Source of the DNA: Sinohyriopsis cumingii
Lineage: Eukaryota > Mollusca > Bivalvia > Unionida > Unionidae
Reading direction: 5' to 3'
DNA: 64,000 nucleotides
Assembly: GCA_028554795.2 (NCBI GenBank)
Contig: JAPYKE020000037.1
Location: 1,613,501-1,677,500 of the forward strand
In this document: positions 1-64,000 of the stretch, in pieces
Layout: each line of letters starts with the position of its first letter
Position numbering within the stretch: the first letter of the stretch is position 1
Translations under genes and position numbers: made by a program
Notes under the pieces: model-generated
The model's input: the letters and a program-made list of their open reading frames with translations, nothing else
What the model was told of the DNA's origin: nothing
The model's database searches: none

Positions 1-180
1 AAATATTATGTATGTTTAGATCCTTGTTGATGGTTGTATTTTCCGTGAACATTCACTGATTGTTGAGTATTAGGGTAAAATATTTAAACATCTCATGATG
101 GGGAAGACGATTTGACAAAGTTAATTTGACACATAGTAAGAATATTTCGAATTCATGTGAATTACTTTTAATTTCGTACT

Positions 181-204
181 AGCTCTCTCTCTCTCTCTCT
201 CTCC
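181..204. repeat. (CT)n microsatellite
   Basis: A run of CT dinucleotides in intergenic DNA. Nothing else is recognisable in the first 400 bases. Confidence 0.9.
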
Positions 205-395
205 TCATTTTATAATCGTAAAAAAGGTATGTAAATGTTTGGATTACAGTGAGGGAAATCAATACTAGTGCTAATATTGAAAAGAAAAGGAATTGTGACA
301 AAAGTGAACACTGGAATCCTACGCTTAAAATAATATCCTTACAAAGTGAATGATTTGCAAGGAATCAAAAACATACAGATTATATACATGGGCAC

Positions 396-509
<114 letters not shown>

Positions 510-845
510 ACGCTTCTTTGATTTCTATGATTTAGCTTTGAATCAATTGCATAGGCAAATATAACAAACACTTTTTACACACGTCCATGCAATGATATGG
601 GCACCGCACTTTGAACAATCCGGATATCTTTCATTCGTTCAACTCCCATTGTAAAATGAATTTGAAGGTTAGCAAATTCGCCTTGATGTTTCCACTTGTA
701 CTTTACTCGCCGCTCCTTTTCTCTCTGTTGGGAAAACAGTAAGATAAATTACTTTAGGAGTAACCAAATCAGCAATGTCAGACCCTTTGTCTCCCAAAAT
801 TGTATGAGGCTATCAGTCCATTAAATTTTGATATTGCCTAATCTG

Positions 846-915
846 AGCTCCGTGCAAAATTATGAATCAGCAAACCTAAAAGCTCCGTGCAAAATTATGA
901 ATCAGCAAACCTAAC
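846..915. repeat. 35-bp exact tandem duplication
   Basis: Two adjacent copies of the same 35-bp unit, beginning AGCTCCGTGCAAAATTATGA, occupy 846-880 and 881-915. Their near-identity suggests a recent slippage or unequal-exchange event. Confidence 0.9.
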
Positions 916-3339
916 CGCAGTCTCACGAGGACCATCAGATCCCCCTCAACTTATATACGTTTACGTAAACTGCTTCTGTTCAAATACAAAATAAAATCAA
1001 TTTGACTTCTTTGTAAGTCCAGTATAAAATGTAACCTCTTCATTAGTAAGATCTTCATAAGGAGCATAACACTTGTGCCCGTATTGATCACTTAGTGTTT
1101 CCATAATGCAAATGAATTACTTTCAGTTCCATTTGTTTCAGTTTCTGATTGTCTTTCTCCTTTTTCAACTTCACACTGTAGTTCCGTATTCCACAATGAG
1201 AGATCGCTTACTTGTACCTTACCAAAGTAATCATGACAGAAGTGTCCAAAAGAGAAAACTCTCGCTTGGAATACAACTAATAGTTTCAGCTTCTGAATTA
1301 CGCTCTGTAAGTTCCGTAATTTTCTCTGGGTATTTCTTGTGTACTATCTTATATTCCTATGCTCGCTGCAAATTCTGCATCGTACTAAAATTAAATTATA
1401 TTCACAAAATCGATTGAAAATCAAATGAAATACCTGATTAATTGAAAATTGTGTTAAACAACACTGTTTTTCAACGTTTTACAATTTGAACAAGCAAAGA
1501 AAAGATTTACTTAGAAAACATTTTCTTTGCTTTATGTTTTTATTCCCTTGGGTTGGGTGGATAGTTTGATTTTATTTAAAAATGACATTTTATGATTTGT
1601 AAATACTCGTTCAAAGGAAAACACTTTTATCGTATAAATTAAAAAGCAGAACAGCTTAAACTTAATCAATAGTATTAAAAGGTATCTGCCAATAATTTGC
1701 ATCTGTGAATCGATAACACTTTTGCATGTGTAAGGATAGGAATGTGACACCTACGTCATTCTGACATTAATATATCGGTTAGCGAAATAATAAACAAAAT
1801 ATTAGGCGTCCTTAATATCCCATGATCAAACAATGAGGAAACGGATTTGAAGGGTTATGTTTTGCTTATTCTAACATAACTTGCAGAATAAAACAAAACT
1901 GACAAATAAATTATTAGCATACATTTCCTTATATTCATATGTAACTTAAAATGACTGGCCGTCGTATTTTGAAAGGCTTTTTCTTAGATTGTGTGGCTTT
2001 ATCTTAGATTGTGAATTTTGCTCCTGGATGTAATATCTTTCTGGCATATTAAGTAACACAATGAATATGTAATTATATATGTCACTGTTTAATTTTAACT
2101 TTGTAAACTATGGAGTTCAATGCAAATTGTATGATTCTTCCCGACTGTGAACCTACCTTAGAGCCTAATATATTGTATCTACATAGTTCGCATTAGATGG
2201 TTCAGCTAACTGCTTTTGATTATTAGCTGTGTACGTCAACACTGTTAGAGGCGGACATTTTAATCCTAAGGTACAGTTGCGTTGGTATATAGATGTTAAT
2301 TTTATTTCCTGTAGTGGATCGACCACTTTGAAAACAAGCCTGAGATCGTGGTGGATAGGGAGAGGAAAGCATGGTGATCAAGCTATTGAGGAAGCCAATT
2401 ATTAGAACTATTGTTAAATGACATGTGTTAATAACTTTTGTACTGCACATTTCTAGTTGCACATGTTTGATTGCGACAGGCAACTCAACAGCAACATATT
2501 ACCAATCAAAAACGAACAAAGGCAAACATAATTGTGCTACCCAGCTACAACCGGAAGCGGACAGTCGTCTTTTGTTCTCGTTTTGCCGCTTGTGATCCTG
2601 CTCATAAAATAAAACAAAATGCATTGTATAATTTGTTTTGTAAACGTGTATTACTCGTTAAGTCTAAACATAACGCTGTTTACTAATTTGTGACAATCAT
2701 GATAGTCTTTATTACAAAAGAAACTAATTAAAAGAAAATACATGTCCAAACTGGTTGAATGCGTTTGTAAATGGTGCAAACTGGGAGAACAGTGTGAATC
2801 ATAGTGGCAGAAATGGATTGCCATGAGGTAACGTAACGTTAGCAATAAAACAGTCTCAGTCTCAGACAATGTCGTCTGTGCCAAAGATTGCCGTTAGCTT
2901 CCCATAATTCGAAATCAGACAATTAAAGATGAAAATCGGTATAATATATTTTCTGTTTGATAAAGCGAAGAAAGTCATGTATGTGTTTATTAATGAATAA
3001 CCCACTGTTCGAAACACAATTTCACCAAATAAGACAGATCGAGAAACAATGATAGCTGAATAGTCGGTTTCGCAAAAATGATGAACACCGCTTTTATAAA
3101 ATGAGATTTTTAATATTCACTGTAAAGATATAGCAATGGGTCTGGGAACGATATCACTGACTAACTCAAAATTCACTAGATGTGCACATTGCTTTACCTG
3201 GAATAATGATTAACATTAGTACATAGTATTATATTCTAATTATAAACCTTATACAGACTTTAATACTGGCTGTGAGAGAGAGAAAGAGACGGACAGACAG
3301 ACATACATAAATACATGCATACAAACATCACCATATCTC

Positions 3340-3680
3340 GTTTGTTTTGGTCGATTATACCAGAATTAATTTTGTTTTTGAAATTTGAAAGATTTGCAAA
3401 TGATTACACTTACTTCTCATCAACCCTATAAAACTAGCAAGTCATGATTCTGCTCTGTAATAGTTCCAAAGATAGGTGAGATAAATTTTTCTTAGGAATC
3501 ATCACATACGAGCACATGCTTGTAGGGACCTTTCCAGAATCCATTTATTGTAATACTTATCTTTGTCATAAAATCAGTGTCAGAAGTTAACAACATGCCT
3601 ACATTTTGCATGAAGGCGGTTAAAACATAATTCCATTTAGGTCTAGAGGTGACAAGTTTTCTCAGCCAAGCAAGTTTCAC
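3340..3680. repeat. Dispersed repeat family, copy 1
   Basis: This block recurs in diverged form at 21,990-22,190 plus 22,886-23,030. A nearly identical part of about 48 bp (3,497-3,545, containing CACATACGAGCACATGCTTG) recurs at 10,838-10,882. I cannot assign it to a named family and no coding content is visible. Confidence 0.7.
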
Positions 3681-5282
3681 GTATATTTGTACGCTTGTTT
3701 AGAAAGAAGAGAGAGAGAGAGAGTACAATTTGAGAGAAAAACAGATCATAGAAGTTTTTGCTGCGTGCAGAGGTTTATAGTTCGTGAGGAAAATGTCTTA
3801 CCACGAAGATTCATAATCATTCCCGAGTGCTAGTGAACAATGCAGCAAACCATGGATGGTCGTTATTCTGAAATGTTCAATTACTTTGCATATGAATTTT
3901 ATGTCATGATACTAATAAAAATACTATTTTTTAGCAAGAATGTGCGTTCGAAACAGTACGTGTAACACCGGTATTTAAAAATGCCTGACGTCAAATAATC
4001 ACACTCTTAAAGCTACTACAACTGGTCTGACCATGAAACAATGTAATTGTATATTCCATCTTGTAAAAGTATCGCAAAGTACTGAAAATTTAGTTCACAT
4101 TGCAACCTTCACCTTCTAAGCACGGTATTCTTCCATCGATCTGTGAGCGCAAAATGCCTTCAGCGCGCACGAATCAATCTGGTGTAAATAATGGCATCCA
4201 TTATCAGCGATTACAAATATCATAAACTTTGTCCAAACTAAAGCTGCCATGGCTTTAATGTGTCTAGACGATGGGTCAATCTAGTCCACAATATCCTTTT
4301 CTAGGCGATGGGTAAATCTAGTTCACACTATCCTAGTTTTATTAGCTTATGGTCCATTCTTTATATATTCGTCCTACTAGCCCTTTTTTCGTCGTTCTTT
4401 ATGCGATATATTTTCACAAATATAATATGGAAATCACTTAGAGCGGTATACGTTTTAGGAAAACAAACTGCCCTAAAATAAAGAAAGAAAACTACTCTCA
4501 CTTCAAACAAGGAAATTGTCTCTTTTGGATATTGTAATTGTTTGGGATGTGAGTTGATATTTTGTATAACCCTTCATTTCATCAATCAAATATCGTTGAA
4601 ATCTTCTCATTTTTTAAATATAAGATTGTGACGTATTATGTTAAAGCCAACGATTCGGACTGTAGGAGGATATATCATGAAATATGAGTTTGGCTTGTGA
4701 TTTGAAATAATTGGAACAAACAGGAAGAGAGTATTGATAATAGCCTCCTTTATAGTTTCTATATTGTTTGGTCCTTTGTTTGCTTGTTGTGGTAGTGGTT
4801 GGTGGGGTATCATCAAATGCAGATCTTGCAGAGTCATGCTGAAGTGGGAGTGGCAGATACGTGCTTAACCCGACTTGGGATAGTCTTCAAAAGTGTAACA
4901 TTTGTTTACAATATTTGCTAAGTAACCTACGATGGATGTTTCTCATTATCTTGCCGAAACTTGCATTATACTTATCACAGCCTGTAGTCTGACACTTGAT
5001 CACGGAAAATGGACTTAGTTTATGGATCATGTTAACAAGAAAGTGACTTATGATCAATCTAAATTTGTAAAAAGGGATGTCATTTTCAGACCAAAGCAAC
5101 ATAAATCGTCCTCCCCCACCGCCATCAACGAAATTGAGCAAATCCCTGAATATGTTAATATGGCCTGAATATCAAACAAGACATCAGCATATGCATTTAT
5201 CTATGATTCGAAACATCGCTTAGGGGCGCGAGACTTACTGCAAACATATTTGTGACCGAAACGGTTTAATTTGTCACCTCAG

Positions 5283-5286
<4 letters not shown>

Positions 5287-5329
<43 letters not shown>

Positions 5330-5330
5330 T
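5287..5330. repeat. (GA)n microsatellite
   Basis: GA dinucleotide run grading into ACAGAG hexamers. Confidence 0.9.
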
Positions 5331-6253
5331 AGAGGGTTTTGGTTTGTGGATATATGTAGCTTACACTATCATGATGTCTATAATATTTAAACTTCATTAG
5401 TATTTCGTCCCAAACATTGGTTCAAAATACACCGACAAATACCAGGTATATAGGACAAATAGTATTTGTGTTTAACAATTGTGCAAAAAAAAAATTCACC
5501 TCTGTGTATTTCCAACTGTTAATGATCGTTTCTGTGATACAACTATTATAATGTTCAGTCTCGGTGAAACAAAAATCATTAGTTTCAGAAATGGGAAATG
5601 TTTCAAACAAAAAGTGGTTTGGGTTTTCAGAACGACGTATTGAGTGTGTGTCTTACTACAAGTAGATGGTTCTATATTTCACCCCGAAGTTGGTTAGGAC
5701 AACGGTAAAGAAGACACCGGTAATGATTTTTAATTATCAATAATGCTTTGGCTGTTTTAATGTTAATGATACTTTTAACACTTTAGATTATGTGATAAAA
5801 CCAGTTGCCTTCTCTGAGTCAGAAGATTGTGGGCATGAATTTATTTGAGATATGGAAATTGTGCAATGCAACTTTTTAATAAAAGTATCGTGTTTTTTAA
5901 GCTTCCAATAACGCAGTTATGATAGAGCGAGTGCGGAAGTCACCCACTTTGTACATCATATTTCTTGTGATGTATTAATACTGTATAAAGGTCGAACGAA
6001 TGTAACTAACACGCTACCCACATAAATTATTTTAATGTTGAAAAGATTAGACGAAACCGACCATTTCACCTGGGTTACCAAAGTTAAGTACATGTTATTT
6101 TGCTTCTGCTTTTGGTTATATCTTGCGAAATCAAGATGTTGAGATGAAAACAGTTTTTCTCAATATTTCGCAAAGAATTAGGGATACAGCATTCCAAAAT
6201 TGGCAATATAATATTAACAAGTCACATCAAAAACGTGCATAAAAACGAATTAA

Positions 6254-6845
6254 ATGCGAATAATACTTATCATGTGGATTATCATATTTTTTGCCAACGT
6301 TACTTTCTACATTTGGTGCTCAGCAGATATGCTGAATACAGAGACAAGTGGGCATAGTAGGATTGAGAGAAATAATATGCACTGTGAATTATGCACAAAA
6401 TATAATTTTCATTTGGTTGAAGTTGAGTTACATTTTGTTTGTATTTGTCCAGCATCTAACCATTTAATAAGGAAATATTTTAATGAAGTATATTATCTCT
6501 ATCCTCTGTTTTTAACGTTGTATCCATCATGAGTCATAGTACTATATTAATTATTCGAAATCTTTCTAGTATATCAATTCTGCTTTTGGTCATATACAAT
6601 CTTTGGCAGCTAATACGAATGATGACTGATATAGTTAGTGTTACTAACACCATTTTTAAATGCATTTATAATTTATAGAAAATTATGTTTGTACACTGAT
6701 GTTGAACACATATAATTACTATACACAATGGCACAAACTGTATTTACTTGAGTTCAGTACTATGGACCTATTGTTCACGTTGCTCAATAAATTATTATTA
6801 TAAATGTTGTTATTGTTATTATTATTATTATTATTATTATTTGTC
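6254..6845 (+). pseudogene. LINE ORF2 C-terminal relic with 3' tail
   Basis: A 92-codon open stretch (6,254-6,532) ends in a Cys/His pattern, CELC followed by about 19 residues and then HFVCICP, then RKYF. This resembles the zinc-binding C-terminal tail of many non-LTR reverse transcriptases. It is followed by about 250 bp of UTR-like sequence ending in AATAAATTATTATTAT and an ATT run (about 6,785-6,840), as expected for a LINE 3' end. The RT core is absent, so this is a 5'-truncated dead copy. The clade is not determinable from this much sequence. Confidence 0.5.
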
Positions 6846-8123
6846 TTTGAGAAGTTATATAACCTCATACACTCCCTACACATTTCCATTTTCTTAACAT
6901 AACATTAGTTTTGACTAAATCTAGTACAAATAATAAACCACTTAGAATATGGTTTTTACAGGACACGAAAACACTAGGAATACGTAACAAAACACTTTGT
7001 GAAGAATACACTTCACTTGAATCGTAAAGAACCCATTCTACTGAGTACGTTTGTCATCTAAAACTAAGACTGTAACATGTTAGGTATGGTCTTAATTTAT
7101 TACCTACCAAGTGGATCATGTTGATGTAATTTGGGCGTCTCACTCTGTAAAATATTGCGATGATACTAGTTTTCATATGGATCGTAAATTAACCATTCCT
7201 TTAAAGACTTCTTGTCAGACAAAATAAAATCGAAAATTTTGAGTATCCTCTTGATTGACTGCCTACCAACCTGATCTTTTTCCCATAATTTTGACGTATC
7301 CTGGCTTTGAACAAGACTTAAAGAGTGTTTTAGTAGAATTTACCATGTAGTTTGTTTGCATCCATAAATCTTTACATTAGGTTGCTTCAAATGATGCATA
7401 AAACATTTCGACAAAGTTTTAGGGGCAGGACATTTTAAATATGCTGGAGAAACAGGGGATAATTATGCCTAAGAATATATGATCCATTTAAGACGAGGAC
7501 AAATCACATCTGCATCTTACTGCTAAATATCTATATATTATATACGGGTACTTATGCGTAATACGTACGGTCGAATTGTTCCATGGATGTCAATTAAGTC
7601 CCAGTTCCTCCGCTTTAATTATTTGAGTAATAAAGAGCTGTATTGCAAAACCATTTGAGATACATAATGTTACATCACAGATTATGTCGCGTTTGCAGTT
7701 ATACAAATATCGTGCTTAAAAAGGGAACCGAAACCATACACAAGAATTATAGATTACTATAAATTAATTATATTTTTATAAAATAATATAAATCATTTCA
7801 GAAAGTTTTCATTACAAGCAAATTATCAGAGCGCAGCAATTCACTGGTTAAGAAGTGTTTATGTCGTAACTGGCTTATATCTTTTCAGAAATATGTATTT
7901 AACAATTTTACTACACCACAGTTTTGTTTCACGCAAAGTTGGATAATTCTTTTTTGTCTATGTAAATATATCCACTAATGCCTTCCCTTTAGGTAAGCAT
8001 TTTTAAATTATATTCTATTCACCGTATATTTGTGATTAAATTTGTACATCAGGTAATGAAACCCATTAATATTCTGTACTTGTCAAATACATAAATGTAT
8101 CAACTATGCATCCATAATAAACA

Positions 8124-8126
<3 letters not shown>
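6846..8126. other. Intergenic host DNA
   Basis: No gene is seen. Positions about 7,376-7,475 carry a diverged repeat whose inverted partner lies at about 32,650-32,765. Confidence 0.6.
7376..7475 (+). repeat. Diverged dispersed repeat, partner at 32.65-32.77 kb
   Basis: The core (7,433-7,464, containing AAATATGCTGGAGAAACAGG) matches the reverse complement of 32,671-32,705 almost exactly. Weaker similarity extends over about 100 bp. Family unknown. Confidence 0.65.

Positions 8127-8191
<65 letters not shown>
8127..8191. repeat. (AT)n microsatellite
   Basis: Pure AT dinucleotide run of about 64 bases. Confidence 0.95.
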
Positions 8192-8194
<3 letters not shown>

Positions 8195-8835
8195 GTAGAA
8201 ACGGAAAAAACGAGGCAAACGCACTGGAACAAACTGTGATCATCAAGACAAGAGCAATGCTCTACCCATGACCAGCCGGACTATATTTTGGATAACGTTC
8301 TTTCCACTTGCCATCATGATGATCAAGTGGAACCACTTTGTGATGACATAAAATTGGCTTTGCTGTTTACAGCAGAGGTCGCTTGATATTAGAGTATTTC
8401 ACTAGAACTAAATGCAAGCTTCATGCTTTCTAACCTCATATAATAAGTAGAGAATATACCTTTTCTTCAAAAAAATTTGGCTTAAATTTACTTCGTTAGA
8501 CAAACTATTTTATAAAATAGTCAAACAAAGGATATGTTACAAAGAGATATTTATGATTGTTTTTATAGTAATAAATAAAGCTACATATTAAAATCTAGCG
8601 GCTAAAAGGTACAGACACTAAAATCTCTACGTAGGTGATACATCCATAAATTCGAAACGTTTATTATGTATTCATTACTCCTAATAAGTTCATATCAAAC
8701 ATATGTATGAATAATAACATACATGGATTTCGCCATCATGCAAATATTTTCCGGCCAATATGAATGATTGATGCACAAATGAATGCTTTTCTTTGAAAGA
8801 AATAACCATGGTTTCTTTTTTTCCCTTAATATATA
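8192..8835. other. Intergenic host DNA
   Basis: No gene or recognisable repeat is seen in this stretch. Confidence 0.5.
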
Positions 8836-8869
8836 CACATATGCATATGTACATGCATGCATACATACA

Positions 8870-8901
<32 letters not shown>

Positions 8902-9255
8902 CACATATACAGGCATGCAAACACATATAGCTGCGTACGTGCGTGCGTACGTACATGCTTACGTACGTGCGTACGTGCGTGGGTACGTACGTATGTGCGT
9001 CAGTGCGTGCGTACATGCATGCGTGCGTGAGTGCGTACATACATACATGCATACATACATGCATACATGCATACATACATTCATACACACACACGCATAC
9101 ACACACACACATACATACATACATACATACATACATAACCGTACACACACATATACATACATACATACATACATACATACATACATACATACGTGAATGT
9201 GCGCATGCGTTTGTACGATCGTACGTGCGTGCATGCGTGCATACGTCCGTACATA
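8836..9255. repeat. (CATA)n / (CGTA)n tetranucleotide array
   Basis: About 420 bp of ACAT tetranucleotides alternating with GTGC/GTAC-rich blocks. Because the unit is 4 bp, every frame translates into repetitive Tyr/Thr/His/Val/Cys peptides and stays open on both strands. The resulting ORFs of up to 166 codons are artefacts. Confidence 0.95.
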
Positions 9256-9275
9256 TATACCAGTGTCATTAGGAT

Positions 9276-9400
9276 GGTACGGTGATGACTCAGACAGTAG
9301 AGCGTCGATTCGTAATCGAACGGTTGCAGGTTAATTACCTTCCCAAGCCAGTACGTGTCGGCTACTTGATGTTTTTATTTTTGTTCTTGTTAGTGGTGGT
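9276..9400 (+). repeat. tRNA-derived SINE-like head
   Basis: An A-box-like stretch (ACTCAGACAGTAGAGC, about 9,287-9,302) lies some 20 nt before a B-box-like GGTTGCAGGTTAATTAC (about 9,321-9,337). The spacing fits a tRNA-type polymerase III promoter. The sequence does not fold as an intact tRNA and runs into unrelated DNA, so I read it as a decayed SINE. Confidence 0.5.
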
Positions 9401-12400
9401 GTTGCTTTCATTTGGGGGCGAGATATGTTGGAGTGAGAGAATGGCACTCATCACCCATTGTCTTTGATTTACAAAGACGAAATTATTTTAAAAATGCCAT
9501 CGAAATCAATACAATAAAACCAAACTTAACAAATGCAAAGTACCTGTTACTCTGTTACTAATATGATTAAAGGACAGTATATAGCATTTTCAAATAAAGC
9601 ACTTGAAATTTATATACATGAGACCCCAAAAGGGTTTGCTATGATTCCGTATCTACATCTTATCTGAAGGAAACACAATAATACATTTATAAAATGATCT
9701 TGACTAAATGACACATACCATACTACCTTTAGTACTAAATTCATTTCGAATCTCTTCCATGCTGATAATAGCGATGACAATGGTGAAGATGATGATACCA
9801 ATATTGATATAACTGATTAGGAAATGATGTTGATGATGATGATATTGGTAGCTGTAATGATGAAGATTATGGCGATAATGACGTTTGTTGACAATGGTGA
9901 TGCTGCTGCTGATATTGATAATGACGGTGATGATGACGAAATTGATGGAATGGTCTGAAAAGCGGACCCAGTGGAGTCCGTATGGTTGTATTAATAGTGG
10001 ATCTAGATAATTTTATTGTTATCATTCTTGTGACGGCAAGAGTTTAAGTCAGTACATCTTCATTTTTTCTAGCAACCCATTTGAGGAAAATCATAAATGA
10101 CCAACTATTCATTAGTTTTAATAAATTTTTCATTAAGTTAAACTACTGCAATACATTTGTGAGCAATCACTGGCTTGCCACCCATGCTTTGAAAAACACT
10201 GAGTTAGATGACAGGGCATAAAAAAAAAAAAAAAATAGGAGATGATTGGTATAGCGGAAACAAAGTAGAAATGGAATTTGGATGGCGAAAAGTATTGGAC
10301 CATGGCAAAGTAATCTAGAATCAAATTATGTTCTTTACAAATGCTAAAATTAGCATGATATACATTAGTTTCAGGTTCATAATTGGTATTCAGTTGCGTC
10401 TGTATGGAAAGCTATTCATCATCCATGTACCAAGCCCATTTACTACATACAGGTAAAACAGGCAATGCCAAGGGGTTTTCAAGTATGTAAAATTGAAAAT
10501 TATGGAACATTTTTATGAGAATACTTCCAAAATTATATGTATTCATTGTAAGGCAACCAAAACGTTCTACTTCAAAATGAAATTACCTCATGAAAGAACT
10601 ACTGATACTGAGATCACAGTGGAAAAAATGTAATCAATATTAGGGAAGATAAATTGGATTTGCAGCATTAAAATTCAACATTCTTGTAAATTTAGTCTGA
10701 TTTTTTTCTATATGCTTCTTTAGTTCTCTTCTTTTGAAAAGCAACGTCAGACACAGATGCTGCGGACAAAATAAACGCGATAACAACATTCTACCATGGG
10801 CGCATAATATCCACTCAAACAACATAACTGATCTGATCATCACATACGAGCACATGCTTGTAGGGACCTTTCCAGAATCCATTGTTCATTTATAGCAATA
10901 CTATATATGACCTTTCACATGCAATTTAAACCTTTATCTTTGTCCCCTTTGACCTTAAGTATCTAAGGAAATTACTCATTACTTATTTAATTTACCAAAA
11001 ATTATGGAAAATTCTAACTGATAAAACCACAAGATACTGCATAAAAGAATATCGAAACCAAACCTTGACGCCGAGTGAACACTGACACAAGCGTTCCAGC
11101 CGAAGAAAAAAGAGTGAAAAGTCTCTCTCACATATATATTTGTGTGTATGTGTGTGTGTGTGTGTGTTTATGCGTGTGTGTCTGTGTTCTAACTTTCTTT
11201 TACTGAGACCTTAACAAGCGCCAAGTATTCCGAATCGTTTAATAGCGAATTGTTACATTACCAAAATGTTCCGTGTTTATCTGTTTCTCAAAACGTAAGG
11301 GTTAACTGGTCTAGAGAAAGATCTGTACTATTACCTAGTTCTATAGAGGCATCATTTACTATTGTATACTGAAGTCTGGGGTTATTCTTATATTGTCAGC
11401 TGGTGTGTAAATAATCATTCAAACATTCGCGAAGAGCCATTGTGGCCAAAGCTGCATGTAGTTGTCCCATGTGTGCCCATATTTTCTGCAACGTTCATGA
11501 CTCATATATTCGTAGAGCTTCCTCTAATATTTAATTCCCATTAATCCTCAAATTGTCCGGCAAATGTATATTCTTGAATAACCCCAGAGTGTCTGCAATG
11601 TTAATTTGTTGATGGTGCAAGATTCGAGACTAAAGTATATACTTCTCTCAAAGTAACTGCGTCACAAAATAATGTTAATACGAGTTCTCGTCACATGTAT
11701 GAACTGTTTTCAACCCCGCGTGCGTTATGTATTATAGATTCACCACTAATGGTAGTTTAGAAACGAACACTAGACTTGTTTGCTGCAACTGAAAACATCC
11801 GATTTATCCATATTTTGTAATTACAGAAGTTTGATTCTTCTAAAATCTAATTCAGGCAAAACAATTTATGAATTAAAATCAGGAAATATTAGGAATATTA
11901 GGAAATTTGTTGCACATCTTTGTATTTTTGTTCTAACCTAGAATACTGAGGACAAACCTTCAATTCGCATGTATGAAAAGATGAATCAGCTCCTTAAGTG
12001 AATATTTTCTGCTTTCATTAACGCCATTGTTTAGGAATATTCGTGGTGATGACAAAATTACTTATTTCAAAGCCTTATGTGAGAAAAATGATGAGTAAAA
12101 TAGTAACGAATTAATTGAAATTAATTGAAATTAAGTGCAAAATGTCGTATATGCCCTATCAGCTCAATATTAAATAATTGTGAAAGATATTGGTCCATAA
12201 CATCGTTAAATTAAAACAAAACGGACAATATGGACGTTTCATTACGTTTTCATCCATATCATTTTTCCCGCGAACAGGGAGATCCGGCCATGTTCACATG
12301 TGTAAGAGTTAAGTAGATGTTGATTGGCGACATCATTGGGTCGAGTTCACTCGATAGGTGGAATACACGATGTGATGAAATCTCCGCTGTAAAGATAAGA

Positions 12401-12580
12401 AACCATCACTACGCTTGGTCGGATAATTTTCAACCAATCTATTAAACTTTCTTATGTTCAAACTTCTAGATCCTATCCTACGGTATTTAATTGCGTAAGT
12501 AATGTAAATACCTTTATGAAAATCCACCTACCGCGCCACGTGTTTGCTTAGCGTGCTCTCGTGATCATAGCAACTCAGAA
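9400..12580. other. Intergenic host DNA
   Basis: Contains an imperfect GAT-rich region (about 9,765-9,950), a short copy of the dispersed repeat (10,838-10,882), a GT-rich microsatellite (about 11,142-11,182), and a stretch (11,290-11,370) weakly similar to 28,195-28,265. No supported gene. Confidence 0.55.
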
Positions 12581-12585
12581 GACAA

Positions 12586-12591
12586 TATAAA
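12586..12591 (+). promoter_or_regulatory. TATA box of the Gly-Thr repeat gene
   Basis: TATAAA sits about 30 bp before a TCAGTT initiator-like sequence (about 12,615). It lies upstream of a plausible 5' untranslated exon ending at a GTAACT donor (12,701). Confidence 0.6.
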
Positions 12592-12914
12592 CCCGAGATG
12601 TGTCCGCTGGTTGTCAGTTGCGATCTATCGTCTCATTTTTTTTCTTCTTCTGAATTGTGGTCGTGATTGTCTACACTGGCGAACTCGCTTTCTTACAAAG
12701 GTAACTGAGAAGATGTACAGCAATATTTTCCTTTGTAATTAAGTCATATTTAATTATAATTTCTTTTTCTTAATCCTGTGTGTTATTAAATATTTGGTAA
12801 TCGCTTCAATTGCAACTTTATAGAACAAAGTGTCGCATTTTGTGAGATGTTGTTTAGTTTCATCCTGCAAGTATACATTTGTCCTTTTATACAATTTCCA
12901 ATTTTCTCTTTCAG

Positions 12915-14461
<1,547 letters not shown>

Positions 14462-14707
14462 AATCATTACTGACTTGAAAAGGCCCTAATCTGTAGTATT
14501 TTGGTGTGCCGAACACGAATATAACCGTGAAAAATTTGTATTGGTTCTCGTTTTGAAGATATTCATATACCTCATTTTCTATGTTTCACTGTGTAAATTT
14601 CTCCAGTAGGACTGCAGCAACATCCGGAATAATGATGTAAAGTTGCATAATACCATCATGCTCACATCATCCACAGTTGATTGCATCATTTTCTGATGCA
14701 ATGCAAT

Positions 14708-14829
14708 ACTAATGCCATGCGGCTGCTGAAGTAAGTTGACGTCAGCAGTGTACTATACATGTGTAGGCCTATTATACTAATGCCAGGCGGCTGCTGAAGC
14801 TGACGTAAGCAGTGTACTATATAAAGCCC
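14708..14829 (+). promoter_or_regulatory. Duplicated CRE/TATA promoter module
   Basis: Two imperfect tandem copies of about 50 bp (from about 14,709 and 14,776) each contain GCGGCTGCTGAAG, then TGACGTCA (first copy) or TGACGTAA (second copy), then GCAGTGTACTATA. Only the second copy ends in a good TATA box (TATATAAAG, about 14,818-14,826). It is therefore the likely core promoter for the ORF starting at 14,940. Confidence 0.6.
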
Positions 14830-14939
14830 AATCAGATAGGTTCAGCATTTAAAATATTTTAGACGTTGTGCGAGACAGTTCAAGCTACTGTTACATAAAA
14901 CTTATTATTTTATCCATTTACGTACAATAAAGAACAGTA

Positions 14940-16628
14940 ATGCCTCGAGAGTGTGTTAATACCGCGGACAATTTTTGCTATATTTGTGGGGAAGTGACAT
15001 TTGCCAACCAGAAGAAAAGTATCAATTCTCAAGTGAAGAAGGCATATCATCTTTACTTCGGATGCAAGGTTGGTGACCAAGACAAGCCTTGGGCTCCGCA
15101 TATATGCTGTGCTACATGTACAACACAGCTTTCACAGTGGTTGAATTGCAAAAGGTCATCAATGCCGTTTGCAGTCCCAATGGTGTGGAGAGAGCGAAGC
15201 AACCACCTAAATGACTGTTACTTCTGCTTGGTTCCTCCTCTTTCCGGCGGAATAACGAAGCGAAAGAAGTCGAGAATAGTCTACCCAAACATTCCGTCTG
15301 CATTGAGACCAGTTCCATATGGTGAGGGACTTCCTATTCCAGAACCTCCAGCAGAATATTCTCTTGATTCATCTGACGAAGACAAAGGTGAGTCGACCTG
15401 TTCTTCTCCTGGTCCATCATCATGCAGTGATCCAGATTTTCACTGTGGTGCATCATCAACCCCACACAGAATAACACAGGAAGAACTAAATGACCTGATT
15501 CGTGATTTGGACTTATCAAAGAACAAGGCAGAATTGCTAGGATCAAGACTCCAACAATGGAATCTTCTAGAAGAAGATATCACAATTACTGCATATCGAA
15601 AGCGCCACCAGCAATTGGAGCCTTTCTTCAGAAAGGAAAGTAATCTGATATTCTGTTCCGATATTGAGGGCCTCATGAATGCTTTAAAAATCACTCATGA
15701 CCCACAAGAATGGAGACTATTTGTGGACTCTTCGAAACTGAGTCTCAAGGCTGTGCTTTTGCACAATGGAAACATTCTTCCATCTATTCCAGTAGCGTAT
15801 GCTGTCCACATGAAAGAGACATACGATAACTTAAGGCAGCTACTGAATTCCATTGAGTATAACAAGTACAGCTGGCACCTCTGTGGTGATTTGAAGGTAG
15901 TTGCCCTTTTAATAGGACTGCAGCAAGGATATACAAAATACATGTGTTTCTTATGCGAGTGGGATAGCCGAGCAAGGGAAATGCACTACATGAGGAAGGA
16001 ATGGACTCACAGGCAGAATGTAGCCATTGGAGAGAAGAATATCCAACACCCAGCTCTGGTTGAGGCTCAGAAAATCTTGCTACCACCCCTTCACATCAAA
16101 CTAGGTTTGATGAAGAACTTCGTGAAAGCCATTGACCGGACTTTGCCAGCATTCCGATACCTGCATGAAAAATTCCCTCGACTCAGCGAAGCAAAGATTA
16201 AAGAGGGAGTTTTTGTGGGTCCTCAGATTCGAGAGCTTTTCAAAGATGACTGGTTCAACAACTTGCTGGAAGGTGACGCGAAACAAGCATGGAATGCTTT
16301 TCGCCTAGTTTCTACAAACTTCCTCGGAAATGTTAGGGCAGAAAACTATAAGGAACTAGTAGAAGACATGTTGATGAAGTATAAGAAACTTGGCTGCAAT
16401 ATGTCTCTAAAGATTCACTTCCTTCATTCCCATTTGGATTTCTTTCCTAGCAACTGTGGTATTGTTAATGATGAACACGGCGAACGTTTTCATCAAGATA
16501 TCGCAACAATGGAACAAAGATACCAGGGAAAATGGTCCACTACAATGCTGGCTGACTACTGCTGGACACTCCTCAGAGATGCTCCCGAACAGCTGTACAA
16601 GAGACAGGCGAAGAAATTTAAGATGTAG
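14940..16628 (+). CDS. 562-aa zinc-binding protein of a multicopy invertebrate family, probably transposon-derived
   Basis: An uninterrupted single-exon ORF of 562 codons, starting at the first ATG after the TATA module, with a polyadenylation signal AATAAA at about 16,848. The N-terminus has paired cysteines (CYIC at 13-16, C42, CC at 56-57 and C60, CYFC at 93-96), suggesting a zinc-binding module. An acidic/Ser-rich linker (about 140-175) leads to a long conserved-looking core with HLCGDLKVVALL (about 316-327), FLCEWDSR (about 340) and a terminal FPSNCGIVNDEHGERFHQD block (about 505-523). From memory, near-identical proteins occur in many copies in Hydra, arthropods and molluscs without an assigned function, which suggests a mobile-element origin. 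I see no convincing terminal inverted repeats (only a weak CCAGTAG match near 14,604 and 16,880). The catalytic chemistry is unknown. Confidence 0.75.
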   Translation: MPRECVNTADNFCYICGEVTFANQKKSINSQVKKAYHLYFGCKVGDQDKPWAPHICCATCTTQLSQWLNCKRSSMPFAVPMVWRERSNHLNDCYFCLVPPLSGGITKRKKSRIVYPNIPSALRPVPYGEGLPIPEPPAEYSLDSSDEDKGESTCSSPGPSSCSDPDFHCGASSTPHRITQEELNDLIRDLDLSKNKAELLGSRLQQWNLLEEDITITAYRKRHQQLEPFFRKESNLIFCSDIEGLMNALKITHDPQEWRLFVDSSKLSLKAVLLHNGNILPSIPVAYAVHMKETYDNLRQLLNSIEYNKYSWHLCGDLKVVALLIGLQQGYTKYMCFLCEWDSRAREMHYMRKEWTHRQNVAIGEKNIQHPALVEAQKILLPPLHIKLGLMKNFVKAIDRTLPAFRYLHEKFPRLSEAKIKEGVFVGPQIRELFKDDWFNNLLEGDAKQAWNAFRLVSTNFLGNVRAENYKELVEDMLMKYKKLGCNMSLKIHFLHSHLDFFPSNCGIVNDEHGERFHQDIATMEQRYQGKWSTTMLADYCWTLLRDAPEQLYKRQAKKFKM

Positions 16629-16847
16629 TCAATGACTTGATTTTTTATAGGTAGGCTATTACAGTTGACCTTTTACTATTGGAATGCATTTCGTTATGTA
16701 AACATTAATTTCTTGCAGATTACAAAAAAACTAGAGCCAATTTTGCAATTTGACTGTCATGTTCGTGTTCAGCACATAAAAATTGATAAGAATTGACTAA
16801 TTTTATTTCAGTAACATGACTTTTGTAAAAATTTTTTTGTCCAGTGT

Positions 16848-16853
16848 AATAAA
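16848..16853 (+). terminator. Poly(A) signal AATAAA
   Basis: AATAAA about 220 bp after the stop of the 562-codon ORF, the first canonical signal downstream of it. Confidence 0.55.
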
Positions 16854-17035
16854 AATGGCGCTATTTCCACTTCTACTGGATATATACATTTGATCATGTT
16901 CCTGGCCCTGCTGCTTGCGATTGTGATGAGTCAGTAGAAACTGCTGTGCCAAATGTCATTGCCGTTTTAATTCTGCTCAACCAATCAATAATTGTTTTCA
17001 AACACCATTTGGATACTTAAGTATTTTTATTTCCT

Positions 17036-17038
<3 letters not shown>

Positions 17039-17118
<80 letters not shown>
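17039..17118. repeat. (AT)n microsatellite
   Basis: About 80 bases of AT dinucleotide. Confidence 0.95.
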
Positions 17119-18339
17119 AACACGTCTTACATAGCTTCATTCATATTGATCCTTGTACTGTCGAGACAGTATCTCATACCATATTATATATCTTTACGTA
17201 AACGTTTATAGATAAAAGCTAATGTTGAATGGACATAAAACAAATTATGATTTTACCTAATGTTTACATTGTATGTAGTATATTCATGTTGAAACTCTTT
17301 TGTGGAAGGGGTTTAAATCACAATCTCCTAAACTGTGATATGACAAGTGTTAATTGCACTTTGATCACATACGTACTTTTGTTTTCAATAAACAACTTTG
17401 TAATATATTTATCCTTATTTCTGTGTCCCCATTATCATATTTGACATCTTAGTCCTGATGTTTCAAATTTGTAGGATTGATTTTAAGTCGGACATAAATT
17501 TGAACCATGTAAAATGACTCAGCTTGACTCTGACAAATTGATGACAAAGGTAATGAGAAAAATAATATTTTCAGGGGAATCCAAACTAGACAAGCTGGGC
17601 AAACACGTTGAGCATTCCATCAACTGACATGATTTTTTGGGCGCACTTGCTATGAAAATATTCATTATAAGTATGAATATCACATTTTGGAAACTGTTCA
17701 AAATGTATTTATAAATGTATTTATGTAGCATAGATTGCAGTCGACAACAATTGATAGCAATAGACGCTTGGGTAACATTCTTTGATAAACTACCCTTGCA
17801 CTCTATGGGGAATGTTGCTCTAATGTAAGAGCATCTTATAATAAAATCACAAAATTGACACTGCGTATCTTTTTAAAGTATTTCTTTAAGTTGAAGATAA
17901 ATTCATAAGAGCATTGTGGGTATTTCCGGGTATGCTTGAATCGTGTAAAGTATATCAAATATATATTCATATATAAGAACATATCAAATGAAATGTCATG
18001 TGCGGTCATGCCGAAGGTGCGATTACTGCTCAGCTGTTGAGCAGTTAGTGAAGATACAATAGCGGAGCAAATGCTAAGCTTACTTATTTGACGCATCATA
18101 ACTAATGGCAGAAAAATATATTGTATTCACTAAAAGGTTTTCCGAGAAACTATCGCTTCATATCGCGACGTTAACATCAAATCAACATGCTGCGAACAAA
18201 AGACGAACATCATACATGGCGAAAAATCAATGCCTTCTGCCAAATGTACAGTAAACGTTATTATGACTCTAAAGTTCAACATGGAGGCACTTACTAAGGA
18301 AATATATCCAAAATCAGATAATGGGAAAGATTTGAACTT
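17119..18339. other. Intergenic host DNA
   Basis: No supported gene or repeat was recognised. Confidence 0.5.
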
Positions 18340-18397
18340 ATAATAATAATAATAATAATAATAATAGTAATAATAATAATAATTATAATTATAATAA
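18340..18397. repeat. (TAA)n microsatellite
   Basis: Trinucleotide TAA array with a few interruptions. Confidence 0.9.
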
Positions 18398-19108
18398 TCA
18401 CATATGAAAAGAGTTACGGAATATGAGCACAATTATTTCTTACAATTTATTATTTTATTTATGAATGTAGTCTGGATAACATTGCATTAGGAAAGCTAAA
18501 TATTTTCACTTGGGCCGAATTCTTCATTAAATTTCAAATGTAGTATTCAGTATAGTTTCTTATATGTGTGTTATATGAAGGACCAATCCAGGATAAATTC
18601 AATCGTTATGTCTGGAGTAACTCACTTTGAAAACTCTACCCAGTCATCGTAATTAGTTTTGCGTTGATTTCGCTGCCGAAGTGGCCCTTCGGCTATTCAT
18701 GTGTTTTCTGACTTTAACAGTTTCACCAATATATTGGGTGGTCAAATCTTGCACGATACAATTTAATTTCCACTTGCTAACATTGAATTGAAAACGAAGC
18801 TAAATTCTGGCGTCAAACTTTCACATTATTATCATATCACAAGTACTCAGCATCAGAGACGTCAGGAGTCAATACCATTTATTTTTCATTTTGATTTATA
18901 CATCTCTCGATTGTTTGATCTAAGTGCATTCACTTCATGAGAATTTTCACAATTTCCATTCGTGTTTGAATTTTGTGAATCAATACATGTTTATGTTCAC
19001 AAGGCCGTTAAGTTACAACATCGTGTAACCTCATCGTTCAACATGAATTTGTTTTCATTTGACTTGAAACCGACAAACATTGAGCCATTATCAATAGATG
19101 TTATGCTC

Positions 19109-19113
<5 letters not shown>
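18398..19113. other. Intergenic host DNA
   Basis: Nothing recognised. Confidence 0.5.
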
Positions 19114-19155
<42 letters not shown>

Positions 19156-19184
19156 CCAAACACACACACACATACACACACATG
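19114..19184. repeat. (CA)n microsatellite
   Basis: CA dinucleotides with a CTCCCAAA interruption. Confidence 0.9.
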
Positions 19185-19189
19185 CTTTG

Positions 19190-19320
19190 CTACATGTCTG
19201 CGGCGAGATGCCCCAGTTCTAGACATCACTATAAACTGCCACATAGCAGACATCGTAGCAATGTGACTGAAAAATTGTTAAAGCTACGTTAAAAATCCAA
19301 ATCACAACACAACAACACAC
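19190..19320 (+). repeat. SINE-like tail
   Basis: The stretch ending TTGTTAAAGCTACGTTAAAAATCCAAATCACAAC resembles the 3' halves of molluscan SINEs, which commonly end in a GTTAAAC motif and CAA repeats. Only the tail is recognisable and it is diverged. The assignment rests on general similarity, not on an alignment. Confidence 0.4.
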
Positions 19321-19845
19321 ACATGCTTGTGTGGCACAGTCTGTTAGCCTGTTGATTGTTGTTGGCTGATAGTTGATCGAATTCCATTGCAAACACAACC
19401 GAGTTTATAGTTCAGTATAGCGCGGTTTGTTTTGCTGCTATAATCTTTTCAGTTGTTTTTGCTCAGCAGGCTGATATTGTTCAGTTAAAATACGTATACG
19501 CACTTGTATCCAATCACTTTTCTAAACTCGTACAGTCGTCAAAAAATCTCTGGAATTATCTTCCGATGAATGTTTAATTGTGTGTTCCTCGGGTTTTGCA
19601 TCCCGTTCATTTAAACACACAACGATTATGCCTTTGCATTTGCCCCTAACGATCAAACAAATGTTACGAGAACAATGAAACCTATCACTGTACTTAGATG
19701 TTCCCGACTTTAAAGGTGCAGAGATGTCGATAGCTGAAATCGATCTTTTCTCTTCGTGATGCCATGTTAAATATCAATTGTTGTATAACACTCATACTTC
19801 CACGTTGTGTGCGGTGAGGCATAGAAACTCGTAGCCCCAAATCAA

Positions 19846-20512
19846 ATGTGGGGTCAGATACATAATTGTCGAGCCTCGATTCCTGGAACTTATTATTTCA
19901 CGTGGAGCGAAGAAGTTCATATTTGTGAGAACCAACCCATCCTGCTTTATCAGCTTCGGGTCTACAACAAAGTTGGCAATGACAATTATTGCGGGTCTGG
20001 GGCACGACTAGATATACGAATTGATTTTAGCAACCAAACCGAAGTATGGACATGATCTATTGTACCAAGAATCCATATGAAATCTGTGCACGCCATCGAA
20101 TTTATAGAGATCGCATCCATGATTTAAATGGATGAAAGAATTGTCAAATGTCCCGCCAAAGAAGATTTGCCGTGGGAGGTTTGATGCGAGAACATGAAAC
20201 GATGTTCATCAGGCTGACCTTTTGTTTCTTCTACGTGATCGGGTACGGGAACTCGCGTACAAGTACGCATTAAACATAGTAGATATTGTCAGCAGATACG
20301 ATAAAACAGAGCTGTTGTCGTCTACAGATTCAGCGAGTGTCACGTATGCACTTAAATGTATTTTCATGCTGCATAATTTCTCGAAACTGCAGCTGCGTTG
20401 TTATCAAGGCATACGTTGCAGGTTAATCTTAGATTTGGTTGGTATACATCGTGGTCAAACCATTTCGGAACAATTCAACCGATCACTTAGGGAACAATTA
20501 TTCGGAAATTAG
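19846..20512 (+). pseudogene. Unidentified degenerate coding region
   Basis: Two ORFs of 69 and 96 codons in different frames (19,846-20,055 and 20,222-20,512) lie in a stretch with visibly richer, more coding-like composition than its flanks. More interrupted coding-like sequence extends to about 20,880. I do not recognise either peptide. It could be a decayed single-copy gene or an old mobile-element ORF. Confidence 0.3.
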
Positions 20513-20880
20513 TACTAGCAAACTTATGCATGAATTGCAAAGAATGCTCTCGCGATGAAGTAATATGGCTTAGATTTATCATAGTGGCGTTGAATAATGA
20601 AATCACACTCACGATTGGTTTAAAAATTGCTGAGTCGATTCGGCATACTACTGCCACCATTACCCGTGGAGCTTGAAGGCGGACAACATCGTGCTACTGA
20701 CACAGTGCAGTCCGTCGATAAATTTACAATCAAGAACCGGATTGATATTCCGGGACTGACCACCTTTTACTATCTGGCGTAGGTCAATCCATTGAAGAAA
20801 AAGCCGGCAGAGGAATTACTCATCATTCCGGAGAATAGGAAACGAGAATCAAGGAGGATTATGAAATCGTAATTTGATTC

Positions 20881-21989
20881 ACAATCGCATGCTGTGGAAT
20901 AGTCACAGTTATTCTGTCCAGTGACGTATAGGACTTCTTTCGCCTTCTTTGTTTATTTGTTTCTCGGGCTATCTGTCGACACAATTGTTCAAATATTTTG
21001 TAAGCGTTTCATGTACATATTCATTTTAATTATTGAAAGCTACACGCTCTGCTAGCACATGTAAATATTTTAGTTTGCTTGTCGGATTTTTTAAACAGAG
21101 AGTATTTAACACACGACTAAAGAGTGGAAAATGTGGCTAGTAATAAAGATGCATAGTGATGTACTGCTAACACAAAAGGTATTAAGTAAACAATCAGAAC
21201 ACTTGTACTGCAGGTTGTCTCCAGTGTGTCTGGTTATCAACATACATTAATGTAGATATGTAATGATTTTAAACCGGCATTGACTGCGATTCCTACACGA
21301 AAATGTTTTAATATGTATTTCAAAATATTTTGTCCCATGTCAGTAACATCATGTGCTACTTGTTGACTTTGATTGAAATAAGATATCAAGTTGTTATTCT
21401 TGCATGTCGAACAAGATGTAAATGTATTGATCTTCACATATGGGAAAGTAACATTGGTTACACGCTTAGGACATCTAATAAGTTAGAAGTGTGGGTACTT
21501 TGAGGACTAATGAGAATTTAGCATTTGGGAAACTCTGGAAATATGCGAAAACTCAGTTTCGGACCATATGTGGACACATTACCATTGGCATAGTCCACTA
21601 TAGAAAATACATACAAATGTTTACTTACTGAATGCTTTATATTATAAGTGTTTTCTTTACTCATAAGACAAAATCTATATTCTGTTATTAGTTTATATAA
21701 TTTTGTCTTATTATCAAACCGCCTGTAAAACATTAAAAATAGGAGACAAATGGTATTTAAACAACTTAGTGCACCATGAAATTACTTTAGTGACCTGCAG
21801 AACTACAACGTTTTCCTTTCTAATACATACAAGAACAAATTAAATGACGTTTTACCTCCGTCACGGCATTATTGTACGAATCGTTCAAAGAAAGGTTTGT
21901 ATAATTCCCATTTGTCATCAAATGTTTTCCATGTACAATTGATGTCTGTATAATGTTTGCAACCAAAGGATATTGATCACTGTATCTTC
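20881..21989. other. Intergenic host DNA
   Basis: No gene or named repeat seen. Confidence 0.5.
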
Positions 21990-23030
21990 TTTTGATTTGG
22001 TTTATTATACCAATAATAAACTCTCTTTTTGAAACTTAAAAATTACAATATTTCTTATCCATCCAATAAAACTAGTACACAATGAATCAGTCTTGGAACA
22101 GTTCCAAAAGGTGAGATAAAGTCTCTAAGACGTCATCGTATAAAGGGCACATGTTTGTAGTATTTTTCAAAATTTATCAAAAATGTAATTGTTCGTAACA
22201 TTCTTTGCATTATTTTCATTTGGAAACCATCTCAGTTAAGGACATTGAGTTAATTTACAAGGCAATGCAAAGTATTTCTTCCAGTCTCGCGCACATGTAA
22301 ACACAAGTTTTTAATTCAATTTTTAATACTAACAGTTTTAACTTTTATTTTTTTACGTATAATTTTACAGCTTTTTATTTTTAATGCACAAAATTACAGC
22401 TTTAATTGAAACGGATCATATATATTTGAATTAAGATTTTATATCAAGTTGTTGGAAACTGGCTTTGAGTATGCCTTGAAAGTCTAGGACGTTGAATTGC
22501 ATTTTAAACTTATCACAAAACCCAGTATTAATCCATTAACCCACTTCATTACCTAAATCACTGAAATGCAAAATTCCCTTTTCTTCACCCAGAGTATGCA
22601 CATTACACTAAAATTTCCAACGTTAAATTAGGATTCGTACATATTGACCTTTATGAAAATCTCTACAGTATGTTTATTATGTAATTCAATATATCATACA
22701 AATAGATTCGGCGGTTCGTGTCTAAGATTCAGTCAATGTGGGTATGTGAGAATGCTTGCCAATAGCTTCTTGAGGGTCGGTGGTTCTTTCCGGGGTTTTC
22801 CCGGGTTCTTCCTCCACCATTAATACTGGCCGCCATGTATAGCCTATCGTGTGCTGAAAAATGGCGCTAAACCCCACAACAACATAGTTTAGAATCCATT
22901 CAAAAAGTATTTCTCACCTTTGTCATAGAAATCTGTCAGTGAAAAACATGTCTATATTTGGCATGGAAGTTTTCATTATCTCTCCTCATTTAGGTTTAGA
23001 ATTGACAAGTCTTATTACCCAATGGAGCTT
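21990..23030. repeat. Dispersed repeat copy 2, split by an insertion that ends in a SINE-like tail
   Basis: Positions 21,990-22,190 match the first half of the 3,340-3,680 repeat and 22,886-23,030 match the second half. The roughly 700 bp between are inserted sequence. Its right end (22,785-22,880) has the form CCACCATTAATACTGGCCGCC followed by GGCGCTAAACCCCACAACAAC, a tail seen in molluscan SINE-type repeats. Confidence 0.6.
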
Positions 23031-23626
23031 CAATGAATGAATAAACATGTTAATAGCTATACGTTTCAAGCCTCTTTCACAAATTTTGTTTCCTACAAAT
23101 TTCCTTCTCACTTTATCGTTTCCACTACCCCATATAATCGTATGGAAAAGTAAATCTTACAATTAAAATTTGGTTTTAGGTGGGTTTGGTAAACTTCGAA
23201 ATAGGTGAGAAATCGGCGAGTAATCATGGATAGGGTCATGTTTTTCACAACTATATTTAATTCAAGTGGGGTAAGTGATCTTTCTTTCAATAGAAAACTA
23301 AAGACTTAACATCTGTAAGTTTGCTTTCATAATTGAGCTTTACCATATTGTCAATTAGAAAGTAGTATGTATGCACGTGAAATAAGATGTATTCCAGTCT
23401 AAATGATGTTTAAGACAGTACCTTTTAGGACATCTAGTTATACTTTCCATATTCATATACATTTTATTTATCCTGAGCCCTGTACTGTTATAATATTGTA
23501 AACAAAACCTACAGTCCTCTGAGAACTCCAGGGTGAAAGCGGCATCACCTACATGCAGAAAAACTGGATAGTTTGTGAGTTTTATTTTAATAACATTTAT
23601 AAATGGATTTATCCGAATCAAATGAG

Positions 23627-23743
<117 letters not shown>

Positions 23744-24430
23744 ATAAAAGAATGAATGCATGGGAATAGTGGGAGACATTGTCTACATCCTCTCTTGATC
23801 TCAAACCACGGTTAGCATTACCCATTTCCAAGTAAAGGAGGTTTGATATTTTTATTAAAGGGATGGATCTAACATTTAAATTCCTTGTTATAATTTAAAA
23901 CATTTTGAACTTTATCCATAAAAGGCCATGTATCAGAATCATATAATATCTCAAAATCAACTAAAAAATGTCTAGTAGCTTGGACGTGTTAGGATAAAGA
24001 CGAAGGTCGTAATGAGTACGAATAATTTCACATATGTATCTGCCTTTCATAAGACTTATTTGATCACTACTTATAATTGTAATAATAGTATATGTTTTAG
24101 TCTTTTTGCTAGTTAGTTTTTATGGGTCTTCATTTCCTTAAAAATTGTTTTGGCTTATCCGTTCTAGGGAGAAATATTATAACATATTATTATTAACCGG
24201 CTTGAAGCAGCTGTTCTGTCTTTTTATGTGCCGTTTTCATGATATATGTGCTTGTTGGCTGTCTTAGTCTACGTTATTGTGTTCATCATGTATTGGCGGT
24301 TTAGTTCGTATGTGTGTCTTCATCTCCTTGTTTTGGAAACGAGAACAATTAGACGTTTTCTCAGCTGTCTTGCTCAACTTTTACAACTTCCTTTGTTGTT
24401 GAACAAACGGCCATCACGTGATACTGGCCA
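23744..24430. other. Intergenic host DNA
   Basis: No gene recognised up to the degraded start of the LINE. Confidence 0.5.
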
Positions 24431-27400
24431 GTCAACCCGTTTATGATATGATCGACCCTCATTAATTGCTTTAAATGACCACTCCTTGGCTCACCACACT
24501 ACATTGTGCTCTAGACTAGACGAACCGGGACTACATTCATCATTACTTAAATGTAAACAGAAGCGAAAAAAGAAACGTTGTTTCAAAGCTGGCCGACATA
24601 GAACAGGAATAAGAATTCCAATTATCTCCCTTATGCCCTATCCAGCTCAACAATTTAAAAATTCAACCGTTAATTTAGATCATCGAATTCAAATCCATAT
24701 TGAATCGTCAACCTTTGTGTCAACTATCAAATATATACCTCTGCGTATTGCATGATTCAAAGCTCAATCAGTCGGACCACCAGAAAACGCACAGAAATAT
24801 ATTTTTTTAATCAACGACCAGAATATCGACGTCTTTTTCCTGACAGACACATAGCTAAAAACAACAGGCGATTAGCCCAAGTGTGCGGATCTAACAATCA
24901 CTTGTTACTCCATCAAGGCGTTCCCCCGCCACTCTCGCGGAGGTGGAATGGCTGTCATCACAAAAACTCAATGATCAAACATCTTAAACACACCACAATA
25001 TTCAATTTCGACCACGTATCGTTTGAACTTGTCCAAACCATACGTACACTGTAACAAAGATCAGTCCATTTTCCTGCCTATACCGCCCAACTCCTAGTAG
25101 GAAAAAACAAGTTGACTGAATCTCTCTTTCTGGAGTAGTTTCCGAACCTTCTGGCTTACGGACATTAGGTATATATTCTTGGAGATTTCAACTTTCACTT
25201 TGACTGTCCCGGAAACCCAAACACATCAAAACTCCTTGATTCCATTACTGTTTTCAACCTCAGACAGTCAATTAACCAACCCACCCATAAACATGGTCAC
25301 ATTTTAGACTAGATTCTTCACAGACCTGATGATAACATTCTACCGTCTTCGCTGGTATCCCATGAACTTACATCAGATCACCTCTGCATTTTATGCCATA
25401 TTGACGTATCAGACTCTAACACTCCACCATTATCTGCTACTAAGAGAAACCTCGGTATGATAAATAGAACCAAACGAATGCATGGCATCCAAGCAAACCT
25501 AACAACTTGCTTACCTCCTACAGCAGAACAACTCGATAACTGCCAGCGTTCATTGCTCGACAAACATGCCCTAGTTACCAAATGCAGAGTAGCAATTCAA
25601 AAGTGTTCTCCATGGTATAAAAGTGTTACGTACCAGCTTCGCACTGCTAAAGAGACCGCCGTAAAGCTGAGATGCTTTGGCTTTCCACCAGACTCACTAT
25701 TCATAAGCAAATCTATGAAGCCACTAATAAGAATGTCCCAAATATAGTCCATGCAGCGAAATCAGCCCACTACATTACTAAGATCATGGAAAGTTCCAGT
25801 TGCAAAGAGCTCTTCGAGATTACTAACAAGCTAATGTCAAGGAACAAATCTACACCACTTCCAACTACCTTCTCTCCAGCTGGCCTTCCGGACACGTTTG
25901 CAAAATATTTCCGTGTCAAAGATAAGATTGACAACACCATTTCAATTGACTCAGCACCATACAGAGTTGAACCTACCTCTATGGATTTCGTACGTACAAT
26001 CGTGATGAAGAGTCATGTGAACTTGATCCAATTCCGGCATCACTGCTGCTTGAGTGCTAAGATTCAGTATTGCCTTAACTAACTGATGTTATTAATACCT
26101 CTCTCTCATCTGGGGAATTCCCATCATTTCTCAAAACTGCCATTGTAAAGCCTCTGCTGAAGAAACCAACACTAGACCATACCGATTTAAAGAACTACCG
26201 CCCACTTTTTAATCTCCCATTCATATAAAAAATCTTAAAAAAGGTTGTTCTATCCAAGCTTGTATCTCAACTGAATTCAAACAGTATTTTTAGCAATGTA
26301 CAATCTGCATATCGCCCTTGCCATCGTACTGAAGTTTTCAAAAGTAGTTAATGATATTCTCTCGGCTTTGGAATGTGGAAAGATTACAGTCCTCACCCTC
26401 CTTGATTTGTCTGCAGCTTTTGACACAATAGACCATGATATATTACTTCACCGTCTCCAGCATGCATTTGGCATTCATGATACAGCCTTACTGTGGTTCA
26501 AATCCTACTTGGTCAACAGGACACAAATTGTATCACAAATGGAATACAATCCAGCCCAGTTAATCTATGCTGTGGTGTTCCACAGGGGTCTGTTCTTGGA
26601 CATGTTCTCTTCATTATATACACTCAGCGGTTCCAAAGTGTCATTGATCATCATCCAGTGTCTCACCAATTGTACGCTGATGACATGCAAATATACAAAT
26701 CTAGCCACCCAACTGAAGTTGATGCTACTATCCAACTTATACAGAGGCGCATTTCTGATGTGAAATCATGGATGACATGTAACAAGCTGCAGATGAATGA
26801 TGATAAAACTGAGGCCATTCTGATCACAACACAAATACTTTCTCATTCACATCCTTTGCCTCAAAGAATAAATATCAGCCACACGAACATTAAATTCACA
26901 CAGTCAGTACGAAACCAATGTGTCACTCTGGACAGTACTCTCACATTGTACCAACATGTCATGAACATATGCAAGCGGGCATAACTTGAGCTGAGACGCA
27001 TCAACTCCATTCGCAAATATCTTTCAGTTGATGCCACTAAAACACTTGTGTGTTCAATATTACTTTCTAGACTGGACTATTGTTACTCAGTTCCGTCTGG
27101 TTTATCTCAATATCTACTCCAGAACTTCAAAAAGTTCAAAACACACCTGGTCGGATCATACTTAGAGTACCACGATCAGAGCCCACCTCCCGGCTGCTCT
27201 GTACCCTACACTGGCTATCCATTCGATCCAAAATCAACACAGACTTTGTTCTCTGTGCTACGTTTCACTGACCGACTCTAGTCCAACATACATATCCGAC
27301 CTCACCCATGTGTATACACCAACGAGATACTTACTCTCCTCTTCTGACAATTGTATACTCATTATTCCCACAACGAAAACGAAGTCATATAGACAACGTT

Positions 27401-27718
27401 CTTTTGCATACCAGCGCACAGCAACGTGGAATGAATTGCACACTGAACTTAGACACAAAGACACAGTGATCCCATTGAAGATTGCTGTTAAAACTCACTT
27501 ATTTCGACTGCAAGAACAAACTTAAAGACCTAATATTGTTTCCTACCTTATATTTTTCAGCATGTTTTTTATGTTTTCTAATTGTATGGTGTTTGTTATT
27601 TGTAATCATATCAATATATGTTTTTTTATGTTATAGGTGTTGTCTAAAGTTGCAAAGCGCTTAGAGCATATAAAGATTAAGCGCTATTCAAAGTACTCAT
27701 TATTATTATTATTATTAA
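24430..27718 (+). mobile_element. Decayed CR1/L2-type LINE
   Basis: In order, with many frameshifts: a basic segment of the type that precedes the endonuclease (about 24,560-24,620); endonuclease relics including the glycine-rich RGGGMAVITK block (about 24,936-24,965); reverse transcriptase (about 26,090-27,000) with LLDLSAAFDTIDHDILLHRL, GVPQGSVLG and the YADDMQIY catalytic box; a C-terminal tail (27,310-27,525) with KSYRQRSFAYQ; and a 3' UTR ending GCGCTTAGAGCA, GCGCTATTCAAAG and an ATT repeat (27,702-27,718). The motif set and the ATT tail are typical of CR1/L2/Rex-group LINEs. The 5' limit is approximate and I found no target-site duplication. Confidence 0.8.
26296..26984 (+). pseudogene. 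LINE reverse transcriptase fragment (broken)
   Basis: The RT core is split over two overlapping frames (26,296-26,763 and 26,493-26,984). Motif A (FDTIDHD) lies in the first and motifs B and C (GVPQGSVLG, YADD) in the second, so at least one frameshift lies near 26,550. It is part of the surrounding LINE. Confidence 0.8.
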
Positions 27719-28828
27719 ATGTTTCATGTCGTTTTCCTAAATATCGCATCACATTACTTGTATTGTTTCTATTTTCCAAATTACACAATTATTTTGAAAC
27801 CATTTACCGATGTTCAATCCATTGGGCCCTTTATCTTACTCCAAAGGTTGCCATTTTGAGAGCACTGATTTCCACTAACTGTCTCCTTTTCCTCTCTAAT
27901 TCATGTCGATTCTTTATTTTATTTTTCCTATCTAAAATATTATTCTCATTTACAATTTGATCTTCCAGCTGAGTTTGTTTTATTTAAAAATCATAAAATC
28001 CTCTTATTTCTATGAAAAGTAAATATTAATTGGGCATTAAAGGAGAACTGCTAATAGCTAATATAATTGGATGTGGGAGACATATATTTGTTCATGTACT
28101 CTTGAAATGGATCATATTTGCGGATTCTATTCTAAATCTTTCAGTCGAACAATTGTTAAATTTCTATAAATTTCTGCTTTTTTCTTTTTCTAGAAAGGTA
28201 AGGGTTCCTAGATTAGTGACCAGTCTTATATAACCTGGTTCTCTAGCGGCATCATTTACCATTGAATAAAAAGTTTCTGAAACTAGGAAGAAATATTGCA
28301 TTGCCTGCTTGAGGAGGTATACTTTCTCCAAGTGTCTCTATTGGAATCCATGTATCTTTCTCGCCAAATACCAATTCGATTCTATTCAGCACACAAAAAA
28401 AAATCACTGCATCTGTTGCCGAAGGGTTATTTAGTTAGTGGTCATCTTTTGTATCAGGAGCTTGATTCATAACTAGACTGAAGTCCCAACCAATAATTAT
28501 GTGCTGATATTTGAAATCATCTAAATCCTGACTCATTTCTTTGTAGAAATTAGGTATGTCAACATTAGGATCATAACCTCATTTTGGAATAAAAGAACTG
28601 TTTACTCGACATCAAACATCTGCTATGTTTACGCAGTCCTATTATTGTATAATTTTAAGTACATTAAATTCCATTAGTACTGGCTGATTTTCCTGGCTGT
28701 AATAACTATTTTTTGTGTATGGATAGTGGATTTAACATGGATCTATCCTTACAAAAACATTTGAATACCCTATAATAATCTATATCATGCTAGTTCAAGC
28801 ATTTGTTAAGAATATAATTCGATCATAT
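27719..28828. other. Intergenic host DNA
   Basis: No gene. About 28,195-28,265 is weakly similar to 11,290-11,370. Confidence 0.5.
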
Positions 28829-30105
28829 GTTATTTTGCCATCGTCAAACACTGTTCTCCTTTCAAAATAAGATTCTGCGTTTTGCCAGCGCTGCTATTTT
28901 TCTTCACGTTTGTCCATTCCTGTTGATCTAAACCAGTGGTTTTCTAAATACGGATCGAACCCAGTACTCGGACAAAGAGTGTCAAACGTTGTATAGCGTT
29001 GTTGATTCTAGTGAATTGCAATAGTATGATTTTATGCAAAATCTAGTCGAAAGATATAATTATTGGATGGCCGGCATTTGTGACGTTTCTCTACTGGGTC
29101 GCGAGAAAACATGTAGGAAAATAACATATCTAATTCCCATTGCCTATTTTGTTTTATTTGTTTATTTTATTTTATTTATATTATTTTATTTTATTTGTTT
29201 TGTTTTGTTGGGATTTTTTTTGTTGTTTTTTTTGTCCCTAGTTGAAGCGTACCATATAAAGATTTTGTATTAAATATATGAAACAGATACATGAAATGAT
29301 ACTTTTGCCAAGTGTATGCTATGAGGTAATGTGACGGCAGCTTAAAAAGTGGGAACGAAATGATTGTGAAAGTTACCTTGTTTTGCGAGTACATGTGTGA
29401 AATACGAAACGGTCTCAGTAAATATCCGAATTATGTTTAGAAAATAATGAAGTGCAAATTTGATTAGCAAATTTCTTAGTAGTTTACAAAGTGCAAATTG
29501 TTGTAAATGTGCAAATTGATAAAAAGTCAAGGATGTTCAATCTTCACTACCAAAAACTTTTTTCTGAAATAATTCAATCTCGGTCATCGTTGCATATATT
29601 TATGTTTAACGATGGTGCACCACGTATCATATACTAAATCTGCGGATGTTTGTAATAGGCCTCAATAACATATGTATTTTCATTTTCATCACAAAGTTAT
29701 AATCATTCCTAAATACATTTCCAATATTTACAGTCCTGTTTTGATAGCTAGTGCTAATAACAGTTATATTGATATCTTTATTTAAAAGCATGGTACTCTT
29801 TATTATAATCATTTTAAAAAAAATAATATGCTTTGATTGCAAAGAATAATGAATAATGTATTATTATTATTATTATTATTTATAGTTTTCAATATAAAAT
29901 AAAATGTTAAATGATATTATTAGGGATATATTGAATAGAAGACAAGACATTGTATCTATTATCGATGTGAAACAGAATTAAGATTAACGTTAATGAAAGA
30001 CAAAGATGAATTTTATTGCGATCATGCCGTCACCATCCAAGAAGGATAATAAAAGAATGAGCTGGATGCACTAGTAATACAATCAGACGGACTTCACCGA
30101 GACTG
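28829..30105 (+). repeat. Low-copy repeat, intact copy with an unoccupied Polinton target site
   Basis: This stretch is collinear with 42,286-43,163 joined to 63,475-63,803. Shared blocks include TTTTGCCATCGTCAAACAC at the left and GACAAGACATTGTATCTATT at the right. The position equivalent to the Polinton insertion reads AACAGT (29,759-29,764) without any insert. The copies differ by many substitutions and by an ATT array at about 29,860. No terminal repeats or coding capacity are evident. Confidence 0.85.
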
Positions 30106-32282
30106 ATTATGGAAAAAGAAAATCAAACATGTTTCAACCTTTGCAAAAATACGCGGTTCATTTGTAAACCAAACATTCGTATTTGCCGCAACGTAATTGT
30201 ATATATTTATTATGTTATTTTAATTCATTCTTCACATGATATCATTAACAATATATAAAAATTAACAAAACGATTGATCAGGAAATTTATGGGTGTATTA
30301 GCACACATATATGGTTTAAGTCTTGTACCGTTTTTAAGAGTGAGATTTCAATATGTAGCGTATTTGTTATGATCAAAACGGTGTAGGATAAACTCATTAT
30401 TTGCAGATCTTTAATCTACCTGTTTTTAAGATTTTGTAATTAAAAGAAGTAAATTTACTCAACATATTAGGATAAAATTAATATTTCTAGAGAATTTCTC
30501 TAATATCAAGAGAACAGTACTGAAACAGCAAAGCGAAAGACGTTTCATCACAAGGCGGTTCTTCTTGATCATCATGAACGCAAATGGAAACAATAGGATC
30601 GTTATCCAAAATCCAGTCCAGTTGGTCATGGAAGAGCACTGCTCTTGTCTTGAGATGCAAAACTATAAAAAAAAACATAAACATTGCACAAAATTGAAAA
30701 TAAACTACAAATGAATGACCTATTATTATATATAGGTCAATAGTAGATTCGTAGTGAAAATTTAGTACAATTAACAAATCACAAAAATTTATTTTATTAA
30801 CTAAAATTTCAAAACATGATTTTGAAGTTAAACCTAGAAAGTCAAGAAATTAAACAAATTAGATTTCTAGTGTTAACTATTTCCAAATTGTGCAGGTAAA
30901 ATGTTTAGAACTTATTCAAATCTTCAACAATTACGAAGCTTTGCAAGTTTTTTTTTCTTTCGCTTTTGTTTCTTTAACAAGGTACTGCATAGGTTTTACA
31001 GTACTACGGCACACATTACACGTGTAAAACCTCTTATAGACTAATCCTTCCCTGGGATCAGTAATGTCTAATGATCGAGTTATCATTACGTCAATATAGC
31101 GTTTTTTCAAATTTTAAAAATATTATATGCATAAAACAATCTGCGTATTTCAGTGGACCTTTTCGAACTGGCAACTATATACAGTTTATATTCTGTTCTA
31201 GCATGCGAAGCCTAGGAGATACTGATTGCATTTTCATCAAAAATAATTTCTGCTCCTTTTCCTATTCTTATTACTCAGAATCTCATCATATCTGCTTTGT
31301 TTTGGCCTTCTCTGGTGTCATTATAAACAAACGGGACAATGTTGACGTGTACCGTATGAAGAAGGACCATTTTGTAAAGGTAAATTATCACTGGCAGCGC
31401 GTGCACTAAAAATTCCCCAGCTATTTTATAACTTTAAATGAGAAGTTATTCCGTAAGCGTCAATTACACCCATTATAAAGAAACAGAAACAAAGAGATCG
31501 AAAGAAGAAAAAAAGAGAAAGAAAACGAAATTTTCAACAAATTAACTTAATAAGCAAGAGTCAGAAACATTTTGCTTGATGTTATGAATAATAATATAAG
31601 CTTCTCAAAGAAATTATGTGAAACACTCAATATTTTTTATGAAAACTATTTTTTTAATGATGTGACTGGTACGATGTAAAAGTTACATTATATATGTGTA
31701 TACGTACGTGTACGTGTGTGTGTGTTTACTGACGATCGATACAGTGAATACACTTCTTTTTCCGAAATGAAACTTTCATGCACTAAACACAGTATTATCC
31801 AGTAACAGCTGTATCTCAGTCGTCTGCTATCGAAGAAATGTATAAAATAAACTAACAAATAAATGTTGGACTTGAATCTGATTACCATGACAAAAAACCT
31901 TCTACAGCCAGGTCACACATTATTGTCCCAATAAAGCGGTTCGATTATATATCAGAATATCATAACAAGTATAAGGTGAATATGGCAAAATTTCAAAATG
32001 CAATCATCGCCTTTCAATATGACAGGGACAGTCGATATATTTGCCAAGACATGAAGAACTCAGTACAATAATATGAAATACGTTGTAAAGAATTTAAGCA
32101 TTTCCTTAAATATAATTATTTTTGAGACGATATAAAGAAGCTAGTACTAAACTACTTCTTAATGATTGAATTGCTGAGTTCTGAGATTTTAAAAAAGGAA
32201 AACTTTCTGAAATGATTGACATTATTTTAAACAATGATACATTCGTGAATTCCTGCTAATATTTCATTCATTTGTACGTATG
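30106..32282. other. Intergenic host DNA
   Basis: Only short chance ORFs. Nothing recognised. Confidence 0.5.
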
Positions 32283-32354
32283 TTTAATTTAATTTAATTT
32301 AATTTAATTTAATTTAATTTAGTTTAATTTAATTTAATTTAATTTAATTTAATT
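32283..32354. repeat. (TTTAA)n minisatellite
   Basis: About 14 pentanucleotide units with one G substitution. Confidence 0.95.
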
Positions 32355-32465
32355 CATATGCGTGTTTATGGCTAATGTTTTCAGCAAGAGAACGTTATCA
32401 CAGCAAACACGACATAATCTTTGATGTTACATTACTTTCTATATCAAAAATGCTTTTAAAATACA

Positions 32466-32468
<3 letters not shown>

Positions 32469-32504
<36 letters not shown>
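32469..32504. repeat. (CT)n microsatellite
   Basis: CT run. It generates Leu-Ser and Arg-Glu repeats in chance ORFs on the two strands. Confidence 0.95.
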
Positions 32505-32506
<2 letters not shown>

Positions 32507-32649
32507 GTAATAAAATTTAAATTAGAAGTGGCAAAACTGGACTTTAAACCATTTCCGTACATCAAATGGACAGTTCCAAGTACTCTCAAGTACTTGTATA
32601 TTTCTAATCGAAATTTCGCAGTCAACATCTTAAAGGAATTATAAATACT

Positions 32650-32765
32650 GTGGCATATTTATAACTTATATTTTATCCCCCTGTTTCTCCAGCATATTTA
32701 AAATCTCCGGCCTCTCAAGACTATGCAATAGTTTTATTCCATTCTTTGAAGCAAAAGTAATGTAA
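32650..32765 (-). repeat. Diverged dispersed repeat, partner at 7.38-7.48 kb
   Basis: Reverse-complement partner of the 7,376-7,475 block; the central 30 bp are almost identical. Confidence 0.65.
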
Positions 32766-33187
32766 AGCATTATGTATGCAAACATACGACATGGAAAATT
32801 CTACTTAAATAATTCTAAATCTTGTTCAAAGTAATATGGTGCTTTGAACATGACCCGGTTGGTAGGGATAACATTTAGAGCATACTTGACAGTTCACATT
32901 TCTATTCTTAGCTGACTGACGTCTTTGCAACAATTGATCCTTTCGGATTCAAGCGAAAACTGGTATCAAAGTTTAATGATGCTCAGTGAGAGGTCCAGAT
33001 TATTTGAACATGATCTAGTTGGCTGCAAATAAAAAGCATAATTGACATTTCACAATTTCATTATTTGCTGATAGACGTATCCAAAGCAATCGACACTTCA
33101 CAATTTCAGAACGTTTATGCTATCTACTGGTGATCTTTTCTTGTCCTATAACAACTGTGTTCTTAGTGGTTTATTACTCTGTACAAG

Positions 33188-33539
33188 AAGTGGCGTCACT
33201 CGGGTTGGTGTCACCCAGTGCGGTAGCTCATGGTGTCACCCCCATGGTCCTCCTTCCGTACCAGACCATACAGAATCCTTAGTAATGTCATTTTGGTGTC
33301 ACCCACTCTAATGGTGTCACCCGGTGCAGTCCGCACCCCCCCCCCATCCCACTGTCGACGCTACTGCTGTGCCTGCTAGTCATGTATTTAACTTTGATCG
33401 GTTATCCGCTTATGAAATCCGACTAGATCGAGCAGTGTGTGCTCTGTAAAATTTGCAATTTTTCAATTTGGTGTCACCCCTCTGAGATGGTGTCACCCGG
33501 TGCGGTCCGCACCCCCGCACCCCACTAGCGACGCCACTG
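33188..33539. mobile_element. 352-bp hAT-like MITE
   Basis: Short terminal inverted repeats begin AAGTGGCGTC on the left and CAGTGGCGTC on the right (reverse complement). An 8-bp direct duplication TGTACAAG lies at 33,180-33,187 and 33,540-33,547. Both ends carry subterminal copies of GGTGTCACCC and a GC-rich palindromic GTGCGGTCCGCAC block. There is no coding capacity. The 8-bp duplication and CAGTGGCG-type end point to a non-autonomous hAT element. Confidence 0.75.
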
Positions 33540-33547
33540 TGTACAAG

Positions 33548-35473
33548 ATTCAGTTGAAAATAACCGTTTTTTAGGATAAGGTAAAGGTTTAGTTATTATA
33601 CGTAGTTATATGACTTCTCAAGAAATTACTATTGAGCGAAGTAAAAGATAAGGGTCTGAAACAATAATCACCATCGGAAATGTTGCGACAAAAATGCAAC
33701 AGCCATTTTCTTCACAATTTAATTATTTTGCTATGACTGTTTCCATTATTTATATATCTATCTGCATAATATTTACCCTGTACATTTGATCCATATATGA
33801 GATTTATGTGTTTTTATTTTATATTCGAATTGACGCATATCGCAATTACAGTAAGATTCACAAAACTTGATTGTAGTCAATGCACCAAAATTAATATATA
33901 CTGTCTCGGGTCACTACCATCACCATGACCGGAACTAGATGGCGGTTTTAGGACTGTGGTAGGCTTAACAACGAATATAAACCACACGGGTACAACCATT
34001 CACGTCATTCTTTCTCGATTGTAGAATATTTCCTCTAGTGCTTATGTAATTTCTTGGAAAATAGCACATTGGATGATCTCTACTATTTTGGTCTTCTTGG
34101 ATCAATACTGCAACAACCCCAACATGACTTACATCAACATACATTTAAAATGATTGTGAAATGTTTATCTGTCCGTCGCTAGAAATATTACTAAAATTAT
34201 AATAAAGACTGTGGCAAACATCCGGTTCCAAATGTTACTTCATTGGCATTACCAATGCCCTAAACAAATACCCAAAATAAATATGCTTACTTTTTATAAT
34301 GATCATAAAAAAACATTATAAGCAAAATAGTTGTCTCCAGAAAGCCATTTACTTTTTTCCGTTCGGTTATTTTGATTGTTATTGTTGTCTCAGCTGTAAT
34401 ATATGTTGCTATTAATCCAAGGTGGGTATTTATTTGGTGAAATAAAATATTATTTATCATAATCACCGCCAAAACAAGCCCTGGTTTCCATACCGTACGA
34501 CATCAATGATAAGAGTTCATAAGTTGGTGATTAAACGTAAACCATTGGTAAAATAACAATTTTATCAACGTACATCCCTTTCTTCTCAAGTGCTTTCAAT
34601 TCTTTAAGAAATATTCAAAATATTTTGTTGAATTTATTGAAGCGAGATTGGACAGCTTTATTCATGGCAAATAGACAGAATTAGGGATGACAGGGATTTT
34701 ACAATCTTTTCTTATTCATTCAGAATAGTTTAATTACATGAGAAGGAATTTATTGCATGCATATCTTATCAACGTTTGGGTCACTAAATTAATTTTTACA
34801 GTTACTAAGTTGACAAAGTATTTGTTTTACAACACAACATAATTACAACTTACATCTGTCTATTACATGCATGAACTTCCTTTTTTATAAAAATTTTAAT
34901 ACCTGAAAGTCGAAGTTACCGCTAATGCCAATCAGCAGACTTTAAACTTTGACTTGAAATTCTGTTTTTTTTTTTAATCATCATCATCATCATCATCGTC
35001 GTCGTCACCATCATCAAATTAGATATCATCTGAAACTTAATTAGCTAATAGTTTTAATGAAAAATATATGCTTTCAAATCATTTCATTAAAAGTGCTCTT
35101 AATTTTTTCATTACTGCTGTTTATTGATTATTTTGTTTCAGAAAATACTACTACTGATGGTCTGACAACTGGGTATTTTTCTTGATTTGATTGACTTTAA
35201 TCAGACTTTCAGTGCAAACTTCAGACGTGGAGTCACGATTTGCATAGGTTTGGAAAGCCTGGTAAACAAGGAATTGAACGCATGTGAAATACATTTTAGG
35301 ATGTCATTTTTTAAAATAAACTTAAAGCGATACGTCTTGACCAATCTTGCTGTTATTTATGTTATATAACTTTTGTAAGGATGCCAGTCATAAGATAGAT
35401 GTTTTCTAAATACAAAAATAGCACAAGCTTGAACGTAAATTTACTGTAATGATCGTATGTAATATATGCTAAT
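33548..35473. other. Intergenic host DNA
   Basis: No gene. A CAT/CGT trinucleotide array lies at about 34,976-35,015. Confidence 0.5.
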
Positions 35474-35492
35474 CAGTTGTTTTTCGCTTGTA
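35474..35492. repeat. Left target-site duplication of RTE-type LINE
   Basis: CAGTTGTTTTTCGCTTGTA, repeated exactly at 38,613-38,631. Confidence 0.9.
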
Positions 35493-38400
35493 GTAGTTTT
35501 CCCTTGGAGTTCAAGGGTTGTCATCGCCGGGGGCGGATGTGGGAGATAAGCACCCACTTCCCTTGGAAATCTCCCAGTGGCTTGCGTCTCATAGAGCCTC
35601 TGACAACCAAATCCAGTTCCAGGCCTTAACGACTGGCGGAACCTGTTTAAACTGACTGAAGAAGGGATGATAGGCGAGCTTCTGGCGCCTCAAAACCAGA
35701 TGCTTCGGGCAGATGAGGCTCGTTAACCTTGGGTGGTCGCCCATCTAGGAGAAGGTAAACTCCGATTTCAAACCTTCACTGCCTAGCGACTATACCCTCT
35801 CGGAGGAAAGGCTAAAGGAGTAAACCCCAACAGAAAATCCGGAGTCGGAGTCCCTAAGGCGACTTGGCATTGATTTCAGTGTCATCTCGGCAACTCCTGC
35901 GACGCAGCTGGTGCCATGACGTATCGGCTTGTCCTTTCCCTTGGATCCATCAGCTGCGTTGAGGGGGGGGGGGAGGGTCAGCTGCATGGGCAACAGTTGT
36001 TTCTCCATATCACCCTGCCCAAGCGTGCGCCCTGGAGAGGACACTCCAGCATCGCTCGATAGCGTCGACACAATACGGGAAGCAGCAGTTTACCGGTTAT
36101 AAGTCACCGCTCGATTGGCGTAGAGCCAGACGCCAGGGGTTGCTTCTGACGGTGGGAGAGACCAACATGTTTCACTGGACAGCTACCGCCCGCCTCAAAA
36201 TGGGCAGCCTTGCTGGGTGCGTAAGGCTTTAGGTACGCGAGTACCTGACAAGCGGACTGCAACTACTGCACCAAGAAATAACAAAATAATATAAAAAAGA
36301 AGACTTCAATCCTCAAGCTAGGTACCTGGAATGTCCGGACCATGCTGACTGGGCTTTCAGATGATCTCCAGACAATCAGTGATATTCATAAGACTTCAGT
36401 CATCATCCAGGTCGACATCGCCTCTCTACAGAAGACACGACTACCAGATTCTGGGTCCCTCAGAGAAAAGAACTACACATTCTTCTGGCAAGGATAGAGT
36501 GCAGATGAAGCCAGAGAGTTTTGTGTTGGATTCGCTGTCAGCAACACTCTACTGGCTTCAGCTCTGTCAGAGTATCCAGTCAGCAGCAGATATTGGAAAC
36601 ATCAGAGGCATGTACGATGGCATAATGAAAGCAAAGGGTCCGACGAAGAAACTGACAGCACCACTGAAGTCTGCCACAGGCGATACCATCCACAACAAGG
36701 GCAAGCAGATGGAGCGTTGGGTGGAATACTACTCCGAACTGTACTCCAAAGAGAACCACGTGATCAATGATACCCTCAACGCCATTGAAAACATCCCTCT
36801 CAGGGCCGCACTGGACGAAAAACCTACTGTAGACGAACTAAAGAAGGCCTTAGAGAAACTGTCCCTAGGTAAAGCCCCAGGGAAGGATGTCATCACAGCA
36901 GAACTTATCAAGTGTGGATGTAGCGTGCTGCTCACACACCTGCACGACCTTCTCTGCCAGTGCTGGGACGAGGATGCAGTGCCTCAGGACATGAGAGATA
37001 CTAACATCATAACCCTGTACAAGAACAAGGGCGACAGAAGCGAATGCAAAAACTGCAGGGGCATATCACTTCTCAGCATCGTGGTTAAAGTTTTCGCACG
37101 CGTCATCCTGAACAGACTGCAGACGCTTGCTGACAGAGTTTACCCAGAGTTGCAGTGCGAGTTCCGAGCAGAGAGGTCCACCATCGACATGATCTTCTCT
37201 GTCAGTCAACTGCAGGAAAAATGCAGAGAACAACACAGACCCTTCTTCCTGGCCTTTATAAACCTCACCAAGGCATTCGATCTGGTCAGCAGAGACGGAC
37301 TCTTCACAATCTTGGCGAAAATTGGTTGCTGTCCAAAGCTGCTAAGCATGATCCAGTCCTTCCACGATGACATGAAAGGCACAGTGCAACACGATGGCTC
37401 ACCATCCGACCCCTTTGACATCCGCAGTAGAGTTAAACAGGGCTGTGTCCTTGCCCCCACGCTTTTCGGCATCTTCTTCGCAGTCCTGCCCAAGCACGCC
37501 TTTGGGACGTGCACAGAAGGGATTTACCTGCACACACGATCAGACGGCAGACTGTTCAACCTGGCACGACTGAAGGCAAAGAGCAAAGTGCGTGAAGTAA
37601 CCATCAGGGACATGCTCTTCGCCGACGATGCTGTTCTAGCCAGCCACACAGAAGCTGAGCTTCAGCGCCTGATGGCCCGCTTTTGCTAAAGCATGTGATG
37701 AGTTTGGTTTAACCATAAGCCTCAAGAAAACAAACGTTATGGTTGAGGACGCGGACCCCCCAAGCATCACCATCAACAACTACGAACTTGAGGTGGTGAG
37801 TCAGTTCATATACTTCGGCTCTACCATCACTAACAACCTCTCGCCCGATGCTGAGCTCAAAAAGCGGATCGGAAAGGCATCAACAACTCTCACCATGTTG
37901 TCGCAGAGAGTGTGGAACAACAGTATGCTAACCATGAACACTAAGATCACCGTGTACCGTGCATGCGTACTAAGCACTCTCATGTACGCCAGTGAAACCT
38001 GGACTCTGTATGCCTCACAAGAGAAAAGACTGAGCGCCTTTCATATGCGATGCCTCCGACACATACTCGGGATCACCTGGAGCGATCGAGTAATAATCAA
38101 CGAAGTACTCGAGCATGCCAAGATTCCCAGCATGATCACACTCCTCCGCCACTGCCGCATCAGATGGCTGGGCCATATACGTCGGATGGTTGACGGACGG
38201 ACGGATCCCCAAAGACATTCTTTATTCGGAACTCGCCTCTGGCAAAAGGTCGATGGGACGGCCACATCTCCGCTTCAAGGATATTCTGTAAGCATGACAT
38301 GAAAACCCTTGATATCGATGTCAACACCTGGGAAGAGCTCACTCTAGACAAATCAAGCTGGCGACATGCACTGATCACTGGTCTGAAAGCCGAATAAGAC

Positions 38401-38612
38401 AAGCAACGCTTGCTAGCTGATGAAAGACGATCGCAGAGGAAAAAGATGCAGCTCCAACCGACACCTGACACAACCTTCAAGTGCAGCAAGTGCAGCAGGA
38501 ACTGCCACTCCCGCATTGGACTACTTAGCCACAGCAGACGCTGAACAACCACCAACCGTGACATCTCTCATGGGCGCATTTCCATCGTCTCTCGAGACTA
38601 ATGGAGGCCAAC
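35493..38612 (+). mobile_element. RTE-type LINE with internal deletion
   Basis: Framed by a 19-bp perfect direct repeat, so both ends are known. The 5' part is GC-rich and non-coding. An apurinic-endonuclease start (LGTWNVRTMLTG, about 36,317-36,352) is followed by QKTRLPDSGSLREKNYTF, but the domain stops shortly after the FAVSN block, and RT-flanking sequence begins at about 36,570. Most of the endonuclease is therefore deleted. RT and a C-terminal Cys-rich finger (FKCSKCSRNCHSRIG) follow. The motif set matches LINEs often annotated as craniofacial-development-protein-2-like, which I place in the RTE clade. Confidence 0.85.
36361..38397 (+). pseudogene. RTE-type reverse transcriptase (frameshifted)
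   Basis: The main frame (36,361-37,689) carries LGKAPGKD, GISLLSIVVKVFARVIL, RSTIDMIF, the motif A region (INLTKAFDLVSRDGL), VKQGCVLAPTLF and the catalytic FADDAVL. A frameshift at about 37,685 moves the thumb region (YFGSTI, VYRACVLSTLMYASETWTL, RWLGHIRRM) to another frame (37,739-38,302). A second shift near 38,270 moves the last segment. The motif A Asp is retained but the protein cannot be made as one chain. Confidence 0.85.
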
Positions 38613-38631
38613 CAGTTGTTTTTCGCTTGTA
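38613..38631. repeat. Right target-site duplication of RTE-type LINE
   Basis: Second copy of the 19-bp direct repeat seen at 35,474-35,492. Confidence 0.9.
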
Positions 38632-41600
38632 CACTGAACATAACTAAGGGGGATTCTTTTGAAAGCGAAACGTTCTCTTTCTGAGGCATTTTGTACTATT
38701 AAGTGCAACGATAATACAATGACCCCACAAGAACATATTGTTTTTCATTTCATGTTCTGTATGTGTCATCACATGATGCAGAACACGGAGCACGCATTTA
38801 AACAGAAATCTGGTCATGAACAAGACCCAGGGAAATTTATAGAACTTACAGACAGCAACTCAGAGACTGGCAATGCTAATTGTATCATGAGCGAGAGCTT
38901 TTCTCGTTTGGACACTTCTGTCATGTTTCATCATAACTGTGGAAATGTACATGCAAGCGATTTCGCTACGGTATGTAACAAGGAAATAATGTGCGAGACT
39001 GAAAAAAGCTAAATGGAATAACAAACTGAAACAAATGGGACTGAAAGTAATTCATATGCATGGACCTCGTCGATTTGGAGAATTTGACGAGGATTTGATG
39101 GTCGTCATGAGACTAAGTTATGTTTTCTGACTCAGGATTTAGCACGGAGGTTTAATGTATCATTATCCACATGCAGCATAATATCTAATGAGTAATTAGA
39201 CAACATGCATTAATATTTAAACCTCCTTGTTACACTGTCAGATAGAGCGATATTTAAACAAAATATGCCAGAGTCTTTCAAGAGGGTTATACCCAAGCTG
39301 TAGGGTTATACTAGATGGTACATAGACTTTGTACGGAAACGCAACAGTCTTTATTTAATAAAAGTAGAATATACTCAGCCCACAATTCTCATTTGACATG
39401 GAAAGTGTTGATATGTATTGATACAACTAGTACAATCACCCATGTGTCACACCTCCAGGCCTGCAGTGTTTCTGATAAAGAAATAACCGAATTAGGTTGA
39501 ACCTGAGCATACAAGTATGGGAAACAACGGTTTTTCATTCCTTTTTTGGTAACTCCAATAGTCATTTGTTTACGTTTCCCCCAAAAAAGATAACTGGAGA
39601 GCTGAGTAACAGAGCAGTGGAAACAACAAAGCGAATTGCTAATCGTTGTATTCATGCTGAGCGTGGAATTGAATGAATGAATCATAGTTTGGGATTATTC
39701 AAGGCACGAAACATATATCATTCCATGAACGTGTGTCAATAAATGTTGTTATATTTGCGCTACACAGTTTACTTCCTCCATTGATAAAGGAAGGTCAAAT
39801 AATGGCAATATAAAGGCATGTTTGTTGTTGCTCTGAAGTGAAAATATCCTTCAGTTTGTAAGGTCATTCTATTAAGTATTAGATTTTGTCACATTAACTT
39901 TACTCTTTAATGTGGGCATTCTGTCCTCACTAAACTCCAAATATTGACATCCTTTTTGCATTCACTAGTTTGAAATGGAGAGAGAGGGAACAAAACAGAG
40001 TCAGATTATAGGAACTTCATCAGATAAAATCACAACATTCTGACTGGGTGTCTTATTCACTACGTATCTCAAAGTGTCTTCCACAAATTCAGGTGTTTAA
40101 CTATTGTCCTCTAACATCCAGCAGTCAGTAGATTTTAACTGCAAATTCAATTATCATCAAGGCTCAAAAGACTCATAATATTTTGATCTCTTCTGAAAAA
40201 GTCTGTTTTATGTTTTATCAAAAGTTTTAGTTTTCTATGTGCGAGAATCCATTCCAGTAATAATACTATGAGCTGATGGTACACTATTTAAATTATATGG
40301 AGTTTCCTTAATACTTTCTACTCTTTTCACCTTTAATGAAAACTGTATGATTGTCAGAATTTTACAAATGGAAGGATGATATAAAATCTCAGTTAGAGGA
40401 ACAGTTTTATTTTAGATTATGAAACCTTAGCATGATGGGTGTAATCAAAACTACAAGGCTAGTATACGTGTAAAATAATACCACAATCATTTTATTGAAT
40501 CAAAAGATAAACTGAGAAGACGAATGAAACATGAGATTTTCAGATGAAATTGCTCTCCTCTGCAGATGACTTAATTTTGGGTAGAAAACCTATTCATGTT
40601 CACGCTGTCTCAGGTAATTTATATTTCATGATGTTAATAATCACACAACTTCAGTTTCCTTTTTGCCCTGTAAAAAATAGTTCTAATCGTACGGCACCGC
40701 AGAGAAAATCATTTAGCTTGGATATGATTATGTTAATCCATATGATAATAATAATAGTAATAATAACGCGGACTTTTTATAGCGCCTAATCTTGCGAAGC
40801 TCATAGCGTTTTACAACATTCGACAACACCTATAACATATAAAACATATATACTGATATGATTACAAATGGAAACAAAACAAAACAATCACCATGAAATT
40901 AGAAAGCATTGAAATCATGCTGAAAATACTGAAGGTAGATATTAGATAATAAACTTCTGATGTATATTACATGTAAGCTCTAGTGCGCCGTTCAGGTTAC
41001 ACAACTACAACATGGTCTCTTATCAAAATGTATTTACAAATGGTGACCTGTACACTGTGAGAGGGGTTTGAAATCATTCAGCTCTGCGCCATGGGTAGCG
41101 TGGCTAAATGCAAAACACTTGGAAAGGTCGAATTCTATAGACAGAACTTTCCATTTGCGAACGTCTAGATGGGTGGAGCTTATGGGGTTGGGAACACTGC
41201 ATCGAGAAATAAAAAAACACAACTAGCTGTGACTAGTGAATTATGCAAGAGTTGTAGTTTCTAACACGATGAAATCTAGTTGCGACCCTTGGCAATATGT
41301 GAGATTATAATTTATACCAGATCATATTTTGTACATTTATAGCCTTTTAAAAATGTGACACACATAATTGCCAATGCAGTAATTGTGACTGGATAACAGT
41401 TACCCATGTTTAGTTCCAGCAGAGTTATCTCTCTTGCATGCAGAGGAGTGCAAGGTTATGTCCTTTTTGCATTGTCAATCTAATATTGTTCTCATTGACA
41501 TTTTGTGACACGCATGCTGAGGTAGAATACAAAGTATATTTTTTGCGGGCATAAGCTCTGAGGTACACTGATATCTATATAAGGAGCAACAGCCTTGCAG

Positions 41601-42285
41601 TGTATCCATAGAAACACAAACATATTGGCACCATTAATAATTTGTTCTAGTTTGTTTTGGTAACACAAATGGACAATGTACAATTTTGGTCAAATATTGT
41701 CAGATTTGAAATACAAATATGTATGAAATCTTCATAAAATTATATATCAGGGCTTTTGAGGAGTGCTTATGATCAAGAAATGGCAGACCGAGCATGTTAT
41801 TTCCTGATGACTTTATGTCGGTGGAAATATCTCAAGACTGGCATATATGCATCAAAATATATTTTGGAAACATATTGCAAATGGTTTTGGCGAAAAATTT
41901 ACTATTTTACCTTCAAACGATGAAAAATATTGCAAAAACTCAATTTTACTGTTCTTGTAAGGCATGCCACAATCCAGGTTAGAAAATACTGTATGGCTCA
42001 AAGAATGACCTGGTTTAGTTGTCGTAGAACGCTTTATATCATATATAATATTCTGGTATGAGTAATGTTAGGTAATGTATGAAAGATATGGTATTCTGTT
42101 TCACTTTTCGTTTACTTGTCCTGCAGCGAATGCACCTTTCGGTACACATTCTTGCCTTGAAATTCCTGGTGCAGTTTATTTAGATAAGTTCTTTTGCATT
42201 CCCATTTGTAGAAGTAGCTGGAATACCACCAGAGAAGAGCAGTTTCTTTAAGCCATCATATCCCACTAACACTCAATCATCGATT
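38632..42285. other. Intergenic host DNA with a reversed LINE/SINE tail
   Basis: A 117-codon ORF (38,659-39,012) has no recognisable domain and I do not call it a gene. At about 40,743-40,830, a TAA-type repeat followed by GCGGACTTTTTATAGCGCC reads, on the minus strand, like a CR1/L2-type 3' tail. Otherwise nothing is recognised. Confidence 0.5.
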
Positions 42286-43163
42286 ATTTTGCCATCGTCA
42301 AACACTTTTCGCTATTCAAAATAAGATTCTACTTTTTGCTAGCGCTGCTATTTGTCTCCTAGTTTTTCCATTCCTGTTGATCTAAACCAGTGGTTTTATA
42401 AGTACGGATAGAACCCAGTACTCGGACAAGGAGTGTCAAACATTGAATAGCGTTGTTGATTCTAATGAATTGCAACATTATCATGTTATGGAAAATCTAG
42501 TCAAAAATATAATTATTGGATGGTCGGCATATATGACATTCCTCTACTGGGTCGAGAAAAAACATGTAAGAAAACAACAGATCTAATTTGTTTTTAATTT
42601 TTTTTATAATTGTTTTTAAAATTTGTAGTTTTTTTTTGTTGTCCCTAATTGAAGTGTACCATACACAGATTTTTTAGTCAAGGTTCGGAAAAGCTACATG
42701 AACTGTTACTTTTGCCAAGTGTATGCCGTAAGGTAACGTGACCTCAGCTTAAAATGAGGGGGATCAAAATGATTGCGAAAGTTAGCTTGTTTTGCGAGTA
42801 AATGTGTGAAATACGAAACGGGCTTAGTAAATATCCAGGTTCTGTCTAAACAATAATAAAGTGCAAATTTACTTACCAAAGGTCTTTGCATTTTACAAAA
42901 TACAATTTCTGTAAATTTGCAAACTGATAAACAATCAAGGATGTTCAGTCTTCACTAACGATAAATATTTTTGTCTGAAATAATTCGTTATCTGTGATCT
43001 TTGCATATATCTCTGCTTAACAATGGTGCACCACGTATCATAGACTAAATTGGGGATAGGGGGTAATAGGTCTCGATAACAGAGGTATTTGCAAGTTATA
43101 GTCATTCCTAAATACATTTCCCATATGTCCCTTCCTGTTTTGATAGCTAGGTCTAATAACATT
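42286..43163 (+). repeat. Low-copy repeat copy 2, left half
   Basis: Collinear with 28,829-29,764. It is interrupted at the AACATT target by the Polinton and resumes at 63,469. Confidence 0.85.
43158..43163. repeat. Polinton target-site duplication, left
   Basis: AACATT, repeated at 63,469-63,474. A 6-bp duplication is the norm for Polintons. Confidence 0.9.
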
Positions 43164-43573
43164 GGTAGTAATAGGGGCCACCCTAGCCTTAATGGGAATT
43201 AGCATTACAGGACCCCCTTGGGCCACTCTAGCCTCAAGGGAAATTTAACATGGGGAAAAATCATGGGCCACTCTAGCCTCAAGGGGAATTTAACATGGGA
43301 AATAGTCTTGGGCCACTCTAGCCTCAAGGGGAATTGAACATGGGGAAAAAGTCTTGGGCCACTCTAGCCTCAAGGGGAATCGAACATGGGGAATAGAGTT
43401 TGGGTTTGTCTAGGGACAAGGGGAATTAAACATGGGAGAAAAAAACTACTTTAGGGACAAGGGGAATTTAACATGGGAATTTAAAAAAAAAAAATTAAAG
43501 AAAAGGGTAGGCAATTGAAAGTCAATCTCTTTTCGAGACCTATGAGTGGCCCTAAAAAGGGCCTTTGGGTTTC
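43164..43573 (+). repeat. Polinton left terminal inverted repeat
   Basis: Begins GGTAGTAATAGGGGCC. It consists of seven subrepeats of about 45 bp (motif GGCCACTCTAGCCTCAAGGG then GAACATGGGG), an A-rich stretch, then the histone-type stem-loop block at its inner edge (43,526-43,563). It matches the right repeat closely except that it has one extra subrepeat. Confidence 0.95.
43526..43563 (-). terminator. Histone-type 3' stem-loop plus downstream element (gene at 43.6-44.2 kb)
   Basis: On the minus strand, GGCCCTTTTTAGGGCC (43,563-43,548) forms a perfect 6-bp stem with a 4-nt loop. It fits the histone consensus GGYYYTTYTHARRRCC and is preceded by CCAAA. CGAAAAGAGA follows 12 nt later (43,535-43,526) and resembles the U7-binding histone downstream element. 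It lies 48 nt after the stop of the 198-codon gene and inside the left terminal repeat. Confidence 0.8.
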
Positions 43574-43612
43574 TTCTTCTTCTTCTTCTTCTTCTTCTTC
43601 TTCTTCTTCTTC
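43573..43612. repeat. (TTC)n microsatellite in a 3' UTR
   Basis: TTC trinucleotides between the stop codon of the leftmost gene and its stem-loop. This expansion explains why that 3' UTR (48 nt) is longer than the 23-29 nt of the other stem-loop genes. Confidence 0.9.
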
Positions 43613-44208
43613 TAACTCCTTAACTTCTTTATCCATCCTCTTATTTTTTCCATCATTCCTTTCTTCTTCTTGTTTCCTGTTTCCGGTATCCAGTCCGGGT
43701 GACCCATGGCTCGGAACTTCTGTTGAATTTTCATCCAGTTAGCGTTTAGTTTCTCTAGTTCTTCCTTTTTCTTTCTATTTTCTTCTTCTTTTCTTTCCTT
43801 TGACCACTTTTCTTTGATCTTCTTCACCTCTTCGGTCAGCACATTCCTCATTACTTCTTCCGCTTTCTTAAGCTTGTCTAAGCCCCACTTCACAAAAGAC
43901 CAATCTGTCCATTCTACAATGTCTTCTAAAAAACACCTTACACTCGTCACATAAACTATGGCTTCTTTCAACCTGCCCATTTTCACATACGGTGGGTTAA
44001 TGAAACCTCTGATTCTCTTCTCCTCATCCTCTATCATTTCTTTCACAATATCGAGGGCTAAGTGGAGGCTGGTTACTTGTCTTGAGACGAAGTCTTTTGT
44101 CACTGCATGCCTCCATTCCTGTTCAAGCCTTTCTGCTACATTCAATCCATCCACTATCCAATACCAACTTCCCATAAGGTTGTTATACAAAGCTGAAGCT
44201 GCTGGCAT
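43612..44208 (-). CDS. Coiled-coil protein, tandem family member A
   Basis: 198 codons, intact, starting at ATG 44,208, about 55 bp downstream of a TATA-like TATAAG. The N-terminal half is helical with Trp-rich patches. The C-terminal half is a Lys/Glu-rich predicted coiled coil (VLTEEVKKIKEKWSKERK then EELEKLNANW). It shares the EEV-x-x-(E/I)KE-x-W-x-(E/K) pattern and the regulatory regions with the genes at 45.4-45.8 kb and 44.7-45.0 kb, so the three are tandem paralogues. No enzymatic motif. Function unknown. Its position beside the terminal repeat and its histone-like 3' end set it apart from the structural genes. Confidence 0.75.
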   Translation of the reverse strand: MPAASALYNNLMGSWYWIVDGLNVAERLEQEWRHAVTKDFVSRQVTSLHLALDIVKEMIEDEEKRIRGFINPPYVKMGRLKEAIVYVTSVRCFLEDIVEWTDWSFVKWGLDKLKKAEEVMRNVLTEEVKKIKEKWSKERKEEENRKKKEELEKLNANWMKIQQKFRAMGHPDWIPETGNKKKKGMMEKIRGWIKKLRS

Positions 44209-44261
44209 CTTCTTGTTTGCTTATTCCGTGGAATGGGCTCCAATGGCAAACACTGTGAGTT

Positions 44262-44370
44262 CTTATAGTGAAAGCGCGGACGTGATGGAAAACATCCCCC
44301 TAAGACATAAAATTGATATTACCTAGATCATAACCTAACAACGCGCGGACGTGAAGGAAAACATCCCTTA
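44262..44370 (-). promoter_or_regulatory. Promoter of tandem gene A: TATA plus two conserved boxes
   Basis: TATAAG (44,262-44,267) is preceded by a box of about 30 bp containing GATGTTTTCCATCACGTCCG (44,271-44,301). A second copy of the box lies at 44,341-44,370. The same arrangement precedes the other two tandem genes. Confidence 0.7.
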
Positions 44371-44506
44371 CTTTTCTCATTTCATATGATCTACTATCCA
44401 CATACGTAAAGCATCAATAAACAAACCCCTAATCTACTATTTACACACGCAAAGCATTAAAATGAAACCCAAATCTACTATCCACACAAACCTACGTCAG
44501 CGCTTA

Positions 44507-44507
<1 letters not shown>

Positions 44508-44543
<36 letters not shown>
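44508..44543. repeat. (CA)n microsatellite inside the Polinton
   Basis: CA run in the A-B intergenic region, absent from the otherwise paralogous B-C intergenic region. Confidence 0.9.
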
Positions 44544-44545
<2 letters not shown>

Positions 44546-44605
44546 GAAAAAAGAGTCAGTGTTTATATTCACACTACTTTACATACACACATTGGCAAAT
44601 CGATT

Positions 44606-44647
44606 GTTATTTCTTTTCTAAAGGTTTGGGTAGCCCTGAAAAGGGCT
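44606..44647 (-). terminator. Histone-type 3' stem-loop plus downstream element (gene at 44.7-45.0 kb)
   Basis: Minus-strand AGCCCTTTTCAGGGCT (44,647-44,632) is a perfect 6-bp stem with a UUUC loop, flanked by ACAAAC and ACCCA as in histone mRNAs. The purine-rich TAGAAAAGAAATAAC follows (44,620-44,606). It is 29 nt after the stop codon. Confidence 0.8.
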
Positions 44648-44676
44648 GTTTGTTTTGGAACTCCAGTGACACCTGG

Positions 44677-44973
44677 TTAATGATGGCACCTTCCAGGCCT
44701 GGCACCACACACACATCTTCTTCCCCGGTCTCCTTTTACCTTTTTTCTTGGGAGTGCAGAGGCGGGATAAGTGGCTTCAGAATCCCAATTTTCTGTCTCT
44801 GGGATTCTGAAATTTCTTCTCTCCTTTTCCTCCTCTTCTTTTTTTCTTCTTTCCTCCTCCTCTTTCATCCTTCCCTCTTCGACAATGGCCTCCGCGGCCA
44901 GTTCATTTAGTATGCGCCTGGCATATTCCAGGTGTATCTGGAGTTCTAGAAGCTTTACAATTCTGGTATTCAT
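44677..44973 (-). CDS. Coiled-coil protein, tandem family member B
   Basis: 98 codons from ATG 44,973. The N-terminus is helical (IVKLLELQIHLEYARRIL), followed by a Glu/Lys/Arg-rich coiled-coil stretch (about 35-52) and a Cys/His/Arg-rich tail (CVCGARPGRCHH). It is shorter than its paralogues and may be truncated at the C-terminus. It shares promoter box, TATA position and 3' stem-loop with its neighbours. Function unknown. Confidence 0.65.
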   Translation of the reverse strand: MNTRIVKLLELQIHLEYARRILNELAAEAIVEEGRMKEEEERRKKEEEEKERRNFRIPETENWDSEATYPASALPRKKVKGDRGRRCVCGARPGRCHH

Positions 44974-45023
44974 TGCCTTGTTAACGAATGAACAGGGTAG
45001 CTAGACTGCCCAGCGATTTTCAA

Positions 45024-45123
45024 TTTATACTAAAAGCGCGGACGTGAAGGAAAACATCCCCCTAAAAACAAAATTGATCTTACCTAGATCATGACCAAAC
45101 AACGCGCGGACCTAAAAGAAACA
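45024..45123 (-). promoter_or_regulatory. Promoter of tandem gene B: TATA plus conserved boxes
   Basis: TATAAA (45,024-45,029) lies immediately after the conserved box (45,033-45,063, core TTCCTTCACGTCCGCG). A decayed second copy of the box is at 45,101-45,123. Confidence 0.7.
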
Positions 45124-45354
45124 CTCACTCACTTTTTTATACTGCCCATCACTATTCAAAAAAATTTTATTAAACAAATAATATACTATCCACATACGCA
45201 AAGCAATCAAACCCCAAATCTACTCTCCACGCACGTCAAACAGCAAAAAAACATGATCATAATCTACTATCCACACTAACACATACACTCACATCACAAA
45301 AAAGTCAGTGTTTATATTCACACTACTCTACCTACACACATTGGCAAATCGATT

Positions 45355-45396
45355 GTTATTTCTTTTCTAGAGTATTGGGTAGCTTTGAAAAGGGCT
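45355..45396 (-). terminator. Degenerate histone-type stem-loop (gene at 45.4-45.8 kb)
   Basis: Minus-strand AGCCCTTTTCAAAGCT (45,396-45,381) keeps loop and closing pairs but has two C-A mismatches in the stem. CTAGAAAAGAAATAAC follows (45,370-45,355). It is 29 nt after the stop codon, at the same position as in the paralogous gene. Confidence 0.6.
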
Positions 45397-45425
45397 GTTT
45401 TTTTTTTGTTTGCTATGGCAATCTT

Positions 45426-45770
45426 TTAGTTTCTAAGAATGCGACGTCCTCTGAGGATAGACTTTCTGACGATAGGTCTGCTTCTTCGGAAAGAGAAGAA
45501 GAACTCTTTGGTGTCTCTGTCAGATTCAGGTTTCTGCTGCTGATGTTGTTGCTGCTGTTGCTGCTCTCTCTGCTGTTTCTGAAGTCTGTACTTCTCTGTC
45601 CATTCTTCTTTCTCCCTGTTCACTTCTTCTCTGAAGAGCTCTTCTATCAGGTCTTCAGTGACTTTTAACATTCTCACATTCTCTATCTCTTCTGGCTTCG
45701 GTATCAGACTGTGTCTGACCCTATGCAGATTCACGTAGGCTTCGTTTAGCTTGGCTAGTTTGGAGCACAT
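45426..45770 (-). CDS. Gln-rich coiled-coil protein, tandem family member C
   Basis: 114 codons if translation starts at ATG 45,770. The open frame extends upstream to 45,899, but the conserved promoter box and TATA-like element lie inside that extension, which argues for the internal start. Features are a helical N-terminus (KLAKLNEAYVNLHRVRHSL), a coiled coil (EELFREEVNREKEEWTEKYR), a poly-Gln tract of about 11 residues, and a basic Arg-rich C-terminus. Function unknown. Confidence 0.65.
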   Translation of the reverse strand: MCSKLAKLNEAYVNLHRVRHSLIPKPEEIENVRMLKVTEDLIEELFREEVNREKEEWTEKYRLQKQQREQQQQQQHQQQKPESDRDTKEFFFSFRRSRPIVRKSILRGRRILRN

Positions 45771-45821
45771 CTTCGTAGGAGGATGAGTCGACAATGGATG
45801 GTCAGACTGGAAACTACCCCC

Positions 45822-45864
45822 GTTCTTAAAGTCAAAGCGCGGACGTGAAGGAAAACATCCCTCT
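45822..45864 (-). promoter_or_regulatory. Promoter of tandem gene C: conserved box
   Basis: The conserved box (45,834-45,864, core TTCCTTCACGTCCGCG) is followed by TATA-like TTTAAG (45,822-45,830). It sits about 65 bp upstream of the chosen ATG, the same distance as in the paralogues. Confidence 0.65.
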
Positions 45865-45988
45865 ACGGTTTTCGAGCTGCAACGTTCAATGAGTGTCATG
45901 AGAGGGATAGTAAGAAGTCAAAGAGCATGAATCAACATTCTTATAGCCAAACAAAAGACAAAGGCATTTTTTGCAAAACACAACATTT

Positions 45989-45994
45989 TTTATT
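45989..45994 (-). terminator. Poly(A) signal after the protease gene
   Basis: Minus-strand AATAAA about 110 nt after the protease stop. It probably ends the long capsid-gene transcript, in contrast to the stem-loop ends of the neighbouring genes. Confidence 0.55.
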
Positions 45995-46105
45995 CAAAAT
46001 CACTTAACACTAACAAACAACTCTAACATTTTTAACAATAATCCAACAATATAACATCAAACATTTTTTTTTTTTCAAATCACAAACATTTTTTCAATTA
46101 ACACT

Positions 46106-46666
46106 CTACTTTAAACAGGGCTGACAACGTTGTGAATGAAATTGTGATTTCCACTGTTGGAAGTCATTAGGCCATTGATGGACACTACGTTTCCTAGCTT
46201 GAGACAAAAGATAAGCATAATGGTCACAAAACCATCGATCTACTTTCACATCGTTTCTTGAAGAAGAACGAGGATCAAAATGAGTCACTAAATGTTCTAA
46301 GGAATAGCCCAGGCTGCGATGATGCAGAAAATACACACAATACTGTCCACACACCAAGGAACCTGTGCCTTGTAATTTCACATTATTGAATCGGGTGGTC
46401 TGAGCATTTCTTCTCATAAAGTCAATGATATCGTCTTCAAAAGGGGGCAATCCGTACGAATCGAAATATTCCACACATCCTTCTTGAGGAATGTAAACGG
46501 CTACCCAGTGGGTTCCTGGGAGATGAGTGTCGTCCGTGTTGATCACATAAGCTAGATGGTCTTGAGGTTTGCGATGAGGGAGTTCATCTTTAGCACAGAT
46601 GACAGGATTCCAAGAAGCAGTGTACGAACTGTGGTTCAAAAGGTAATAAAGTTCCCAGGTATCCAT
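46106..46666 (-). CDS. Adenain-type (C5-like) cysteine protease
   Basis: 186 codons, intact. It matches the maturation protease of adenoviruses and Polintons: catalytic His in GTHWVAVYI (H53), acidic partner in YFDSYG (D69), Gln in KLQGTG (Q99), nucleophile in LVCGQYC (C106). In adenoviruses this enzyme cleaves capsid and core precursors inside the virion. The ATG at 46,666 lies 22 nt after the stop of the preceding gene and no separate TATA box is evident, so it is probably expressed with the capsid cluster. Confidence 0.9.
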   Translation of the reverse strand: MDTWELYYLLNHSSYTASWNPVICAKDELPHRKPQDHLAYVINTDDTHLPGTHWVAVYIPQEGCVEYFDSYGLPPFEDDIIDFMRRNAQTTRFNNVKLQGTGSLVCGQYCVYFLHHRSLGYSLEHLVTHFDPRSSSRNDVKVDRWFCDHYAYLLSQARKRSVHQWPNDFQQWKSQFHSQRCQPCLK

Positions 46667-46687
46667 TTTTGTGTGGTTTTTTCTTCT

Positions 46688-47180
46688 TCACAGGTAATAA
46701 TAAGTCATCAATTCGATCCTGACTTTTTGCTTGAAAATGTCTGACAAATAACCATTTCTTCGTTTCGTCTCCTCACTCTGATTCAGGAGAGCTTCGATAC
46801 GATGGATCTCTTGAGTGGTTAATGGTGGACAAGAATGTTCACGCAAGTCTTTATACCACTGATGCAACACGACTTCGTCCGAGATGAGACTCCAAGCTTC
46901 GTCCAGATACTCGTTCAATTTTTCTTCTTGACTCAGCATCAGGCATTTATCGTGTTGAATTTGACTGGGATGATCGTTTTGACATCCATAGCAATCTTTC
47001 TTGATCAATTCCGTCATTTTTTCGACCAAGTGTTTGGCAAAACAGGAGACTAAATGGGTTTCTTGTTCTGGCCATCTTGACTTCATCATGATCGTCTTTG
47101 TCTTGGGATTCTTCCATGGTCTCCTCACATTCCATGTCCAAAGTTTCTCCACTAGGTAAAGAGGGATAACAGTCTTCCAT
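46688..47180 (-). pseudogene. Cys/His-motif protein of the capsid cluster (frameshifted)
   Basis: An acidic N-terminus starts at ATG 47,180 (MEDCYPSLPSGETLDMECEE), 5 nt after the capsid-gene stop. It passes into another frame near 47,085, where the conserved part lies: CYGCQNDHPSQIQHDKCL, a C-x2-C ... H-x3-C pattern that looks metal-binding, followed by a helical C-terminus. I recall this PSQ-containing motif from other Polinton-like elements but know of no function. A single frameshift is the simplest explanation for the two frames. Confidence 0.65.
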
Positions 47181-47185
47181 GGCTT

Positions 47186-48505
47186 CTAATAATCTAGAAT
47201 GACTTCTCTCAAACTGTTGATTTCTATCGTATTGTCGAATTCTGCATACAGGATGACGTTCAACGTTGGATCAGCAGAGTCTCGGTTTGCAAACTGAATT
47301 TCCACACGAATCTAGCTGGATTTTATAGGGTGGAAATGTCCCTCGTTGCTGCCTTGGTCTGGAGTGAAATCAAAACCCCACAAAGCATAGCCTCCTACAT
47401 AATCCTCGTACGTAATGCCATGACTGGTGTTGGTTCCTAACTGTCCCGTGGCTTCGTATAGGGACAAGTGCGATCTCAAGTAATTGTTCTGAGTAAAGTT
47501 AGGCTCAAAGGGTCGGGTACACAAGGTCTTGCCGTCGCGACTGACTTCGATCTTGGACACGCCAAAGTGTCGAAACTCAAAAGGATTTTCGTTGTGAAGT
47601 CCATTGAAAGCTGAATTCCTGACGATACCAACGATCAAACGTTTGGGTAACTGTCCTTGGAACAGATGATCTTCGATCATGGATCGCTGTCCAACAGGAA
47701 TGGTGAACGTTTTCACTTCTACGCGTCGTATCGGATACTTGGCGGTCGTTCTGCTCAACGTCTGACTGACGTCATTTCCCACTTTAGGTAACACTTCCAC
47801 ACGACGCACGTAAAGACGGGCTTCTTGAATGAAAGTTTTGTATTCCTTGGCATGGGGCATCAAATGGAAAGCGGCACTGCTACGATTCAGTCTCAGACGG
47901 ATATCCACTCCGTTCAGCAAATACTTTTCTTGTAACCACATGTCCAAGTGCAAACGATCCATCAGTTCTAAACTTCGCCCTTGCAGAATTTTATTTCTAC
48001 GTGTGTTAAACCCCACATTGTGAGGTTCGTCATCTGTTGTGAGGACTGTGTCGTTAAACGTGCCTGTCGTGTCAGGTTTCCATACCACGCAAGCATTCAG
48101 ATGAGTATTCTTGGCTTCTTTTCAGTACGTCAAGAGATTTTCCAGGTAGGCACGATAAGGGTAAGTATCCATGCTGCTGCTGACCAGTTTGTTATTCAAG
48201 TACAAGTCCACTTCACTGAACAAGGAATGCATGAAATTGTTGACATGAGCTACTCTATCATTGGCTCCAGGATTGGTGTTGTCCGTTTTGATCACTTTGA
48301 CTTTCAAGTACAGATAACTGCTATTCAGATCGATGTAATCTTCGGGCTGACCTTTGATGTCAAACTCGATGGGAGCAGAATCCGTCAAAGAGGAGACCGG
48401 TTGAAATTCCACCCACTGGGATTCTTGCATGGTCATCATGGTGGGCGGCATGGCAAACAGATCCAGTTCCGACTTGGAACAAGCGCAAGACTCTCGGTGC
48501 ATCAT
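47186..48505 (-). pseudogene. Major capsid protein (double jelly-roll), two nonsense codons
   Basis: One continuous frame of 440 codons is interrupted by TGA (48,122-48,124) and TAG (47,312-47,314) and ends at TAG 47,186. Recognition is from the typical N-terminus (CSKSELDLFAMPPT, then WVEFQPVSSL), the EDYIDLNSSYLYLKV strand, YPYRAYLENLL just before the first stop, and near the C-terminus GFDFTPDQ and LNVILYAEFDNTIEI. Polinton MCPs form double jelly-roll hexon-like trimers. Because the reading frame is intact on both sides of each stop, these are point nonsense mutations, not gene boundaries. Confidence 0.9.
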
Positions 48506-48523
48506 TTTTTTTGTTGTTCTTTC

Positions 48524-48950
48524 TCAATAATCGAAAACGTCTAAGTCTCGAACGGTTCTTCTTTTCTTTGTCTTTCTAGCTTTAGACGTGTGAAGTCTGG
48601 TGAAAGGGTATTTTCTTCGTCGTCTCTTTCTACCTTGTCCTTGCTGCTATGCCTGACTCGGTAGCGTGCAGGGCATTTATAGATGTTTCTCGTCGGCCCA
48701 AAAGGTCTTTACCCGTTTGCAGCAAGACATTTTTGCCTGCCCTCATGAAATCTTCTTTGGGGTTTTGTTTGTCGATGATGACATTTTGAAGAAATTCTTT
48801 GCCTTGTGTCAGTGCCGCATTTTTCAAGGCGTGCAATCCGCGTGTCACCATCGGTTTCAACACCGGAGCCACCGAACGAAAAGCCGATTTTAACATATCT
48901 CCTAAACCGTGTCCTCGCTGTCGAGCAACCCCTCGGTACACTGGATACAT
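48524..48950 (-). pseudogene. pVI-like minor capsid/core protein (frameshifted)
   Basis: Starts at ATG 48,950, 3 nt after the penton stop. The N-terminus contains GHGLGDMLKSAFRSVAPVLK, an amphipathic Gly-rich segment like the membrane-active pVI-type proteins of Polintons. The first frame ends at 48,630, but a strongly basic segment (GRKRRRRKYPFTRLHTSK) ending in RTVRDLDVFDY follows in the next frame to a stop at 48,524, 18 nt before the capsid ATG. A 1-nt shift near 48,640-48,650 best explains this. Confidence 0.7.
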
Positions 48951-48953
48951 GAC

Positions 48954-49883
48954 TTACGAGTCGTGAGAGAACCGTTTTCGAAAATGAAGTTTCACCGATA
49001 CTTTTCCTTTGATAAATGGAATATTTTGTCCCAGATCTCCTTTTATAGCAATGTTGACCGTGTCCAAATACGACTTGCTGACAGGTAAATAGTGAGGATG
49101 TACAAATTCGCGGTGAACGTGGTAAGTGTTTCCACCTTCCTCGTCAGCGTTCGTGGCAGAATCCACTTTGAAAGGAATGACACGCAATAACGGCACAGAG
49201 GTGTGCCCCACCACGTTATACTCCACCACATCGGAGTACACAAACATCAAATTCAGTCCTTGGTTCAGTTCAACCGGGGCACGAAAAAACTTGGCAAAAG
49301 ACTCGTTCTCGTAAATGATTGGTAATTCGGTTTTCTTGAGCATGGTCATTCTCAGGTCCATGTCTCCACCCAACATGTCAAACAATTCAGAACAAAATAA
49401 AATGGACAGGATTTTACTCCCGTCAAATTTCATCAGGAAGCGAGGAGCTGCTTTGTGGTACTCCATGGTGACACTTTTTTTGACACTTTCCAAAGCTTTC
49501 AGAAACACGACATTAAATCTGGAGGTAATGGGGCTGACCAAATGTTGATCACTAAAATAGTAGCCTGGGGGAATAAACAAGCGGTAGGACCACTTTTGAG
49601 TTTTGTCATCATAGGTTTTGTGATCATATTTGACATGGGTATTCAAGTACTTTTGCATTGACTCGTCATGAACTTCCACCGTAAAAAAACTTTGATTGGG
49701 AAGGACATTGAGGACTTGGGTCGGGTGAATGATTTCCACTAAAGCCACTTCCCAATGGGCTTCGTGATCTAATGGGATGGCCTGAGGTAATTTGGCCGTG
49801 TAACAGCACAACGTGTTCTTGGGAAACACCTCCATGGAACTGTCACTGGGTAAGGTTAAGTAAAATTGGTTTTGGTGACTCAT
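48954..49883 (-). CDS. Minor capsid (penton-like) protein
   Basis: 309 codons, intact. The N-terminus (FYLTLPSDSSMEVFP, then HWEVALVEIIHP) is characteristic of Polinton penton-like proteins, which have a single jelly-roll fold and occupy the five-fold vertices. Its place next to pVI-like and MCP genes is the usual order. One of the few structural genes here with no lesion. Confidence 0.9.
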   Translation of the reverse strand: MSHQNQFYLTLPSDSSMEVFPKNTLCCYTAKLPQAIPLDHEAHWEVALVEIIHPTQVLNVLPNQSFFTVEVHDESMQKYLNTHVKYDHKTYDDKTQKWSYRLFIPPGYYFSDQHLVSPITSRFNVVFLKALESVKKSVTMEYHKAAPRFLMKFDGSKILSILFCSELFDMLGGDMDLRMTMLKKTELPIIYENESFAKFFRAPVELNQGLNLMFVYSDVVEYNVVGHTSVPLLRVIPFKVDSATNADEEGGNTYHVHREFVHPHYLPVSKSYLDTVNIAIKGDLGQNIPFIKGKVSVKLHFRKRFSHDS

Positions 49884-49923
49884 AATTCCAGAGTTCTGTG
49901 GCTGTCCGAGGGGTTACTGGACG

Positions 49924-50286
49924 TCAGAGGCGTGTCTCCGCCCAAAATAGGGTTGTTGTTGTTGGAGTGGTGACTGGCACTGACACGGACACTAGGTTCC
50001 CGTGGTTCCCGTTCGAGGTGAATTTCAGGGAGGGATTAGGAAGCAGGTAACCGATGCAACTGCTCAATAAAATGGTCCACAATTGTTTGTCTCCTTGTTG
50101 CAAACTCAAATTGGCGATGGCTGCCCCCATGACACAATACACCACGAAGATTTGGCAGAAAAAGACGATTTGCGTTTTAGGCACACGTTCTCCGCACCAC
50201 ACCCCCAAGGGTTGTTTTTGTAAATCTTGCAGAGAAGAACAAGGTGAAGGAGTGGTCGACGTAGCTGGGTCTGTGTGAAAGGGCAT
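49924..50286 (-). CDS. Small two-helix membrane protein of the capsid cluster
   Basis: 120 codons from ATG 50,286, which lies 5 nt after the integrase stop (an upstream GTG is less likely). Two hydrophobic helices are visible: IVFFCQIFVVYCVMGAAIA and LWTILLSSCIGYLLP. A protein with this LLSSxxGYLLPNP signature is common beside the Polinton penton gene. It is presumably a virion or host-membrane protein, function unproven. Confidence 0.75.
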   Translation of the reverse strand: MPFHTDPATSTTPSPCSSLQDLQKQPLGVWCGERVPKTQIVFFCQIFVVYCVMGAAIANLSLQQGDKQLWTILLSSCIGYLLPNPSLKFTSNGNHGNLVSVSVPVTTPTTTTLFWAETRL

Positions 50287-50291
50287 GATGG

Positions 50292-51334
50292 TCACTTCTT
50301 TTTATAGTCGATGACTTGCGAAGCGTCGATCCACGAATCAAAACTGGGTGGATATCCTTTCCAACGTACTTTGACTTCATTGACACGTCGTTTGCCCACT
50401 TTACGGGTTCTGCGTTCGAGAATGCTTTCGATGTCGTACACGTCGTCTTCTTTTTTGGTGACACGTTGTAACTCGGGCAAATAAAACGTTCCTTTGAGTA
50501 CTTCTCCGTTCATGTCTTCCAATTTATAGACGGTAGGATGACGGCCATGCACTCGTCCAGTGACACGAAACAATTCGGTGGTCCAGTTAGGTAAGTAACC
50601 TTTGTCGAAAGTGCGTTTGGTTTTGCCAATGCGCACCCAATCTCCTACGGTCAACTCTCCACTTTTCTTGGGGACAGCCCTCGTCGTCCAATGCTTCGAT
50701 GGTAAGATTGGTTGTACGCTTGCACCAGGTGCGGTAAGATGTTGATGTACTTCAGAGTGTGGTGATGCGTAAAATATTTCCACATGCGTTCTTTCAAAGT
50801 GCGTTGAAAACGTTCCACGATTCTGGCTTTGGTTTCAGGATTCTCGGTGGTAAAACAATGAATGTCACGTTTCTTTAATTCTTTTTGGAAAGCTTGATTC
50901 AGAAATTCGGTACCTTTGTCCGTTTGCCATCGAAGAGGGTGACGACCGCTTTCTTTCAACACTCGTTGCAGGGCTCGCACTAACTCTTTGCTGGATTTGG
51001 AAGTCAACGGCACGACCCAGGAAAATTTGGAAAAGACGTCGATGACACAAAACAAATATTTGTAGCCCCGATTGTAGCTGGCCAAATGAGAGACATCGGC
51101 TAAATCGGCTTGCCATTGATTATCGATGCCTTCCGCTCTGGTGAGACTTCTGGAAAACTTGCGTCGAATGGGTTTATGTAAAGTGTAGGTAGCTTGTTCT
51201 TGTAACCATCGTTGCACTTGAGGTAAACGGAGACTTTTCAGTCGCGTTTTGGCAGCACGATACAATGTGTGAACTCCTGCGTAACCTGCAGGATGGGAGG
51301 GATCGTAGCAAATGCTGGCTAAGACTTTTTCCAT
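50292..51334 (-). pseudogene. Retroviral-type integrase with chromodomain (frameshifted)
   Basis: The first frame (51,334-50,651) holds the rve catalytic core with D77 (WQADLADV), D139 (WQTDKGTEF) and E174 (KARIVERFQRTLK), spacing typical of Polinton integrases. The SH3-like segment (GDWVRIGKTKRTFDKGY) and a chromodomain (VKVRWKGYPPSFDSWI) follow in another frame, ending at 50,292. The junction near 50,680 lacks some linker residues that relatives have, so a small deletion plus frameshift is likely. The enzyme would insert the element and create the 6-bp duplication. The chromodomain may guide target choice. Confidence 0.92.
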
Positions 51335-51355
51335 CTTTTTGTGTTTGTTTGTGTG

Positions 51356-51589
51356 TTAACAAGTCACCCACTCTTCGGTGATGCTACTTTGGGTGGGTCG
51401 AAAGGGTGGTTTAGAAACGGATTTACGTGTCCGATGGGCTACGGGAGTAGAAGTCGAAGGTAGTGGTGGTGGAGGTGGCAATGGAATGGCTTTGGTCTTC
51501 TTTTCTTTTTTCACTTCTGGTTTCCCTTCTTTCTTTTTCACTTCTGTCGAAGGAGGAGTGGACATCATCTTTTTAACCCAAGCTTTCAT
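51356..51589 (-). CDS. Basic Pro-rich protein or displaced C-terminus of the upstream gene
   Basis: 77 codons from ATG 51,589, overlapping the end of the upstream ORF by 17 nt. Rich in Lys, Pro and Ser, ending KPPFRPTQSSITEEWVTC. It may be a separate overlapping gene or the real C-terminus of the 164-codon ORF after a frameshift in the nearby G-rich tract (about 51,600-51,620). Confidence 0.45.
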   Translation of the reverse strand: MKAWVKKMMSTPPSTEVKKKEGKPEVKKEKKTKAIPLPPPPPLPSTSTPVAHRTRKSVSKPPFRPTQSSITEEWVTC

Positions 51590-52067
51590 TTCTTCTCGTT
51601 GGGGTGTGGGGGACGGGGGTCAACAAGGATGCTGCAATCTTACTCGAAATGGGAGCTGCTGACGGTGTTTGAATCACATCTCGCATCTCTTCTTCCTCAG
51701 GTCTTCGTGGGGTAGCATCTCTGGTGACCCCTGGGGATGGTAGTAGTAGTGGTGATGGTGGTGGTGGTAGTGATGATGGTGCTGGACTTTTCATCAAGGT
51801 CTTAAAATCTTTCAGAGTGGGTAGAGCTGTTTCGTCTAAAGCTTTCTGGTGAAAGAGTTGCAGTCGTTGCAAGAGTTGACCGTACTTTTGCGATTTTTCT
51901 GTTTCGGACAAATCTTGGCGATCCATCAAGGACTGCAATTCGTGTTGTAACTGGGACATCTCGCTCAAATGGGGATTGGGAGGTAAATGCGGGGTGTGTT
52001 GTTCTTGCCACCGATGGTATTCCATCCATCGTTTGTAAGGCACTAAAGCTAGTTTTCGTCCTTCCAT
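51573..52067 (-). CDS. Helical, Pro-rich Polinton protein
   Basis: 164 codons. The N-terminus LALVPYKRWMEYHRWQEQ resembles the LVPY-type start of a protein commonly found near Polinton integrase genes. It has a central helical region with Gln/Leu (SQLQHELQSLMDRQDL, then YGQLLQRLQLFHQK) and a Pro/Ser-rich C-terminus. No enzymatic motif; possibly a structural or scaffold-like component. Confidence 0.6.
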   Translation of the reverse strand: MEGRKLALVPYKRWMEYHRWQEQHTPHLPPNPHLSEMSQLQHELQSLMDRQDLSETEKSQKYGQLLQRLQLFHQKALDETALPTLKDFKTLMKSPAPSSLPPPPSPLLLPSPGVTRDATPRRPEEEEMRDVIQTPSAAPISSKIAASLLTPVPHTPTRRNESLG

Positions 52068-52116
52068 GGGGTTGTCAGGGGTCGATTCTGAGATCTTGGG
52101 ACTTCCGAGGGCCTTT

Positions 52117-52431
52117 TTATCTTGCTCCCACCAGTCCTCCCAACATGGTTCCCATGACTCCTTTCAGTAAGGGACCTAACAAGAGGGGTAAAATGTCTCC
52201 ACGTTGGACCAACATCTTCTTCTTTTGACGAATGGGAATTTTCTTTTGAACCATTTGGCGAAGAACGTGACGATGTTTGCCTAAGCATTGTTTCTGGTGT
52301 TTGGACAAAGGGATCGTGCCTTTCAAGACGTTCAAACAGCATTCGCACACGGTATCGATGACCTCTTTGGAGGCTGATTGAATGAGTTTTTTTCGTAGAG
52401 GTGGAGAAGCTTTGGACAGGACAGATAACAT
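52117..52431 (-). CDS. Conserved Polinton core-like protein, short paralogue
   Basis: 104 codons from ATG 52,431. The pattern CECCLNVLKGTIPLS, then KKKMLVQRGD and a hydrophobic Gly/Leu-rich C-terminus (LLLGPLLKGVMGTMLGGLVG), belongs to a small protein found in most animal Polintons, possibly DNA- or membrane-associated in the virion. An LPPRLVKHGD segment lies in frame upstream without a start, so the true N-terminus may begin at ATG 52,465 with a small shift. TATAAAAAGG lies at 52,571-52,580. Confidence 0.7.
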   Translation of the reverse strand: MLSVLSKASPPLRKKLIQSASKEVIDTVCECCLNVLKGTIPLSKHQKQCLGKHRHVLRQMVQKKIPIRQKKKMLVQRGDILPLLLGPLLKGVMGTMLGGLVGAR

Positions 52432-52570
52432 GTCCCCATGTTTGACTAAACGAGGAGGCAGTCATTTTCTTTTCTTTCCTTGGGGCTGTTTAGAAGAGGG
52501 ATATTTTCTGGAGGGTGACATCTTTGAGTCTTCAGCACCAAAAATACTGATACCCCGACTTGGTCACAGG

Positions 52571-52580
52571 CCTTTTTATA
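52571..52580 (-). promoter_or_regulatory. TATA box upstream of the core-like protein gene
   Basis: Minus-strand TATAAAAAGG about 105-140 bp before the candidate starts at 52,465 and 52,431. It overlaps the end of the preceding gene. Confidence 0.5.
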
Positions 52581-53521
52581 CTGGAACGCGTCGCCACTGA
52601 TTGTCTTTACGTCGTATCAACTTCAGGACAGGCATGACACGTCGTGCAGGGGTACGCAACGGACTAAATCGAGCCAGTTCTTGCTTGGACAAATCCAGTA
52701 AACTTTGTAACATGCCCGATCTTTCTTCGACTTTGATTTTGGGAGAAGGTACTTTGTGAGCAGCAGCCACTGCCACTAAACTGGAGGGTCCTGCCACTGG
52801 GGAAGTTCTTGGGGTCATCAACGGAGAAGTTCTTGGTGTGATCAACGTCTCCAAGTACTCTTCAGTTCTTGGTGTCATCAACGGAGAAGTGGATGAACGT
52901 GAGGCTGTCTGAGACGCGGTCACCGCCTTTGCAGGTCGTGGTTTGCGAGTGTAAGGTTGCGTCCTGACCGAAGTGCCTCTCTTGCGACTAGTTTTCTTCT
53001 GTGGACTTTTCTTTTTCTGGGGAATTTTTCTCTGTTTCTTTTTCTGGGGGCTTCTTTTCTTTTTCCGGGGTGGTGTCTGGTAAGAGGAGGGTCCCGCCAC
53101 TGGAGAAGTTCTCCTTGGGGACCTGGTCTTTTTCTTCTTCTTGGAGCTTCGTTTGACTTTTTTCTTGGGGAGAAGTTTGGGGGCATTAGGATCCCATCTT
53201 AAGAGAGAGCGAATGATGACCCCTCCTAGAGCACCGCTCCCTCCAGGTTTCAAAATGATTTGTTTTTTGGTTTGAGTGTCGATGCGGGGATCGGCCAGTT
53301 GGGTCAAAGCGACTTTGTTTCGGTCAAAAAAGCGTTTGGTTTGATGAGGAATCTGAATGATCCCTTGGAGTAATTGACGTGCCGTCACCGTGAACCATCG
53401 TAAGACTTCTTTGAGATTAGCTTCTAAGACACGAGCTCGTATTTGTGGATTTTTTTTCTCGACTGATACCATACAAGGCACGAATCAATTTGACGGGAAG
53501 ATGCGACTGACGGGACGTCAT
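52576..53521 (-). pseudogene. Basic core-like protein, long paralogue (frameshift in an A-tract)
   Basis: The ATG at 53,521 opens a segment with LPVKLIRALYG. The frame is lost in an eight-A tract near 53,455 and the remainder runs from about 53,450 to 52,576. The first 110 residues align by eye with the neighbouring 104-codon protein (LP-x-[KR]-L-[VI], a helical block, then KKQIILKPGG and a hydrophobic segment). A long Lys/Arg/Ser/Pro tail follows (blocks such as KKKKTRSPRRTSPVAGPSS and SPLMTPRT repeats), resembling a DNA-condensing virion core protein. A homopolymer shift could be a sequencing error. Confidence 0.65.
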
Positions 53522-53588
53522 GGTCAAAATATGTGTGAGACAGACGAAAAGTGTCTGAGGTTTCTATAGATTTTTTTGTGGAATGAAG

Positions 53589-54282
53589 TTAAGTCGAAGA
53601 CGGAGACGTGTACAGGACAGGCCCTCCGTCTTGGCACCAGTGGTGAAACAAGTGGGTACGAAATCGCAAATCCTCGGGGGTCGTAGGTTTCAAATCGACG
53701 AGTAAATAGGCGTGTGGAGTTTGAGTGGCATCGTCGTACGCCTGAGTCAGCCAAGGCGTTCCTAACTGTTTGGCTAAGACTTGCACTTGCGATTTATCTC
53801 GAGGGCTTTTAAACAAGACCACGTAATGCGCATTGAGACTGATGGGTTATGTAAACGATACTGGCATTACGGTGATGCCCTTTGCGCGTGAACCACAGTT
53901 TAATTTCTTCTTCGTCTTCTCCTAACATGTCGTCGAAAATGACCAAATGGGTTTGACAGGAGTCAGAGACGATGCCGTCGTCTTCTTTAGGAATGCCTTC
54001 CACAAACACGATGGAATCTCCTAGACTTTCTCGCAAGAGGCTGTACGCCGATTGCCACTCTTTGTAACACCACACGATCCGCTGAGGTAGTCGATCGATC
54101 AAATGATGCTTATGTTCGATCAAACGTTTGACGAATTCGGTTTTGCCTGAACCGCTAGGTCCAGCAATGAGCATGTTAAAGGGATGGCGAAGATACAAAG
54201 CCTCCCAACTGGCACGATCTAAGTTTTCGTCGATGACTTTGACAGTGGAGGAAGAGGGAGCAGAGACAGCAGAGGTAGCCAT
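53589..54282 (-). pseudogene. A32-like (FtsK/HerA-type) packaging ATPase, frameshifted
   Basis: The first frame (54,282-53,809) has Walker A (AGPSGSGKTEF, residues 40-50) and Walker B (LVIFDDML, 113-120). The C-terminal part (VVLFKSPRDKSQVQVLAKQL) is in another frame, ending at 53,589. At the junction (about 53,850) about 15 residues expected between ITH and SLNAHY are missing, so a small deletion has destroyed the frame. The family pumps DNA into capsids. TATATAAA lies 47 bp upstream (54,329-54,336). Confidence 0.9.
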
Positions 54283-54328
54283 AGTGTCAGGAATGTCACT
54301 TGTGACACGAAAACAGACAAGACGAGAG

Positions 54329-54336
54329 TTTATATA
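54329..54336 (-). promoter_or_regulatory. TATA box of the ATPase gene
   Basis: Minus-strand TATATAAA, 47 bp before the ATPase ATG. Confidence 0.55.
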
Positions 54337-54352
54337 CTTTTTTCAGGACATG

Positions 54353-54358
54353 TTTATT
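54353..54358 (-). terminator. Poly(A) signal after the small membrane gene cluster
   Basis: Minus-strand AATAAA 8 nt beyond the stop at 54,366. Confidence 0.5.
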
Positions 54359-54365
54359 GAATGTT

Positions 54366-54668
54366 TTAAACATGAATACGAAAGACAAAAATACATAAAA
54401 GCCAAAGGCTTAAGTACAACGATAAAAGGCACATGATAACCATCAACGTGGAATAAAAACAAGTGTCTGTACACCATGTTTTGGGTAATGTTCTGACCAG
54501 TTCTATAGGGGGTAAGGTCACACAAGTGTCCTCCCGAAAGGGTCTTTCAGACCTGTCCACGACAGTTCTGTCCTGGGTGACGGGTTCTTCTGGCACCATC
54601 ACTAACACAGGTTGAAAAGTAACTTTTTTCTTTGGACGTTGAAAGGAAGGATCACAACTCTCGAGCAT
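54366..54668 (-). CDS. C-terminally anchored membrane protein
   Basis: 100 codons from ATG 54,668, overlapping the preceding gene by 17 nt. A polar N-terminal 70 residues (RPKKKVTFQPVLVMVPEEP) precede one strongly hydrophobic C-terminal helix (MVIMCLLSLYLSLWLLCIFV). Tail-anchored topology is inferred. It could instead be the shifted C-terminus of the preceding gene. Confidence 0.45.
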   Translation of the reverse strand: MLESCDPSFQRPKKKVTFQPVLVMVPEEPVTQDRTVVDRSERPFREDTCVTLPPIELVRTLPKTWCTDTCFYSTLMVIMCLLSLYLSLWLLCIFVFRIHV

Positions 54669-54897
54669 ACTGGGCCACTTCTTGGGTCCAAGCCTCAAAA
54701 TCCCATTTTTTCCAGTCACGGACATCTGTCCAATGGGGGTGTAAGTCACAAGCTACACACACATCGTCATACACGTCTTGGGTAGCTAAAAGTTGACGAA
54801 TCTTTTTTTCTCGTAGAGGTCGAGAAGTATCCAGATGAAAACGTAAGGCTTTGAGCAAAAGGAAGCTCTCGTGAACATTTAAAGGCACCACTTTCAT
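54652..54897 (-). CDS. Small protein of unknown function
   Basis: 81 codons. The ATG at 54,897 overlaps the stop of the upstream gene in the ATGA arrangement, which supports this start. The C-terminal half is Trp- and Asp-rich (VCVACDLHPHWTDVRDWKKW). No family recognised. Confidence 0.5.
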   Translation of the reverse strand: MKVVPLNVHESFLLLKALRFHLDTSRPLREKKIRQLLATQDVYDDVCVACDLHPHWTDVRDWKKWDFEAWTQEVAQYAREL

Positions 54898-55106
54898 GTT
54901 GAATGGGGTGGTAAGTACTGTTCGTAAAGAGTCCACAAAGAATCGGCTAGTAAACGAAATCCCAGAAAACAAGTCACTAAGACACACACTATGCGTCGTC
55001 CCAAATTGAATGGATACAGTTCTTGTAATAATTAATGGTAATGATCCACGGTTTGAATATGGTCATTGAGTTCCTTCCACAGAATCTGTTCAATTACATG
55101 TGACAT
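54894..55106 (-). pseudogene. Small single-helix membrane protein with nonsense codon
   Basis: A 71-codon frame from ATG 55,106, which overlaps the end of the preceding gene, to TGA at 54,894, which overlaps the next start by ATGA. One hydrophobic helix (IVCVLVTCFLGF). TAA at codon 25 (55,032-55,034) interrupts it. The start/stop overlaps on both sides support it as a former gene. Confidence 0.45.
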
Positions 55107-55581
55107 AAGTCGTGGCATGGCAGCCTGTTTTTATATTCTCTTTTTTTCGGATGCAATACACGTACTTTATAGCCAGAGATCTTCGTTCTGCAGTAGGGAA
55201 TCTAAATCTTGCATACTGTAACCTAAACGTCAGAGTTTGTTTAGAAGTTTCCTCTTCCGCTAAGTAGATTCCACGTAAAATATGTTGGTAATCCTTTAAC
55301 TTGTCTTCCTCAATGCGTTGCACTAGGTGAATCTCGAAGTAACCAAAATTATGAACATGTCGATCATTGGCGACCTCAAAATTTTGAACAATGTCTGACC
55401 ACTGAAACAGTTTCTGACGAATCAGTTCTCTTATACCATTCAGGTACCAGTGGTTAAAGATCTGGTGACGTAACGGATGCAACTGTTCTTTACGTTTGAC
55501 TTGTATTTTGACCAGCTCTCGGTAAATGCGTTCTCTCAACTCCACAGGCAAAGCACGAATTTTCTCTTGTAAAGTATCCAT
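55090..55581 (-). CDS. Protein with an F-box-like LPxELxxxIY motif, intact paralogue
   Basis: 163 codons. The N-terminus IRALPVELRERIYRELVKIQ resembles the first helices of F-box-like motifs. The rest is helical with conserved-looking RLQYARFRFP. The neighbouring gene has a matching IESLPKELQEKIYKEV. Viral F-box proteins redirect ubiquitin ligases, but the evidence here is one short motif, so that role is only a hypothesis. Confidence 0.5.
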   Translation of the reverse strand: MDTLQEKIRALPVELRERIYRELVKIQVKRKEQLHPLRHQIFNHWYLNGIRELIRQKLFQWSDIVQNFEVANDRHVHNFGYFEIHLVQRIEEDKLKDYQHILRGIYLAEEETSKQTLTFRLQYARFRFPTAERRSLAIKYVYCIRKKENIKTGCHATTYVTCN

Positions 55582-55602
55582 GAATAGGTCAGTCCGTACA
55601 AT

Positions 55603-55995
55603 TCACAATCTTCTTCTAGAGCAAACGTAATCCACATAGTAAGTAATTTCTGACCACTGCCATTCAGGGTAACGTCCAAGAATCTCACTGAACTCTTTTG
55701 ATGTAAATGGTCTAGAGTGATATAATAGGACGAATGCACACTTGACCCAGAGAAATCTAACACACTGGTTGACTTTTTTCACTTTCCTCTCGTGAATTTC
55801 TCGGCACAAAAGTTCTACAGTGACCCATTGAGATTTCACTCCGTCAAATCCCTGTCAAACTTCCTTGTAAATCTTCTCTTGCAGTTCTTTAGGTAATGAT
55901 TCAATATCCTTTTTGAAATGAAGTTTAAATACCGGTCTCGGTGATGTCCAACATTTCACTCCTTGCCAATCTGGTTTCTTCTTCGTCAACGACAT
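55603..55995 (-). pseudogene. Second LPxELxxxIY protein, nonsense codon
   Basis: Starts at ATG 55,995, 11 nt after the BIR gene stop. The motif IESLPKELQEKIYKEV is followed directly by TGA at codon 47 (55,855-55,857). The same frame then stays open to 55,603 with coding-like sequence (VTVELLCREIHERK). It appears to be a tandem paralogue of the next gene, inactivated by one stop. Confidence 0.5.
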
Positions 55996-56006
55996 GGTAA
56001 GTTACT

Positions 56007-56642
56007 TCAATGTCTCGGTCCCACTAAGGGTAAGTAATGACAATTCGGTGACCATCGAGCATGTTCTACGTAGGCCGAATCTTGCGGTTCCCAGTGGTGA
56101 AGTGACACACCACAACTGAAGCACTTGACTTTATCTCCTTCGCCCAAGTAGAACAATCCGGCTCTGGCTAATTCTTCGGGGGTCGGTCGTCCCAGATATT
56201 TAGGCCATTTTCCTTTGAACGATTGAAGACGATTTTCAAAGTCGCAGTATTCCGACAAACGCACAGGAAACAAATATTCGTCTTTCACAGGTTCGTTTCG
56301 ATAAAGGTTGGGTGACATGGACAGGAGTTTGCTCAGGGCTGGATGACATCCGTAGGGGGGTAGACGTGAAGGTGAACATCCACCTATAAAACGAAACCCA
56401 GTAAAATGTCCAAGAGGACGAGCGCCATCGCTTTCGCATCCCTCAGGTTTGACACGCACAGCATCACTTTCCATGATAGGGGTAGTGAGAACAAAGTTCC
56501 CATGATGCTTTACGGCATCGTTAAGGTCACAGCGTACAGCATCGTTCCCATCGCAAGGCTCACAATCGCATTCCACTTCAGAAGCCCCACACTTGAATTG
56601 TGCCTTTCTAAACTTGTTTTGTGTTTCTCTGAAAGTATTCAT
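56007..56642 (-). CDS. BIR-domain (IAP-like) protein 1
   Basis: 211 codons. The C-terminal BIR domain (about 120-205) has the CCHC zinc ligands C174, C177, H194 and C201 in VKCFSCGVSL ... YVEHARWSPNC, plus the typical ARAGLFYLGEGD. The N-terminal 110 residues are Cys/Asp-rich and unrecognised. No RING or CARD follows. BIR proteins bind caspases or act at the spindle; viral ones block apoptosis of the infected cell. TATAAAAAG lies at 56,701-56,709, about 60 bp upstream of the ATG. Confidence 0.85.
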   Translation of the reverse strand: MNTFRETQNKFRKAQFKCGASEVECDCEPCDGNDAVRCDLNDAVKHHGNFVLTTPIMESDAVRVKPEGCESDGARPLGHFTGFRFIGGCSPSRLPPYGCHPALSKLLSMSPNLYRNEPVKDEYLFPVRLSEYCDFENRLQSFKGKWPKYLGRPTPEELARAGLFYLGEGDKVKCFSCGVSLHHWEPQDSAYVEHARWSPNCHYLPLVGPRH

Positions 56643-56700
56643 CTTGTTCGCTCGGTCTTTTTAGGTAGTCACAATGAACTATTGATATTGACCATAGCCC

Positions 56701-56709
56701 CTTTTTATA
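56701..56709 (-). promoter_or_regulatory. TATA box of BIR gene 1
   Basis: Minus-strand TATAAAAAG about 60 bp before the ATG. It overlaps the last codons of the upstream BIR gene. Confidence 0.6.
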
Positions 56710-57163
56710 CTAGTCGCAATGCAGTCTCAAGCTTGTACATCGTTCCTTTTTTATGTTTTTTATGTCTTGTTTTGGAAGGTACCGTTTCTAAGGTACCGTC
56801 ATTATTGTACTGTAATGTCATGGGTGGAAAGGCTATATAAAGGTAAGGGCAGTGCGGAGACCATCGAATATGTTCCAGAATAGCTGAATCTTTATAGATA
56901 CATAGATCCATTCGTAACTTCAGTCCGCAAGCGAAACACTGTACTTCGTATCCCAATCCTGACTCAGGTCCCAAGTAGACAAATCCTGTTCTAGCTAAAA
57001 CATGCGAAGAAGGTAATCCTTTCCTATCCGTAGGCCATGCTTGAAACGTGTCCAATCGACGGGCACAATCACAATAGTCAGGCAAGAAAACCGGAAAATG
57101 GTAGGGTTTGAACTTGGAGTTCTCATCGGGTTTCTCACTCGATTCTTGCTGTGGCGAAGTCAT
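56705..57163 (-). CDS. BIR-domain (IAP-like) protein 2
   Basis: 152 codons. A single BIR domain (about 25-110) has RRLDTFQAWP, LARTGFVYLG and zinc ligands C76, C79, H98 and C105. The spacing to the His is slightly longer than in its neighbour. A basic tail follows with HKKHKKGTMYK. Paralogous to the gene at 56.0-56.6 kb. Its own TATA box (GGTATAAAACA, 57,198-57,207) lies about 40 bp upstream. Confidence 0.85.
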   Translation of the reverse strand: MTSPQQESSEKPDENSKFKPYHFPVFLPDYCDCARRLDTFQAWPTDRKGLPSSHVLARTGFVYLGPESGLGYEVQCFACGLKLRMDLCIYKDSAILEHIRWSPHCPYLYIAFPPMTLQYNNDGTLETVPSKTRHKKHKKGTMYKLETALRLV

Positions 57164-57197
57164 CCTTCTGGTGGGTGGCTATCCTCTTACAACCAAT

Positions 57198-57207
57198 GTT
57201 TTATACC
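57198..57207 (-). promoter_or_regulatory. TATA box of BIR gene 2
   Basis: Minus-strand GGTATAAAAC about 40 bp before the ATG at 57,163 and 60 bp after the polymerase stop. Confidence 0.6.
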
Positions 57208-57267
57208 AACATGTCCATACGGCAAAGTAAAGTGGCTGGGCAGTCGCACTCGCTTCTGGTACACGAT

Positions 57268-60200
57268 TTAATAGACTTTTTCCAAGGGTCGACTGACGAT
57301 GTGGTGAGTGGGTAAACGTACAATCTTGTTGGGTTGATAGGTGGTCACTTTAAAGTGTTCATCCTTTCCAGATTGCAAGGCTTCTTTCAATACCCCAAAG
57401 TTGACCACACGACTGGTACGATAATTCAGAGTCAATCCTTTCACTTTACACGTCGTGTGCACTTCTCCTTGTGGGTCCCGGTATTCGTAGCCGTAATTTT
57501 TGGGACCGCTACTGACGAAACTTAGAATCCTGTCGTCGGGATGCTCGTCTGTCCAGGCTCCTAAACGGTCTCCTTCGATGTCAGGGTGCTGTTGACTCGG
57601 GTGATGGATGTAAATGCAACTGTCCGTGTCAAAGTACAGGACGCGTTCCCCTAACAGTTCTAAAGCTTCGTACAATTTTAAGCGAGCATGAGCTGTCACG
57701 TAAGCCGCAATGATGACATTTCCAAAGGGGTCGTCTTGTACAAAGTCCAGATCTTCTTCGTAATTGACCAAGATCAAATCCTCGCGAACGACGTCCACGT
57801 GTTTCATGAATTTGGTTTTGTCGTGAATCATCTGAAAGTAGCGGGAAGGTTCGGTCAAATATTCTGTCTTGGGTAAACACGGACGTTGTGCCATTTTTCT
57901 CCACAAGCAATTTAACATCACTTTGGCAAACGATCGCCTGCCTTCGTTTCTCTCGATGTGGTCTAAAGTGATGCCTTCTTGTTCCCGGTATTTCTCTTTG
58001 AATTTTATTTGGTCTTCGGGAGTGTGACACCAGGAAGGATAGCCGCTGGCCTCTTGCTTCAGTTTCAAAAAGGCATCCACGTAGTCTGCGAAAATGCCTT
58101 TCTGAGTGGGGTCACCCTTGTGGTATTGTTCTGTCTTGGGAAAGTGACAAATTTCGTACACTTCTAACAGTTGGTATCCCATATCCAGAGCTTAGAACAA
58201 TTCTACGCTGACCCAGGTTCCCGTCAAAGCCCGTTCTTCCTGGGTGTGCTGACAAGGCTGATCTTGGTTGCACGTTTCGGCACAAGTACGGCACAAAGGA
58301 AACATCAGTTTGCCTTGGCAATGGTGAGGTAACATGGGATGGTACAAGTCCGTGGGAGGCAAAACTTTGCACTTGAACAAGCCTTCGTATTGTCGAATGT
58401 TTTTCAGGTCGATGTGTTCCGTCAACAATTGTGGGTGCCCTACAGGAAAGCGACAATATTTGCCCACGTAGGGATACAGCGAACACACGTCCAAGTATTT
58501 CATTTCTTCTCCTTTCTCTTCGTCGGCTTGGTACAGCAAACAGGTGGCATTGGTTCTTCCTCCGTACAAACTATCCCTCGGGTCCAGCGGGTCCATGAAC
58601 TGGTAACTATCCACGAGGCGTTTAAACTCGGGATCGGTTTTCAAACGGTGATCGTACTCGTGTTCCCACATTTCCACCACTTGGTATCCTTCCTGTTCTA
58701 ACTTTAGGCGTCGCTGACAAGTGGCCTGGTACAAGTCTTCCACGGTTCGTTGCAAAAACTGATTTTTAGTGTCACGATCAGGGTAACAGACGGGACATCC
58801 GTGAAGTAAGCAACCGTTAAACTCGTACACGATCTTGGGGTTTTCTAAGTCCCAGCCATCGACCGAATGCGTTCCGATGGTCTTTTCGCCTCCTCCGTTT
58901 CGGGCATGCTGAATCCATTTGTCTTCCTTGTCGCACAAATAATGTAACCAGCGTAGGGCTTTGACCGAGTATTGACGTTTGACATAGTTGGTCGTTTGAG
59001 GTCTGATGACAGCTACGGTGTTTTCAGGCATGAATCGTTGCCGGTACACTAAGGAACATGCTTTGGCAATGGTGCAAGCTTCTTTCAAAGGATCGACCCC
59101 TCCGTGTTCCATGAACAGTTCTCGAAATTTTCCACAGCAACGCCGTAAAATGTCCACGTCGGAACGACAATACTTTAACATTTCTTCCTGAAAGTCGAAA
59201 GGGTCCGAGGCGTGAGCCTGGTACCAAGCGTAGAAAGCTTCTCGTTGTTCGGTACGCATGTTGTCGGGGTCGTAATAGTGAGCCTCAGGTAAATGGGGTA
59301 GAACGGCGTGTTGATTGGCTTCCGTATTGAAAAAGTGTGGAAAGTACCCTTTAGCCATTTCTGTCATTCCAAACGTTTTAGGCATTCAGCTCAAAGGCAT
59401 GGCCAAGTAACTCATCGAATCTTTAAACTGTACTTGTCCCACTTGCATGAAAATGATTTTGGCTCCGTTCAAAGTCACTTTAGGACGCTCGGTGCCTTGT
59501 TCCGTATAGTATCTCAAAAGAAACTGTAAATCGTATCCGGAGAAATCGTGAGCCATCACCGTAGCATGACAATGACAATCTCCGTAACGTTCGATGTCCT
59601 CTTGGCTCCACGTCTTGTCGATGGGGTCTAAGACCCATTTGGCAAAATCGGCTAACGTGTTCGGTCCTCGAAAGATTTTTTCACGCCCTCCAGGAATTTT
59701 GCTGCAGTGAGGGCAATGACTGAAGATAGGTTCCTGAATGCACTTCTCGCACGCTCGATGAGCCATGCAGAAATTAGGAATGTGAATACCGGTCTCTTGC
59801 ATGCATTCGAAATCAAAAAAGATGAAATTACCTTTCTTCTTGTGACCGTCCTCTTTCTCTGGTGGGGGTTGGTATTTTTGCACGTAGCATTGGTGTTCCA
59901 AGTCCACGATGTGGTGACAAATGTGACATTTTTTCTTTCCTGAACATACGCGTGTCTTGGCATTATTGATACATAGGCCTTGTCCACTCGTAGGGCACAA
60001 TCTCAGCAGTTGACAAGCAGATTTCTGCTGTGAACCTTGCGTCTTCAAATGTTGTTGGTAACAGGTAGGGCTGACAAACGTGCGCAGACAAGTTGAACAA
60101 TGCACTGGTCCTTCGCTCAGATAGGGTGGAGAGGCCAAACATCCTGAGCATTTCGATCCACAATGCTTGTGTTGCTCTCGATTGTTATAGCCATGGTCAC

Positions 60201-61225
60201 ATTTCTCACAGTAATATCTGTATCCCAGGAATCCGCTGATACTGGTAATGGTATCGAAATGGTCATCGTGATAATAGACATGAATGTATTTTCCATCCTT
60301 AAAGTCTTTCCCTCGAAACAACAGAGGCCCACGCATTTCTTGAGGATGCACTTTCAAGGTGTATCGTGAAGCTAGGGCATCTTGCAATGTTTGCATTTCA
60401 GGAATGCCACAGGGTGTGTCTTTGGGCAAGCCAGCTTGTCGTAACAGGAGTTCTGCTTCGTTTCGTTGTTTGGCTCGGTCCGATTGTCGAATAGTTTTCC
60501 AAGCTCTTTTCCATTCTGCCGTGTCGTTCTTATTGGCATAGGTTCGTCCCACCAATATGGGCCCTGGCTAAACACATCTGGTCTTCAGGGTTGTGAATTC
60601 GGACGAGACTTGTTTTGGTGCTGCGAAGCTCGTCCACCAATAACATCTTTTTGCGTCCAGTCCCTTGAGGAGGAGAGACGTGGCTCATGTCCAGTGTGGC
60701 TTTTCCATCGGTGATGTCAAACTGGTCATTGGATTGTTGTACGTGTTGAATTTTGTCCATGACTTTGGAAGCAGTCAATTCTGAAGGGCTGCTAAACTCG
60801 ATCCACACAGGGGATTTCAAGCCGTCGTGTTGTATGGAAAGTCTCAAGCGATCGTCTTCTTTGGGTTGACATTGTCGCTTGAGTGTGGTGAGTAAAGAAT
60901 CCCACACCCCGGTGATGAAGCCTTCTGCTTTCTCCAACGGTACTTCGGACTTGAAATCTTTAAACTTCACCGTGTATTTGTAAGCCGTGGTTCTAAATTC
61001 TCTAGAGGAGCGCTTTTGGATCTCTCGAATGGAATAGTACTTTTCAGGGTTGACTGAGGGTGGTGAACTTTGTTTAGAGGGTTCGGATTCTGGTTCACTC
61101 ATGTCCTCTTCAAAATCACTGGCATGAATTTGTGCCAAGACTTCAGCTCTGGTACGAGGCGATAGATCACGTTTCTGCCTCTTACTTTCTTCTTCTTTCT
61201 TCTCAAATGAATTGGATCGTTTCAT
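57268..61225 (-). pseudogene. Protein-primed DNA polymerase B, one frameshift and two nonsense codons
   Basis: About 1,320 codons in sequence order. The N-terminal region (61,225 to about 60,555) is followed by a 1-nt frameshift near 60,552. The rest is a single frame with TGA at 59,386-59,388 and TAA at 58,192-58,194, ending at 57,268. Visible motifs are N-terminal CxxC/H clusters, Exo I FFDFEC (about 59,817), Exo II HDFSGYDLQFLL, Exo III YCRSDVDIL, Pol A LDVCSLYPYV, a Pol B-like region KVMLNCLWRKM, and Pol C YFDTDSC (about 57,630). It would replicate the linear element from terminal-protein primers. All catalytic carboxylates are present, so only the frame is broken. Confidence 0.93.
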
Positions 61226-61359
61226 CTTGAGTGTGAAACGTCAAATGACTCAAGTTTAAATACCATAGACTAATTTATAGTCATGGCAGACAAGCGTATA
61301 TAAAAGGGTGTGTGTCTTGTCCTTTCACTATTCATTTCACTCTCTAACCGAGCACAACG
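61226..61359. promoter_or_regulatory. Divergent promoter region between polymerase and zinc-knuckle genes
   Basis: Plus-strand TATATAAAAG (61,297-61,306) lies about 55 bp before the ATG at 61,360. Minus-strand TATAAAT (61,273-61,279) lies about 50 bp before the polymerase ATG. The two TATA boxes are only about 20 bp apart and point in opposite directions. Confidence 0.65.
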
Positions 61360-61853
61360 ATGGAAGAGACTAGCCAAATCGAACGTTTCATCAGAGCTTT
61401 GCAGGGGTCATTAGAAAATTCTCTTCAGACCAGCCGACGGACTACTCTACTTCCTTTCGAGATAAAAGTGAAGATACTTGCTATATCTGTCAGAAGAAAG
61501 GGCATTGGTCTTCAGAGTGTCCAGACCGTCAAAAAAGAAAAACAGGGGTTAAAAGAGATAAAAGTCAAGATACCTGTTATTATTGTCAAGAAAAAGGACA
61601 TTGGTCTCCAGATTGCCCAAAAAAGAAACAAGAGGAGTCAGAAGAAGAGAAGGATTCTTCAGAGGAAGAAGAAGAGGAGGAAGAAAGCAGAAAGGTGAAG
61701 AAAAAGAATCAGGAGAAGAAAAGAAGAAGGGAAGAAAGTGAGGAGGAAGAGGAGGAAAAGACTGACGGTGAAGAAATTGAAAAAACAGAGAGACTAAACA
61801 GTGAGACAGAAGAAGTCTATGAACTTTTTAAAGTGCTCTGTTGTGAATTGTGA
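61360..61853 (+). pseudogene. Double CCHC zinc-knuckle protein, frame disrupted
   Basis: The ATG frame (61,360 onward) encodes MEETSQIERFIRALQGSLEN and then degenerates into Lys/Arg-rich sequence. The next frame, open from 61,374 to TGA 61,851-61,853, encodes two perfect retroviral-type knuckles, CYICQKKGHWSSEC and CYYCQEKGHWSPDC. An acidic Glu-rich domain and a short tail ending LFKVLCCEL follow. That frame has no ATG before the knuckles, so a frameshift (or an unseen splice) must join them. CCHC knuckles bind single-stranded nucleic acid. It is one of the two plus-strand genes of the element. Its 3' end has AATAAA (61,879), not a stem-loop. Confidence 0.7.
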
Positions 61854-62018
61854 ATTGGATTGTAACTATTGATAAAAGAATAAATTAGGTATAAAAAAGG
61901 TAAGTGTCTTTGGATTTTGATTTTAAATTAAGAACGTACAGTCACACATTCATACACATGTACTATAGGGGTAAAATGGTTGGGTTTTATTTTTGAGTTA
62001 TTGGCAATTGAAAGTCTA

Positions 62019-62056
62019 TCTCTTTTCGAGAAACGTGGGTGGCCCTGAAAAGGGCC
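62019..62056 (-). terminator. Perfect histone-type 3' stem-loop plus downstream element (gene at 62.1-62.6 kb)
   Basis: Minus-strand GGCCCTTTTCAGGGCC (62,056-62,041) is flanked by CCAAA on the 5' side and ACCCA on the 3' side, exactly as in animal replication-dependent histone mRNAs. CGAAAAGAGA (62,028-62,019) starts 12 nt later and complements the U7 core CUCUUUU. The hairpin begins 25 nt after the stop codon. Confidence 0.85.
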
Positions 62057-62081
62057 TTTGGTTTTTGGTGTAGAGGTGAGT

Positions 62082-62636
62082 TTAAGCAATCAACTTTAAG
62101 TGTCTTAAGCCTTTGCCACGGCCGAAGCCTACTTCTGATGATGATGATTTGGTTGAAATCACTAAGGGTGGTACGGTGGGTTTAGTCACAGGGTTGGCGT
62201 GTTTAGCTCGGGAAGGTCGTATTCTCTTCGGTCGTGATAAAGAAGTCTGATACATTTGTTTCAGACTTCTTAACTCCGCTAAAATGTCTAACAGTACCGT
62301 GACCGTTTGATTTTCACCCTCTTGTTTCTTTGCTGCTACTTCTTCTTGTTGTTGTTTTTTTCTTACCTCTTCTTCTTGCTGCTGTTGCTGTAGGAGAAAA
62401 GCTTGTTCCGCTTCCTTTTGTCGTTGTATACATTTCTCCAATTCTTCTTTCTGTCTCTGTCTAAAATTCTCCACTTGCGGTAATGAAGAAGGAGACGAAG
62501 GTTCCGGAACAAATTCTTGCGAGGTAAGAAAATCCACAAAATCCCAATTTACCTCTTATGAAAATAAGTCCGGGTTCCCTTGGGCGGTCTCCACTGCTGG
62601 TGCACTCCAACTGATCGTTTTCTGAGTTTCCGTCAT
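62082..62636 (-). pseudogene. Gln/Glu-rich coiled-coil protein, one nonsense codon
   Basis: 185-codon frame from ATG 62,636, the first ATG after a CRE/TATA promoter, to 62,082, with TAA at codon 27 (62,556-62,558). After the stop the frame encodes a Glu/Gln/Lys coiled coil (about 60-115, with a QQQQQ tract), a helical segment TVLLDILAELRSLKQMY and a basic Ser-rich tail. It resembles the three left-end coiled-coil genes in composition and 3' end, but the sequence similarity is weak. Function unknown. Confidence 0.6.
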
Positions 62637-62683
62637 GTTGAATCACTGTTGCATAGATTGACTGCACACAGGCGCTAGCGAAT

Positions 62684-62705
62684 CTATATAGACCACGTGA
62701 CGTCA
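62684..62705 (-). promoter_or_regulatory. CRE/E-box plus TATA promoter
   Basis: Minus strand: TGACGTCA (62,698-62,705), a perfect CREB/ATF palindrome overlapping a CACGTG E-box (62,694-62,699), then CTATATAG (62,684-62,691), about 50 bp before the ATG at 62,636. Confidence 0.65.
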
Positions 62706-62855
62706 CAGACTGCTCTCTTCGGATTGGATGCAGGCTAACTGAATTTTGTAACGCGTGTTTGGATTGGTCAATGAACTCAATCCGTTTCAATCCTTCCTCT
62801 ACCTGTAAATAAGCGCAGTTCACTGCATTGATTCACCTGTTCTCGTTGCCTCAAG

Positions 62856-63089
62856 ATGTGGACCACAGTCGAATCATCCACCCTTGTTTCTTCAATGATG
62901 TTTAGGACGGACATGCTAATGTATGTCCGATCCAACTGGACAATTGTCCATAGGACCGCCAGCAACCTATGGATACGTAGGATTTACGTGGAGAGGCAAG
63001 GATGCCTCAAAAGAGTTCTGATTTACGGTCCTACAGTGAGACGAAGCCTAAGGACAAGAAGAAGACCAATGCGGTGCCCTTTATGTTAA
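62856..63089 (+). CDS. Small basic protein next to the right terminal repeat
   Basis: 77 codons from ATG 62,856. A GTAAATAAG TATA-like sequence lies about 50 bp upstream (62,803) and TTCACC initiator-like sequence about 25 bp upstream. The stop (63,087-63,089) is 23 nt before a perfect histone-type stem-loop on the same strand, which is the main reason to believe in the gene. The C-terminus is Arg-rich (VRRSLRTRRRPMRCPLC). No family recognised. Another frame is also partly open, so the frame choice is uncertain. Confidence 0.5.
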   Translation: MWTTVESSTLVSSMMFRTDMLMYVRSNWTIVHRTASNLWIRRIYVERQGCLKRVLIYGPTVRRSLRTRRRPMRCPLC

Positions 63090-63100
63090 GGACATATTAA

Positions 63101-63468
63101 CATAAATCCAAAGGCCCTTTTCAGGGCCACTCATAGGTCTCGAAAAGAGATTGACTTTCAATTGCCTACCCTTTTTTTAATTATTTTTTTTTAAAAATCC
63201 CATGTTAAATTCCCCTTGTTCCTAAAGTAGTTTTTTTTTCTCCCATGTTCAATTCCCCTTGTCCCTAGACAAACCCAAACTCTATTCCCCATGTTCGATT
63301 CCCCTTGAGGCTAGAGTGGCCCAAGACTATTTCCCATGTTAAATTCCCCTTGAGGCTAGAGTGGCCCATGATTTTTCCCCATGTTAAATTTCCCTTGAGG
63401 CTAGAGTGGCCCAAGGGGGTCCTGTAATGCTAATTCCCATTGAGGCTAGGGTGGCCCCTATTACTACT
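63101..63468 (-). repeat. Polinton right terminal inverted repeat
   Basis: Inverted copy of the left repeat, ending CCTATTACTACT, with six subrepeats where the left has seven. It contains the plus-strand histone-type stem-loop at its inner edge. Confidence 0.95.
63113..63150 (+). terminator. Perfect histone-type 3' stem-loop plus downstream element in the right terminal repeat
   Basis: Plus-strand GGCCCTTTTCAGGGCC (63,113-63,128), preceded by CCAAA and followed by ACTCA. CGAAAAGAGA (63,141-63,150) begins 12 nt after the hairpin. It ends transcripts running outward toward the element's tip. Confidence 0.85.
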
Positions 63469-63474
63469 AACATT
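63469..63474. repeat. Polinton target-site duplication, right
   Basis: AACATT, identical to 43,158-43,163. Confidence 0.9.
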
Positions 63475-63803
63475 TATATTTATATATTTATTTATAAACA
63501 TGGTACTCTTTAAAACTTTTAACTTTATTATAATCTTTTTATGTTTTAAAGTTTTTATGCTTTGATTGCAACGAATATTTATAGTTTGCAATATAAAATA
63601 AAACGCTAAATGATTTTATTAGTGATATATTGAATAGAAGACAAGACATTGTATCTATTATCTACGTGAAATAGAAATAAGATTAACGTTAATGAAAGAC
63701 CAAGATGAATTTTATTGTGATCCTGCCGTCACCATCCAAGAAGGATAAGAAAAGAAGGAGCTAAATGCACTATTAATACAAGTAGACTGACTTCGCCGAG
63801 ACC
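63475..63803 (+). repeat. Low-copy repeat copy 2, right half
   Basis: Continues the match to 28,829-30,105 (corresponding to about 29,765-30,105). The copy therefore existed before the Polinton inserted. Confidence 0.85.
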
Positions 63804-64000
63804 GCTTTTTCTGACCTTTCCGGGTATGCCGTCCTCGTTATTATCATCATCACTATCATCAGCAGCATGACCGTTGTCATCAAAAGTCGAAATGTCAAAA
63901 TATTCACCTTTACTGCTACCACTGCCACCACCATCATTATCTTCATGTTCAGTTAAATTAAATTAACATTGTCATTATCATCATCATCATCATCGTCATG
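63804..64000. other. Host DNA with imperfect (CAT)n
   Basis: CAT/ATC trinucleotide-rich sequence, most regular at 63,970-64,000. No gene. Confidence 0.7.

Follow-up and report, generated by a model that had tools for sequence, protein, structure and literature searches.

To our knowledge the pathway that forms histone 3' ends is generally regarded as histone-specific, and we know of no earlier virus-like user of it. In animal histone mRNAs, as outlined in two accounts of the pathway (PMC7614891, PMC5011920), SLBP sits on the 3' stem-loop and U7 pairs with a downstream element, the ensuing cleavage giving messages that lack poly(A) and belong to S phase. A viral parallel is provided by the virophage Sputnik, 16 genes of which use the hairpin polyadenylation signal of Mimivirus, according to the outline in PMC6723459. 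Here we describe a Polinton/Maverick element in a 64-kb stretch of Sinohyriopsis cumingii DNA (the window), five genes of which (gA to gE) end in tails that share the stem, the loop, the short 3' UTR and the downstream purine element of the metazoan replication-dependent histone 3' end, and the GAAAAGA core of the host's own histone genes at nearly equal spacing. Unlike metazoan histone genes, gA-gE have no Pfam histone match and are part of a mobile virus-like element. The parallel with Sputnik is that a small mobile virus forms 3' ends with a hairpin signal belonging to the system on which it depends, the difference being that the signal there is a giant-virus polyadenylation hairpin, whereas the Polinton has an animal-host histone stem-loop with a U7-type element. 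A search of the open-access literature yielded no description of Polintons with a histone stem-loop or histone mRNA ends, and none of viral histones with stem-loop binding protein.

The element spans 20.3 kb (43,164-63,468) and is flanked on both sides by the target duplication AACATT (43,158-43,163 and 63,469-63,474). Its left terminal inverted repeat is 409 nt long (43,164-43,572), with an inner edge that is the 5' flank of a stem-loop, and the right one 365 nt (63,104-63,468); both consist mostly of degenerate 41-46-nt tandem units (43,207-43,479 and 63,186-63,454), of which the left arm has one more. Domain matches to an rve integrase (7e-14), an A32-like ATPase (6.5e-8) and, in pieces, PolB (2.9e-22) are present, while a protease of the Ulp1/adenovirus type is indicated by a Peptidase_C48 match only (0.0042, under its cut-off). 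The frame at 47,312-48,121, which we take to be the major capsid protein, has 524 relatives, none of them named capsid among the 120 matches listed, and the organisms named in that list are Mercenaria, Saccostrea, Ostrea, Crassostrea and one bacterial genome bin, which by itself would point to a bivalve as the probable host. The initial annotation's assignment of the element to the Polintons is sound, as integrase, PolB, A32-like ATPase, inverted repeats and 6-bp target duplication are all shared, the capsid gene being a putative one; the departure from other Polinton/Maverick elements is that short genes at both ends bear histone-type 3' ends. The window copy is partly decayed, its capsid-like and gD frames being interrupted. 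The family is present in very high copy number (27,714 first-look gD candidates genome-wide), and 150 scored gD matches are 92-100% identical, many with open frames. Two genes with BIR (inhibitor of apoptosis) domains also lie within the element (56,007-57,163), and elsewhere in the window a microsatellite-like stretch (8,783-9,257) gives microRNA-family matches under their cut-off.

All five hairpins described by the initial annotation were found at the coordinates and on the strands it gave, each on the sense strand of its gene and 23-48 nt past the stop. On the minus strand at the left end, gA (198 aa, 43,612-44,208) is followed after 48 nt by a stem-loop at 43,548-43,563, inside the left inverted repeat, and by GAAAAGA at 43,528-43,534; gB (98 aa, 44,677-44,973) has its stem-loop 29 nt past the stop, at 44,632-44,647, with a top pair that is A-U and not G-C, and GAAAAGA at 44,612-44,618; gC (114 aa, 45,426-45,770) has, again after 29 nt, a damaged stem-loop with two C.A mismatches at 45,381-45,396, and GAAAAGA at 45,361-45,367. 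Towards the right end gD, 157 codons of which are open to the stop (62,082-62,555, minus strand) in a frame that is interrupted upstream in the window copy, is followed after 25 nt by the stem-loop at 62,041-62,056 and by GAAAAGA at 62,021-62,027. Divergent from gD and present in other copies is gE (77 aa, 62,856-63,089, plus strand), with a stem-loop 23 nt past the stop, at 63,113-63,128 inside the right inverted repeat, and GAAAAGA at 63,142-63,148. Four of the hairpins fold, as had been claimed, into a six-pair stem with a four-base loop, the exception being that of gC. A purine block past the stem is likewise present in all five tails as GAAAAGA, but at 13 nt and not at the 10-12 nt first proposed.

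A comparison with the Rfam histone stem-loop model RF00032 (cut-off 34 bits), set beforehand as a check, placed three of the five tails above the cut-off, namely those of gD (62,016-62,061, minus strand; 40.1 bits, the best match in the window), gE (63,108-63,153, plus strand; 37.5 bits) and gA (43,523-43,568, minus strand; 36.5 bits); that of gB fell just below it (44,608-44,652, minus strand; 31.1 bits), and the damaged tail of gC gave no match. The 64-kb window holds no further RF00032 match up to E=10. The pattern GGYYYTTYTHARRRCC occurs three times against 0.01 expected, and five times against 0.08 when its ends are relaxed to R/Y. In gB and gC the change from G-C to A-U has occurred on both sides of the stem, although five rows are by themselves too thin for a covariation test. 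All five tails are copies of a single 63-nt repeat (four in direct repeat family D3, the fifth through the inverted pair I6), so they are related to each other and do not amount to five independent observations. This relatedness is what would be seen if an ancestral Polinton had acquired a host histone 3' end that then spread, unused, in inverted repeats and gene tails, and the high amplification of the element, with 150 gD matches scored among the many candidates, would likewise make common ancestry of the copies expected. We regard such a passive legacy as unlikely from the conservation of the tails and their limited likeness to those of the host, set out below, and also because the signal is, among the genes tested, confined to certain gene ends.

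Since the inner edge of both inverted repeats carries the signal, it is the outermost genes, gA and gE, that end in a stem-loop there. Two copies inside the repeats, and a repeat edge that is itself the flank of a stem-loop, could suggest a DNA-level element at the inverted repeat, serving in replication, packaging or integration and merely looking like a histone stem-loop. This we judge highly improbable, because three of the copies lie outside the repeats, every one of the five has sense orientation and stands 23-48 nt past a stop, and the resemblance to the host histone signal extends to spacing.

None of the other Polinton genes in the window is followed by a stem-loop over the 400 nt past its stop. 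One of them, a zinc-knuckle gene (61,374-61,853, plus strand), has instead an AATAAA at 61,879, 26 nt past its stop, and AATAAA also follows two more of the genes that lack a stem-loop, the 54,366 frame and the protease-like frame. Genes with and without the stem-loop, three of the latter with AATAAA, fit two expression classes, one of which would be coupled to host DNA replication. Polyadenylation signals bear also on whether the stem-loops might bind SLBP as decoys, or to serve mRNA stability, export or translation, in transcripts that are still cleaved and polyadenylated downstream: an AATAAA does lie 91 nt past the stop of gD, some 50 nt beyond its stem, and another lies farther from gC, 255 nt past its stop, but gA, gB and gE have neither AATAAA nor ATTAAA within 400 nt of the stop, and a GAAAAGA held at host spacing would be needless for SLBP binding on its own. 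We accordingly think it quite improbable that the role of the stem-loop is limited in this way.

The motif GCGCGGACGTGA, which the window has only in front of gA, gB and gC, is found at 44,274, 44,343, 45,036 and 45,837 (with a variant at 45,104), and a TATA-like box stands beside the copy closest to each of the three. Motif and box together are a possible shared promoter of these stem-loop genes. The genes gD and gE diverge from one 220-bp stretch (62,636-62,855) that contains CACGTGACGTCAC as well as ATTGG and TATA-like boxes, in an arrangement reminiscent of divergent histone gene pairs.

The histone genes of the host itself provide the yardstick for the downstream element. A Pfam Histone search of the host genome (2.90 Gb), in which 150 of 662 candidates were scored, gave many matches in tandem at a spacing of about 8.3 kb, and the tails were read from three 10-kb stretches. 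These contain H3, H4, H2B and H2A and a fifth stem-loop that presumably belongs to H1, with RF00032 scores of 35.0-39.4 bits (two matches cut at the ends of stretches score lower). The host stems are of the GGCCCT or GGTCCT type and are followed by 13-14 nt of variable sequence and then by the downstream element, which is GAAAAGA at 13 nt in H3, H4 and H2B, GAAAAGA at 14 nt in the fifth gene and GAAAAGG at 14 nt in H2A. All five tails of the Polinton in the window have GAAAAGA at 13 nt past the stem, against a background density of this heptamer of 1.6 per 10,000 positions in the window's host sequence. Core and spacing thus match those of the host histone genes, so that the U7-like element is one of the host's own kind, and we consider this match the strongest single result. 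Outside the GAAAAGA core, 25 pairwise comparisons of Polinton and host tails were mostly no better than shuffles (the lowest being 11, 33 and 33 of 1000), a point against a passive legacy; a host histone gene is a possible source of the signal.

A host U7 snRNA was sought by several routes. The RF00066 model gave no match in the host, its controls being equally silent, and pairing of the Polinton element with the human U7 5' end was no better than background, a weak test given the other phylum. A U7 pattern search of the host genome gave nine matches as against six in a reversed control. Among the candidates, that at G000:C13:13,576,118 (L100) has CTTTTCTAG shortly upstream of ATTTGTCTAG. By hand count it forms 13 consecutive Watson-Crick pairs with the downstream element of host H3, a pairing that is partly circular as the pattern was picked for complementarity; L100 has no Rfam match, and its 3' hairpin is weak.

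To what extent the signal is kept can be read from other copies of the element in the genome. The RF00032 search of all 2.90 Gb scored 75 places, all above the cut-off, which are a sample of the first-look candidates and not the 75 best, and 55 of the 75 were fetched. Genes of the window's Polinton family are present at all 55 and core histone genes at none; host histone tails, at 35.0-39.4 bits, are absent from the 55 although the list reaches down to 34.5 bits. In the best 30 loci, chosen by score, GGCCCTTTTCAGGGCC is present in every one and is preceded by CCAAA in 28, and of the 56 stem-loop tails in these loci 54 show AAAAG at offset 14 and 43 show GAAAAGA at 13, the heptamer being inexact in the other 13. 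A less circular view is given by neighbouring gene ends in the 55 loci, counted where a gene's own stem-loop was not the match that selected the locus (the loci still deriving from the sampled list), with the stem-loop called present from 15 of the 16 consensus letters and five pairs upwards. The initial annotation had staked its reading on hairpins recurring at the same gene ends in related Polintons, and so they do: in 22 of 24 copies of gD, 18 of 19 of gB and 11 of 11 of gE, as opposed to none of 22 ends of the zinc-knuckle gene in the same loci, a count that leaves out one further copy located at the selecting match. AAAAG at offset 14 accompanies the stem-loop in 22/22 of these ends for gD, 15/18 for gB and 11/11 for gE. 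For gC no copy had its end in view, and each of the seven gA copies in view owed its selection to its own stem-loop. When gD copies were instead chosen by protein search (150 scored of the 27,714 candidates) and ten tails were read, all ten had the stem-loop, with 16/16 consensus letters in nine and six pairs in nine, and all ten had AAAAG at offset 14; coming from the best-scoring matches, these ten are the closer copies.

The pattern of divergence in the tails bears on whether the signal is an idle remnant. Of the 24 gD tails, one that matched under 13 of the 16 consensus letters was dropped. Pairwise differences among the other 23 average 0.057 in the stem-loop and 0.0 in GAAAAGA, with 0.15 in the spacer and 0.14 in the 14 nt after the element, and so the signal is near-invariant against a difference of about 40% in the 20 nt upstream (0.42) and in the last, farthest 26 nt downstream (0.41). 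The corresponding values for 19 gB tails are 0.052 in the stem-loop, 0.129 in GAAAAGA, 0.36 in the spacer and 0.50 in the 20 nt upstream, and 13 of the 19 have AGCCCTTTTCAGGGCT, with the A-U top pair, a change that preserves pairing and speaks, like the gD contrast, for a signal that is maintained and against a passive legacy. The 11 gE tails are identical in stem-loop and GAAAAGA (0.0 in both), but say little about constraint since the 20 nt upstream differ by only 0.088 and the five letters past the stem by 0.204. We put the probability that the ends of gA-gE are working 3' ends of the replication-dependent histone type, that of gC being damaged in the window copy, at roughly 0.85.

A metagenomic protein from outside this genome, P0146 (72% identical to gD), runs through the usual stop, and the part translated beyond it corresponds in frame to the stem-loop and GAAAAGA, altered beside the stem and at the edge of the loop. 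L001, a distant and degraded Polinton at 47% in its capsid-like protein, has no stem-loop match; the 8.4-kb contig that carries it is assigned to a Breoghania bacterial genome bin and is probably animal contamination there. Searches of viral_contigs with the integrase protein or with gA, capsid-like and gD profiles gave no relatives, and the stem-loop pattern matched no contig there; in genome_contigs the gA search found no match and the capsid-like profile one distant match, and among phages the gA search found none.

The proteins encoded upstream of the stem-loops are not recognisable as histones. Charged residues make up 29-44% of the short products of gA-gD, and homologues in metagenomes were found for gA (10, at 48-55%) and gD (20). 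None of gA-gE has a Pfam histone match, and neither gA nor gE has a histone match in solved structures. A relationship of gE to histone H4, which it resembles by eye, was rejected, as a frameshift-tolerant comparison with H2A, H2B, H3 and H4 was not clearly above shuffles (12 per histone) and the Pfam and PDB searches gave no histone. Common ancestry of gA with gB, gC and gD was likewise discarded, hhalign giving a weak match to gC only (E 0.0018, probability 15%) and nothing notable to gB or gD.

If the ends of gA-gE do work as histone-type ends, their pre-mRNAs would carry an SLBP-binding stem-loop followed by a downstream element of the host U7 type, and host SLBP and U7 snRNP would direct cleavage right past the stem. 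The mRNAs would then be non-polyadenylated, with S phase as the main period of their synthesis and stability, and the purpose may be that the proteins are produced while host DNA replication is accessible to the Polinton. We infer this use of SLBP and U7, the lack of poly(A), the S-phase coupling and its purpose from the DNA itself, the coupling to S phase being a putative step that has support. Taken as a whole, it is likely that a mobile virus-like element has put a class of non-histone genes under the host histone mRNA programme (SLBP, U7 snRNP and S-phase stability), with the signal in both inverted repeats and the proteins timed to host replication, and that selection keeps this feature across a large family.

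The combination of stem-loop and downstream signal suggests that the element borrows the pathway that links histone production to DNA replication. If this is true, a Polinton family with the pathway on non-histone genes would be its first virus-like user known to us, and the expression of a mobile element would be tied to host S phase through an RNA-processing signal. The many diverged sequences of this large family would also be natural material for working out what SLBP and U7 require.
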